A stretch of DNA of 39,194 nucleotides from an uncultured Caryophanales bacterium. GTDB taxonomy: Bacteria; Bacillota_I; Bacilli_A; RFN20; CAG-826. The DNA is taken from NCBI GenBank assembly GCA_947164155.1, contig CAMUVS010000007.1:1-39194 (forward strand). Direction: 5' to 3'. Under the pieces are notes generated by a model that was not told the DNA's origin, did no database searches, and was given only the letters and a program-made list of their open reading frames with translations. The position numbers and the translations under genes are program-made. Every line of letters begins with the position of its first letter. Position 1 is the first letter of the stretch. Shown here piece by piece: positions 1 through 39,194 of this stretch.

Positions 1-318
1 CTGGGTTCAAAACGTCGTGAGACAGTTTGGTCCCTATCTGTCGTGGGCGCAGGAAGTTTGAATGGATTTGACCTTAGTACGAGAGGACCGGGTTGAACAT
101 GGCAATGGTATATCGGTTGTCACGCCAGTGGCATGGCCGGGTAGCTACCCATGGAACGGATAAACGCTGAAAGCATCTAAGCGTGAAGCCAACCATAAGA
201 TGAGACTTCCCATTCGCAAGAAGTAAGTTCCCTCCAAAGTTAGGAGGTTGATAGGTTAGAAGTGTAAGTGTCGTGAGGCATTCAGCTGACTAATACTAAT
301 AGAACGAGGACTTAATTT
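1..318 (+). rRNA. rrl: 23S ribosomal RNA, 3' end (partial)
   Basis: This is the last roughly 318 bases of the large-subunit rRNA; its 5' part lies outside the window. The sarcin-ricin loop AGTACGAGAGGACCGG is visible near 77-92, and the usual ending CTGACTAATACTAATAGAACG followed by GAGGACTTAA lies near 286-315. The exact 3' end is inferred by comparison with the Bacillus 23S ending. A 5S gene about 100 bases downstream shows the usual 23S-5S order, and no tRNA lies between them. Confidence 0.96.
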
Positions 319-421
319 CTAAGATTTTAACAAGTCCATAAGTAAAATTTATGTTAATGCTTTAATTAGTGAGATCAATGTGATAATATCTAGTTTTCAG
401 AGAACAAAGTTCTCTAAAAAA

Positions 422-534
422 AGTCTGGTGGCGATAGCGCAGTGGACACACCTGTTCCCATACCGAACACAGAAGTTAAGCACTGTAGTGGTGAAGATAG
501 TACGTAAGTGCAAAAATAGCGAGCTGCCGGGCTT
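422..534 (+). rRNA. rrf: 5S ribosomal RNA
   Basis: The conserved 5S core is clear: GGTGGCGATAGCG near the start, then CACACCTGTTCCCATACCGA and ACACAGAAGTTAAGC. The 5' strand GTCTGGTGGC pairs with the 3' strand GCTGCCGGGC to form helix I. The T run that follows directly (533-538) suggests that helix I also serves as the terminator stem. The central and 3' parts are more diverged than in Bacillus, so the ends are approximate to a few bases. Confidence 0.93.
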
Positions 535-539
535 TTTTA

Positions 540-573
540 TTTCCATATAAGTAAGAGATAATTTATAATTATC
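540..573 (+). promoter_or_regulatory. Candidate promoter and palindrome before the isomerase-like gene
   Basis: A perfect TATAAT lies at 564-569 with a weaker TTTCCA about 18 bases upstream (540-545). The -10 box sits inside a perfect inverted repeat, GATAATT-TAT-AATTATC (557-573). Transcription would begin near 576, leaving about 14 bases, including GAGG at 577-580, before the ATG at 590. Operator function of the palindrome is an inference. Confidence 0.5.
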
Positions 574-589
574 AATGAGGTATATTTTT

Positions 590-1819
590 ATGAAAATCAA
601 TGTCATTCGTTTATCAAATTCTTTAGATCCTAATGCTTCTTTTAAAAAAGACGGGGATAATTTTATCGATGAAATCAATAATGAACTATTCGACAAAGAT
701 TATGAATTAGTAGAGAATGATGATTCTGCTTTATTTAATGTGATCTTTATTGAAACAGGTGGAGCAGAACAACATTTTGTAAAAATTGAAAAAGAATTAC
801 CTCGTCCTATCATTTTAATTAGTGACTGTTTAAATAATTCTTTACCTGCTTGCTTAGAAATTAAATCATTCTTATCAAACAACAAAGAAGACTGTATTTT
901 GCTTTTTGGTAAAGAAAAAGAAATCGCTTCTGCAATTGTCGAGATTTCAAAAATTGAAATTGCAAAACGTTATATTAGTGGAGCCAATTTAGGAGTTATT
1001 GGTAAACCTAGTGACTGGTTAATTGCTTCTTTAGTGGATTATGAAGAAGCTAGGAAAGTCTATAACGTGAATTTAATTGATATCACTTCTAAAGAACTCA
1101 AAAACGAAATTGATAAAGGTGAATTAGAAAATATTGAAAATCGCTCAAAATACGAGAAATTAGCGCAAAATAGCGAGGTTTTGACGGGAGCTTTGGCGAT
1201 TTATAGTGGTCTTAAGCGACTAATTGAACGTTATAAATTAAAAGGATTTACACTTCGCTGCTTCGATTTAATTGAAGAATATAAAAATACGGCATGTCTA
1301 GCTCTAGCAATGCTTAATGATGAAGGAATTATCGCTACTTGTGAAGGTGATGTTCCTAGTATGCTTTCCATGTTAATTGTTAAAGCTTGTACCGATAAAG
1401 TTTCTTTCCAAGCTAATCCAAGTAGAATTACTTTTGGCGATAAAGATAGTGACAATGAAGTTTTATTTGCACACTGTACTTTACCATTAAGTATGGCTAA
1501 TAAAATTGATTTTATGACTCACTTTGAAAGCGGCTTAGGAATTGGAATTAGAGGTGAATTATCCAAAGGTAGTATTACTATTTTTAAATTATCTAGAGAC
1601 TTAAAATCATATTTATTAATTAATGGCGAGACCAAAGAAAATTTAAAATTGCCTAACTATTGCCGCACTCAAATTTTAGTCAAACTTGATGATGAAGATT
1701 TATATCCATTGATCAATAAAAGTTATGGTAATCACGTTATCATTTCTTATGGAGACAACACTTCTGAAATTATGAATGTTCTCCATTATTTTGCTGAGCA
1801 AGCTTCTTTACATAAATAG
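590..1819 (+). CDS. L-fucose/L-arabinose isomerase-family protein
   Basis: The 409-residue protein resembles the L-fucose/L-arabinose isomerase superfamily, whose members use a metal ion to interconvert aldoses and ketoses in the cytoplasm. Family-like features are a Rossmann-type stretch LGVIGKPSDWLIAS (about residues 132-145), an acidic CEGDVPS segment (about 250) where the family has a metal-binding glutamate, the FAHCTLP segment (about 295) and the glycine-rich SGLGIGIRGE (about 313). The start at 590 is chosen because GAGG at 577-580 is correctly spaced for it; an in-frame ATG at 575 coincides with the predicted transcription start and cannot be excluded. It follows the rRNA genes and has no other sugar genes beside it, so the substrate cannot be inferred. 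The superfamily assignment is fairly safe; the reaction is not. Confidence 0.75.
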   Translation: MKINVIRLSNSLDPNASFKKDGDNFIDEINNELFDKDYELVENDDSALFNVIFIETGGAEQHFVKIEKELPRPIILISDCLNNSLPACLEIKSFLSNNKEDCILLFGKEKEIASAIVEISKIEIAKRYISGANLGVIGKPSDWLIASLVDYEEARKVYNVNLIDITSKELKNEIDKGELENIENRSKYEKLAQNSEVLTGALAIYSGLKRLIERYKLKGFTLRCFDLIEEYKNTACLALAMLNDEGIIATCEGDVPSMLSMLIVKACTDKVSFQANPSRITFGDKDSDNEVLFAHCTLPLSMANKIDFMTHFESGLGIGIRGELSKGSITIFKLSRDLKSYLLINGETKENLKLPNYCRTQILVKLDDEDLYPLINKSYGNHVIISYGDNTSEIMNVLHYFAEQASLHK

Positions 1820-1826
1820 GGGCAAC

Positions 1827-1875
1827 TTGACATAATCTACATATATATGTAGAATACTCGTAGGTTTTAAACCTA
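1827..1875 (+). promoter_or_regulatory. fakA promoter with two perfect palindromes
   Basis: TTGACA (1827-1832), a 17-base spacer and TAGAAT (1850-1855) make the strongest promoter in the window. The spacer holds a perfect 18-base palindrome, TCTACATATATATGTAGA (1836-1853). A second perfect inverted repeat, TAGGTTT-T-AAACCTA (1861-1875), lies on the predicted transcription start near 1862. Both are well placed for a repressor, and the second could also form a 5'-terminal mRNA hairpin. Which protein would bind is unknown. Confidence 0.8.
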
Positions 1876-1892
1876 AAAACTGAAAACAATTT

Positions 1893-3587
1893 ATGAAAAC
1901 AATAGATGGTCTTACATTAAAGAAATTCTTAATAAGCGCCAGTAATAACTTATTCAATCATTATCCAGAAGTGGATGCTTTAAACGTCTTCCCAGTTCCT
2001 GATGGTGATACTGGTATTAATATGAATCTCACAATGACTAGTGGGGCCAACGAAATTAATGGCATTCAAGAAAATAATGCTTTTCTAATTGCTAAAACTT
2101 TCTCTCGCGGCTTATTAATGGGAGCTAGAGGAAATTCTGGCGTTATTACTAGTCAAATCTTTAGAGGTTTTTCTAGTGTTTTAGAAGGTGTTGAAGAAAT
2201 CGATTCACTTTTATTAGCACAAGCCTTTAAAGCTGGTAGTGATACTGCCTACAAAGCAGTTATGAGACCAGTAGAAGGAACCATTCTTACTGTTATTAGA
2301 GAATCTAGTAATGTTTTATCTCGTAAAGTTAAAGAAGGAATGCCTATTGAAAGAACGCTTGAAATCTTATTAAAAGAAGCAAATGCCTCTTTAAATAGAA
2401 CTCCTGAATTATTACCAATCTTAAAAGAAGTTGGTGTTGTAGATAGTGGTGGTACTGGTTTAGTAAGAATCATCGAAGGTATGTATCTTGCTAGTATTGG
2501 TCAAGAAGTATCTAGAGATGATAAAAACGTTTCCGCTGGAGCTATTGCTTCCGCCGCTGCTAGTGCGATGGAAGAAGAGGAATTTGGCTATTGCACTGAA
2601 TTTATTATGTCTTTAGGCCCAGATTCTGTAAAAAAGATCTTTAATCAATCTCGATTCACTAATTGGCTTAATAGCCACGGCACCTCTTTAGTGGTTGTTA
2701 AAGATGATGATATTGTAAAAGTCCATGTTCATACTTTAACCCCTGGTGAGATTTTAAATTACGCTCAACAATATGGTGAATTCTTAAAACTAAAAATCGA
2801 AAATATGACAGAACAACATCACGCTTTAGCGGATGGGGCAAACGTGAAACCTCATGTTGATTTAGTAGAAGAGCCTAAACCTGTTAAAAAGGAAGAAGAA
2901 CAAGAACTTCCAAAAGAAAAGATCACTAACGCTGTTATTACCGTTAGCTCTGGAGAAGGAATCTCTGCTTATTTTAAAGAATTAGGTGCTACTTATATCG
3001 TTAGTGGTGGACAAACTATGAATCCATCTAGTGAAGACTTCTTATCTGCTATTAGAAAGATAAATGCTGAAAATATTTTTATCTTACCAAATAACTCTAA
3101 TATCGTTATGGCGGCTAGCCAAGCTGCGGATATTGCTTCGGAAGAAGGAAAGAACGTCTTTGTCATTCCTAGTAAAACTATTCCGCAAGGAATTGTGGCG
3201 TTAATGAGTTTAGATCAAGATACAGATCCAGAAGAAAATATGCGTAATATGAGATATTCTTTAAAGAATGTCAAATCTGGAGAAGTCACTTTCTCTATTA
3301 GAGATTGCGAACTTAACGGCATTAGAATTCAAAAAGATGACTTCATTGGAATTTATGAAAAAGAAATCGTTGTCGGTACTAAAGATAAATTTGTCGCCTT
3401 ACAAGAATTAGTTGATAAGATGATTGATGAAGAAAGCGCTATTCTTACTATCTTCCTTGGAGAAGATGTGAAGAGAGAAGACTTTGTTTCTACTAAAAAA
3501 GCCATTGAAGAAAAATATCCAGATTTAAATATTGATATTAAAGATGGTAAACAAAATGTTTATTCATTCTTAATAAGTGTTGAATAG
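1893..3587 (+). CDS. fakA: Fatty acid kinase catalytic subunit FakA (DAK2/DegV-like, YloV)
   Basis: FakA phosphorylates fatty acids presented by a FakB (DegV) partner, making acyl-phosphate for PlsX and PlsY in phospholipid synthesis. The N-terminal DAK2 domain shows the nucleotide and Mg motif NVFPVPDGDTGINMN (about residues 31-45) and GARGNSGVITSQIFRGF (about 77-93). The FakA middle region is followed by a C-terminal DegV-like domain from about residue 320. At 564 residues it has the family's normal length. No Shine-Dalgarno sequence precedes the ATG, although the leader is about 30 bases. With plsX 2 kb downstream, the locus suggests incorporation of exogenous or recycled fatty acids. No fakB or fatty-acid synthesis gene is in the window. 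Confidence 0.93.
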   Translation: MKTIDGLTLKKFLISASNNLFNHYPEVDALNVFPVPDGDTGINMNLTMTSGANEINGIQENNAFLIAKTFSRGLLMGARGNSGVITSQIFRGFSSVLEGVEEIDSLLLAQAFKAGSDTAYKAVMRPVEGTILTVIRESSNVLSRKVKEGMPIERTLEILLKEANASLNRTPELLPILKEVGVVDSGGTGLVRIIEGMYLASIGQEVSRDDKNVSAGAIASAAASAMEEEEFGYCTEFIMSLGPDSVKKIFNQSRFTNWLNSHGTSLVVVKDDDIVKVHVHTLTPGEILNYAQQYGEFLKLKIENMTEQHHALADGANVKPHVDLVEEPKPVKKEEEQELPKEKITNAVITVSSGEGISAYFKELGATYIVSGGQTMNPSSEDFLSAIRKINAENIFILPNNSNIVMAASQAADIASEEGKNVFVIPSKTIPQGIVALMSLDQDTDPEENMRNMRYSLKNVKSGEVTFSIRDCELNGIRIQKDDFIGIYEKEIVVGTKDKFVALQELVDKMIDEESAILTIFLGEDVKREDFVSTKKAIEEKYPDLNIDIKDGKQNVYSFLISVE

Positions 3588-3614
3588 CAATCAATTGATT
3601 GCTATTTTATTTAT
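3584..3614 (+). terminator. Terminator-like palindrome after fakA, overlapping a recG promoter
   Basis: A perfect 22-base palindrome (3584-3605, arms ATAGCAATCAA and TTGATTGCTAT) is followed by TTTATTTAT, which runs straight into the recG ATG at 3615. The fakA stop codon lies inside the left arm. The same bases fit a promoter: TTGAAT (3580-3585), a 17-base spacer and TATTTT (3603-3608), predicting transcription from about 3615, the recG start codon itself. Confidence 0.65.
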
Positions 3615-5612
3615 ATGGGCGAGAAATTGACATCATCTAAAAGAATGAACTATCTATTAGGTCAGATGGGAATTTTTTCTTATTATGATGTTTTAGCCCA
3701 CCTCCCTAAACGATATGATGATTTTTCTTTAACTCATGAAAGACATCTTATTGATAAAGAGAAAATCACTATCTACGCAAAAGTGGTGACTACTCCTAAG
3801 AAAGTATTAGCAAGAAAAACCACAATCGTGACTTTTGATGTTTTAACAGACACAAACACATATTTTAAAGTTACTGCCTATAATCGACCTTATTTAACTA
3901 AGACAGTTTTAGTTAATGAATATTACACAATCACAGGAAGTTATGATAAATCTCGTAATAGTTTAAATCTCATAAATTTTGTTAAAGGAAAAATCGAAGA
4001 AAACAAAGTTTTAAAGCCTGTATATTTGTTGCCTAAGGATTTAGCTAATAAAGATTATATTAATTTAGTAAACCGCTCTTTAGAGGCAGTAAAAGGCCAC
4101 GTTCCTTCTTTAGTTCCTTATTCGCTTAGAGAAAAGTATCGTCTATGTAATAAAGAGTATGCTTTAAGAAAAGCTCATCAACCTTTAACTTATGAAGATA
4201 TTCATCAAGCATACCGCTATTTAAAATATGAAGAAGCATTAGAATTTTCTTTAAAAAATCAATTAATTAAAGAAGAAAATAAATCTCTACAAAAGATTAA
4301 AAAGGAGCCGATTGATTTATCGAGCTGTGATGAATTTGTTTCTTCTTTACCTTATAAACTTACCAAAGATCAAATTGAAGCATCAAAAGAAATCATCGAG
4401 GATATGAATCAATCTTCTTTAATGTATCGTTTACTTCAAGGAGATGTTGGTACAGGTAAAACATTGGTCTCTTTTATTGCCTTATTCGCGAATTATAAAA
4501 GAGGAGATCAAGGTGTTTTAATGGCTCCGACTGATGCTTTGGCTAGACAGCACTTTGAAAACGCTAAAAAGCTATTTAAAGAAACTAAACTCAAAGTCGC
4601 TTTATTAGTAGGATCAACTCCACCAAGTGAAAAAAGAAGAATTTATGAAGATATAAGTGATGGCTTGATTGATGTTGTTATTGGAACCCATGCTTTATTT
4701 GCGAAGGCTGTTAAATATAATTCCTTAGGCTTAGTGATTATTGATGAACAACATCGTTTTGGCGTTAACCAAAGAAAAGCCTTAATGGATAAAGGCGAAC
4801 ACGCTGATTTACTTATGATGTCAGCTACTCCAATTCCTAGATCACTTGCCTTATCTATTTATGGTGATTTAGAGATTTCAACTTTATATATGTTTCCTAA
4901 TGTGAATAGAGACGTTACTACCAAAATTGTTGATAGTGAAGACAAAAGAATTTTTGATGTCGTTGATAAAGCGTTAAGTAAAAATCAAAAGGTTTATATT
5001 GTCGCTCCTTTAATTGAATTTAATGAAAATGATAAGTATTCAGTAGAGAAACTATATGCTCGATATTTATTGCGTTATAAAGAAAAAGTTGGCCTTTTGC
5101 ACGGAAAAATGAAGCAAAACGAAAAAGAAATGGTTCTTGATAATTTTTCTAATGGCTCTTTTGATATCTTGGTGTCCACTCAGGTAATTGAAGTTGGAAT
5201 CGATGTTAAAAGCGCTACGGCGATGGTTATATATGATGCTAATTCATTTGGTCTAGCTTCTTTACATCAATTAAGAGGAAGAATCGGTAGAGACGGCTCT
5301 AAATCTATCTGTTTATTAGCGGTAGACAATTTAGAAGACAAAGAGAAATTAGAAATATTAACTACTAGTAATGATGGTTTTGAAATTGCGGAAAAAGATT
5401 TAGCCTTAAGAGGACCTGGTGAATTAGTAGGAATTAGACAATCTGGCATCCCGGATTTTAGATATTTAAATATGATTGATGATATTAAAATCTTTGTCGT
5501 CGCTAGAGATGATGCTAGAAAGATAATTGCTAATAAAAACAATGAAGAATATCGTTACTTATTGTCACATTGTTTAAAGAGTATAGAATATAAACCAATA
5601 ATTAAGGTATAA
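3615..5612 (+). CDS. recG: ATP-dependent DNA helicase RecG
   Basis: RecG remodels stalled replication forks and branched recombination intermediates. The 665-residue protein has the N-terminal wedge region (about 30-150, including DVLAHLPKRYDDF), Walker A GDVGTGKT (about 275-282), the helicase motif II variant IIDEQHRFG (about 374-382), MSATPIPRSLA, and HQLRGRIGRDG (about 549-559). Family members are usually about 680 residues. The start fits the family N-terminus, but there is no Shine-Dalgarno sequence and the ATG lies six bases after a -10-like box, so the message may be leaderless. In Bacillus recG also lies between the fakA homologue and the plsX region. Confidence 0.96.
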   Translation: MGEKLTSSKRMNYLLGQMGIFSYYDVLAHLPKRYDDFSLTHERHLIDKEKITIYAKVVTTPKKVLARKTTIVTFDVLTDTNTYFKVTAYNRPYLTKTVLVNEYYTITGSYDKSRNSLNLINFVKGKIEENKVLKPVYLLPKDLANKDYINLVNRSLEAVKGHVPSLVPYSLREKYRLCNKEYALRKAHQPLTYEDIHQAYRYLKYEEALEFSLKNQLIKEENKSLQKIKKEPIDLSSCDEFVSSLPYKLTKDQIEASKEIIEDMNQSSLMYRLLQGDVGTGKTLVSFIALFANYKRGDQGVLMAPTDALARQHFENAKKLFKETKLKVALLVGSTPPSEKRRIYEDISDGLIDVVIGTHALFAKAVKYNSLGLVIIDEQHRFGVNQRKALMDKGEHADLLMMSATPIPRSLALSIYGDLEISTLYMFPNVNRDVTTKIVDSEDKRIFDVVDKALSKNQKVYIVAPLIEFNENDKYSVEKLYARYLLRYKEKVGLLHGKMKQNEKEMVLDNFSNGSFDILVSTQVIEVGIDVKSATAMVIYDANSFGLASLHQLRGRIGRDGSKSICLLAVDNLEDKEKLEILTTSNDGFEIAEKDLALRGPGELVGIRQSGIPDFRYLNMIDDIKIFVVARDDARKIIANKNNEEYRYLLSHCLKSIEYKPIIKV

Positions 5613-5667
5613 TACTTATTATTGTGAATATAAATTTATTAATTTAGAAAGTGAATAAGAAAATATT

Positions 5668-6639
5668 ATGATAAGAATTGGTATTGATTGTACTGGCGGA
5701 GATAATGGTTCTACTATTATCGTTCCTGCTATTAAAAGCTTCTTAAGTAAAAATAAAGAAGTTTCTTTTGTTGCTTTTGGTAATGAAGAAGAATTAAAAG
5801 AATTAAAAGGACTATGTGAAGTTGTTCACGCTCCTGATGTTGTTCCTATGGAAGCTGGACCATTAGAAGCTATGAGAATGAAAGAGTCTTCAATTTATAA
5901 AATGTGTCAATACGCCAAGGAGAATAAAATCGATGCTATGGTATCTGCTGGCTCTACTGGTGGTTTCTTATCATTATCAACTTTAATTCTTAAAACTATT
6001 GAAGGGGTTCATAGAGCAGCGTTCATTGCTCCTTTCCCAACCAAGATCAAAGGTAAAAAAGTCGTAATTCTTGATATTGGAGCTAGCAATGAAAATTCTC
6101 CAGAAGAATTAGCACAATTCGCTGTTATTGGCTCTTTGTATTCTAAATACATCTTAGGAGTAAATAATCCTTCAGTGTGTTTATTAAGTAATGGAACTGA
6201 AGAAGGTAAAGGTTCTCCTAGCGGAAAGCTTGCTTATAAATTACTTAAAGATAAATCATTCTTTAAAGGCAATATCGAAGCAAGAAATGCATTAAGCGGA
6301 GAATGTGATGTTGTTGTTTGTGATGGCTTTACTGGAAATACTTTCCTCAAAAGCAGCGAAGGTATGGCAAAAATGATGTCAGGCATGATTAAAGCGGCCT
6401 TCAAACGTAATTTATTCTCTAAATTAGGTTATTTATTTGTTAGAAAAGGCATTAAGGAAATGTCTGAAACTATGGATTATAAATCTACTGGTGGAGCGAT
6501 GTTACTTGGCATTAACGGTATAGTTGTAAAAGCACACGGCAATTCTGATAGCTACGCTTTTGAATGCGCAATTAATGTCGCCTATAAGTTAGTTAAGGAA
6601 GATATCGTTAATAAAATTAAGGAAGGTATAAAAGAATAA
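5668..6639 (+). CDS. plsX: Phosphate acyltransferase PlsX
   Basis: PlsX interconverts acyl-ACP and acyl-phosphate and supplies PlsY for glycerophosphate acylation; it is a peripheral membrane enzyme. The 323-residue protein has the family landmarks EAGPLEAMRMKESSIYKM (about 72-89), VSAGSTGGFLSLSTL (about 92-106) and VVCDGFTGNTFLKSSEG (about 216-232). The N-terminal motif, DAMGGD in many homologues, is DCTGGDNGST here. Its stop overlaps the rnc start (TAATG), so the two are translationally coupled. acpP and the fab genes that lie between plsX and rnc in Bacillus are absent, which with fakA suits reliance on external fatty acids. A Shine-Dalgarno sequence is weak or absent. Confidence 0.94.
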   Translation: MIRIGIDCTGGDNGSTIIVPAIKSFLSKNKEVSFVAFGNEEELKELKGLCEVVHAPDVVPMEAGPLEAMRMKESSIYKMCQYAKENKIDAMVSAGSTGGFLSLSTLILKTIEGVHRAAFIAPFPTKIKGKKVVILDIGASNENSPEELAQFAVIGSLYSKYILGVNNPSVCLLSNGTEEGKGSPSGKLAYKLLKDKSFFKGNIEARNALSGECDVVVCDGFTGNTFLKSSEGMAKMMSGMIKAAFKRNLFSKLGYLFVRKGIKEMSETMDYKSTGGAMLLGINGIVVKAHGNSDSYAFECAINVAYKLVKEDIVNKIKEGIKE

Positions 6640-7319
6640 TGGAATTAATTGAATTACTTCGTTCTTTTGATATTAATCCTGGTGATATTAGTTATTACGA
6701 GCTTGCTTTTACTCATCCTTCTTGCAATTCAGATATGAACACTAAACATCAAGATTATGAAAGACTTGAATTTGTGGGTGATTCAGTAATTGGATTTGTC
6801 TCTGCTGATTTAATTTTTAAATTACATCCAGAAATGGATCAAGGCTATATGTCTAAACTTAGATCATACTTAGTTTGTTCCAAATCATTAGCGAATTATT
6901 CTAGAAAATATCATATAGATGATTATATTCGTATTGGTCATTCTATTACTCGAGAACAATTATCTAAAAGTGACAAAATTTTAGAAGATGTTTTTGAGGC
7001 TTTTATCGGAGCGTTATATTTAGATCAAGATATCGGTGTCACTTATCGTATTATTGAACAAATATTATATGAAGATATCAAACAAACAAAAATCGATGAT
7101 ATCATTGACGCTAAAACTAGATTACAAGAAGAGATTCAAAGCGAATATCGTGAAGCGGTTAGATATGAACTCATTGACGAATTTGGCCCACCGCATGATC
7201 GTACTTTTGTCTCTCAAGTTGTTTTTAATGGACTAATTCTTGGTAAGGGACAAGGCAAATCTAAAAAAGCCGCTGAAGAAGCTGCTGCTAAAGATGCTTT
7301 AAGCAAAAGGAGCTTATAA
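6639..7319 (+). CDS. rnc: Ribonuclease III
   Basis: RNase III cuts double-stranded RNA, including rRNA precursors. In this 226-residue protein the signature ERLEFVGDSVIGF (about 41-53) carries one set of acidic catalytic residues, and EDVFEAFIGALYLD (about 112-125) the other. A double-stranded-RNA-binding domain fills about residues 155-226, ending in the helix GKSKKAAEEAAAKDAL. The start shares its A with the plsX stop codon, and the stop shares an A with the ftsY start. In Bacillus smc lies between rnc and ftsY; here it is missing. Confidence 0.96.
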   Translation: MELIELLRSFDINPGDISYYELAFTHPSCNSDMNTKHQDYERLEFVGDSVIGFVSADLIFKLHPEMDQGYMSKLRSYLVCSKSLANYSRKYHIDDYIRIGHSITREQLSKSDKILEDVFEAFIGALYLDQDIGVTYRIIEQILYEDIKQTKIDDIIDAKTRLQEEIQSEYREAVRYELIDEFGPPHDRTFVSQVVFNGLILGKGQGKSKKAAEEAAAKDALSKRSL

Positions 7320-8305
7320 TGGGACTTATTTCTTTTTTAAAAGAAAAGTTTTCTAAAAAGAAAGATAATGATGTTGAATCTTATTCCGAAGGAATGAGTA
7401 AATCACGTCAAAATTTTTCTAATAAATTAAATGCTTTAAGCAAGAAATATAAAAAAGTTAACCAAGATTACTTTGAAGAATTAGAAGAAATTTTAATTGA
7501 AAGTGATGTTGGTGTTAATTTAACTTTAAATGTCATTGATGAACTTCTTGAAGAAAGTAGAGACAAAAAGATTAGTGATGCGCACGAATTAAACGAATTA
7601 TTAATCGATCACTTATTTAGCGGATATATTTCTAAAGGCGAATCTCTTACTGATTTAAGATTTGTTGATAATGGTCCAACGGTTTTGCTTGTTGTTGGTG
7701 TTAACGGAGTAGGGAAAACTACCACAATTGCTAAATTAGCATATCGATATTTAAATCAAGGCAAATCAGTTTTATTAGTCGCTGCTGATACTTTTAGAGC
7801 AGGGGCAAGTGAGCAACTTAAAATATGGGGCGATAGATTAAATATTGATGTAGTAACTGGTCCATATAATTCTGATCCAAGCTCTGTAGCATATGATGGA
7901 TTAACTAAAGCCAAGAAAGATAATATTGATTTAGTAATCGTCGATGTTTCTGGAAGATTACATAATAAGCAATACTTAATGGATGAATTGTCCAAATTAA
8001 AGCGTGTGATTAATAAATGTATCACAGGAGCCCCGCATGAAACATTCTTAATTATCGACGCAACGACTGGCCAAAATGGGGTAGTTCAAGCTAAAGCGTT
8101 TGCAGAAGTTAGTGATTTAACTGGCGTTGTTATTACGAAAATGGATGGCACTTCTAAAGGCGGGATTATACTCGCAATTAGAGAGGAATTAGGCATTCCT
8201 GTTCGATTTATTGGTTTAGGTGAAAAGATGACTGACTTAAAAGAATTTGACCTTGAAAGCTATATTTATGGGTTATGTGTAGGAGATAATAATGGAGAAA
8301 ATTGA
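7319..8305 (+). CDS. ftsY: Signal recognition particle receptor FtsY
   Basis: FtsY is the membrane-associated GTPase that docks SRP-ribosome complexes. It is 328 residues long with a charged N-terminal region, a four-helix N domain (about 30-115) and the GTPase G domain. G1 is GVNGVGKTT (G127-T135), the insertion-box region has ADTFRAGASEQ (about 156-166), and G4 is TKMDGTSKGG (about 273-282). The G3 motif is D209-V-S-G-R213, where SRP GTPases normally have DTAGR; Ffh in this window keeps DTAGR. A strong site, AAAAGGAGC, lies at the end of rnc. The gene overlaps both rnc and ylxM. Confidence 0.95.
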   Translation: MGLISFLKEKFSKKKDNDVESYSEGMSKSRQNFSNKLNALSKKYKKVNQDYFEELEEILIESDVGVNLTLNVIDELLEESRDKKISDAHELNELLIDHLFSGYISKGESLTDLRFVDNGPTVLLVVGVNGVGKTTTIAKLAYRYLNQGKSVLLVAADTFRAGASEQLKIWGDRLNIDVVTGPYNSDPSSVAYDGLTKAKKDNIDLVIVDVSGRLHNKQYLMDELSKLKRVINKCITGAPHETFLIIDATTGQNGVVQAKAFAEVSDLTGVVITKMDGTSKGGIILAIREELGIPVRFIGLGEKMTDLKEFDLESYIYGLCVGDNNGEN

Positions 8306-8627
8306 GCGCACAATTAGATATGTGAAACTCTTTAATATCTATAAAGATTTCTTAACCCACAAACAAATTGAAATACTTGGGGATTATTTTCTTGCTGATC
8401 TTTCACTTAGCGAGATTGCAGAATCTAGAGATATAACTCGTTCAGCAGTGGAAGATACGCTTAAGAAATCTTGCGTAAAATTAGATGAATGTGAAAGCAA
8501 TCTTCATCTATTAGAAAAAAGAGAAAAACTACTCAAAATCTGTGCAAAACTCAAGGAAAAAACTTTAAATTCTAGTGAAATTAAAGAAGTTGAAGATATA
8601 GAAAAGGAGTTAGATTATGGCATTTGA
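8292..8627 (+). CDS. ylxM: YlxM family putative helix-turn-helix protein
   Basis: The 111-residue protein matches YlxM (UPF0122), a small sigma-70 region-4-like helix-turn-helix protein encoded with ffh in many Gram-positives and linked to SRP function. Visible family features are LTHKQIEILGDYFLADLSLS and EIAESRDITRSAVEDTLKK (together about 18-56), where the helix-turn-helix lies. The C-terminal half is charged and helical. It begins within the end of ftsY and its last codons overlap the ffh start, so ftsY-ylxM-ffh is a tightly coupled unit. Its biochemical role is not settled. Confidence 0.92.
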   Translation: MEKIERTIRYVKLFNIYKDFLTHKQIEILGDYFLADLSLSEIAESRDITRSAVEDTLKKSCVKLDECESNLHLLEKREKLLKICAKLKEKTLNSSEIKEVEDIEKELDYGI

Positions 8628-9969
8628 AAATCTAACTGAAAAGCTATCTAGAATATTTAAAAAGCTTCGCGGACAAGCCCGTTTAACTGAATCCAACATG
8701 GATGAAATGTTAAAGGAAATTCGCGTGGCTCTTTTAGAAGCTGATGTAAACTACAAAGTTGTTAAAGAATTTATCAATAACGTTAAAGAAAAGGCTATTG
8801 GACAAGAAGTTTATACCAAACTTAATCCAAGCCAAATGATCACCAAAATTGTTCATGATGAATTAGAAGAACTTCTTGGTGGTGGAGAAAACGAGATTAA
8901 ATATCAAGCTAATAAGCCAACTGTTATTTTACTTGTTGGTCTACAAGGTAGTGGTAAAACAACAACTGCTGGTAAATTAGCCTATTTAATGAAAAATAAA
9001 CTTCATAAAAAGGTCTTATTAGCCGCTGGAGATATTTATCGACCTGCCGCAATTGATCAATTAGAACAAATTGCAAAATCTATTGATGTTCCTTTATTTA
9101 AAAAAGGTACTAATGTATCCCCGGTTGAAATTTCTAAACAAGCAAAAGAATTGGCATTCAATGACCATTACGATGTTTTAATTATTGATACTGCTGGCCG
9201 AATTGCTATTGATGAAGCCTTAATGGAAGAACTTAATCAAATTAAAAAAGAAGTGGAACCTGATGAGATTTTACTCCTTGTTGATGCAATGAGTGGTCAA
9301 GATGCTGTTAATGTCGCAAAAGCATTTAATGACTTATTATCGTTAACTGGTGTCATTATTTCTAAATTAGATGGTGACGCTCGTGGCGGTTCTGCATTAA
9401 GCATTAGACATATGACTGGAGTGCCTATTAAGTTCTCTGGTGTTGGTGAAAAAGTCTCTGATTTGGATATTTTCCACGCCGATAGAATGGCTGACCGTAT
9501 TTTAGGCATGGGTGATGTCATGACTCTTGTAGAAAAAGTACAAGAAGAAGTAGATGAAAAAGAAGCCAAAAAAGCCGCTAACAAGATGATGAGCGGTAAA
9601 TTTGGCTTAGATGATATGCTTGCGCAAATGAAACAAGTGCAAAAGCTTGGCTCCTTAGGCGGACTACTTAAACTTATTCCAGGTATTCCTAAAATTTCTC
9701 CTGAGCAACAAGCAATTGCTGAAAAAGAAATGCGTAATTTTGAAATTATCATTAATTCCATGACTTATGAGGAAAGACAAAATCCATCTATTTTCCAATA
9801 TTCTAGAAAGATTAGAGTGGCTAATGGATGTGGTAAACAAGTAAGTGATGTTAATCGTGTCTTAAAGAAATATGATCAAATGAAAGACATGATGAAGCAA
9901 ATGGAGCAATACAAAAAAAGTGGCAGGATGCCACCAGGAATGCCACCAGGATTTGGTGGAATGAGATAA
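8617..9969 (+). CDS. ffh: Signal recognition particle protein Ffh
   Basis: Ffh binds signal peptides and 4.5S/scRNA and delivers ribosomes to FtsY. The 450-residue protein has an N domain (1-90), a G domain with GLQGSGKTTT (about 108-117), AGDIYRPAAIDQL (about 136-148), DTAGR (about 191-195) and SKLDGDARGG, and then a methionine-rich M domain (about 300-450) ending KKSGRMPPGMPPGFGGMR. The site GAAAAGGAG lies just upstream of the ATG at the end of ylxM. It is the last plus-strand gene before the inverted rpsP-trmD block, facing trmD tail to tail. Confidence 0.97.
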   Translation: MAFENLTEKLSRIFKKLRGQARLTESNMDEMLKEIRVALLEADVNYKVVKEFINNVKEKAIGQEVYTKLNPSQMITKIVHDELEELLGGGENEIKYQANKPTVILLVGLQGSGKTTTAGKLAYLMKNKLHKKVLLAAGDIYRPAAIDQLEQIAKSIDVPLFKKGTNVSPVEISKQAKELAFNDHYDVLIIDTAGRIAIDEALMEELNQIKKEVEPDEILLLVDAMSGQDAVNVAKAFNDLLSLTGVIISKLDGDARGGSALSIRHMTGVPIKFSGVGEKVSDLDIFHADRMADRILGMGDVMTLVEKVQEEVDEKEAKKAANKMMSGKFGLDDMLAQMKQVQKLGSLGGLLKLIPGIPKISPEQQAIAEKEMRNFEIIINSMTYEERQNPSIFQYSRKIRVANGCGKQVSDVNRVLKKYDQMKDMMKQMEQYKKSGRMPPGMPPGFGGMR

Positions 9970-9989
9970 GTTTATTTTATAAACTTTTT
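9968..9989. terminator. Stem-loop between convergent ffh and trmD
   Basis: AAGTTTAT-TTT-ATAAACTT (9968-9986) with a short T run follows on the plus strand. Only two bases separate the convergent stop codons, so the hairpin includes the ends of both genes. The A+T-rich stem and short T tract suggest a weak terminator on the plus strand; the minus strand has no U run after it. Confidence 0.5.
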
Positions 9990-10739
9990 ACCTTTTTCAA
10001 TAGCAGCGAGTTCCCACTTAGCTGCTTTTTCTTTATCTTCATCTATTAATTTTTTGTCGCTTTTAGATAAAGAAACTTTCTTGAATAAATCAGGACGAAG
10101 TTCTTTAGTGAGATTTAAAGACTTTTTTCTTCTCCATTTATTAATTGCTTGATGATTACCAGAATATAAAATGTCAGGAACTTTGTCACCATTATATTCA
10201 TATGGTTCAGTGTATTGAGGATATTCTAATAAGTTTTCATCAAAAGATTCAGATTCAATGCTTTCTTTTGCGATCGCCCCATCAAGTAATCTAATAACTG
10301 AATCGGTAATCGCCATAGATCCAATTTCTCCGCCAGTAAGTATATAATCTCCTATTGAAATTGATTCATCAACGTATTTATTAACACGTTCATCAATTCC
10401 TTCGTAATGTCCGCATAGTAGGATAATGTGGTTCTCTTTCGTTAATTCTTTAGCTTTGGCCTGATTATAGGTTTTTCCTCTAGGAGAAAGCATAATTATT
10501 TTTGAGTCTTTTTCTTTATGATCATTAATTGAATCAACGACTGGTTGACATTTTAAAATTAAACCAGCTCCACCTCCGACTGGCGCAGAGTCTACTCGAT
10601 GATTTTTATCCTTTGTGTAATCTCTAATATTAACGATTTCGATATTGACTATTTCTTTAGCAATTGCGCGCTTAATAATAGAGTTAGTTAGAAACCCCTC
10701 AAACATTTCAGGAAATAAAGTTAAAATTGTAATTTTCAT
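9972..10739 (-). CDS. trmD: tRNA (guanine-N1)-methyltransferase TrmD
   Basis: TrmD makes m1G37 in tRNAs with G36-G37, including proline tRNAs, and so prevents frameshifting. The 255-residue protein has the SPOUT trefoil-knot signature LLCGHYEGIDERVNKYVDES (about 106-125), followed by SIGDYILTGGE, and the N-terminal MKITILTLFPEMFEGF. The start overlaps the rimM stop (ATGA), giving the usual rimM-trmD pair. The tRNA-Pro(CGG) at 31335 has G36 and G37 and is a predicted substrate. The gene lies in a block inverted relative to the usual ffh-to-rplS order. Confidence 0.97.
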   Translation of the reverse strand: MKITILTLFPEMFEGFLTNSIIKRAIAKEIVNIEIVNIRDYTKDKNHRVDSAPVGGGAGLILKCQPVVDSINDHKEKDSKIIMLSPRGKTYNQAKAKELTKENHIILLCGHYEGIDERVNKYVDESISIGDYILTGGEIGSMAITDSVIRLLDGAIAKESIESESFDENLLEYPQYTEPYEYNGDKVPDILYSGNHQAINKWRRKKSLNLTKELRPDLFKKVSLSKSDKKLIDEDKEKAAKWELAAIEKGKKFIK

Positions 10740-11245
10740 AGCAATCCCTCAATAATTTCTATCAAAATCCGCTTATTTTCAATATCAACAGACTTGATAA
10801 ACTGTTTAACAAATGGTACAAAAAAGTCTTTATTGCCAGTCCTGCTAACTCTGAGGGTAAGTTGAGCAGGAAACTCCTCTACTTCTTTGACTGTACCTAA
10901 TAAATGGTTATCCTTATCTACAACTTGGCAACCTTTTAAATCGGAATAGAAATACATGCCTTTTTCTAAAGATATTTCGTCTTTAATTGCGTGAATTTCA
11001 TATCCTTTAATTAGCTTAATTTCTTCTGGTGTATTAAACTCATTAACCTTTAAAAAATCAAAAGGTCCATTTTGTCTAAACTTAACAACATTTAATTCAG
11101 TTCTTTCGTGAGTTTGTGGGTTATACAAAAATACTTTAGAACCTTCCTTATATCTTTGCTTTTGATTTGTGGTGGTACTAAAAATTTTCATTGTGCCATC
11201 TAGGCCGAATGAATCCTTGATAACTCCTAAACTTACGTATTCCAT
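10736..11245 (-). CDS. rimM: Ribosome maturation factor RimM
   Basis: RimM assists assembly of the 30S head, binding S19 and helping 16S rRNA maturation. The 169-residue protein has the N-terminal barrel MEYVSLGVIKDSFGLDGTMK and a C-terminal PRC-barrel region (about 90-169, YFYSDLKGCQVVDKDNHLLG). There is no Shine-Dalgarno sequence. A TAATAT box lies six bases before the ATG, directly after the khpA terminator, so it may start a leaderless rimM-trmD transcript. The assignment rests on sequence and on its place between khpA and trmD. Confidence 0.94.
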   Translation of the reverse strand: MEYVSLGVIKDSFGLDGTMKIFSTTTNQKQRYKEGSKVFLYNPQTHERTELNVVKFRQNGPFDFLKVNEFNTPEEIKLIKGYEIHAIKDEISLEKGMYFYSDLKGCQVVDKDNHLLGTVKEVEEFPAQLTLRVSRTGNKDFFVPFVKQFIKSVDIENKRILIEIIEGLL

Positions 11246-11259
11246 ATTTCTATATTAAG

Positions 11260-11284
11260 AAAAAGGAGGATATTAATCCACCTT
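11260..11284 (-). terminator. Intrinsic terminator after khpA
   Basis: On the minus strand AAGG-T-GGAT-TAAT-ATCC-T-CCTT forms a stem with one T-T mismatch, followed by TTTCTT. The khpA stop codon lies within the loop side of the stem. It would end or attenuate the rpsP-khpA message just before rimM. Confidence 0.65.
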
Positions 11285-11536
11285 TTCGTCTTCGAATGAC
11301 TCAAATTTGATATGGATGCGTTTATTTTCACTTTTACCCGCAATACCCACAACTTCTCTTAAGGCATTCGCAATAATTCCTTTGTGACCAATTAATCGAG
11401 CGGTATCTTCTTTTTCCGCTGCAATAATGATGAGTACATCTTTAGGAGTGGTTCCTTCAGAGACTCTAATTAAAATTGATTTTGGATCTTCTACAATATC
11501 GTCGATTAAGGTATGGACTATACTTTCGTAATCCAT
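11273..11536 (-). CDS. khpA: KH-domain RNA-binding protein KhpA (YlqC)
   Basis: This is a small single-KH-domain RNA chaperone, 87 residues, which in Firmicutes pairs with KhpB and affects cell elongation and sRNA-mRNA contacts. The RNA-binding GxxG loop is seen as IGHKGIIANALREVVG (GHKG at about residues 50-53). The start at 11536 (MDYESIVHTL) matches the family and has AAAAGGAAAA just upstream, at the end of rpsP. The longer open frame running into rpsP is not needed. Four bases separate it from rpsP, as is usual. Confidence 0.93.
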   Translation of the reverse strand: MDYESIVHTLIDDIVEDPKSILIRVSEGTTPKDVLIIIAAEKEDTARLIGHKGIIANALREVVGIAGKSENKRIHIKFESFEDEKVD

Positions 11537-11540
11537 AGAA

Positions 11541-11813
11541 CTATTTTCCTTTTTTGGCTTCAACAGCTTTAGCGTTAAGTCCTTTTCTATTGAACATAGC
11601 TTTGACTGTTTCGGATGGTGTAGCACCTAAGGCTAACCACTTTAATGCTAATTCTTCATCGATAACCGCATTTTCAACGCCTTTTTCTGGATCGAAGTAA
11701 CCGATTTGTTCGATGTATCTTCCATCTCTTGCGTATCTACTATCAGCGGCGACGATTCTAAAGAATGGATCTTTATGTCTACCAATTCTTGTTAATCTGA
11801 TTTTAACTGCCAT
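11541..11813 (-). CDS. rpsP: 30S ribosomal protein S16
   Basis: S16 binds 16S rRNA in the 30S body. The 90-residue protein has the family N-terminus MAVKIRLTRIGRHKDPFFRI followed by VAADSRYARDGRYIEQIGYFDP, and normal length. A clear Shine-Dalgarno TTTGGAGGAAAC precedes the ATG. It leads a minus-strand rpsP-khpA-(terminator)-rimM-trmD group with its own promoter, divergent from rplS. Confidence 0.98.
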   Translation of the reverse strand: MAVKIRLTRIGRHKDPFFRIVAADSRYARDGRYIEQIGYFDPEKGVENAVIDEELALKWLALGATPSETVKAMFNRKGLNAKAVEAKKGK

Positions 11814-11837
11814 TTTTTGTTTCCTCCAAATTTTGCC

Positions 11838-11871
11838 TACTAATAGTAAGATTTATTTTTATATGTGTCAA
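11838..11871 (-). promoter_or_regulatory. rpsP promoter
   Basis: On the minus strand TTGACA (11871-11866) is followed after 17 bases by TACTAT (11848-11843). The -10 box overlaps a small palindrome, TACTA-T-TAGTA (11838-11848). It is divergent from the rplS promoter about 55 bases away. Confidence 0.72.
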
Positions 11872-11923
11872 GCATTTTTACTTTACAGGGCAATATTTTT
11901 CTTCAAATTAATAAAATTAATGC

Positions 11924-11973
11924 TTGCAATGAGTGTTCACTATGGTATTATTATCAAGCATGTTTTAAACATG
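11924..11973 (+). promoter_or_regulatory. rplS promoter with a perfect palindrome near +1
   Basis: TTGCAA (11924-11929), a 16-base spacer and TATTAT (11946-11951) predict transcription from about 11958. A perfect inverted repeat, CATGTTT-T-AAACATG (11959-11973), begins there. The leader continues for about 70 bases (GGGTGCTCC...AACACC could pair) to the Shine-Dalgarno site. An L19 autoregulatory leader is possible; this is known for rplS in Bacillus relatives, but the structure was not matched here. Confidence 0.62.
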
Positions 11974-12041
11974 ATACGGGTGCTCCGCTGTCAAATGAGA
12001 ATGAACACCAAGAGAACATATATCTATAGGAGGCGTACAAA

Positions 12042-12389
12042 ATGAACAACAGATTAGTTGAAGAAATTACCGCATCCCAACTCAGAACAGATCTTCCAGA
12101 ATTCAAATCTGGTGATGAAGTCAAAGTTTCTGTTCGTATTATTGAAGGTAACAAATCCAGAATCCAAGTATTCCAAGGTGTTGTTATCCAAAGAAGAGGT
12201 GGCGGTGTTAATGCTACGTTTACCGTTCGTAAGATGTCCAGTGGCATCGGTGTGGAAAGAACCTTCCCATTACATTCTCCAAGTATTGCAGGAATTGAAG
12301 TAATGAGAAAAGGTAAAGTGAGAAGAAATAAAATCACTTATATCCGTAAACGTTCAGGTAAAGCTGCTCGTATTAAGGAAGTTCTATAA
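12042..12389 (+). CDS. rplS: 50S ribosomal protein L19
   Basis: L19 lies at the 30S-50S interface. The 115-residue protein carries the family stretch [20 protein letters not shown], then [20 protein letters not shown] and [11 protein letters not shown]-type sequence (here [11 protein letters not shown]). A good Shine-Dalgarno, TATAGGAGGCG, lies upstream. It normally follows trmD in the same operon; here it is separated from an inverted trmD and has its own promoter and long leader. Confidence 0.98.
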
Positions 12390-12412
12390 TTTTCAAATTC
12401 TAGCAACTAAAA

Positions 12413-12438
12413 GGAATCGATTAATCGGTTCCTTTTTT
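12413..12438 (+). terminator. Intrinsic terminator after rplS
   Basis: GGAATCGAT-TA-ATCGGTTCC (12413-12432) with one T-G wobble is followed by six T residues. It lies directly upstream of the -35 box of lepB. Confidence 0.88.
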
Positions 12439-12439
12439 C

Positions 12440-12468
12440 TTGTTTATCGCATGTATACTAAGTATAAT
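12440..12468 (+). promoter_or_regulatory. lepB promoter (leaderless type)
   Basis: TTGTTT (12440-12445), a 17-base spacer and a perfect TATAAT (12463-12468) end seven bases before the ATG at 12476, so transcription should start at or next to the start codon. A palindrome TATACT-A-AGTATA (12454-12466) overlaps the -10 box. Confidence 0.75.
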
Positions 12469-12475
12469 TTAAAAC

Positions 12476-13288
12476 ATGACAAAGAAATTTTACAAAAGTG
12501 AAAAATTTCAAGCATGGTTTTTCCCTATCATATATTTTTTACTTGCTGTTTCTATCGTAATTACAGGTTGCTTTATCTTCAAAAAGAAGTATTATCAACC
12601 AATTGTGGTTAATGGACACTCGATGTGGCCAACCTTAACTGGAGGAGGCACTATTACTGGTGCAAACTATCAACTTAGAAATCACTATGGTTTAGCGGAC
12701 ATTAGCAAAAATTCAGTATATAGCCTTCATAGATTTGATGTTGTTGTTACTTATTATCCTCAAGGTTGGGGTGGCACAAACGACTATAAGATTAAAAGAG
12801 TTTGGGGTTTTCCTGGTGAAACCATTCAAATGACTTATGATTTAGAAACTCATGTTTATACATTTACCGCTCAAAAAATGGGGAGTCCTAAATATGTTTT
12901 AACTTCCACTCAAAAAGAATATGAGCAAACATTTGAGGCGTATTATTACGAAGGCGGAAAAACTAAGTTTGTTAATAAGACCCTTAAATATACAGTTAAT
13001 GAATTTGTTTTGCCTAATAAAACGTTTAGAACTTCTCATCATGTTCCTGGTGGTGATACTTCTGATACTAGAGTGTTCCATAAAGCCTTAGCTAATGATG
13101 AATATTTTGTCATGGGTGATAACTGGCAAGGGAGCACCGATTCTTTTGGAAATATAACAAACCCAAATAAACTAACCGCTAATGAATTACAAGGTCGAGT
13201 TATTTCTTTAAATGCTTATGTAACGTTTAATTCCGGTACTGGTGAGAATACTGATATGCATGAATTTGCACCGAGGTATGAATTCTAA
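12476..13288 (+). CDS. lepB: Type I signal peptidase
   Basis: This membrane protease removes signal peptides from secreted proteins. The 270-residue protein has one N-terminal membrane helix (about 14-36, FFPIIYFLLAVSIVITGCFIF), then the catalytic Ser49 in NGHSMWPTL and the likely catalytic Lys107 in KIKRVWGFPGE. The conserved MGDNWQGSTDSF lies near residue 213. It is longer than minimal Gram-positive enzymes because of insertions in the beta domain (about 120-190). There is no Shine-Dalgarno sequence; the promoter predicts a leaderless message. rbgA follows after one base. Confidence 0.93.
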   Translation: MTKKFYKSEKFQAWFFPIIYFLLAVSIVITGCFIFKKKYYQPIVVNGHSMWPTLTGGGTITGANYQLRNHYGLADISKNSVYSLHRFDVVVTYYPQGWGGTNDYKIKRVWGFPGETIQMTYDLETHVYTFTAQKMGSPKYVLTSTQKEYEQTFEAYYYEGGKTKFVNKTLKYTVNEFVLPNKTFRTSHHVPGGDTSDTRVFHKALANDEYFVMGDNWQGSTDSFGNITNPNKLTANELQGRVISLNAYVTFNSGTGENTDMHEFAPRYEF

Positions 13289-13289
13289 T

Positions 13290-14120
13290 ATGAGTCAAAT
13301 ACATTGGTTTCCAGGACATATGAAGAAGGCCTTAAATGAAATTGAGGCTAAAATCAAATTGGTGGACATTGTAATTGAAATTCTTGATGCGAGAGCCCCT
13401 CTTAGTTCTATAAATCCTGAATTTGAAAAGAGAGTTCAAAATAAGAAGCGTATTTTTGTATTGTCTAAAAGTGATTTAGCCGATCCTATTGAAACAAAAA
13501 AATGGGAAGAATATTTCAAAAAAAGTGTAGATTCGCTACTAATTTTGAATTTAAATGAGCAAAAATCCACGCAAATTATTGCTAATGAAGTGAAAAAACT
13601 TGGTGCTGAAAAGCATGCTAAGGAAGCTCTTAAAGGAATGAAACCTCAACCACTAAAAACCATGATTATTGGCATCCCTAATGTTGGTAAATCTTCTTTA
13701 ATTAATCGTTTGGCAAAAAGAAGTGCAGCAGGAGTGCAAAATAAACCTGGATATACTAGAGGCGAACAATTCATCAAAGTGAATAATGATTTTATTCTTT
13801 TAGACACTCCAGGGATTTTACCAATGAACTATGATGATAAAACTAAAGCCATCAATTTAGCGCTTTTGGGCTCAATAAGAGAAGAAATCTTACCTAATGA
13901 GGATTTATCTTTCTACTTAATTAAATACTTAAATAAATTCTATCCAGAAGCCTTAAAAGAAAGATTTGGGGTTATGGACCTTTCAAGTTTTGAAATAGTC
14001 ATCCAAGAGATTTGTAAAAGAAGAGGCTTATTAAACGATTATGAAAGAGCTTATTCACTTCTTTTAAAAGAATTTAAAGACGGTAAATTAGGCCGTATAT
14101 CTTTAGAACACGCCCAATGA
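13290..14120 (+). CDS. rbgA: Ribosome biogenesis GTPase RbgA (YlqF)
   Basis: RbgA is a circularly permuted GTPase needed for late 50S assembly. The permuted motif order is visible: G4 LSKSDLAD (about 61-68) precedes G1 GIPNVGKSSLINRL (about 126-139) and G3 DTPGILPM (about 171-178). The N-terminal IHWFPGHMKKAL is characteristic. The protein has 276 residues. The start at 13290 matches the family, with GAGG about 13 bases upstream; earlier in-frame starts lie inside lepB. It overlaps rnhB by ATGA, and rplS-lepB-rbgA-rnhB is the usual order. Confidence 0.96.
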   Translation: MSQIHWFPGHMKKALNEIEAKIKLVDIVIEILDARAPLSSINPEFEKRVQNKKRIFVLSKSDLADPIETKKWEEYFKKSVDSLLILNLNEQKSTQIIANEVKKLGAEKHAKEALKGMKPQPLKTMIIGIPNVGKSSLINRLAKRSAAGVQNKPGYTRGEQFIKVNNDFILLDTPGILPMNYDDKTKAINLALLGSIREEILPNEDLSFYLIKYLNKFYPEALKERFGVMDLSSFEIVIQEICKRRGLLNDYERAYSLLLKEFKDGKLGRISLEHAQ

Positions 14121-14737
14121 GTTTAGATTACGAACAACAATATTATAGTAAAGATATAAAATATATCGCTGGATGTGATGAAGCCGGTAGAGGTTGCCTA
14201 TTAGGACCAGTTGTTGCAGGAGCAGTGATTCTCCCTAAAGATTTTAAGTGTGATTTAATTAATGACTCTAAGCAGTTAAGTGAAAAACAAAGAGAAGAAG
14301 CTTATCAAATTATTAAAGAAAATGCGATTAGTTGGGCAGTTGCAGAAGTGTCTGCTGAAGAAATAGATGAAATCAATATTTTAAATGCTTCAAGAAAAGC
14401 CATGGTGATGGCGTTAAACAAACTTAATCATCGTTATGATATGATTCTTACCGATGCGGTAAAAATGCAAACAGATTTACCTTTTGAAGCTATTATCCAT
14501 GGAGACGCTAAAGCAATGTGCATTGCCGCTGCTTCTATTATGGCGAAAGTTACTCGAGATCATATTTGTTATGAACTAGATAAAAAATATCCTGACTACC
14601 AAATTGCTAAACATAAAGGATATGGCACTAAACTACATATGGAAATGCTAAAAAAGTATGGTCCAATCAAGGGATTATATCGTTTTAGTTATCGTACAGT
14701 TAAAGAACTCACAATCGAAAAAATAAAACTTTTTTAA
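14117..14737 (+). CDS. rnhB: Ribonuclease HII
   Basis: RNase HII removes ribonucleotides and RNA from RNA-DNA hybrids. In this 206-residue protein the catalytic acidic pair is in GCDEAGRGCLLGPVVAGAV (about 16-34), the third acidic residue in LTDAVKM, and another in the AAASIMAKVTRD segment (about 138-149). The tail has GYGTKLHMEMLKKYGP, as in the family. Its start overlaps the rbgA stop. The gene is followed by a perfect T7-GC-A7 palindrome (14739-14754) and then dprA. Confidence 0.96.
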   Translation: MSLDYEQQYYSKDIKYIAGCDEAGRGCLLGPVVAGAVILPKDFKCDLINDSKQLSEKQREEAYQIIKENAISWAVAEVSAEEIDEINILNASRKAMVMALNKLNHRYDMILTDAVKMQTDLPFEAIIHGDAKAMCIAAASIMAKVTRDHICYELDKKYPDYQIAKHKGYGTKLHMEMLKKYGPIKGLYRFSYRTVKELTIEKIKLF

Positions 14738-14738
14738 C

Positions 14739-14780
14739 TTTTTTTGCAAAAAAATCGAAAAAATCCACTCTTTATATAAT
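14739..14780 (+). promoter_or_regulatory. dprA promoter region with T7-GC-A7 palindrome
   Basis: TATAAT (14775-14780) lies in TTATATAA, itself flanked by CTCT and AGAG. A 16-base palindrome, TTTTTTTGCAAAAAAA (14739-14754), lies upstream and may contribute an AT-rich element or end rnhB transcription. No good -35 box is at the proper distance. GAGGG just after the -10 gives dprA a Shine-Dalgarno sequence, so this message need not be leaderless. Confidence 0.45.
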
Positions 14781-14793
14781 AGAGGGACTTTTT

Positions 14794-15594
14794 ATGAATT
14801 CGAGAAATCTTTTAATTGCAATGGCCATCCATTATCAAGGAGATGTTTTGGCTGTAACTCAAGCAATGTTAAACAAAAACCTTATTGATGAGGCTCAAGC
14901 TGAGGCCTATTTAAAAAGTATTAAATGTAATGTTTTAACTATCCTTGACCCTGATTACCCAAGTTATCTTAAAGAAATACGCTATCCTCCGATTGTCTTA
15001 TTTTATTATGGAGATATTTCTTTATTATCTGATGTTGAGAAAAATCTAGCGGTCGTGGGCGCTAGAAAAGCGAGTGTAGAAGGAAAAAATAATGTTAACT
15101 ACATTGTTTCTGGTGTTTGTAAGAAATATAACATCATTTCTGGACTTGCTAAAGGAATTGATACGGTCGCTCATAAATCCGCAATAGAAAATGGAGGAAG
15201 AACTATTGCAGTGCTTGCTAACGGGATTGAATATTGTTATCCAAGTTGTAATTCGGAATTATATAAAGAAATAAAGAAAAAACACCTAGTTATTTCCGAA
15301 TATTACGGCTATGTTTCTCCTGAACAAAATCATTTTCATCAGAGAAATAGATTAATTGCCGGTTTAGCTAAGGGCACTTTAATAGGAGAGGCTAGTCGCA
15401 TTAGTGGAACTTTAATTACCGCTAACTATACGTTAGAGATATTTAGACAGTTAATGGTGATTCCAAATGGGGATATACAAAATTCACTAAACGACTTATT
15501 AATTAAAGAAGGGGCTCCGGTTGTGACCGAACCTCAAGATGTTATTGATTACTTATCAGAGAGAAGAAATTCTTTATTATGTGAAGTTAAATAA
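14794..15594 (+). CDS. dprA: DNA-processing protein DprA (Smf)
   Basis: DprA loads RecA on incoming single-stranded DNA during transformation. The 266-residue protein is the core Rossmann-like form: VVGARKAS (about 87-94), IISGLAKGIDTVAHKSAI (about 113-130), GGRTIAVLANGIEYCYP (about 133-149) and PEQNHFHQRNRLIAGLA (about 175-191). It lacks a clear C-terminal winged helix, so it is at the short end of the family. It begins a dprA-topA-xer group as in Bacillus. No com genes are in the window, so competence itself is not shown. Confidence 0.94.
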   Translation: MNSRNLLIAMAIHYQGDVLAVTQAMLNKNLIDEAQAEAYLKSIKCNVLTILDPDYPSYLKEIRYPPIVLFYYGDISLLSDVEKNLAVVGARKASVEGKNNVNYIVSGVCKKYNIISGLAKGIDTVAHKSAIENGGRTIAVLANGIEYCYPSCNSELYKEIKKKHLVISEYYGYVSPEQNHFHQRNRLIAGLAKGTLIGEASRISGTLITANYTLEIFRQLMVIPNGDIQNSLNDLLIKEGAPVVTEPQDVIDYLSERRNSLLCEVK

Positions 15595-15632
15595 CATTGT
15601 TTATTTAAGAAAATATATAAGGATTTTTGCCG

Positions 15633-15661
15633 TTGACTTTATGCTTTTTAATAACCATAAT
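15633..15661 (+). promoter_or_regulatory. topA promoter
   Basis: TTGACT (15633-15638), a 17-base spacer and CATAAT (15656-15661) predict transcription near 15668, about 8 bases before the ATG at 15676. There is no Shine-Dalgarno sequence. CCATAATTGTGG over the -10 is a near-palindrome with one T-G pair. Confidence 0.7.
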
Positions 15662-15675
15662 TGTGGCGCTGTCTT

Positions 15676-17778
15676 ATGAAATTAGTTATTGTCGAATCTC
15701 CAACAAAATGTGAAACAATCAAGCGATATCTAGGCGAAGACTATGTCGTTAAAGCCTCGTATGGCCACATACGAGATCTCGCTACAAAGGGTAAAGGTGG
15801 ACTAGGAATTGATATTGAAAACAATTTCGCGCCCGCGTATGTAATTAATAATGATAAAAGAAAAGTAGTGTATGATTTAAAAAAACTTGCAGACGAATCT
15901 GAAGAAGTCATATTAGCTACCGACCCTGACCGCGAAGGAGAAGCAATTGCCTGGCATTTAGCGCAGGTTCTTAATTTAGATGTGAAAACTAACAAAAGGT
16001 TAGAATTCCATGAAATTACTAGAGACTCAATTAATGAAGCTTTAAAGTCTCCAAGAACTATTGATTTAGATTTAGTAGCTTCTCAAGAGACCAGAAGAAT
16101 GCTAGACCGTATTATTGGTTTTAAATTATCTTCGTTATTAAATAAGAAAATTCATTCTAAAAGCGCTGGTAGAGTGCAATCTGCAACCCTAAAATTGGTC
16201 TATGATCAAGAACTAGAAATAGAGAAATTCGTTCCTGAAGAATATTGGAAAATTAATACCTCAGTTTTATTAAATAATAAAGAATATGAACTTACTTTTA
16301 TTAGTGATGAAACTGGTAAGAAAAATATTGAAACTAAAGAAGAAGCTGAACACATTTTATCTTTATTAAAAGATAAATTAAAAGTGGACTCTGTAGAAAC
16401 AGTGGTCAAAACCGTGGAATCAAAAGTTCCATTTACAACATCGACAATGCAACAAGAAGCTTTCTCTAGATTAAAGTTTAAAACTGATAAAACTCAAAGA
16501 GTGGCACAGTCATTATATGAAGGTATTCAAGTCAATGGAGAACATGTTGGTTTAATTACCTATATGCGTACTGACTCTACTAGACTTGCTCCTATTTTTA
16601 TTGAACGCGCTAGTAAATATATTATCGAAACATACGGCAAAGAATATTTAGGCAAACCAAAAGCTTTTAAGGCTGGCGAATTAACTCAAGACGCTCACGA
16701 AGCTATTAGACCAACAAGTAATCACCGCACCCCTGAATCAGTTAGAAGTTTCTTAACTCCTGACCAATATAATCTTTATAGATTAATTTACAATCGTACT
16801 TTAGCAAGTTTAATGAAAGGGAAGAAAGAAGAAACTTTAGTGGTGCATTTATCTTCTAATGGAGTGAAGTTCAAATTAGAATTCACTAGAACCTTATTCC
16901 CAGGTTACGAAATTGTCTATAAAGATGAAGAAGAAACTAAACATTACAAAAATCTTCCTTCAATTAATGTAAACGATGAATTAACTTTAGTTAAAAAGGA
17001 AATAGAACAAAAATTTACCACCCCACCTAGTAGATATAGCGAGGCTAAGATCGTTAAATTAATGGAAGAAGTGGGCATTGGTAGACCTTCAACTTATGCT
17101 TCAACAATTTCGACTTTAAAAAAGAGAAAATATGTTGATGAAGAAAAAGGCATTTTAAATGTCACTGATCAAGGTAAAAAGACCGCACATGTATTAATTA
17201 AATATTTCCCAAATATTGTCGATGCTAAATATACCGCTGACATGGAAACTAAACTTGATACAATTTCTGAGGGAGATTCATCATCTTTAGATATTTTATC
17301 TAAGTTCTATGATGAATTTATGAACCAATTCAATAAAGTGCAAAAAGTGATGTATGTTGATGAACCTATTCCTACTGGAGAAAAATGTCCAAAATGTGGT
17401 GCTCCATTAGTTTACAAGGAAGGGAAAAATGGACAGTTTATTGGCTGTTCTAATTATCCAAGTTGTAAATACGTTCAAAAGGAAAAGAAAAATGTTGTCT
17501 ATACCGGAGAAATCTGTCCTGAATGTGGTAAACCCCTAGTAGAAAGAAAAGACGCTAAAGGAAAAGTCTTTATCGCTTGTAGTGGATATCCACATTGCAA
17601 ATATATCGTCAAAGAAGAAAAACCAGTGGACACCCCAGCTGAATATGTTAAAAAATGTCCTGATTGTGAAACTGGTCAACTTGTCAAAAAGAAAGGTAAA
17701 TATGGTTATTTCTTAGGATGTACGAATTATCCTAATTGTAATCATATGGAAAAACTTTTGAAAAAAAGACGCAAATAG
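15676..17778 (+). CDS. topA: DNA topoisomerase I
   Basis: TopA relaxes negative supercoils. The start at 15676 (MKLVIVESPTKCETI) matches the family N-terminus; the upstream TTG in frame is not needed. The 700-residue protein has the Toprim motifs VESPTK and DPDREGEAIAWH (about 78-89), the active-site Tyr296 in YMRTDSTR, and VGIGRPSTYASTI (about 473-485). Three C-terminal zinc-ribbon modules begin at CPKCGAPL, CPECGKPL and CPDCETGQL (from about residues 572, 614 and 661). The topA terminator overlaps its last codons. Confidence 0.97.
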   Translation: MKLVIVESPTKCETIKRYLGEDYVVKASYGHIRDLATKGKGGLGIDIENNFAPAYVINNDKRKVVYDLKKLADESEEVILATDPDREGEAIAWHLAQVLNLDVKTNKRLEFHEITRDSINEALKSPRTIDLDLVASQETRRMLDRIIGFKLSSLLNKKIHSKSAGRVQSATLKLVYDQELEIEKFVPEEYWKINTSVLLNNKEYELTFISDETGKKNIETKEEAEHILSLLKDKLKVDSVETVVKTVESKVPFTTSTMQQEAFSRLKFKTDKTQRVAQSLYEGIQVNGEHVGLITYMRTDSTRLAPIFIERASKYIIETYGKEYLGKPKAFKAGELTQDAHEAIRPTSNHRTPESVRSFLTPDQYNLYRLIYNRTLASLMKGKKEETLVVHLSSNGVKFKLEFTRTLFPGYEIVYKDEEETKHYKNLPSINVNDELTLVKKEIEQKFTTPPSRYSEAKIVKLMEEVGIGRPSTYASTISTLKKRKYVDEEKGILNVTDQGKKTAHVLIKYFPNIVDAKYTADMETKLDTISEGDSSSLDILSKFYDEFMNQFNKVQKVMYVDEPIPTGEKCPKCGAPLVYKEGKNGQFIGCSNYPSCKYVQKEKKNVVYTGEICPECGKPLVERKDAKGKVFIACSGYPHCKYIVKEEKPVDTPAEYVKKCPDCETGQLVKKKGKYGYFLGCTNYPNCNHMEKLLKKRRK

Positions 17779-17790
17779 GGCGTCTTTTTT
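17765..17790 (+). terminator. Intrinsic terminator of topA
   Basis: AAAGACGC (17765-17772) pairs with GCGTCTTT (17780-17787), followed by further T residues. The topA stop codon is in the loop. The xerC/D -10 box begins three bases after the T run. Confidence 0.9.
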
Positions 17791-17807
17791 GTTAGAATAA
17801 CGTTATT
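17791..17807 (+). promoter_or_regulatory. xerC/D extended -10 promoter
   Basis: TGTTAGAAT (17790-17798) reads as an extended -10 element (TG-N-TAGAAT), nine bases before the ATG. A perfect palindrome, AATAACGTTATT (17796-17807), fills the space up to the start codon. No good -35 box is seen because the terminator of topA occupies that position. Confidence 0.5.
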
Positions 17808-18722
17808 ATGAATAAGCCGACAAAAGAATTTTTAAATTATCTACAATTTGGTAAAAACTGCACAGAAGATACAATTGATTCTTATCGAAGAGATATCGAA
17901 AAGTTTTTCAAATTTCTCTTTAAAGAAGACATCGATATGGATAAAGTGGATCAAATTGTAATTCGTAATTTTTTTACTGAGGAAATCACTAATGGTGTTT
18001 CTAAAAGAAGTTGCAAAAGAAGGCTTACTGCATTAAGACAGTTTTATAAATTTTTAGCTAGAGAAGGCTATATTAAAGACGATCCGTTTTTATTTATAGA
18101 TTCTCCAAAAATTGAAAGAAAATATCCACGTGTTCTTTATAAAGAACAAATTGAAGAATTATTAAAGGAAAATCGTCAAAGAGAAGATGAATTAGCTTTA
18201 AGAGATCAAGCAATTATATCTCTACTTTATTTTTGCGGATTAAGAGCGAGTGAATTATGTAAATTAGAAATTCAAGACGTCTATTTAAAACAAAGAATTT
18301 TAAAGGTTTACGGCAAGGGCAGAAAAGAAAGAATGATCCCATTTAGCGAAGAATGTCGAAAAGATGTCGAAGCTTATATAAAAATGTGTCGTCCGAACTT
18401 ATTAGGTAGAAGCCCAATTATTAAAATGGAAGACGGAAAAAAACTAATTTTTAACAATAAAGGTAGGCCCTTAACTGTTAGAGGACTTGAATATATCTTA
18501 GATTCTATTGAACTAAAGACTGGAACATTTGTTAATTTGCACCCTCACATCTTAAGACATAGTTTCGCTACTCATTTATTAGAAAATGGAGCGGACTTAC
18601 GTATCATTCAAGAACTTCTCGGCCATGAAAGTATTAATACCACTCAGATATACACTCATGTGACTGAAGAAGCGATGCAAGAAGCATATTCCTCTTGCCA
18701 TCCTCGAGCCCATAAGAAGTAA
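17808..18722 (+). CDS. Tyrosine recombinase XerC/XerD
   Basis: Site-specific recombinase of the Xer family, which resolves chromosome dimers at dif. The 304-residue protein has an N-terminal SAM-like core-binding domain (about 5-90) and a catalytic domain with all expected residues: Arg146 (CGLRASEL), Lys170 (YGKGRKER), His247 and Arg250 ([13 protein letters not shown]), His273 (LLGHES) and Tyr282 (QIYTHV). Its position after topA matches codV/xerC of Bacillus; sequence alone does not separate XerC from XerD here. There is no Shine-Dalgarno sequence, and the promoter predicts an almost leaderless message. trmFO and clpQY, usual neighbours, are missing. Confidence 0.92.
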
Positions 18723-18747
18723 AAGATAAAAATATATATTTTTCTCG

Positions 18748-18776
18748 TTGATTAACTCTTTTTAGTTTGCTATGAT
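18748..18776 (+). promoter_or_regulatory. rpsB-tsf promoter
   Basis: TTGATT (18748-18753), a 17-base spacer and TATGAT (18771-18776) predict transcription from about 18783. The leader starts with a perfect hairpin, CTCTATA-AAA-TATAGAG (18784-18800). Confidence 0.82.
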
Positions 18777-18782
18777 TATCAC

Positions 18783-18892
18783 GCTCTATAAAATATAGAG
18801 ACTACACACACCGTGGATTCAACTCCATTGTCTCACATTACATGTGAGGGTAGTTGTTCGAAGCGGTGGAGGCTAAACATAAGGAGGCTCAA
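18783..18892 (+). promoter_or_regulatory. Structured rpsB leader RNA (candidate S2 autoregulatory element)
   Basis: After the 5' hairpin (18784-18800) come three nested stems: CACCG (18809-18813) with CGGTG (18864-18868), CAACT (18820-18824) with AGTTG (18852-18856), and CTCACAT (18832-18838) with ATGTGAG (18842-18848). GGAGGCT occurs twice after the structure, once just after the outer stem and once as the functional Shine-Dalgarno. S2 is known to regulate rpsB-tsf through a leader in Proteobacteria; this structure is a candidate for the same role but I do not recognise it as a described family. Confidence 0.65.
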
Positions 18893-19972
18893 ATGAGCGA
18901 AGAAAAGAAAGAATTAGTAGAAGAATCTACTGAAGTGGCTGCTAATCCAATGGAAGCAGTCGTGCATGATCCTGATGCACCAATTATCACCATGAAAAAG
19001 CTTTTAGAAGCTGGTGCACATTTTGGTCATCAAACCCGCAGATGGAATCCAAAGATGAAGAAATACATCTATGGAGCTAGAAACGGTGTCTACATTATCG
19101 ATTTACAAAAGACAGTCGATTTAATCATCACAGCCTATAAAGCAATGAAAGAAATCGTCGATAATGGTGGAAAAGTTCTCTTTGTTGGAACTAAAAAACA
19201 ATGTAAAGAAGCAGTGGAAGCAGAAGCTCTCCGTTCTGGAAGTTTCTACATCACCAACAGATGGTTAGGTGGAACCTTAACAAACTTCAAGACCATTCAA
19301 AGTCGTATTAGATACCTCAAAGAATTAGAAAGAAGAGATGAAGAAGGCGAACTCGACTTATTACCAAAAGTGGAAGCTGCCCAATTAAGAAAAGAAAAAG
19401 AAAAACTTTCTAAAAACTTAGAAGGTATTAAAGAAATGAGAAAGGTGCCAAATGCTTTATTTGTCATCGATCCAAGTATTGAACATAACGCTGTTGCCGA
19501 AGCTAGAAAGTTAGGCGTCCCAGTGTTTGGTATTGTTGATACAAATTGTGATCCAGATTTAGTGGATTACGTTATTCCTGCTAATGATGATGCCATTAGA
19601 AGTGTCAGCTTAATCTTAGCGGTTGTTGCTGATGCGGTTGTGGAATCTAAAGGTGGTATCCCAGTTGTCGCTTACATCAAAGATGAAGGCGAAGACATCA
19701 CCATGAAAGAAGTCATCAAACAAACAGATAAAGAAAACGCTGAAAAATTAGCAAGAATCAGAGCAGAAAGAGCGGCAAGACAAGAAGCTTATGAAAAAGA
19801 ACAAGCTTTAAGACAAGCATCTCATGATAAAGCTGCTGCTGTTGCTAAAGAACAACAAGAACTCGCTGCTGAAAAAGCAGAAAAACCAGCTGAAGAAAAG
19901 AAAGCACCAGCCAAAAAGGCTCCTGCTAAAAAACCAGCTGCTAAAAAAGAAGCAAATCCTGAGGAAAAATAA
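18893..19972 (+). CDS. rpsB: 30S ribosomal protein S2 with extended tail
   Basis: S2 binds the 30S head-body junction with S1-type contacts. The core (about residues 35-265) has [39 protein letters not shown] and [20 protein letters not shown]. The start at 18893 (MSEEKKEL) has AAGGAGG six bases upstream; the longer frame from 18854 lies in leader structure. At 359 residues it exceeds the usual roughly 250: an acidic N-terminal extension of about 35 residues and a tail of about 90 residues rich in Lys, Ala and Glu that ends in repeated PAKKA units. The tail looks disordered and resembles histone-H1-like basic tails. Confidence 0.96.
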
Positions 19973-19974
19973 TC

Positions 19975-20847
19975 ATGGGTGAAAGTTTAATTGATTTAAT
20001 CAAGGTATTAAGAGACCGTACTGGTGCTGGATTAATGGATTGCAAAGGCGCATTACTCGCTAATGACTCCGACATTGAAAAAGCTACAGACTGGTTAAGA
20101 GAAAAAGGTTTAGCAAAAGCTGCTAAAAAAGCTGATAGAATCGCTGCAGAGGGCTTAGCAATTGTTAAGGTTTGTGCAAAATGTGGTAAAGTCGTTGTTT
20201 TAGAAGTTAATTGTGAAACCGATTTCGTCGCCAAAGGCGATGCCTTCCGCAAATTAGTGGAAGATGTTGCTGATGTGATCTTAAAGAACGAACCAGAATC
20301 AGTTGAAAAGGCTAAAGAATTAACTCAAGGCTTATTCACTGACGCCACTGTCAAAATGGGTGAAAAATTCGATTTAAGAAGATTTGTCATCATCCCTAAA
20401 GAAGATAATCTCATCGGTTCTTATATCCACATGGGTGGTAAGATTGCCGTTGCTGTTAGTATCAAAGGCGGAGATGAAGAATTAGCTCATGACTTAGCAA
20501 TGCATATTGCTGCTAATAACCCATTATACTTAACTATGGCGGATGTTCCTGCGGAAACCAAAGAACACGAATTATCCGTTCAAAAAGAAGCCGCTAAAAA
20601 CGATCCTAAGCTCGCTGGCAAACCAGCCCCTGTCTTAGAAAAGATTTTAGAAGGCAAAATTAACAAATACTTCGCAGAAATGACCTTAGAGGCTCAACCA
20701 TTCTTAAAGGATGATAGCAAGACTGTTGGTCAATTAGTTTCTGAAAAGGGAGCGAAAGTTTTAAAATTTGTCCGTTACCAAGTTGGTGAAGGAATTGAAA
20801 AAAGAAAAGATGACTTCGCTGCCGAAGTTATGTCACAAGCTAAATAA
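19975..20847 (+). CDS. tsf: Elongation factor Ts
   Basis: EF-Ts exchanges nucleotide on EF-Tu. The 290-residue protein begins MGESLIDLIKVLRDRTGAGL, with the signature RTGAGLMDCKGAL, then WLREKGLAKAAKKADRIAAEG (about 42-62) and the core-domain motif EVNCETDFVAKGDAF (about 80-94). It has the standard two-subdomain length. It starts two bases after rpsB, so the pair is co-transcribed. A terminator follows. Confidence 0.97.
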   Translation: MGESLIDLIKVLRDRTGAGLMDCKGALLANDSDIEKATDWLREKGLAKAAKKADRIAAEGLAIVKVCAKCGKVVVLEVNCETDFVAKGDAFRKLVEDVADVILKNEPESVEKAKELTQGLFTDATVKMGEKFDLRRFVIIPKEDNLIGSYIHMGGKIAVAVSIKGGDEELAHDLAMHIAANNPLYLTMADVPAETKEHELSVQKEAAKNDPKLAGKPAPVLEKILEGKINKYFAEMTLEAQPFLKDDSKTVGQLVSEKGAKVLKFVRYQVGEGIEKRKDDFAAEVMSQAK

Positions 20848-20857
20848 TTAAAAAATT

Positions 20858-20886
20858 AAGAAGCACGGTTTCGTGTTTCTTTTTTT
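20858..20886 (+). terminator. Intrinsic terminator after tsf
   Basis: AAGAAGCACG (20858-20867) pairs with CGTGTTTCTT (20872-20881) with one G-T wobble, followed by six T residues. It separates rpsB-tsf from pyrH, which has its own strong Shine-Dalgarno but no obvious promoter, so read-through is likely. Confidence 0.88.
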
Positions 20887-20904
20887 AACAAAAGGAGGCC
20901 CAAA

Positions 20905-21624
20905 ATGTACAAAAGAGTCTTACTAAAATTAAGTGGTGAAGCCCTTGGAATTAAGTCCAGTGATAACATCATTGACGTCGAATCCTTAAACGCGATTTGT
21001 GAAAGAATTAAAGTTCTTCATGATGAAGGAATGGAAGTGGCGATTGTGATTGGCGCTGGCAATATTTGGAGAGGCAAAGTCGCTGATAAAATTGGAATCG
21101 AACGCGTTCCTGCTGATTTTATGGGAATGCTTGGTACAGTTATAAACGCTGTAGCAATGAGCAGTGCTTTGAAGAAAATGGGAGTGGATTCTGTTGTTTA
21201 TAGTGCGATTCCTGCTATCGAAGGAGTTACCATTCCTTACGATGTTGAGAAAGTTAAAAAAGACTTATCTAACGGCAAAATTTGTTTCTTAGCAGGCGGA
21301 ACTGGAAAACCTTTCTTTACCACCGATACTGCTGCGACATTAAGAGCAATTGAAACTAAGTGTGATGCTATTTTAATGGCGAAAAACGGAGTGAAGGGAG
21401 TTTATGATAAAGACCCTACCATTTATAGTGATGCAACTTTCTATCCAGAAATCACTTATCAACAAATGAGAGAATTAAATGTTCAAATTATGGACCAGTC
21501 TGCGATAGAATTAATAGAGAACACAAATATCCAAATCTTAGTATTCTCAATGCAAGATTTAGATAACTTCCACAAGGCTGCCAAAGGAATAAATGTTGGT
21601 ACAGTCTGTAAAAAAGGAGAATAA
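20905..21624 (+). CDS. pyrH: UMP kinase
   Basis: PyrH phosphorylates UMP to UDP in pyrimidine nucleotide synthesis. The 239-residue protein has the amino-acid-kinase-fold N-terminus YKRVLLKLSGEALG, the glycine-rich VIGAGNIWRG (about 48-57) and ADFMGMLGTVINA (about 70-82), plus FFTTDTAATLRA (about 134-145). The start follows AAAAGGAGG. The last codons overlap the upstream region of frr, whose Shine-Dalgarno AAAAGGAGA lies in the pyrH tail. Confidence 0.97.
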   Translation: MYKRVLLKLSGEALGIKSSDNIIDVESLNAICERIKVLHDEGMEVAIVIGAGNIWRGKVADKIGIERVPADFMGMLGTVINAVAMSSALKKMGVDSVVYSAIPAIEGVTIPYDVEKVKKDLSNGKICFLAGGTGKPFFTTDTAATLRAIETKCDAILMAKNGVKGVYDKDPTIYSDATFYPEITYQQMRELNVQIMDQSAIELIENTNIQILVFSMQDLDNFHKAAKGINVGTVCKKGE

Positions 21625-21628
21625 CAAT

Positions 21629-22174
21629 ATGGATGCATATGCATTAGAAGCTCAAGAAAAAATGAATAAAAGTATCGATTCTTATCGCGCCACTTTAGCG
21701 ACTTTAAGAACCGGTAGAGCATCCCCAGCGATGCTTAACGGAATTGAAATTGATTATTATGGTTCTCCTACCCCACTTAATCAGATTTCATCTATTTCTG
21801 TCCCAGAACCAAGACAACTTTTAATCAAACCATACGATAAAAATGATGTGAAAAATGTTGTCGCTGCAATCAATGCTTCAGATTTAGGATTAAACCCAAT
21901 TAATGAAGGAATTTGTGTGCGTTTAATTATCCCTGCTTTAACCGAAGAAAGAAGAAAAGAAATCGTTAAACAAGCACATAAATACGCAGAAGAAGCTAAA
22001 GTTTCTGTTAGAAACATTAGAAGAGACTATATGGAAGTCTTAAAAATTGATGATTCTTATCCAGAAGATATGTTAAAAAGAGCCCAAGACGATATTCAAA
22101 AAGTCACTGACGAGGCTACAAAAAATATCGATACAATTCTTGCTGAGAAAGAAAAAGAAATTATGGCAATCTAA
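21629..22174 (+). CDS. frr: Ribosome recycling factor
   Basis: RRF splits post-termination ribosomes together with EF-G. The 181-residue protein has the family features LRTGRASPAMLNGIEIDYYG, PLNQISSISVPEPRQLLIKP and LTEERRKEIVKQAHKYAEEAK. The start MDAYALEAQEKMNKS at 21629 is chosen for the AAAAGGAGA site 8 bases upstream; the longer frame runs into pyrH. The gene follows pyrH by four bases. Confidence 0.97.
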   Translation: MDAYALEAQEKMNKSIDSYRATLATLRTGRASPAMLNGIEIDYYGSPTPLNQISSISVPEPRQLLIKPYDKNDVKNVVAAINASDLGLNPINEGICVRLIIPALTEERRKEIVKQAHKYAEEAKVSVRNIRRDYMEVLKIDDSYPEDMLKRAQDDIQKVTDEATKNIDTILAEKEKEIMAI

Positions 22175-22211
22175 TGTAGCCAGTTTCTTAAAAGAAAAAA
22201 ATTACATTAAT

Positions 22212-22236
22212 AAGTGCGCTCCGGCGCACTTTTATT
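22212..22236 (+). terminator. Intrinsic terminator after frr
   Basis: AAGTGCGC (22212-22219) pairs with GCGCACTT (22224-22231), followed by TTATT. It lies immediately upstream of the uppS -10 box and ends the pyrH-frr message. Confidence 0.85.
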
Positions 22237-22237
22237 G

Positions 22238-22257
22238 TATACTATCTACAATAGTAT
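22238..22257 (+). promoter_or_regulatory. uppS -10 box and palindrome
   Basis: TATACT (22238-22243) lies 12 bases before the ATG at 22256. A perfect inverted repeat, ATACTAT-CTACA-ATAGTAT (22239-22257), covers the -10 box, the predicted start of transcription and the start codon, which suits a DNA operator. No convincing -35 box is present because the frr terminator fills that position. Confidence 0.5.
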
Positions 22258-22981
22258 GGAAAAAATGGAAAATAAGTTAACTCATGTTGCCTTCATTATG
22301 GACGGCAATGGCCGTTGGGCTAAAAGACGTGGATTACCACGTCACCTTGGTCATAAGGCTGGATGTGATCGAATAATCGATATTTATGAAGAGTGCCTTG
22401 CTCAAGATATTAGAGTGATGTCTTTATATGCTTTTTCCACGGAAAACTGGAATCGTCCAAAAGCGGAAATCAATCATTTATTTAAATACTTAGAAATCTT
22501 CTTCAAAAAAGAAATTAACCGCATTATTAAAGATGGGTCATGTATCAGAATCTCTGGAGATATTTCTCGACTCCCTGTTAAAACTCAAAAAGTCATTAAT
22601 GATGCGATAGAAAAAACTAAGGACCTTCATAATTTCTATTTCAATATCTGTCTAAATTATGGCGGTAAAGCCGAGATAGTTAGAGCGGCAACATTGTTCG
22701 CTAAGGAAGTAGAAGAAGGAAAAAGAAAGCCGGAAGAGCTAACCGAAGACTTATTTGAATCTTATTTATATACAGCAGGTTTACCGCCGGTGGACTTATT
22801 AATTAGAACATCAGGTGAGTTAAGGACAAGTAATTATCTACCTTGGCAATTAGCCTATGCTGAATTTATCTTCCCAAAAACAACTTGGCCAGATTTTACA
22901 AAAGAAGAATTTAGAAAATGTATCAATATTTATTACGAAAGAAATAGGAGGTTTGGAACAATCAATGACAAAGAAAAATAA
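22256..22981 (+). CDS. uppS: Isoprenyl transferase (undecaprenyl diphosphate synthase)
   Basis: UppS condenses isopentenyl diphosphate units on farnesyl diphosphate to make the C55 carrier lipid for cell-wall glycans. The 241-residue protein has the catalytic FIMDGNGRWAKRRGLPRHLG (about 12-31, with the essential Asp), YAFSTENWNRP (about 71-81), and near the end DLLIRTSGELRTSNYLPWQL, a family signature. Two ATGs are possible (22256 and 22265); both predict a very short leader and there is no Shine-Dalgarno sequence. Its 3' end overlaps cdsA by 17 bases. UppS suggests that a lipid-carrier pathway is present. Confidence 0.95.
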   Translation: MEKMENKLTHVAFIMDGNGRWAKRRGLPRHLGHKAGCDRIIDIYEECLAQDIRVMSLYAFSTENWNRPKAEINHLFKYLEIFFKKEINRIIKDGSCIRISGDISRLPVKTQKVINDAIEKTKDLHNFYFNICLNYGGKAEIVRAATLFAKEVEEGKRKPEELTEDLFESYLYTAGLPPVDLLIRTSGELRTSNYLPWQLAYAEFIFPKTTWPDFTKEEFRKCINIYYERNRRFGTINDKEK

Positions 22982-24116
22982 TGAAGTTGAAATAGTGGAA
23001 ACAGCTACAAAAGATGTTGAAACTATGCCAATCAACTCTAATGATGTTGAACTTCCTAAAAGAAAAGGTTTCTTCTCAAAAAGAGATAAAACTGAAGGAG
23101 AAAAAAGAATTCACAAAAACGAATTATCTGATGGCGCAAAAAAATCAATGCGTACCAGAATCATTTCTGCAATAGTTGGATTAGCTATTGTGGTCCCTGC
23201 TATTTTCTTAGGTGACTGGATTTATTTTGGCGTTATTACTTTTGCAATGATTATTGCTTGCTATGAAATCTTAGGATGCACGAACAAAAGAACACTTATA
23301 ACTGTCATAGTGTATTTCTTGTTTGTGGCTTCTATCGCTTACTGGCCAGTGTTTAAAACGATGCTTGCTGAAGGTACTTTTGTTAGCAAAATTGATCACT
23401 ATTATCAGCAAATTATTTTACCTATTTTAGTGACGATTATTGGAACATTTTTTGCTTTCTTCCTTACAGTTATTTATAAGGATTTCACAGTTCATGATGC
23501 CTGCTTTATGATTGCTATGGCGATTTTAGTTGGGTTTGGTTTCCAATGCTTATTTTATTTAAGATATTTCCCAATTACTCAATTCTCTGATGCGACAGTA
23601 GATGCTTGGAAATTTACATTTAACAACACCGTTAAACCTTCTATGCTCCTTGTATTTGTAATCATTTCCACATTTATGACTGATACCGGAGCCTATTTCG
23701 TTGGTGTTTTCTTTGGTAAAAACAAGATGAATGAAAGAATTTCTCCAAAGAAAACATGGGAAGGATTTGTTGGTGGAGTAGTGATTTCCTTTATTTTATC
23801 TAGCGTAATGGGTATTGTTTCAACAGTTTGTGGATGCCCGATATTTGGTGAAACATATAATCTTGGAAACAACTGGTATTTGATTTTAATCTTATCATTA
23901 TTAGTTCCATTATTTGCTACTCTTGGCGACTTCGTTTTCTCCTCAATTAAAAGATATTGGGGAATTAAAGATTATGGCAAGCTCATCCCAGGCCATGGAG
24001 GAGTATTAGATAGATTAGATTCTATTTTCTTTAGTGTTATTGTTGCTTCAATCTTTGTGTTTATGCTTACAAAAATTTCCGATGGCAAGTTTGATTGGGC
24101 AGGATTTTTGATTTAG
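22965..24116 (+). CDS. cdsA: Phosphatidate cytidylyltransferase
   Basis: CdsA makes CDP-diacylglycerol, the branch point of phospholipid synthesis. The 383-residue membrane protein has about eight hydrophobic segments, from about residue 65 (IISAIVGLAIVVPAIFLGDW) to the C-terminus, and the family signature SPKKTWEGFVGG (about 258-269) with DFVFSSIKRYWGIKDYGKLI followed by PGHGGVLDRLDS near residue 340. A charged N-terminal extension of about 60 residues is unusual and starts inside uppS. The start at 22965 has AGGAGG 13 bases upstream, a somewhat long spacing. Confidence 0.94.
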   Translation: MTKKNNEVEIVETATKDVETMPINSNDVELPKRKGFFSKRDKTEGEKRIHKNELSDGAKKSMRTRIISAIVGLAIVVPAIFLGDWIYFGVITFAMIIACYEILGCTNKRTLITVIVYFLFVASIAYWPVFKTMLAEGTFVSKIDHYYQQIILPILVTIIGTFFAFFLTVIYKDFTVHDACFMIAMAILVGFGFQCLFYLRYFPITQFSDATVDAWKFTFNNTVKPSMLLVFVIISTFMTDTGAYFVGVFFGKNKMNERISPKKTWEGFVGGVVISFILSSVMGIVSTVCGCPIFGETYNLGNNWYLILILSLLVPLFATLGDFVFSSIKRYWGIKDYGKLIPGHGGVLDRLDSIFFSVIVASIFVFMLTKISDGKFDWAGFLI

Positions 24117-24120
24117 TTTT

Positions 24121-25278
24121 ATGAAAATATGTTTATTAGGGGCATCTGGATCAATTGGTAAACAAACCATTGATGTCATAAACAAGTTCCCTAAAGATTT
24201 TTCTTTAGTGGCGTTTTCAGTTGGAAAAAGAACTAGATGCATTTCTTATATTTTAAGAAAACACCCAGATGTTAAACATATTTGTATTCAAGATAAGGCT
24301 ATCGCTAATAAATATAAAAAGAAATATCCAAACATCACTTTTTATAGTGAAGAAAAAGGACTATTAGAATTAATTAGAAATAGCGATTCAGAAATGGTTG
24401 TTAACGCTTTAGTGGGATTTGTGGGATTATTACCATCTATTGAAGCAATTAAATGTCATAAGAAATTAGCGTTAGCGAATAAAGAATCTTTAGTGGTCGG
24501 TGGAGATCTCATTAATTCTTTATTAAAAGAATATAAGGGAGAATTATACCCAATTGATAGCGAACATTCCGCTTTATGGAAATGTTTAAAAGTCGATTCT
24601 AACGACGCGAATAAATTAATTCTTACAGCTTCTGGTGGTTCTTTTAGAAAACTTTCTAGAAAAGAATTAGAAAACGTCACTCCAAATGACGCTTTAAAAC
24701 ATCCAACCTGGAGGATGGGAAATAAAATTACCATTGATAGCGCCACTATGGTTAATAAAGCATTTGAAATTATTGAAGCTGGATATTTATTTAATTATCC
24801 ATATTCTAAAGTGGGAGTTACGCTTCATGATGAATCATATTTACATAGTTATGTCAGTTTATCTAGCGGAGGGTATCGAGGAGAAATCTCTAAACCAGAT
24901 ATGAGAAATCCAATTAGATTTGCTTTGTTTGAGGGAAAAATTCCTTTTAAGACATCTTATTTTAAGTCTTTAGATGATTTAAAAGGTCTACATTTCCATG
25001 ATTTTGATATTGCTAGATTCCCTGCAATTAATTTCGCAAAAGTGGTCTTAGATAAAAAAGGAACCATGGGGGCAATTCTTAATCGAAGTAATGAAGAAGC
25101 AGTCTATGCCTTCTTAGCAAACAAAATTAGATTCCTAGATATTGAAAAGATTATTACTCTTAGCCTAAAGAATATTAAATATATCGCTAAACCAACTTTA
25201 GAAGAAATTTTAGAAGTTGATCGTTTAACTAAAGAGTACGCTCAAAAACTCATTAATGAATTAGGAGGTAAGTTATGA
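24121..25278 (+). CDS. dxr: 1-deoxy-D-xylulose 5-phosphate reductoisomerase
   Basis: Dxr makes 2-C-methyl-D-erythritol 4-phosphate, the committed step of the MEP isoprenoid pathway that feeds UppS. The 385-residue protein has the NADPH-binding LLGASGSIGKQTIDVI (about 4-19), ALANKESLVVGG (about 118-129), the metal- and substrate-binding PIDSEHSALWKCL (about 144-156), LTASGGSF and KITIDSATMVNKAFEIIEA. Its TGA stop overlaps the rseP ATG (ATGA), which also shows that TGA is a stop codon here. It starts four bases after cdsA. Confidence 0.96.
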   Translation: MKICLLGASGSIGKQTIDVINKFPKDFSLVAFSVGKRTRCISYILRKHPDVKHICIQDKAIANKYKKKYPNITFYSEEKGLLELIRNSDSEMVVNALVGFVGLLPSIEAIKCHKKLALANKESLVVGGDLINSLLKEYKGELYPIDSEHSALWKCLKVDSNDANKLILTASGGSFRKLSRKELENVTPNDALKHPTWRMGNKITIDSATMVNKAFEIIEAGYLFNYPYSKVGVTLHDESYLHSYVSLSSGGYRGEISKPDMRNPIRFALFEGKIPFKTSYFKSLDDLKGLHFHDFDIARFPAINFAKVVLDKKGTMGAILNRSNEEAVYAFLANKIRFLDIEKIITLSLKNIKYIAKPTLEEILEVDRLTKEYAQKLINELGGKL

Positions 25279-26858
25279 CATTTTTATACATTCTCCTATT
25301 TCTAGTTTGTTTATCAACTTTAATCATGGTGCATGAAGCAGGACACTTAATTACCGCGAAGATTTTTAAAGTATATTGCTTTGAATACGCTTTAGGATTT
25401 GGTCCTAGACTATTTTCTTTCAAAAGAAAAAAAGGCGAAACAAGATTCTCATTAAGAGTGGTGCCTTTTGGTGGGTTTGTTTCAATGTATGGAGAAGCCG
25501 ACGCTGTTCCTCCAGAATATGAAGGTGTACAAATCGATCCTAGTCGATCAATAAATAATATCAAGCACTGGAAGAGAGCTATCATCATGACCGCAGGTAT
25601 TTTGATGAACTTTGTTTTAGCTCTAGTGGTGTTCTTTATTTATGAAATGGCGTTTCCTGCTTATAGTTCTAGGGTCGGCCACATCATGGTTAAAGAAAAC
25701 TCAATTGCTGCTACTGCAGGATTAAAAAATCATGACTATGTCTATATCTCTATTATCATTAGTGGGAATAATGCCTATATTTTCTATGATAATGATGGAG
25801 TGGTGTCTTATTTAGATTCTCCTGATGTTAATGCTTATATTGGCTACGATTATTCGCAAATCACATTAAAAGATCAAAATATTGCAACTAAAGCAATAGC
25901 CTTCACTCGAACTGATTATGGAGAAATTACTTATCCTAGTAGCGAATATCATCATTTGACTTATGAAGAAGCAAGAACTCATGATTATACTGGAGATGAA
26001 ACTAAATATTATATTTCTGGATATATTCAAGCCTTTAGATTTGATACCGCTAAAAAGGTTTTTGAATTAGATATCAGTGAAAATTATTTAGATAAACAAG
26101 ATTCATATGTCACTCTTCGTAAAACTTATAACGACGATGAATATGATAAATTCTATAACTATGTTCCATTTTCTGAAAAAATCACTGTTGTGGGAAATAT
26201 GGAAACAATAACCAAAGAAGGAACTAGTGAAAAGATTAATAAACTAAATATCCTTCAATATGAAACTTGTTATCCAGAACATAAAAAAGATAACTTGATT
26301 AAACAATCTAACATCAACCCTAGTTCTGTTAGTTTTGATTTTGATGTTGTTAAAAAAGAATCTGAAGAATCAGTATTAGGCTTACATCATATAGAAGTGG
26401 AAATTAAAAATAACAACCTCTCTGATGAATTAGGGGTTTTTATGCAACTAGATGAACATAAAAATACATATAAAGAGGCAGTAGGAAACACTTTCAAAGA
26501 CTTTGGTACTTCTACAACATTAATCTTCCGTGGGCTAGGTTCTTTATTCACTAAAGAGGGTTGGTCACAAGTTGGCGGGATTATTGCCATTGGAGTAGCA
26601 TCTACTCAAACTTTACAGCAAAACGGATTTGGAACCTTCTTAAGACTTTGGGCTATTATTTCCGTTAACTTAGGAATAGTGAACTTATTGCCATTCCCAG
26701 GACTTGATGGATGGCAGTTCTTAGTGACAATTGTGGAAGGTGTCGCTCATAAAGAAATTCCACCTAAAGTGAAAAATACAGTCTCTGCTATTGGCATTAT
26801 GCTTTTATTCGTTTTGATGATTGTGATTGTCTTCAAGGATATTTTTACGGTGTTCTAA
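25275..26858 (+). CDS. rseP: Site-2 intramembrane metalloprotease RseP/RasP
   Basis: This family cleaves anti-sigma factors and remnant signal peptides within the membrane. The active-site HEAGH (His20-His24) lies in the first helix, as expected. The third family motif is NLLPFPGLDGW near residue 474, where most members have LDGG. At 527 residues it is longer than the usual roughly 420, because the PDZ-bearing region (about 140-410) between helices is enlarged and poorly conserved. It is coupled to dxr by ATGA and followed by polC after one base. proS, which lies between rseP and polC in Bacillus, is absent. Confidence 0.9.
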   Translation: MTFLYILLFLVCLSTLIMVHEAGHLITAKIFKVYCFEYALGFGPRLFSFKRKKGETRFSLRVVPFGGFVSMYGEADAVPPEYEGVQIDPSRSINNIKHWKRAIIMTAGILMNFVLALVVFFIYEMAFPAYSSRVGHIMVKENSIAATAGLKNHDYVYISIIISGNNAYIFYDNDGVVSYLDSPDVNAYIGYDYSQITLKDQNIATKAIAFTRTDYGEITYPSSEYHHLTYEEARTHDYTGDETKYYISGYIQAFRFDTAKKVFELDISENYLDKQDSYVTLRKTYNDDEYDKFYNYVPFSEKITVVGNMETITKEGTSEKINKLNILQYETCYPEHKKDNLIKQSNINPSSVSFDFDVVKKESEESVLGLHHIEVEIKNNNLSDELGVFMQLDEHKNTYKEAVGNTFKDFGTSTTLIFRGLGSLFTKEGWSQVGGIIAIGVASTQTLQQNGFGTFLRLWAIISVNLGIVNLLPFPGLDGWQFLVTIVEGVAHKEIPPKVKNTVSAIGIMLLFVLMIVIVFKDIFTVF

Positions 26859-26859
26859 T

Positions 26860-29800
26860 ATGCAAGAAAAAATGAAGAGCTTCTTAAAATCAATTCACAT
26901 CGAAAATATCGATGATTTTGATCTTGATTTTGAGATGGTTGGTCGTAATCGATTTAATTATCAACAAATCGATATGATTATCTGTAAGCAAGTTCCTTGG
27001 ACTTATGAACTTCTCAGACAATTTCAAGATGGTTTAAATTCGATTACTTATCCATATACAATACATTTTTCTTATAAGAAAAGACCAACTTCAAATGATG
27101 CGATTAATTTATTCGATGATTGGTTTAGATATTTATATCGTTCTGATAGCGATGTGGAATTAATTGCTGTTGATGAAAACATTATTCAAGTTAATTATCT
27201 TGATGAATCGTTTAAGAAAAGAAATGAAGCTATTGTTAATGACTTTAAAGATTTCTTAGGCTTTATTTCTTATGACTTTATTGATATTAATGAAAACGTC
27301 TTACCTCCAAAGGAAGTTGGAGTGATCGCGGATGAAGAAACTCGTAAAGAAACAATAGAGACCGCTAGTGAGCAAGCAAGCGAAGACATTAAACAAGCTA
27401 GTGAAGAGCCTGAAATTTTAGATAGAAATGATGTGACCGCTCTAGTAGAAAAAGAGCAAAGTGAAAAGAATGCTTTAGTAGAAGATCAACTCTTAAAAGA
27501 GATGAAGAAAAACCGCGAAATCATGCTTAAAGAAAGAGAACGAGCTAGATTAAATAGACGCGGTAAATACGAATATTACGAACGTATTGAAGATATTACT
27601 CCAGAAAGCGATCATGTAGATTTTAACGGCAAAGTGTTTGCTAAAGAAGTCATTGAAAGAGGCGAAAGAAAACGTCTTAATTTTGAAGTGGTTGATGAAT
27701 TTAATGGTGCAATTGCCTGCAATATGTATCAAAACGCTCAAGTTGATGACGAATTTGTTAGTCAACTATTAAACGCAAACGTTAGAGTTAGAGGAGTTGC
27801 TTATGTTGATGATTATTCTCATCAATTAGTGGTCAAAGCGCATTATATTGATTTACTTCCACCTAAAGAAGTTATTCCTGACGCCACTCCAATTAAAAGA
27901 GTAGAACTCCATTTACATTCTAATATGTCCACTCAAGACGGCATTGGCACAATGAATGATTACTGTAGCTATGCTAAAAAACTTGGTCATACCGCAATGG
28001 CAATTACTGACCATGGTTGTGTGCAGGGCTTCCCAGATGCTCAAGCAGCAGGCAAGAAGTATGATATTAAAATGCTTTATGGCTGCGAATTTTATATGGT
28101 TGATGACCACATTAAATATGTTTTTAATCCTAAACCTGTGGAATTAAATAAAGCTAGCTATGTTGTCTTCGACTTTGAAACTACTGGTTTATCCGCTAGA
28201 TATGAAAAGATTATTGAATTTGGCGCAGTGAAAATTGAACATGGCGCTGTTACAAATAGAATCGATATTTTAGTGAACCCAGAAAGAGAAATTACTCCTA
28301 AGATTTCTAAACTCACTAATATTACTAATGAAATGGTAAGAAATGCTCCAACCATTAAAGAAGCGATGCCAAAGATCTTAGAATTTATTGGTGACTCAAT
28401 ATTAGTTACTCATAACGCATCATTTGATATTGCTTTCTTAAACGAAGCACTTATATCTTTAGGACAAGAAAAAACCAAAAATGGAGTAGTGGATACTTTA
28501 GCTCTTTCTCAATATGCATTCCCTGAAGCTAGAAGCCATACTTTAGGTTCATTATGTCGTAGACTTGAAGTCAATTATGATGAAGAAAGCGCCCATAGAG
28601 CGGATTACGACGCCTATGTTTTAAGTGAAGTGTGGCAAGCTTTACTTGTCCAACTCACTAAAGATAATATTCATCTTAAACATGAAGAATTACTAAATTT
28701 AGAGATGAAAAAAGAAGGCATTGTCCACCTTAGACCTCGACACGTAATCGCTTTAGCGAAAAACTTAGAAGGTTTAAAAGATTTATATCGCTTAGTCTCT
28801 ATTTCGAATATTGATTATTTTGCAGATCAACCTCGTTTACCTAGAAGAATCATTGAACAGTATCGTCAAAATTTATTAATTGGCTCTGCTTGTTTAAATG
28901 GAGAGGTCTATAACACTGCTCGATATTATAATAAAGAGACTTTAAAAGAAGTTTGTTCTTTTTATGATTATATAGAAGTTCAACCTCCTGAAAATTATTC
29001 CTTCTTAGTGAATATGGGAGATATTGAAAGTAGTGATGTCAATAAATATATTATCGATATTATTGACGCTGCTAAAGAGGTCAATAAAATTGTCGTGGCT
29101 ACGGGTGACGTTCATTACGTTACTCCAGAGCAAAAAGTTTTTAGAGATGTATACATCTCTGCTCCTCAAGTTGGTAAAAAGAATCACCCACTTAACCCAT
29201 ATTCTCGAACTAAAGTAGCTCCATTTGAAAATCCTGATCAGCATTATCGTTCTACTGAAGAAATGCTTGAATGTTTCTCCTTCTTAGATAAAGAACTCGC
29301 TAGTGAAATTGTGGTCACAAATACCAATAAGATTGCGGATATGATTGAGCCTCTTTTACCTGTCCCTAATGACCACTTATATACTCCTAAAATTGAAAAT
29401 GTTGAAAATAAACTTAAAGATTTATGTTTCTCTAACGCTCATAAATTATATGGAGACCCACTTCCTGAATTTATTCAAAATCGTTTAGATACTGAACTTA
29501 ATGGTATTATTTCTAACGGATATTCAGTTATTTATTATATTGCCCATGAATTAGTGAAGAAATCTAACGAAGATGGCTATATTGTTGGTAGCCGTGGCTC
29601 TGTTGGTAGCTCTTTTGTCGCTACAATGAGCGGAATTACGGAAGTTAATCCGCTTCCACCTCATTATATTTGCCCACACTGCCACCATTTAGAATGGGGC
29701 AAAGAAACTTATCCAGAGATTAGAAGTGGATTTGACCTACCTCCTAAAAAGTGCCCAGTGTGTGGAGAAGAATTAATTAGAGACGGACAAGATATTCCTT

Positions 29801-31332
29801 TTGAAACCTTCCTAGGATTCCACGCTGAAAAAGTTCCTGATATCGATTTAAACTTCCCAGGAGACTATCAAGCTACCGCTCACGAATATACAAAGGTGTT
29901 ACTTGGTAAAGACAATGTTTTTAGAGCAGGAACAATTGAAACCGTTGCTGATAAAACTGCCTTTGGATTTGCTCGAGGATATATAGAAAGAAAATTTATC
30001 GCTAATGGAATGAGTGAAGAAGACGCTAAAGAAGCAGCGATGAAATATCCAAAAGTGAAACTAGATTATTTAGCTAGTGGATGTGTAGGAGTTAAAAGAA
30101 CTACAGGCCAACACCCAGGCGGTATTGTTGTTATTCCTAGCGACCATACAGTTTATGACTTTACCCCAATCCAATGGCCTGCAGATGAAGTTGATAGTGC
30201 TTGGAAAACGACACATTTTGACTTCCATTCTATTCACGACACCATCTTAAAACTTGATATGCTTGGTCACGTTGACCCAGTCGCTTTAAAGATGATGTGT
30301 GATTTAACACATATTGATATTAAAGACATTCCAATGAATGACCCTGAAGTTTTAGCCTTATTTTCTAAAACAGATTCCTTGAAATTAAATAACAATTACT
30401 TAAATCAATCTACTGGTGCGATGGCAATTCCAGAATTTGGTACTGATTTCGTTAGAGGTATTTTAGATAAAACTAGACCAACAACCTTTTCAGATTTAGT
30501 TATTATTTCTGGTCTATCTCACGGAACTAATGTCTGGAACGGTAACGCTGAACAATTAATTGATAATAAAACAGCAACTTTACAAGAAGTTATTGGATGT
30601 CGTGATGATATTATGGGTTATCTTATTTCTAAAGGATTACCTCCTTCTGTATCCTTCGCTATTATGGAAGATGTCCGTAAAGGCCGAGGCTTAAAACCAG
30701 AATATGAAGAAGCAATGATTTCTCATGGAGTTCCTAGCTATTACATTAGCTCATGTAAGAAAATTAAATACTTGTTCCCTAAAGGCCATGCGGTGGCTTA
30801 TGTGACTATGGCTATTAGAGTGGGTTATTTTAAAGTTCATTATCCTTTAGAGTTTTATGCCACTTTCTTCTCAGTCCGTTCTAAACAATATGACATTATC
30901 CCAATGATTAAAGGAGAAGATGCGATTATTAATCGACTTGAGCAGCTTCGAGTGAAAGAAAAAACTACTGGAGAAAAGTTAACTCCAAAAGAAGAAGAAC
31001 AATATAAAACCCTACAAATCGCGGTCGAAATGACAGAAAGAGGATATAAATTTGAAAATATTGATTTATATCGTAGCGACGCGACTAAGTTTGTAGTGGA
31101 TCATGAAAACAAGGCTCTTATTCCTCCTTTTATCACTATTGACGGGTTAGGAGAAAATAACGCGATTACTGTTATAGAAGAAAGAAATAAACGACCATTT
31201 ACTTCTAAAGATGATTTGCTTAGAAGAACAAAATTAACTTCCACAAACGTTAAGGATTTATCAGATATGGGAGTGCTAGATAATTTAAATGAAAGCGACC
31301 AACTTTCCTTATTTGACTTTGGAGACTTTTAA
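26860..31332 (+). CDS. polC: DNA polymerase III alpha subunit, Gram-positive type PolC
   Basis: PolC is the replicative polymerase of Firmicutes, with its own proofreading exonuclease. The 1490-residue protein has an N-terminal region with a low-complexity acidic and Gln-rich stretch (about 155-215), an OB domain (about 245-340), a PHP domain (ELHLHSNMSTQDG, about 349-361) and an inserted DEDD exonuclease beginning VVFDFETTGL (about 434-443) with HNASFD and HRADYDA. A zinc-binding CPHCH...CPVC segment lies near 940-970. The palm motif PDIDLNFPG is near residue 993. The start at 26860 follows the rseP stop by one base. The presence of PolC supports a Firmicutes-type host. Confidence 0.97.
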   Translation: MQEKMKSFLKSIHIENIDDFDLDFEMVGRNRFNYQQIDMIICKQVPWTYELLRQFQDGLNSITYPYTIHFSYKKRPTSNDAINLFDDWFRYLYRSDSDVELIAVDENIIQVNYLDESFKKRNEAIVNDFKDFLGFISYDFIDINENVLPPKEVGVIADEETRKETIETASEQASEDIKQASEEPEILDRNDVTALVEKEQSEKNALVEDQLLKEMKKNREIMLKERERARLNRRGKYEYYERIEDITPESDHVDFNGKVFAKEVIERGERKRLNFEVVDEFNGAIACNMYQNAQVDDEFVSQLLNANVRVRGVAYVDDYSHQLVVKAHYIDLLPPKEVIPDATPIKRVELHLHSNMSTQDGIGTMNDYCSYAKKLGHTAMAITDHGCVQGFPDAQAAGKKYDIKMLYGCEFYMVDDHIKYVFNPKPVELNKASYVVFDFETTGLSARYEKIIEFGAVKIEHGAVTNRIDILVNPEREITPKISKLTNITNEMVRNAPTIKEAMPKILEFIGDSILVTHNASFDIAFLNEALISLGQEKTKNGVVDTLALSQYAFPEARSHTLGSLCRRLEVNYDEESAHRADYDAYVLSEVWQALLVQLTKDNIHLKHEELLNLEMKKEGIVHLRPRHVIALAKNLEGLKDLYRLVSISNIDYFADQPRLPRRIIEQYRQNLLIGSACLNGEVYNTARYYNKETLKEVCSFYDYIEVQPPENYSFLVNMGDIESSDVNKYIIDIIDAAKEVNKIVVATGDVHYVTPEQKVFRDVYISAPQVGKKNHPLNPYSRTKVAPFENPDQHYRSTEEMLECFSFLDKELASEIVVTNTNKIADMIEPLLPVPNDHLYTPKIENVENKLKDLCFSNAHKLYGDPLPEFIQNRLDTELNGIISNGYSVIYYIAHELVKKSNEDGYIVGSRGSVGSSFVATMSGITEVNPLPPHYICPHCHHLEWGKETYPEIRSGFDLPPKKCPVCGEELIRDGQDIPFETFLGFHAEKVPDIDLNFPGDYQATAHEYTKVLLGKDNVFRAGTIETVADKTAFGFARGYIERKFIANGMSEEDAKEAAMKYPKVKLDYLASGCVGVKRTTGQHPGGIVVIPSDHTVYDFTPIQWPADEVDSAWKTTHFDFHSIHDTILKLDMLGHVDPVALKMMCDLTHIDIKDIPMNDPEVLALFSKTDSLKLNNNYLNQSTGAMAIPEFGTDFVRGILDKTRPTTFSDLVIISGLSHGTNVWNGNAEQLIDNKTATLQEVIGCRDDIMGYLISKGLPPSVSFAIMEDVRKGRGLKPEYEEAMISHGVPSYYISSCKKIKYLFPKGHAVAYVTMAIRVGYFKVHYPLEFYATFFSVRSKQYDIIPMIKGEDAIINRLEQLRVKEKTTGEKLTPKEEEQYKTLQIAVEMTERGYKFENIDLYRSDATKFVVDHENKALIPPFITIDGLGENNAITVIEERNKRPFTSKDDLLRRTKLTSTNVKDLSDMGVLDNLNESDQLSLFDFGDF

Positions 31333-31334
31333 TT

Positions 31335-31411
31335 CGGGAAGTAGCGCAACTTGGTAGCGCGCAAGTTTCGGGTACTTGAGGTTGCGGGTTCAAATCCCGT
31401 CTTCCCGACCA
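31335..31411 (+). tRNA. tRNA-Pro (anticodon CGG)
   Basis: The 77-base sequence folds as a cloverleaf: acceptor CGGGAAG/CTTCCCG, D arm GCGC-AACTTGGTA-GCGC, anticodon stem CAAGT/ACTTG with loop TTCGGGT, T arm GCGGG-TTCAAAT-CCCGT, and an encoded CCA. Anticodon CGG reads CCG. G36 and G37 make it a predicted TrmD substrate. It starts two bases after the polC stop codon. Confidence 0.97.
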
Positions 31412-31424
31412 CTAAGCATAGATT

Positions 31425-31457
31425 CGGGACTAATACATAGTATTTATCCCGTTTTTT
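31425..31457 (+). terminator. Terminator after tRNA-Pro
   Basis: CGGGA and AATAC pair with GTATT and TCCCG (31425-31451, with small internal bulges), followed by six T residues. It is the likely end of the polC/tRNA transcript. Confidence 0.88.
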
Positions 31458-31632
31458 ATATTTCGGTTAAATTAAAAGTGTAAAATTTAAAGGAATAATT
31501 AAATGGTGGTAGTAGACTTGGAGAACGTTTCAAATCCTTTTCAGGGTACTTGTTGGCTCAAATTAATTAATTGTGGTTATATAAAGTGTTAAGTAATCAG
31601 AACATACTGAAACACTAAAACAACCAATCAGA

Positions 31633-31662
31633 ACTCACCATTTCAAAAAGTGGTGGGTTTTT
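31633..31662 (+). terminator. Terminator-like hairpin in the post-tRNA gap
   Basis: CTCACCA (31634-31640) pairs with TGGTGGG (31651-31657), one T-G wobble, followed by five T residues. No gene precedes it within 200 bases, so a small RNA between 31460 and 31662 is possible. Confidence 0.6.
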
Positions 31663-31681
31663 AAATGTGAAATTAAAAATT

Positions 31682-31743
31682 TTACTGTATACAGTAATTA
31701 GCACTCTACTGAACAGACTGCTTGCCTCTCTCTCTCTCTCTCT
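31682..31743 (+). promoter_or_regulatory. Composite element copy 1: palindrome, degenerate CIRCE, (CT)9
   Basis: A perfect 16-base palindrome, TTACTGTATACAGTAA (31682-31697), directly abuts TTAGCACTC-N9-GACTGCTTG (31698-31724). This resembles the HrcA operator CIRCE (TTAGCACTC-N9-GAGTGCTAA): left arm 9/9, right arm 6/9, exact spacing. A (CT)9 tract follows (31726-31743). The layout matches the second element at 38755. Confidence 0.65.
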
Positions 31744-31822
31744 AAAATATTAGTGAAAATATTTAATAAAATTTTATTTTCTTAACGTCATGTATTTTAA
31801 ATACTTTCTGGAGACAGTTATT

Positions 31823-31856
31823 TTGAAAACATGACTTTTTTGTTCATCGTTTTCAA
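31823..31856 (+). promoter_or_regulatory. Leader hairpin before the two-helix membrane protein gene
   Basis: TTGAAAAC-ATGA pairs with TCAT-C-GTTTTCAA (12 pairs, one bulge; loop about 9 bases). It ends seven bases before the GAGGGG Shine-Dalgarno (31864-31869) of the gene at 31874. There is no T run after it, so a translation or stability role is more likely than termination. Confidence 0.5.
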
Positions 31857-31873
31857 TAAAAAAGAGGGGAAAC

Positions 31874-32869
31874 ATGGACAAGCAATCCTTATTAAATAAT
31901 CTTTATGTGGCAAAAGCCTTATATAGTTGTTACCAAACAAATTTACAAACAGCTTACAATTTAAAAAATGATTATAAAAATGAAAGTAATCAATATCAAC
32001 AAAGATTAGATAACGAATCTAAAACTCAAAGAGAGGCTATTTTAATTACGCAGGATAAACACGTTGGCCTTCTGCTTAAGATTTTTGGGTTCTCTGCCTT
32101 GGCGTGGGGGATTTTACAGGGGATAGGTTCTTGCATTAAATCAGAATCTAATCCGACCAAATCATCCGAAGTGTTAATTAATAACCTTGTTTTTGGAATA
32201 GTTATGGGCATTTTAGTTGGTGGCGGTTTGATCGCAATACTTATTGATTTAATCGTTTGCAAAGCATTAAACGCAAAATATAAAAAAGAATATGAAAAAA
32301 ATAAAAAAATTGTAGCAGCAGCTAATCAAAAGAGATTAGTTGAATATAGACGCGTTTCTGAAAAGAAAAAAGCTGATTTAGTTTTATTAAACAATCGTTT
32401 AAAAAGATTTGAATCACAGAGCAACTCGGCATTAACGGCGTTTAATAAATTTTTATCGACTAATTTTTTGTACAAAGATTATCAATCTATTATTCCTATT
32501 TGCCAATTTATTAAATATCTTGAAAGCGGCATTTGTTCTCAATTGGAAGGCCCATTTGGTTGCTATAGCAAGTATGAAGAAGAACTTAGACAAAATTTAA
32601 TAATTAATAAATTAGATGTCATATACGATAGTTTGCAAAGGATCGAAAGTAACCAACAAGTTATGGTTAGGACATTAAAATCTATTGATGCAAATACAAG
32701 AAGCATCTATAGCGTTGCATGCGATTTAAACGATAAAGTTGGTGATATTGCAGAAAATGTTAAAGCTATAAAAGTTTGCGAGAAAATTAACGCCGTAACT
32801 GGAATCATTACCGCCTACAACACATCTGCGATTTTGTCTCAAATGACTTATTACAACACACATAATTAA
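31874..32869 (+). CDS. Two-helix membrane protein with coiled coils, unknown function
   Basis: I do not recognise a named family. The 331-residue protein has a helical, Gln/Asn-rich N-terminus (1-62), two membrane segments (about 67-86, LLKIFGFSALAWGILQGIGS; about 107-131, LVFGIVMGILVGGGLIAILI and on), then long charged coiled-coil regions (about 132-185 and 240-315). The C-terminal part has regular heptad-like spacing (LDVIYDSLQRIESNQQVMVR). No signal peptide is evident, so both termini could face the cytoplasm. GAGGGG precedes the ATG. It lies downstream of the CIRCE-like element (about 130 bp), which suggests stress control. Its neighbours are surface lipoproteins. Confidence 0.75.
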   Translation: MDKQSLLNNLYVAKALYSCYQTNLQTAYNLKNDYKNESNQYQQRLDNESKTQREAILITQDKHVGLLLKIFGFSALAWGILQGIGSCIKSESNPTKSSEVLINNLVFGIVMGILVGGGLIAILIDLIVCKALNAKYKKEYEKNKKIVAAANQKRLVEYRRVSEKKKADLVLLNNRLKRFESQSNSALTAFNKFLSTNFLYKDYQSIIPICQFIKYLESGICSQLEGPFGCYSKYEEELRQNLIINKLDVIYDSLQRIESNQQVMVRTLKSIDANTRSIYSVACDLNDKVGDIAENVKAIKVCEKINAVTGIITAYNTSAILSQMTYYNTHN

Positions 32870-32905
32870 AGGAACGCGTGGAATTAATTAGAAGTCTTTA
32901 CGTAA

Positions 32906-32935
32906 TTGTTGAGTAAATAATTAGTTTTCTATAAA
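32906..32935 (+). promoter_or_regulatory. Candidate promoter of the GLUG lipoprotein gene
   Basis: TTGTTG (32906-32911), an 18-base spacer and TATAAA (32930-32935) lie upstream of AAAGGAGGAAG (32945-32955) and the ATG at 32962. Confidence 0.55.
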
Positions 32936-32961
32936 GAATGAACAACAAAGGAGGAAGAAAT

Positions 32962-34761
32962 ATGCGCTGTTGGAAAATTCTTATGTTATCTATTTCATTA
33001 TCATTAATCGGGTGTGGAACATCTCCGCAAGATGATGATAGTTTAATAAAGATTAATTCGCTTGAAGAATTCAAAGATCGTATTTTAAATCGCACCAACA
33101 AAACAATTGAAGGGTGTGAGTTGACTGTGGATTTGGATTTTGGCGGGGCAGTTCTCAATCCTAATGGTGTTGAAAAGAGATTCATTTTTGACGGCAAAAA
33201 TCACACAATAAGCAATTTTAAAATTCTCGGTTCGGCAAATGCAGGGTTGTTTGGGAAAGCCTACAATTCTACTATAAAGAATATTGTGTTTGATAATGCA
33301 CAAGTAACTGGAATCTCTCCAGGAGTTCTCGCTTCTACAGTTTCAAATTCTACTATTGAAAATATTGTTGTCAGATCAAATTGCAAAATAGGGGATGGTT
33401 CTGAAGCTTTTTCTGGCGGAGTAATTGGATATGCTTCAAACGACTCTAAAATATCAAAATGCATAAATTATGCGGAAGTTAAAGGCGGCAATTCTACCGG
33501 AGGAATTGTTGGAAAACTATATAATTCTGGTATTAATGATTCTGAAAATTATGGCAATATCACAGGATATGGAGATCGAAATGTCGGCGGAATAACTGGT
33601 TTTATAGAACAAAAATGGGATTCATATGGAGATTCTCATCCAGTTAAACAAACTAACAACAAGAATTATGGAACTATAAACGGAAGAGAAGCTAATAGAG
33701 TTGGTGGCATCATTGGTGGCTATACTAGGTCTGATGCAACTTATACCTCATATTCTCAAGTATGTTCATTCACTAGTAATGAAAACTTTGGAGCAGTTAA
33801 AGGAATTGATAATGTTGGTGGCATTATTGGTGGTTGTGCAGATTCTGAAAGTGCCGAAATTAGAGTTACATATTGCAATAACACAGGAACCGTAACTGGC
33901 AGTGAGAATGTTGGCGGAATAGTTGGTGCCAATGTTAAAAACATGTCAATATCGCAATCCAAGAATTTATATAATAACGATAGATCTAATTATGTTTCTG
34001 GTTATTATAACGTTGGTGGCATTTGCGGTGTTGGACACCATTTTGAATTTTGTGAAAATGCCGGACTAGTCAAATTAGAAAAGAAAGCAAATGCTGAAGA
34101 TAAAGATAGTTACACTCATCATAAAGGGCAATACGGAATTGGTGGCATTTGTGGCAATAATTTTGCAAACGAAGTACCAAATATTAAAAATTGCATTAAT
34201 AGCGGAGATGTTTGTGGATATTCAGTTGATGAACAAATGTATTGTGAAGGCACTTCAGTTGGTGGGTTAGTAGGCATCCTTTGTGGTGGCAATGTCCAAT
34301 ATTCCGAAAATACAGGATCGGTTAATGGAAGTTCTTGCGTTGGCGGAATTATTGGAGCGTTAGTTCCATCTAATGAAGCAAAGATTACTAACAACTCGTT
34401 TACCGGTTCAATTACTGGGGCTAATTATTCAAGTGGCGGTTTGATTGGATATATTTATGCTTATAATTTAGAACACTCTAAAAAAGTTACAATTTCTGAA
34501 TGTTTGGTTGATAGTAATCGAATATATGGATATGGCCAAAGAATTAGTGGCTTAATTGGTTCATCCTATATTAGCACTGAAGATTCTTCTTATTATGGTA
34601 TTTCAAAAATTTTTGAATGCACAATTAATGGAACAATTCATGCAATTACTGGTCAAGGAGCGGAAATACTAGGCAGCAATCCTGTATCTCCAAGTGGAAT
34701 TAAATACATAGATATTCTCGAAGATACTCTTACTGTAGATATCGCTGTAGTTAAAGAATAA
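32962..34761 (+). CDS. GLUG-repeat surface lipoprotein
   Basis: The 599-residue protein starts with a lipoprotein signal (MRCWKILMLSISLSLIGC, lipobox SLIG-C). The start at 32962 is taken because AAAGGAGG lies just before it; an ATG at 32938 lies before that site. From about residue 90 the protein is a series of about 12 units ending in GG(I/V/L)(V/I)G motifs, such as GGIVGK, GGITGF, GGIIGG, GGICGV and GGLIGY, spaced by 30-50 residues. These are GLUG-type repeats expected to fold as a right-handed beta-helix or similar solenoid on the cell surface. The ligand is unknown; adhesion is inferred from the family type. Confidence 0.85.
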   Translation: MRCWKILMLSISLSLIGCGTSPQDDDSLIKINSLEEFKDRILNRTNKTIEGCELTVDLDFGGAVLNPNGVEKRFIFDGKNHTISNFKILGSANAGLFGKAYNSTIKNIVFDNAQVTGISPGVLASTVSNSTIENIVVRSNCKIGDGSEAFSGGVIGYASNDSKISKCINYAEVKGGNSTGGIVGKLYNSGINDSENYGNITGYGDRNVGGITGFIEQKWDSYGDSHPVKQTNNKNYGTINGREANRVGGIIGGYTRSDATYTSYSQVCSFTSNENFGAVKGIDNVGGIIGGCADSESAEIRVTYCNNTGTVTGSENVGGIVGANVKNMSISQSKNLYNNDRSNYVSGYYNVGGICGVGHHFEFCENAGLVKLEKKANAEDKDSYTHHKGQYGIGGICGNNFANEVPNIKNCINSGDVCGYSVDEQMYCEGTSVGGLVGILCGGNVQYSENTGSVNGSSCVGGIIGALVPSNEAKITNNSFTGSITGANYSSGGLIGYIYAYNLEHSKKVTISECLVDSNRIYGYGQRISGLIGSSYISTEDSSYYGISKIFECTINGTIHAITGQGAEILGSNPVSPSGIKYIDILEDTLTVDIAVVKE

Positions 34762-34810
34762 TGGTATTTATGAAAGAATAATACTCAAAAAAGATTGAGG
34801 GCAAATTGTT

Positions 34811-37507
34811 ATGAGAAAATTTTTGATAATAAATGTTTTAATGATATCAGTGTTATTAACTGGTTGTAATTTTAATATCAACCAAACTAGCGATCACACA
34901 CCTACTGAACACGTTCATACTCCAGGAACCCCTGTCGAAGAAAATAAAATAGAACCGACATGCGTTGAAAATGGTTCTTATGATTTGGTCACTTATTGTG
35001 TTGATGATGGTGTCGAAATGCATAGAGAGACAATTATTATTCCCGCAACTGGACATGATTTAATTCATCACGATGGTCAAGCCGCTACATGTACTGAAGA
35101 TGGTTGGTTAGAATATGATACATGTTCAAAATGTGATTATTCGACATTTCAAAGTATTCCTGCAACCAATCATCCAAATCAAGAAGTTAGAGAAGAAAAT
35201 AGAATAGAAGCTACTTGTACAGAAGATGGTTCCTATGACTTAGTTACTTATTGTCTTGATGAGAATATAGTGCTTTCTTCTGAACATATTGTTTTAAAAG
35301 CAACTGGACATGATTTAATTCATCACGATGGTAAAGAGCCATGCGTAGGAGAAGATGGTTTTAATGAATATGACACCTGTTCTAAGTGTGATTATTCTAC
35401 TTTTGAACTTCGACATAATTTATGCGAACCTGTTTATCAATGGAACGATGACTATTCTGAATGTAAGGCAGTTTTATCCTGCTCCAACTGTGACTATATT
35501 CTGTATGAAACTAGTTATTGTTCTTGCGCCACAATTTCTAGAGCGTATAGCGATTCAAATAAAATATATGTGTATAAAGTTTATAATGCTAACTTTTCTA
35601 ATAACAATTTAGTTTCTCAAAGTTACGAAGTTTTAGTTGAAGAGTTAGATGGACTAGATAATTTATCTTTTCGAAAAGATGAAGCTACCAATCGATGTGC
35701 TGTGAAAGCTGCTAATCGCACAATTGAATCGGCATACATACCTACATATTTTGATGACATTCCAGTCACTCATATTATGGTAGATGCTTTTTATAATTGC
35801 TCATCTCTAACATCGGTAACTATCCCAAATAGCGTTGTTTATATTGGCAGAAATGCTTTTTATAAGTGCTCATCTCTAACATCGGTAACTATCCCAAATA
35901 GCGTTAACCAAATTCCTGAAAATCCTTTTTATGGATGTACTTCTTTAAGTGAAATTGTCGTAGATAAAGAAAATCCATATTTTACTTTCGATAACGGAGT
36001 TTTATTCAATAAAAACCTAACTACTTTAATATCTTTTTTAGCTTTTCAACAAAGTTCTTATAATATTCCAAATACTGTAACTACGATTGTTGATAAAGCA
36101 TTTTCACATTGTACGAACTTAACCTCAATAACATTTCCTGATAGCTTAATTACAATTGAAAATTCTGCATTTTCCAATTGTTCTTCTCTCCAATCTATTG
36201 TTCTTCCAGATAGTGTTGAGACTATCGGAGCAAATGCATTTTTTTACTGCACATCTGTTAGCTATCTAAAACTTGGCTGTAATGTTAAAAAAATAGGATC
36301 GGCAGCGTTTCGATATTGTAATATCAACACAGTAGTGATTCCGGCTTCAGCAGAAGCAGTTGCTTATGATGCGTTTTACAATGAATCCAATGAAATTGAA
36401 GTATATTTTGTAGTTAAATCGTTTAAGGATTTCGTTAGCATCGAAAGATATGAAGCTCGACTCGCTACCTTTTTTGTTCATCTTATTGACGAAAGAGGAA
36501 AAGAAATAAAAGAAGTTGTAATACCTGAAGGAGTTGAAGTAATAGAGGATGGAAGCTTTTATGGTTGCACATCAATTACTTCTATAACGATTCCTAATGG
36601 TGTTTCTGAAATTGGCATGTATGCATTTGAATCATGTTCTTCCTTAACTTCAATAATACTTCCAGATAGTTTGACAACAATTTATGGTTCTGCATTTAAA
36701 TCTTGCACTTCCTTGTCATCGATAGTGCTGCCAAATAGTTTGACAACAATTTATAGTTCTCTTTTTGAAAATTGTTCGTCTTTAACGTCTATAATAATTC
36801 CAGATAGTGTTGAAACAATTCTTTCAGAACCTTTTAAAGGATGTTCTTCTCTAAAATATATCTATCTTGGAAAAGGGGTAAAATCATTTAGTAATAGTCC
36901 AAACATTCATCCAAATCCTTTTGTATATTGTGATAATTTGGAGACCATTGAAGTTAGCCCAGACAATCCTTATTTTTCTTCAACTAATGGAGTCCTGTTT
37001 AACAAAGAAGAAACTATAATTTATAGATGCCCAAGTAAAAATAATTTATCTAGTATTTCAATTCCAAGCACAGTCAAAACAATTTATAACGATGCGTTTT
37101 TAGATTGTATTAATATTAAATCGGTTCTTATACCATATGGCGTTACTCTAATATATGGAGATGCGTTTTACGGGTGTACTTCGTTAACCAGTATTTCTAT
37201 TCCAAATTCGGTTACCGAATTGTACTCAGGAGCTTTTAACAATTGCAGTTCCTTAACCAGTATTAATTTTGGAAGCGGTATTACTGGATTGGCATCATAT
37301 CTAGTTAGAGGTTGCACGTCACTTAAGTCTATATATTTACCTAAAACAATAGTTAATATATCATCATTCGCTTTAAAGGAATGTGGCTGCAATTATCTTT
37401 CTTATGGTGGAACTATTTCGGAATGGAAAAAAGTTAGCAAAGGATACGATTGGCATCCAGCAGCAGTTAAAGTTGTTCATTGTACGAATGGTGACACAAC
37501 ACTTTAA
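34811..37507 (+). CDS. BspA-like leucine-rich-repeat surface lipoprotein
   Basis: The 898-residue protein has a lipoprotein signal, MRKFLIINVLMISVLLTGC. Residues about 30-240 hold Cys-rich tandem units (CVENGSYDLVTYC, ATGHDLIHHDG, EYDTCSKCDYSTF) like those in Firmicutes surface proteins. From about residue 310 to the end it is a BspA/LRR_5 array of roughly 23-residue units: AF--C-SLTSITIP-SV--I. Such proteins commonly bind host or matrix proteins; binding partners here are unknown. GAGGG lies 9 bases before the ATG. The array contains an exact 39-bp repeat (35798-35836 and 35867-35905), one LRR unit apart, suggesting recent duplication. Confidence 0.88.
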   Translation: MRKFLIINVLMISVLLTGCNFNINQTSDHTPTEHVHTPGTPVEENKIEPTCVENGSYDLVTYCVDDGVEMHRETIIIPATGHDLIHHDGQAATCTEDGWLEYDTCSKCDYSTFQSIPATNHPNQEVREENRIEATCTEDGSYDLVTYCLDENIVLSSEHIVLKATGHDLIHHDGKEPCVGEDGFNEYDTCSKCDYSTFELRHNLCEPVYQWNDDYSECKAVLSCSNCDYILYETSYCSCATISRAYSDSNKIYVYKVYNANFSNNNLVSQSYEVLVEELDGLDNLSFRKDEATNRCAVKAANRTIESAYIPTYFDDIPVTHIMVDAFYNCSSLTSVTIPNSVVYIGRNAFYKCSSLTSVTIPNSVNQIPENPFYGCTSLSEIVVDKENPYFTFDNGVLFNKNLTTLISFLAFQQSSYNIPNTVTTIVDKAFSHCTNLTSITFPDSLITIENSAFSNCSSLQSIVLPDSVETIGANAFFYCTSVSYLKLGCNVKKIGSAAFRYCNINTVVIPASAEAVAYDAFYNESNEIEVYFVVKSFKDFVSIERYEARLATFFVHLIDERGKEIKEVVIPEGVEVIEDGSFYGCTSITSITIPNGVSEIGMYAFESCSSLTSIILPDSLTTIYGSAFKSCTSLSSIVLPNSLTTIYSSLFENCSSLTSIIIPDSVETILSEPFKGCSSLKYIYLGKGVKSFSNSPNIHPNPFVYCDNLETIEVSPDNPYFSSTNGVLFNKEETIIYRCPSKNNLSSISIPSTVKTIYNDAFLDCINIKSVLIPYGVTLIYGDAFYGCTSLTSISIPNSVTELYSGAFNNCSSLTSINFGSGITGLASYLVRGCTSLKSIYLPKTIVNISSFALKECGCNYLSYGGTISEWKKVSKGYDWHPAAVKVVHCTNGDTTL
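35798..35905 (+). repeat. Exact 39-bp tandem repeat in the LRR region
   Basis: The 39-base sequence beginning TGCTCATCTCTAACATCGG recurs unchanged at 35798-35836 and 35867-35905, offset by 69 bases, which is one 23-residue LRR unit. Synonymous positions are also identical, unlike most other units, so this is a young duplication or gene-conversion product. Confidence 0.95.
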
Positions 37508-37627
37508 CATTATGTTGCAACGTAGGAAGCTATAGTTAAATAATTTTGAGTATTTATTAATAAAAAAGCATCCATAATCACTGCATATAAGATAAGTTAT
37601 TTAAAGCGTGGTTTTGTTTTTTGACTC

Positions 37628-37655
37628 TACACTTAGTGTAATGTCGTTACGATAG
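37628..37655. repeat. Left member of an inverted-repeat pair flanking the NUMOD1-repeat gene
   Basis: The sequence TACACTTAGTGTAATG followed by TCGTTACGATAG aligns with the reverse complement of 38587-38615, about 23 identical positions with a few 1-2 base gaps. It lies about 110 bp beyond the stop codon of the minus-strand gene. It overlaps a perfect palindrome TACACT-T-AGTGTA (37628-37640). Confidence 0.5.
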
Positions 37656-37698
37656 TACTATTAATGCCGTTACATTGAGACATTATTAAGATAAGATT

Positions 37699-37727
37699 GA
37701 ACCGATGTTTAACGTTGGTTCTTTTTT
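37699..37727 (+). terminator. Plus-strand terminator between the LRR gene and the NUMOD1-repeat gene
   Basis: GAACC (37699-37703) pairs with GGTTC (37717-37721), with possible inner pairs, followed by six T residues. It could end the LRR-gene transcript with a 190-base 3' region, or a separate small RNA. Confidence 0.65.
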
Positions 37728-37765
37728 AAAATTTTTAAAAACTTTTTATTTTAGTAGTCTACTTC

Positions 37766-38569
37766 TTATTTCCTTTTCCAAATATAACCACCAGCAGTTT
37801 TTTGTCTATTCCTTATGCAATTATTAATATTAGGAATACTAATTTTGGTCTCTTTAGAAGCTTCTTTAACCGAACGGTATTTTTTAACAATTTTTTCGTT
37901 TAAATCAAGTTGATAAATCATCGGTTTTTTCGGTCTAGAAACATTCTCAAAATCCTTGTATTTCCAGATGTATCCAAAAGCGGTGGAATACTTTCCAGAA
38001 AGGCATTGTTGAATGCCTTGATTTCTCGGAGATTTTCCGAGTTCTATTAATGCCTGATTAATCGATTTATATGTTTTAACATATTTCTTATCTAATGTAT
38101 ATTGAATAATCGCGCGTTTTTCTATTATTCTTTTCACACCTTTTTGATAACCGAATTTTTCGATTTCTTCATCGCTTAATTCGCGGAATTTTTCTTTTCC
38201 TTCATAACGATATTTTCTGTTAATTCGGTCTCGTAAAGTATGAGGTTCAATATTGTTTAATTTCGCAGCTTTTTTCACTGATGGATAAGTCTCGATAATT
38301 TCTCCTGTTTCATCAATTTTTGCGATTGGGCGAATTGTTGATTTTTCGTTGCTTATTACAAGTGGTGGAATGTTGTCTGGAACTTCATCAACATTAAATC
38401 TTTTCCATTGAAGACCTTTAACTGTTGCAATATCCCCTCTAATACATCGATCAATGGTACGAGGAAAAAGATTTCTACACCGACTTGCTCTTTTGGCAGA
38501 CGGGTAGATTTTCACTAACTTTCCCTCAAGGGTATAACATGCGACAACAGTGTTTTTTGTTCGTGACAT
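37766..38569 (-). CDS. Protein of four NUMOD1/IENR1-like repeats, no nuclease domain
   Basis: The 267-residue protein consists of four related units of about 50-60 residues: about 8-58 (VVACYTLEGKLVKIYPSAKR), 78-130 (RPIAKIDETGEIIETYPSVK), 148-201 (AIIQYTLDKKYVKTYKSINQ) and 213-266 (MIYQLDLNEKIVKKYRSVKE). The last two end GYIWK. This is the pattern of NUMOD1/IENR1 repeats, small helix-turn-helix-like DNA-binding modules found in homing endonucleases. No HNH or GIY-YIG catalytic motif is seen. It could be a DNA-binding regulator or the remnant of a homing enzyme. It is Lys/Arg-rich. The ATG lies eight bases after a -10 box without a Shine-Dalgarno sequence. It is flanked by inverted repeats. 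Confidence 0.82.
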   Translation of the reverse strand: MSRTKNTVVACYTLEGKLVKIYPSAKRASRCRNLFPRTIDRCIRGDIATVKGLQWKRFNVDEVPDNIPPLVISNEKSTIRPIAKIDETGEIIETYPSVKKAAKLNNIEPHTLRDRINRKYRYEGKEKFRELSDEEIEKFGYQKGVKRIIEKRAIIQYTLDKKYVKTYKSINQALIELGKSPRNQGIQQCLSGKYSTAFGYIWKYKDFENVSRPKKPMIYQLDLNEKIVKKYRSVKEASKETKISIPNINNCIRNRQKTAGGYIWKRK

Positions 38570-38577
38570 ATAAAGTC

Positions 38578-38605
38578 ACTATAACCCTGTCGTAATGCGT
38601 CATAA
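38578..38605 (-). promoter_or_regulatory. Candidate promoter of the NUMOD1-repeat gene
   Basis: On the minus strand TTATGA (38605-38600) is followed after 16 bases by TATAGT (38583-38578), eight bases before the ATG at 38569. GTGAC and GTCAC (38563-38567, 38575-38579) form an inverted repeat around the start codon. The right inverted-repeat copy (38587-38615) covers the -35 region, where an operator would act. Confidence 0.5.
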
Positions 38606-38615
38606 CTTAGGTGTA
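38587..38615. repeat. Right member of the inverted-repeat pair flanking the NUMOD1-repeat gene
   Basis: CTGTCGTAATGCGTCATAAC followed by TTAGGTGTA is the inverted, imperfect partner of 37628-37655. Both outer ends read TACAC going inward. The copy is itself bracketed by CCCTGT (38585-38590) and ACAGGG (38617-38622). No target-site duplication was found. Confidence 0.5.
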
Positions 38616-38754
38616 CACAGGGATTTTTTGCAAGCGAAAAATCATCAAAAAACTGCTTGACAGATTTAGGGGGTGCATTATCAAAAAGGCACATCTAAAA
38701 CTAAGAGTCCTGACTTTGTCAAAAATGCTCCAAACACTCGTATATGCGAAATTT

Positions 38755-38816
38755 TTACTACTATGTAGTAATTAGCACTCAAAAGTAATGAGTGCTTGCT
38801 TCTTCTTCTTCTTCTT
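38755..38816 (+). promoter_or_regulatory. Composite element copy 2: palindrome, CIRCE, (CTT)6
   Basis: A perfect inverted repeat, TTACTAC-TAT-GTAGTAA (38755-38771), directly abuts TTAGCACTC-N9-GAGTGCTTG (38772-38798), which matches CIRCE at 9/9 left and 7/9 right positions with the exact 9-base spacer. A (CTT)6 tract follows (38799-38816). CIRCE is the binding site of the heat-shock repressor HrcA. The first supported gene downstream starts at 39169. Confidence 0.8.
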
Positions 38817-39168
38817 TATAGAATATAAAGCAAGAGATGGAAACAAAGTTGAAATAGACGCTCCTGGTCAAAGCGTCTTAATTCAAATTCATCCCTCTCT
38901 GTTTGCTTCAAAAGAGAATTTAGAACAAAAGTGCACATTGCTCTCCTTTCTCGAAATGAGCAAACGTCACAGAACCATCCTATTGCCATTTAGGGCTTAT
39001 TTGATAGCGGTGGGGCGTGACAAAACAACATAGTTAGTCTTTAACTCGAGTGGATTTTTAGGAAACTCGAAGACTTATTGATTAACTTCATTCATGTTGT
39101 TCATATACCTCATGGTTGTAAATTATCGAAAACTCAGCCGGAGGAAGAAATGAAAGGAGAAAATTTAT

Positions 39169-39194
39169 ATGAACAAATTATTTACAAAGATTGC
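39169..39194 (+). CDS. Start of a probable exported protein (partial)
   Basis: Only MNKLFTKI and two bases of the next codon are visible before the window ends. AAAGGAGA (39153-39160) is well placed for this ATG. The opening, positive residues then hydrophobic ones, is typical of signal peptides of exported proteins in this kind of bacterium. A competing ATG at 39150 in another frame, with GGAGG five bases upstream, would read MKGENLYEQIIYKDC to the window end; which is used cannot be decided here. Confidence 0.5.

Follow-up and report, generated by a model that had tools for sequence, protein, structure and literature searches.

The window, a 39,194-nucleotide stretch of DNA from an uncultured Caryophanales bacterium, contains two copies of a composite element. 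Both are on the plus strand with their parts in identical order, and direct reading places them at positions 31682-31743 and 38755-38816, exactly as claimed in the initial annotation. Copy 1 lies upstream of three genes, and copy 2 lies upstream of a predicted structured RNA and a gene that is cut by the contig end. The features are as follows.

31682..31697, plus strand: copy 1 upstream dyad TTACTGTATACAGTAA, with arms TTACTGTA and TACAGTAA (direct reading, and dyad statistics for 84 copies)
31698..31724, plus strand: copy 1 CIRCE-like operator TTAGCACTC-TACTGAACA-GACTGCTTG, with N9 between the half-sites (3 mismatches to CIRCE)
31722..31727, plus strand: copy 1 predicted -35 box, TTGCCT
31726..31743, plus strand: copy 1 (CT)9 microsatellite, which occupies the promoter spacer (15 bp, one CT below 17)
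31743..31748, plus strand: copy 1 predicted -10 box, TAAAAT
31874..32869, plus strand: first gene behind copy 1, encoding a 331-aa protein of unknown family (no Pfam or PADLOC match)
32938..34761, plus strand: second gene behind copy 1, encoding a GLUG-repeat lipoprotein (Pfam Glug, 7e-10)
34811..37507, plus strand: third gene behind copy 1, encoding a BspA-type leucine-rich-repeat lipoprotein (Pfam LRR_5, 6e-119)
38755..38771, plus strand: copy 2 upstream dyad TTACTACTATGTAGTAA, that is, TTACTAC-TAT-GTAGTAA (identical in the relative G001, loci L018/L126)
38772..38798, plus strand: copy 2 CIRCE-like operator TTAGCACTC-AAAAGTAAT-GAGTGCTTG, with N9 between the half-sites (2 mismatches to CIRCE)
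38796..38801, plus strand: copy 2 predicted -35 box, TTGCTT
38799..38816, plus strand: copy 2 (CTT)6 microsatellite within the promoter spacer (17 bp, predicted ON)
38819..38824, plus strand: copy 2 predicted -10 box, TAGAAT
38831..39168, plus strand: predicted structured leader RNA, of a family common to more than 30 element copies, with covarying helices and not in Rfam
39169..39194, plus strand: 5' part of the gene behind copy 2 (MNKLFTKI...), which runs off the contig

The two copies are the only matches in the window to the CIRCE consensus when three or fewer mismatches are allowed (0 expected). Genome-wide counts were taken from pattern searches, in which TTAGCACTC-N8..10-GASTGCTT occurs twice in the 1.31-Mb genome, in the two window copies, and its reversed control does not occur. 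A third, degenerate copy is present in the same genome at C19:8139.

Many further copies are found in relatives. The composite was searched, with mismatches allowed, in 19 genomes of the genus and 224 genomes of the family. A looser search of the genus gave matches in 18 of the 19 genomes, some of them canonical CIRCEs, and a stricter search of the family gave matches in 43 of 224 genomes, representing 10 of 35 genera. Two matches in genus g3 that end in CTAG and resemble canonical CIRCE were left out, and the working set after collection of flanks comprises 84 distinct copies from genomes of related Bacilli. Among 84,980 species genomes, the exact core with a pyrimidine tract after it has 22 matches, of which 20 are in MAGs labelled Bacilli, Bacillales or Erysipelotrichaceae, several from ruminants. 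The two other matches, in Kryptoniota and Bacteroidetes, are not elements but tandem-CIRCE promoters that lack a repeat. The initial annotation had proposed a reused regulatory module, and had allowed that two copies might reflect one chance duplication. The copies in relatives bear out the module; in addition, a perfect dyad is kept at the homologous loci L020, L022 and L137, and the genome, genus and window pattern searches rule out chance duplication.

The association between repeat and element is also seen when the repeat is the starting point. Pyrimidine repeats of at least 15 nucleotides, sought without reference to CIRCE, form at least 27 perfect loci in ten relatives. Among the 27 loci listed, 23 are within a recognised element, three are within diverged versions (L201-L203) and one is in a coding region; that is, 26 of the 27 listed repeats sit in the element's promoter context.

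The element usually begins with the dyad, followed by TTAGCACTC-N9-GAGTGC, a -35 box, a microsatellite spacer and a -10 box of the form TANAAT. In almost all copies, the right half of the CIRCE-like part, GAGTGC (GACTGC in copy 1), directly adjoins the TTG of the -35 box, which is TTGCTT, TTGCTC, TTGACT, TTGCAA or a similar sequence. The initial annotation recognised the reuse of a regulatory module, but missed that its "GCTTGC" is a -35 box and that the microsatellite is the spacer between the -35 and -10 boxes. A simple repeat therefore lies between recognisable boxes (TTGNNN - repeat - TANAAT), which is the arrangement expected of a phase-variable promoter. The repeat can be (CTT)n, (CT)n, (AAG)n, (AC)n or poly-C, always at the same position, and this combination of free repeat type and fixed position implies that the length of the repeat matters, rather than its sequence.

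Trinucleotide repeats give spacers of 11 bp (2 copies), 14 bp (8), 17 bp (17), 20 bp (8) and 23 bp (4), and dinucleotide repeats give mainly 15 bp (10 copies), 17 bp (12) and 19 bp (5). The commonest length is 17, and in an unbiased search for the -10 box, in which no spacing was preferred, the spacer equals 17 modulo the repeat unit in 37 of 38 trinucleotide copies and 31 of 33 dinucleotide copies, so lengths step around a 17-bp optimum. Because this register spans 20 different right-flank types for trinucleotide repeats and 17 for dinucleotide repeats, a single ancestral flank is an unlikely source of it. In all five copies whose repeat is interrupted (L022, L081, L105, L120 and L125), the spacer is exactly 17, as expected for promoters locked ON. 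Unit numbers also differ between MAGs in otherwise matching loci: L029 and L090 have 100% identical flanks with 7 and 8 units, and L093 and L095 have near-identical flanks with 7 and 5 units. Similarly, the 6 units of copy 2 compare with 4 (spacer 11) in the G001 orthologue, at 96% identity over 1.4 kb. Comparison of the copies thus demonstrates, at the level of sequence, both the anatomy of the element and the stepping of its spacer, and favours a promoter over an RNA. With a spacer of 15, copy 1 is predicted to have low output, and copy 2, with a spacer of 17, is predicted to be ON.

The genes behind the elements are biased toward export. By a crude rule applied equally to both gene sets, an export or lipoprotein signal is encoded by 63 of 75 first genes and by roughly 5 of 30 other window genes, a difference that establishes the bias as far as predicted signals go. 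The products include LRR_5, GLUG, Big_2, collagen-like, TasA-like and other cell-surface proteins, with the collagen-like and TasA-like assignments made by eye. The gene truncated behind copy 2 has a G001 orthologue that encodes a 1268-aa secreted Big_2 protein. Defence genes were considered as targets and rejected, as none of four proteins tested, including that of the first gene behind copy 1, has a PADLOC match.

A perfect dyad with arms of at least 6 bp, ending no more than 3 nucleotides from TTAGCAC, is present in 56 of 84 copies (67%), compared with 2.9% when the flanks are shuffled and 4.5% when the anchors are shifted; it is absent in about a third of copies. In the window, each palindrome is perfect although the middles differ (TTACTG-TATA-CAGTAA in copy 1), which the initial annotation had read as symmetry kept while letters change. 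The larger set upholds this reading, with 52 distinct dyads among the 56 dyad-bearing copies. The loop is 3 nucleotides long in 36 of the 56, and most dyads have the centre AC-NNN-GT and the ends TTA...TAA, with a middle that varies symmetrically. At the homologous loci of three species, the dyads are TTACAAC-TCT-GTTGTAA (L020), TTATTAC-TCA-GTAATAA (L022) and TTATTAC-TTT-GTAATAA (L137), in which two pairs are altered on both sides. In L085, L093 and L095, the arms are constant and the loop alone differs. The enrichment, the paired changes and the constant arms together show that the symmetry has been under selection, as judged from these alignments.

The initial annotation had left the dyad as a DNA site or an RNA hairpin. 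Because it is upstream of the -35 box, and therefore outside the transcript from the element's own promoter, an RNA hairpin is unlikely, and recognition as DNA is more probable. A TetR gene at G000:C27:14876 has the upstream dyad TTATTAC-NNN-GTAATAA, which resembles some element dyads and, in relatives, keeps the arms constant while the loop varies freely. This TetR was rejected as a general reader of the dyads; its orthologue is missing from 8 of the 19 genus genomes, including near-complete ones that bear dyad elements. The idea that a dyad compensates for a weak -35 box was also discarded, since the overall association (p=0.018) is gone when the leader-RNA loci are removed (p=0.56).

In line with the initial annotation's reading of it as CIRCE, the CIRCE-like part matches the HrcA operators at the genome's own hrcA and clpB genes. 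Compared with CIRCE, TTAGCACTC-N9-GAGTGCTAA, copy 2 has two changes and copy 1 has three; functional CIRCEs in Mollicutes tolerate at most two mismatches (PMC5138195). The left half of the element is a perfect CIRCE half-site, and the right half deviates where it doubles as the -35 box, so HrcA bound at this site would cover the -35 box. The element resembles the known operators of hrcA-dnaK and clpB (described in Mollicutes, PMC5138195) in its half-sites TTAGCACTC and GAGTGC, 9 bp apart, and in its genomic setting, in which one HrcA is encoded per genome (once in 19 of 19 genus genomes) and canonical CIRCE pairs are present in the same genome. HrcA is also found in 17 of 19 other element-bearing genomes. 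However, the hrcA and clpB promoters carry paired canonical CIRCEs, one overlapping the -35 box and the other downstream of the -10 box, whereas the element is a single site just upstream of the -35 box, with its right half fused to the TTG and no second site downstream. Chaperone or stress genes are also not the typical targets, which are mostly lipoproteins and secreted proteins. For this reason, the element is named CIRCE-like and not a CIRCE heat-shock promoter.

On balance we lean toward HrcA as the ligand of the CIRCE-like part. It is possible, but rather doubtful, that the promoter is phase variable and TTAGCACTC-N9-GAGTGC is read by a different protein, such as a dedicated regulator of a phase-variable regulon. 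Such a reader would fit the missing downstream CIRCE, the right half GAGTGCTTG (often AAGTGCTTG), and the copies in which the N9 loop is symmetric or a further half-site lies 22 bp upstream (L201 and L203). It would also fit G052, a genome that is 92% complete and has the element with no match to HrcA. However, 16 of 18 CIRCE positions are matched, the deviant TG is accounted for by its second role in the -35 box, and the half-site variants TTGGCACT/AGTGCCAA are common to elements and CIRCEs alike. Moreover, the exact half-site pair occurs in the two non-Bacilli tandem-CIRCE promoters, which shows that apparent HrcA promoters can carry this form.

Three other explanations were considered. In one, which appears extremely improbable, a 5' untranslated region would contain both the dyad and the CIRCE-like dyad as RNA hairpins, with the pyrimidine tract as a further RNA feature. 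The short loops and compensatory changes of the dyad are what such hairpins would exhibit, but the -10 box follows the repeat in a strict 17-bp register, so transcription is expected to start downstream of all three features. Furthermore, the repeat letters differ between strands, (AAG) versus (CTT), and such variation would be incompatible with a role as RNA. The repeats might instead form triplex DNA or a protein-binding polypurine/polypyrimidine tract that does not act through spacer length, as the GAA repeats of Mycoplasma vlhA do. Most tracts are indeed polypyrimidine on one strand; however, (AC)n tracts occupy the same place, interrupted tracts keep exactly 17 bp, and triplexes do not explain the register with 17, which makes this a highly unlikely account.

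The copies could also be ends of mobile elements, or recombination sites read by their structure in the manner of integron attC, with their similarity a product of transposition. In this direction, an upstream flank of approximately 190 bp with a terminator-like hairpin is common to copy 1 and a different locus, G001:C48, and L029 and L090 are identical although they come from different genera. The first of these does not reflect a shared chromosomal position after polC, since only the flank is common to the two loci. This explanation is nevertheless very unlikely: the loci have no common 3' boundary, no transposase or integrase was noticed at them, and the promoter core is intact in every case, whereas the genes downstream of it are not related to one another. 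Spread as a cassette may add to the promoter reading, and does not replace it.

A distinct RNA candidate lies downstream of the promoter in copy 2. Approximately 33 copies, including copy 2, share a leader of roughly 300-370 nucleotides that is followed by a secreted protein of the MNKLFTKIAG type. For two leader helices in an alignment of 30 sequences, 86.9% of cells are paired compared with 65.7% in shuffles, double-change cells number 82 compared with 28, and covariation is 0.56 compared with 0.18; sliding the helix partners abolishes the signal. In a core group of 14 sequences, 22 of 36 predicted pairs have compensatory changes, and a conserved CUCUCC is predicted to pair with the Shine-Dalgarno sequence GGAGAG. 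This pairing suggests that the leader exerts translational control. When 4227 Rfam covariance models were compared with the leader and the element, no family matched the element and no match to the leader rose above chance. Copy 2 is predicted to drive a new structured leader RNA.

Taken together, the promoter core, the repeat spacer and a TANAAT at 17 bp plus or minus whole units make phase variation the likely function. We consider it quite probable that the elements are phase-variable promoters of the sigma-A type with a hypermutable microsatellite spacer, gated by HrcA and with the dyad as a second input. Each copy would be a vegetative promoter in which whole repeat units between the -35 and -10 boxes are gained or lost by slipped-strand mispairing, shifting the spacer between the 17-bp optimum and the suboptimal lengths 14/20 or 15/19. 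The exported-protein gene or operon downstream would toggle on and off in a heritable and reversible manner, and cells probably flip their surface-protein genes at random. Resident HrcA, most likely bound at the CIRCE-like site, would block access to the -35 box, so that even a promoter in the ON phase would be gated by heat or by the state of protein folding. The second input would come from the perfect dyad immediately upstream, with a protein dimer or a cruciform reader favoured over an RNA hairpin. A fuller scheme, in which HrcA is the common gate, the symmetry-read dyad is the address of the locus and, in a subset, a leader RNA hides the ribosome-binding site, is put forward tentatively.

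Repeats in promoter spacers have precedents. The (TA)n of H. influenzae hif and the poly-A of Mycoplasma hyorhinis vlp reportedly form phase-variable promoters of this kind. In the Neisseria porA, fetA and opc genes, a repeat also lies between the -35 and -10 boxes (PMC2791445; for fetA also PMC13293289). These poly-G/C promoters share with the element a variable repeat in the spacer, surface antigens downstream and an expected dependence of expression on spacing. Unlike the known examples, the element is one stereotyped module with a fixed operator that recurs at many loci and in many genera with five repeat types. Its CIRCE-like operator abuts the -35 box, a variable dyad lies upstream, and the hosts are uncultured rumen-type Bacilli. 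In N. meningitidis nadA, the NadR repressor is superimposed on a phase-variable tract (PMC2791445), so that a ligand-responsive repressor and a repeat likewise combine stochastic with sensed control. However, the nadA tract is upstream of the core promoter and alters the spacing between repressor operators (PMC2791445), whereas the element's tract is inside the core promoter and its operator is at a fixed distance from the -35 box. In the literature searched, neither a CIRCE-coupled version nor the element's clade is reported, although this does not prove that none exists.

Phase variation is best known in pathogens, and here it would take the form of a standardised, portable promoter in several genera of uncultured rumen-type Bacilli. 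LRR, GLUG, Ig-like, collagen-like and TasA-like proteins are predicted to make up a changing mosaic on the surface of this gut clade. Since spacer length indicates whether a promoter is ON or OFF, switching in animals could be followed directly in metagenomes that already exist. The covarying dyad raises the question of what tolerates changes of letters yet demands symmetry, and coupling to a CIRCE-like operator would tie the choice of surface proteins to protein-folding stress.

The flank upstream of copy 1 ((CT)9 spacer), about 190 bp at window positions 31561-31751, is found again at a different locus (L138, 4921-5123) in G001, the relative that carries the copy 2 orthologue. This common flank includes a terminator-like hairpin, as if promoter cassettes might move together with their own terminator. 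In two different genera, the element flanks and the start of the downstream gene are identical except for one CTT unit (L029 in genome G016 versus L090 in G085), which may reflect either recent transfer or a mis-binned contig. Among the genes between copies 1 and 2 is one whose product has no obvious nuclease domain:

Window 37766-38569, minus strand, NUMOD1-repeat protein

TasA-like genes (signal peptide ...YALFTDKKEA) are located downstream of elements L103 and L122, whose spacers are (CT)10 or pure poly-C. Elements L114 (1-600) and L124 lack the upstream dyad, and a small Cro/C1-type HTH protein (HTH_26) starts tens of bases or less from their -10 box. In two genomes of another genus, a (TCT)n element drives a bPH_2-domain gene:

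L133 (genome G073), 749-775, element
L087 (genome G077), 1501-1527, element

Directly downstream of this gene at both loci is hrcA, controlled by a canonical CIRCE; the order in L133 is hrcA-grpE-dnaK-dnaJ. Two of the three diverged elements (L201 and L203, but not L202) have an additional half-site two helix turns (roughly 22 bp) upstream, a hint that the ligand of the CIRCE-like operator may bind cooperatively.

A dyad, TTATTAC-AAA-GTAATAA, also precedes a TetR-family gene (L214, 1579-1595). Its arms are unchanged in three orthologues of this gene, and the loop alone differs.

A leader RNA follows the copy 2 promoter:

Window 38831-39168, leader RNA, about 340 nt

This RNA is common to more than 30 loci (the window, L018, L021, L023, L025, L026, L028, L029, L033, L034, L037 and others), and its helices covary strongly. 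It includes the conserved blocks UGGUCA, GUGCACAU and UUUAUUCAUA, as well as an anti-Shine-Dalgarno helix. Rfam contains no family for it. It appears to be a new RNA that regulates, in cis, genes for secreted proteins.

Follow-up and report, generated by a model that had tools for sequence, protein, structure and literature searches.

A putative HrcA-gated promoter module with a microsatellite spacer before surface-protein genes of uncultured gut Bacilli

Introduction

Why should an operator of the heat-shock type stand before a gene that begins like that of an exported protein? The question is raised by the right end of a 39,194-nucleotide stretch of DNA from an uncultured Caryophanales bacterium (GenBank contig CAMUVS010000007.1), which as a whole is called the window below. 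CIRCE is generally treated as an operator of chaperone operons, and repeat-based phase variation as an unregulated lottery. The original prediction for this locus proposed a near-CIRCE operator with the exact nine-nucleotide spacer (N9), no chaperone gene nearby and a gene at 39169 that starts like one for an exported protein, and suggested that stress controls surface proteins in this organism. We put the probability at roughly two in three that the feature is a phase-variable surface-protein promoter module gated by HrcA.

The site at the right end of the window

The site, here site B, and its surroundings comprise the following features.

37766..38569, minus strand: NUMOD1-domain protein, divergent neighbour of site B, probably outside the element
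38755..38771, no strand: inverted repeat TTACTAC-TAT-GTAGTAA, abutting the operator directly
38772..38798, plus strand: CIRCE-like operator TTAGCACTC-N9-GAGTGCTTG, from pattern search and family-wide conservation
38796..38801, plus strand: -35 hexamer TTGCTT, overlapping the right arm of the operator, 17 bp from the -10 hexamer
38800..38814, plus strand: (TTC)5 microsatellite, within the -35/-10 spacer
38819..38824, plus strand: -10 hexamer TAGAAT, of a form conserved across sites
38825..39168, plus strand: leader of about 344 nt, common to MNKLF-type genes, with a covarying TGGTCA hairpin (alignment A1 and stems)
39169..39194, plus strand: start of the exported-protein gene MNKLFTKI..., truncated by the contig end, with an ortholog in genome G046 and a paralog on contig C19

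The interval 38755–38816 thus has three parts, the inverted repeat (38755–38771), the operator (38772–38798) and the (TTC)5 tract (38800–38814), and the overlap with the -35 box places the site in a promoter region. The operator reads TTAGCACTC-AAAAGTAAT-GAGTGCTTG with a spacer of exactly N9, and 16 of its 18 arm positions agree with TTAGCACTC-N9-GAGTGCTAA; the two mismatches both lie at the end of the right arm, where AA has become TG, a change that is systematic over the 92 sites described below. A search of the window at up to three mismatches to CIRCE returned two sites, 38772–38798 and 31698–31724, a number reached in none of 100 dinucleotide shuffles.

No chaperone gene lies near site B between the NUMOD1-domain gene on its left and the contig end at 39194, which cuts the gene at 39169. 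The ortholog of that gene in G046 continues as MNKLFTKIAGLSLGLAMAIGVGVAVGSKEAV..., an exported protein, within flanks that are 96–97% identical. The original prediction was largely right about the operator, and its reading of the neighbourhood and of the truncated gene is confirmed by the NUMOD1-domain protein to the left and the exported MNKLF ortholog to the right. Since exported proteins lie downstream, where control of chaperones is typical of CIRCE and yet not part of the operator's definition, we call the site CIRCE-like and not CIRCE.

Other copies and the ordinary CIRCEs of the genome

The second match in the window, site A, is built in the same way.

31682..31697, no strand: inverted repeat TTACTG-TATA-CAGTAA
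31698..31724, plus strand: CIRCE-like operator, second copy in the window, 3 mismatches to CIRCE
31722..31748, plus strand: promoter, TTGCCT, 15-bp (TC)8 spacer, TAAAAT
31874..37507, plus strand: putative surface operon of three genes behind site A
31874..32869, plus strand: first gene of the operon, membrane coiled-coil protein
32938..34761, plus strand: second gene, GLUG lipoprotein
34811..37507, plus strand: third gene, BspA-type LRR lipoprotein (lipoboxes SLIGC and LLTGC of the operon's two lipoproteins were read from the sequence)

Sites A and B align over 57 nt, each with an inverted repeat before the operator and a simple repeat after it, (TC)8 in A and (TTC)5 at 38800 in B. The intergenic stretch just upstream of site A (window 31697) has an 82% identical relative at locus L073 in genus g7, a likeness which suggests that cassette and flank travel together. 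Contig C19 carries a third copy. A divergent NUMOD1-type start flanks it on one side, and a gene for MNKLFSKIAGLSIGLAMAIGVGVAVGS... follows about 385 nt downstream; the position occupied in the window by the NUMOD1-domain gene at 37766–38569 is taken there by a truncated relative. A mobile-element reading of the 625-bp 3′ end of the window was rejected: only C19 fragments match it, no transposase was seen, and paralogous loci, each comprising a NUMOD1 start, promoter, leader and MNKLF gene, explain the match. In the same genome, the element is missing from the few hundred bases before further MNKLF-type or related genes (L017, L018 and L019).

This genome encodes HrcA once (C5:27134–27784, E 1.3e-39). 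Double CIRCEs, ending in TAA or CAA, precede its hrcA-grpE-dnaK-dnaJ operon and a clp ATPase gene (grpE, dnaK, dnaJ and clp being named from reading the translations), whereas the surface sites carry a single operator, and the promoters of the hrcA-grpE-dnaK-dnaJ and clp operons are free of a microsatellite. A double CIRCE likewise precedes hrcA in the other genomes inspected. Both types meet in G132 and G059, where a repeat-bearing site lies about 695 nt upstream of hrcA, before a 139-aa bPH_2 protein, while hrcA keeps its own double CIRCE.

Recurrence across the family

Of the 196 family genomes searched, 45 carry window-type sites. These genomes fall in 13 of 35 genera, and most members of the window's own genus are among them; a reversed-pattern control matched in 5 of the 196 (6 matches), none of them in that genus. 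The family search yielded 92 distinct sites, a few of which (e.g., L020 and L024) probably match by chance or are unrelated. When a gap of 4–16 was allowed between the arms, N9 was nevertheless found in 38 of 40 sites. Operator positions 26–27, which are AA in chaperone CIRCEs, hold T in 90 and G in 89 of the 92 sites, in a measured conservation partly set by a search pattern that capped the operator at three mismatches. A stricter TTC form, sought in one genome each for 84,980 species, returned 20 stretches, all from metagenome-assembled Bacilli labelled Erysipelotrichaceae, Bacillales or Bacilli, with several sample names referring to rumen, reticulum or horse faeces.

As the first search required the operator, a repeat-only search was added against selection bias. 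Across 19 genomes of the genus, 23 of 24 (CTT)5 tracts and 12 of 13 R(CT)6.5 tracts stand directly after a CIRCE-like site, counts which include two degenerate sites (L206 and L208) and leave two exceptions that look like coding sequence. Sequences upstream of the tracts scored at least 11/16 against the CIRCE arms in 26 of 31 cases, as against 0.3 expected in shuffles; the five below this score include two AAG elements, which were read on the opposite strand, and one sequence next to a run of N. The degenerate operators before (TTC)n tracts lie at L206:1450–1525 (G170:C12) and at L208 (G067:C4).

HrcA is found far more widely: 186 of the 196 genomes encode it, nearly always once, and none of the 35 genera lacks it. 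Considering that hrcA is near-universal but the element is confined to 13 of 35 genera, their co-occurrence says little. One genome with the element, the 92%-complete G028, gave no hrcA hit, which may reflect an assembly gap.

A common promoter design with a variable spacer

The sites share a common design: an optional upstream inverted repeat, a CIRCE-like operator with a fixed N9, a TTG(A/C)YT -35 box fused to the right arm, a microsatellite spacer, and TATAAT or TAGAAT. In nearly all of them the right arm ends in TTG and runs on as TTGCTT or TTGACT, which is the -35 box; this fusion accounts for a right arm in TTG instead of TAA. With -10 boxes picked by a simple rule, the -35/-10 spacer could be called at 86 sites, most often at 17 bp (36 sites), followed by 14 (14), 15 (10), 20 (6), 19 (5), 23 (4) and 11 (3). 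Lengths follow the repeat unit and are periodic around 17, with TTC sites at 11, 14, 17, 20 or 23 bp and TC sites mostly at 15, 17 or 19 bp. The units vary (TTC, TC, AAG, TCC) and the position of the repeat is constant; this is more in keeping with a role as spacer than with a protein that recognises one particular repeat sequence. The AAG form of the module is seen at L039, L040, L061, L072, L097 and L109.

Repeat number differs between close orthologs; one genome was taken per species, so these are differences between species. The window and G046, 96% identical in the upstream and 97% in the downstream flank, carry (TTC)5 and (TTC)3 with spacers of 17 and 11 bp, and otherwise differ by scattered substitutions and single-base indels. 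At L039, L040 and L061, with downstream flanks 93–98% identical, there are 7, 5 and 6 AAG units and spacers of 20, 14 and 17 bp; at L049, L089 and L100, with downstream flanks about 94% identical, there are 6, 5 and 7 TTC units and spacers of 17, 14 and 20 bp. Both marks of a repeat-spacer promoter are therefore present, a simple repeat between -35 and -10 and a repeat number that varies within near-constant flanks (about 93–98% downstream).

Upstream of the operator, perfect arms of at least 6 bp form an inverted repeat in 53 of the 92 sites, compared with 2.8 expected in shuffles. Its arm sequences are many and its loop is mostly 3 nt, so that pairing is conserved and sequence is not. Our guess is that it acts through its structure in the DNA, either insulating the promoter or favouring slippage of the repeat.

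Downstream genes and their leader

A simple rule for signal peptides marks 65 of the 83 downstream proteins as exported, compared with 10 of 191 in the background set. Among the downstream proteins are MNKLF-type proteins bearing Big_2 or Listeria-Bacteroides repeats, as well as collagen-like and LRR_5 lipoproteins; the exceptions include zinc-ribbon MYCPNCGKK proteins and, in two genomes, the bPH_2 membrane protein that adjoins hrcA.

The leaders of MNKLF genes with the promoter are roughly 280–400 nt long in most cases, with extremes of 138 and 471. Alignment A1 of the leader (window 38825–39168) reveals conserved blocks, including ATCACGGTGCACATGACTCTT, and the covarying hairpin around TGGTCA. 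RNAalifold over the whole leader gave almost no structure, and a local check of this one hairpin was more informative. At gathering score, Rfam returned only rRNA, 5S and tRNA and none in the window's leader, the weak minus-strand snoRNA-like hits falling below threshold. The leader is a candidate new structured RNA, and possibly one with a regulatory function of its own.

Comparison with known systems

The HrcA/CIRCE system of class I heat shock, as at groESL and dnaK of B. subtilis and in lactic acid bacteria, shares with the module the left arm TTAGCACTC, the N9 spacer, the inner right arm GAGTGCT, the overlap with the -35 region and the single hrcA. The module departs from it in the right-arm TTG fused to the -35 box, the surface proteins downstream and the microsatellite after the operator. 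Phase-variable promoters with microsatellite spacers are known from the TA repeats of Haemophilus hifA/hifB and the poly-A tracts of Mycoplasma hyorhinis vlp. There, too, a simple repeat sits between -35 and -10, changes in unit number alter the spacer, and surface proteins lie downstream; the present family, in contrast, uses TTC, TC and AAG units, couples them to a heat-shock-type operator and extends over many genera of uncultured commensals.

The trinucleotide repeat of Mycoplasma gallisepticum vlhA, (GAA)n, which is TTC on the other strand, also belongs to surface-lipoprotein promoters with conserved flanks (PMC6258824). It sits some 40 nt before the point where transcription starts, in flanks without a palindrome and with no CIRCE described (PMC6258824), whereas in the module the repeat is itself the -35/-10 spacer, a CIRCE-like palindrome flanks it, and AAG is also used; the vlhA arrangement, a repeat upstream of the promoter with vlhA flanks, is not what is found here. 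In L. plantarum, the available text of one study reports effects of HrcA on cell-envelope genes, without CIRCE-repeat fusions (PMC3842655). We found no description of a CIRCE-type operator fused to a repeat spacer in our search of open-access papers, which omit most subscription journals.

A proposed mechanism and its alternatives

RNA polymerase would use TTGCTT at 38796 together with TAGAAT at 38819. Slipped-strand mispairing in replication would add or remove TTC units and thereby move the spacer in 3-bp steps around an optimum of 17 bp, the length for the ON state being taken from general promoter knowledge, so that the promoter would be switched at random or tuned, that is, vary in phase. 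The protein on the CIRCE-like operator would be HrcA, for which GroEL would serve as folding sensor; it would block the -35 region as long as the cell is unstressed, and folding stress would release it. Over a set of surface genes, the repeats would decide which promoters are competent and HrcA would decide when the competent ones fire. Three steps of this scheme are inferred: that the operator is bound by HrcA, that HrcA represses there, and that phase switches among the cells of a population.

It is unlikely, to our minds, that these are phase-variable surface promoters whose operator is read by a different regulator, evolved to a similar palindrome, with chaperone stress not involved. Such a regulator would suit the right arm, which is TTG and not TAA in nearly all sites, the many genera (most of those with hrcA) that lack the element, and G028, where the element occurs with no hrcA hit; we also count against the HrcA model that a ChIP-derived HrcA consensus from elsewhere includes TGCTAA, compared with the right-arm end TG here (PMC4989314). 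Nevertheless, the left arm, the N9 spacing and the inner right arm agree with CIRCE, the change to TG is explained by the overlap with the -35 box, and nearly all genomes that have the element also encode HrcA. The operator could also be a relic, or a chance likeness carried along by a duplicating promoter cassette in which the repeat promoter alone matters. The cassette has clearly been duplicated and has spread among paralogs, and the arms have decayed in some copies (L206 and L208), but we consider a relic improbable, given that sequence and spacing are kept across unrelated coding sequences and across the TTC, TC and AAG types, even as the 9-bp spacer and the flanking sequence change.

Two further readings have been rejected. 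That the inverted repeat and AGCACTC/GAGTGCT are a pair of RNA or DNA hairpins, acting as a terminator or recombination site, is favoured by a terminator-like call at 38774 and by the conserved pairing of the upstream inverted repeat. In the CIRCE-like part, however, changes at arm positions 7/21 and 9/19 hardly ever have a compensating partner over the 92 sites, which indicates that the operator is conserved as sequence, like a protein site, and not as a hairpin; its loop is fixed at 9, and it lies upstream of the -10 box, so that it would fall outside the transcript of this promoter. A hairpin pair is accordingly very improbable. An ordinary chaperone CIRCE, with its chaperone gene hidden past the contig end that cuts the gene at 39169, has next to no chance of being correct, because the G046 ortholog and the C19 paralog both have an exported MNKLF protein in that place.

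Taken over the family, the module and its regulon are well supported by sequence comparison, and a stress-linked surface regulon is plausible, as the same CIRCE-like operator precedes surface genes across 13 genera. The stress-controlled surface proteins of the original prediction thus hold up in part: they gain from the true CIRCEs at the hrcA and clp operons and from this recurrence, found on scanning related genomes for the operator before exported-protein genes as had been proposed, and the two contrary findings among those it had named that sequence could show, a genome without hrcA and a chaperone gene downstream, did not occur, there being a single hrcA and an exported MNKLF ortholog. 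What it missed were the consistent TTG of the right arm with its fusion to the -35 box, the repeat, the promoter, the inverted repeat, the second copy in the window and the regulon. For the broadest version, that HrcA would be the master gate of a contingency-locus surface proteome in uncultured gut Bacilli, with spacers arming and disarming promoters at random and folding stress firing the armed ones, we see the odds as about even.

Significance for uncultured gut Bacilli

A CIRCE-like operator and the repeat-based design of phase variation are fused here in one promoter, and the combination recurs many times within and across the genomes of rumen and hindgut bacteria. If the proposed mechanism is true, folding stress would directly alter the cell surface, and repeat slippage would diversify the surfaces available. 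The module also offers a sequence signature by which surface-variable loci may be predicted in organisms known only as metagenome-assembled genomes.
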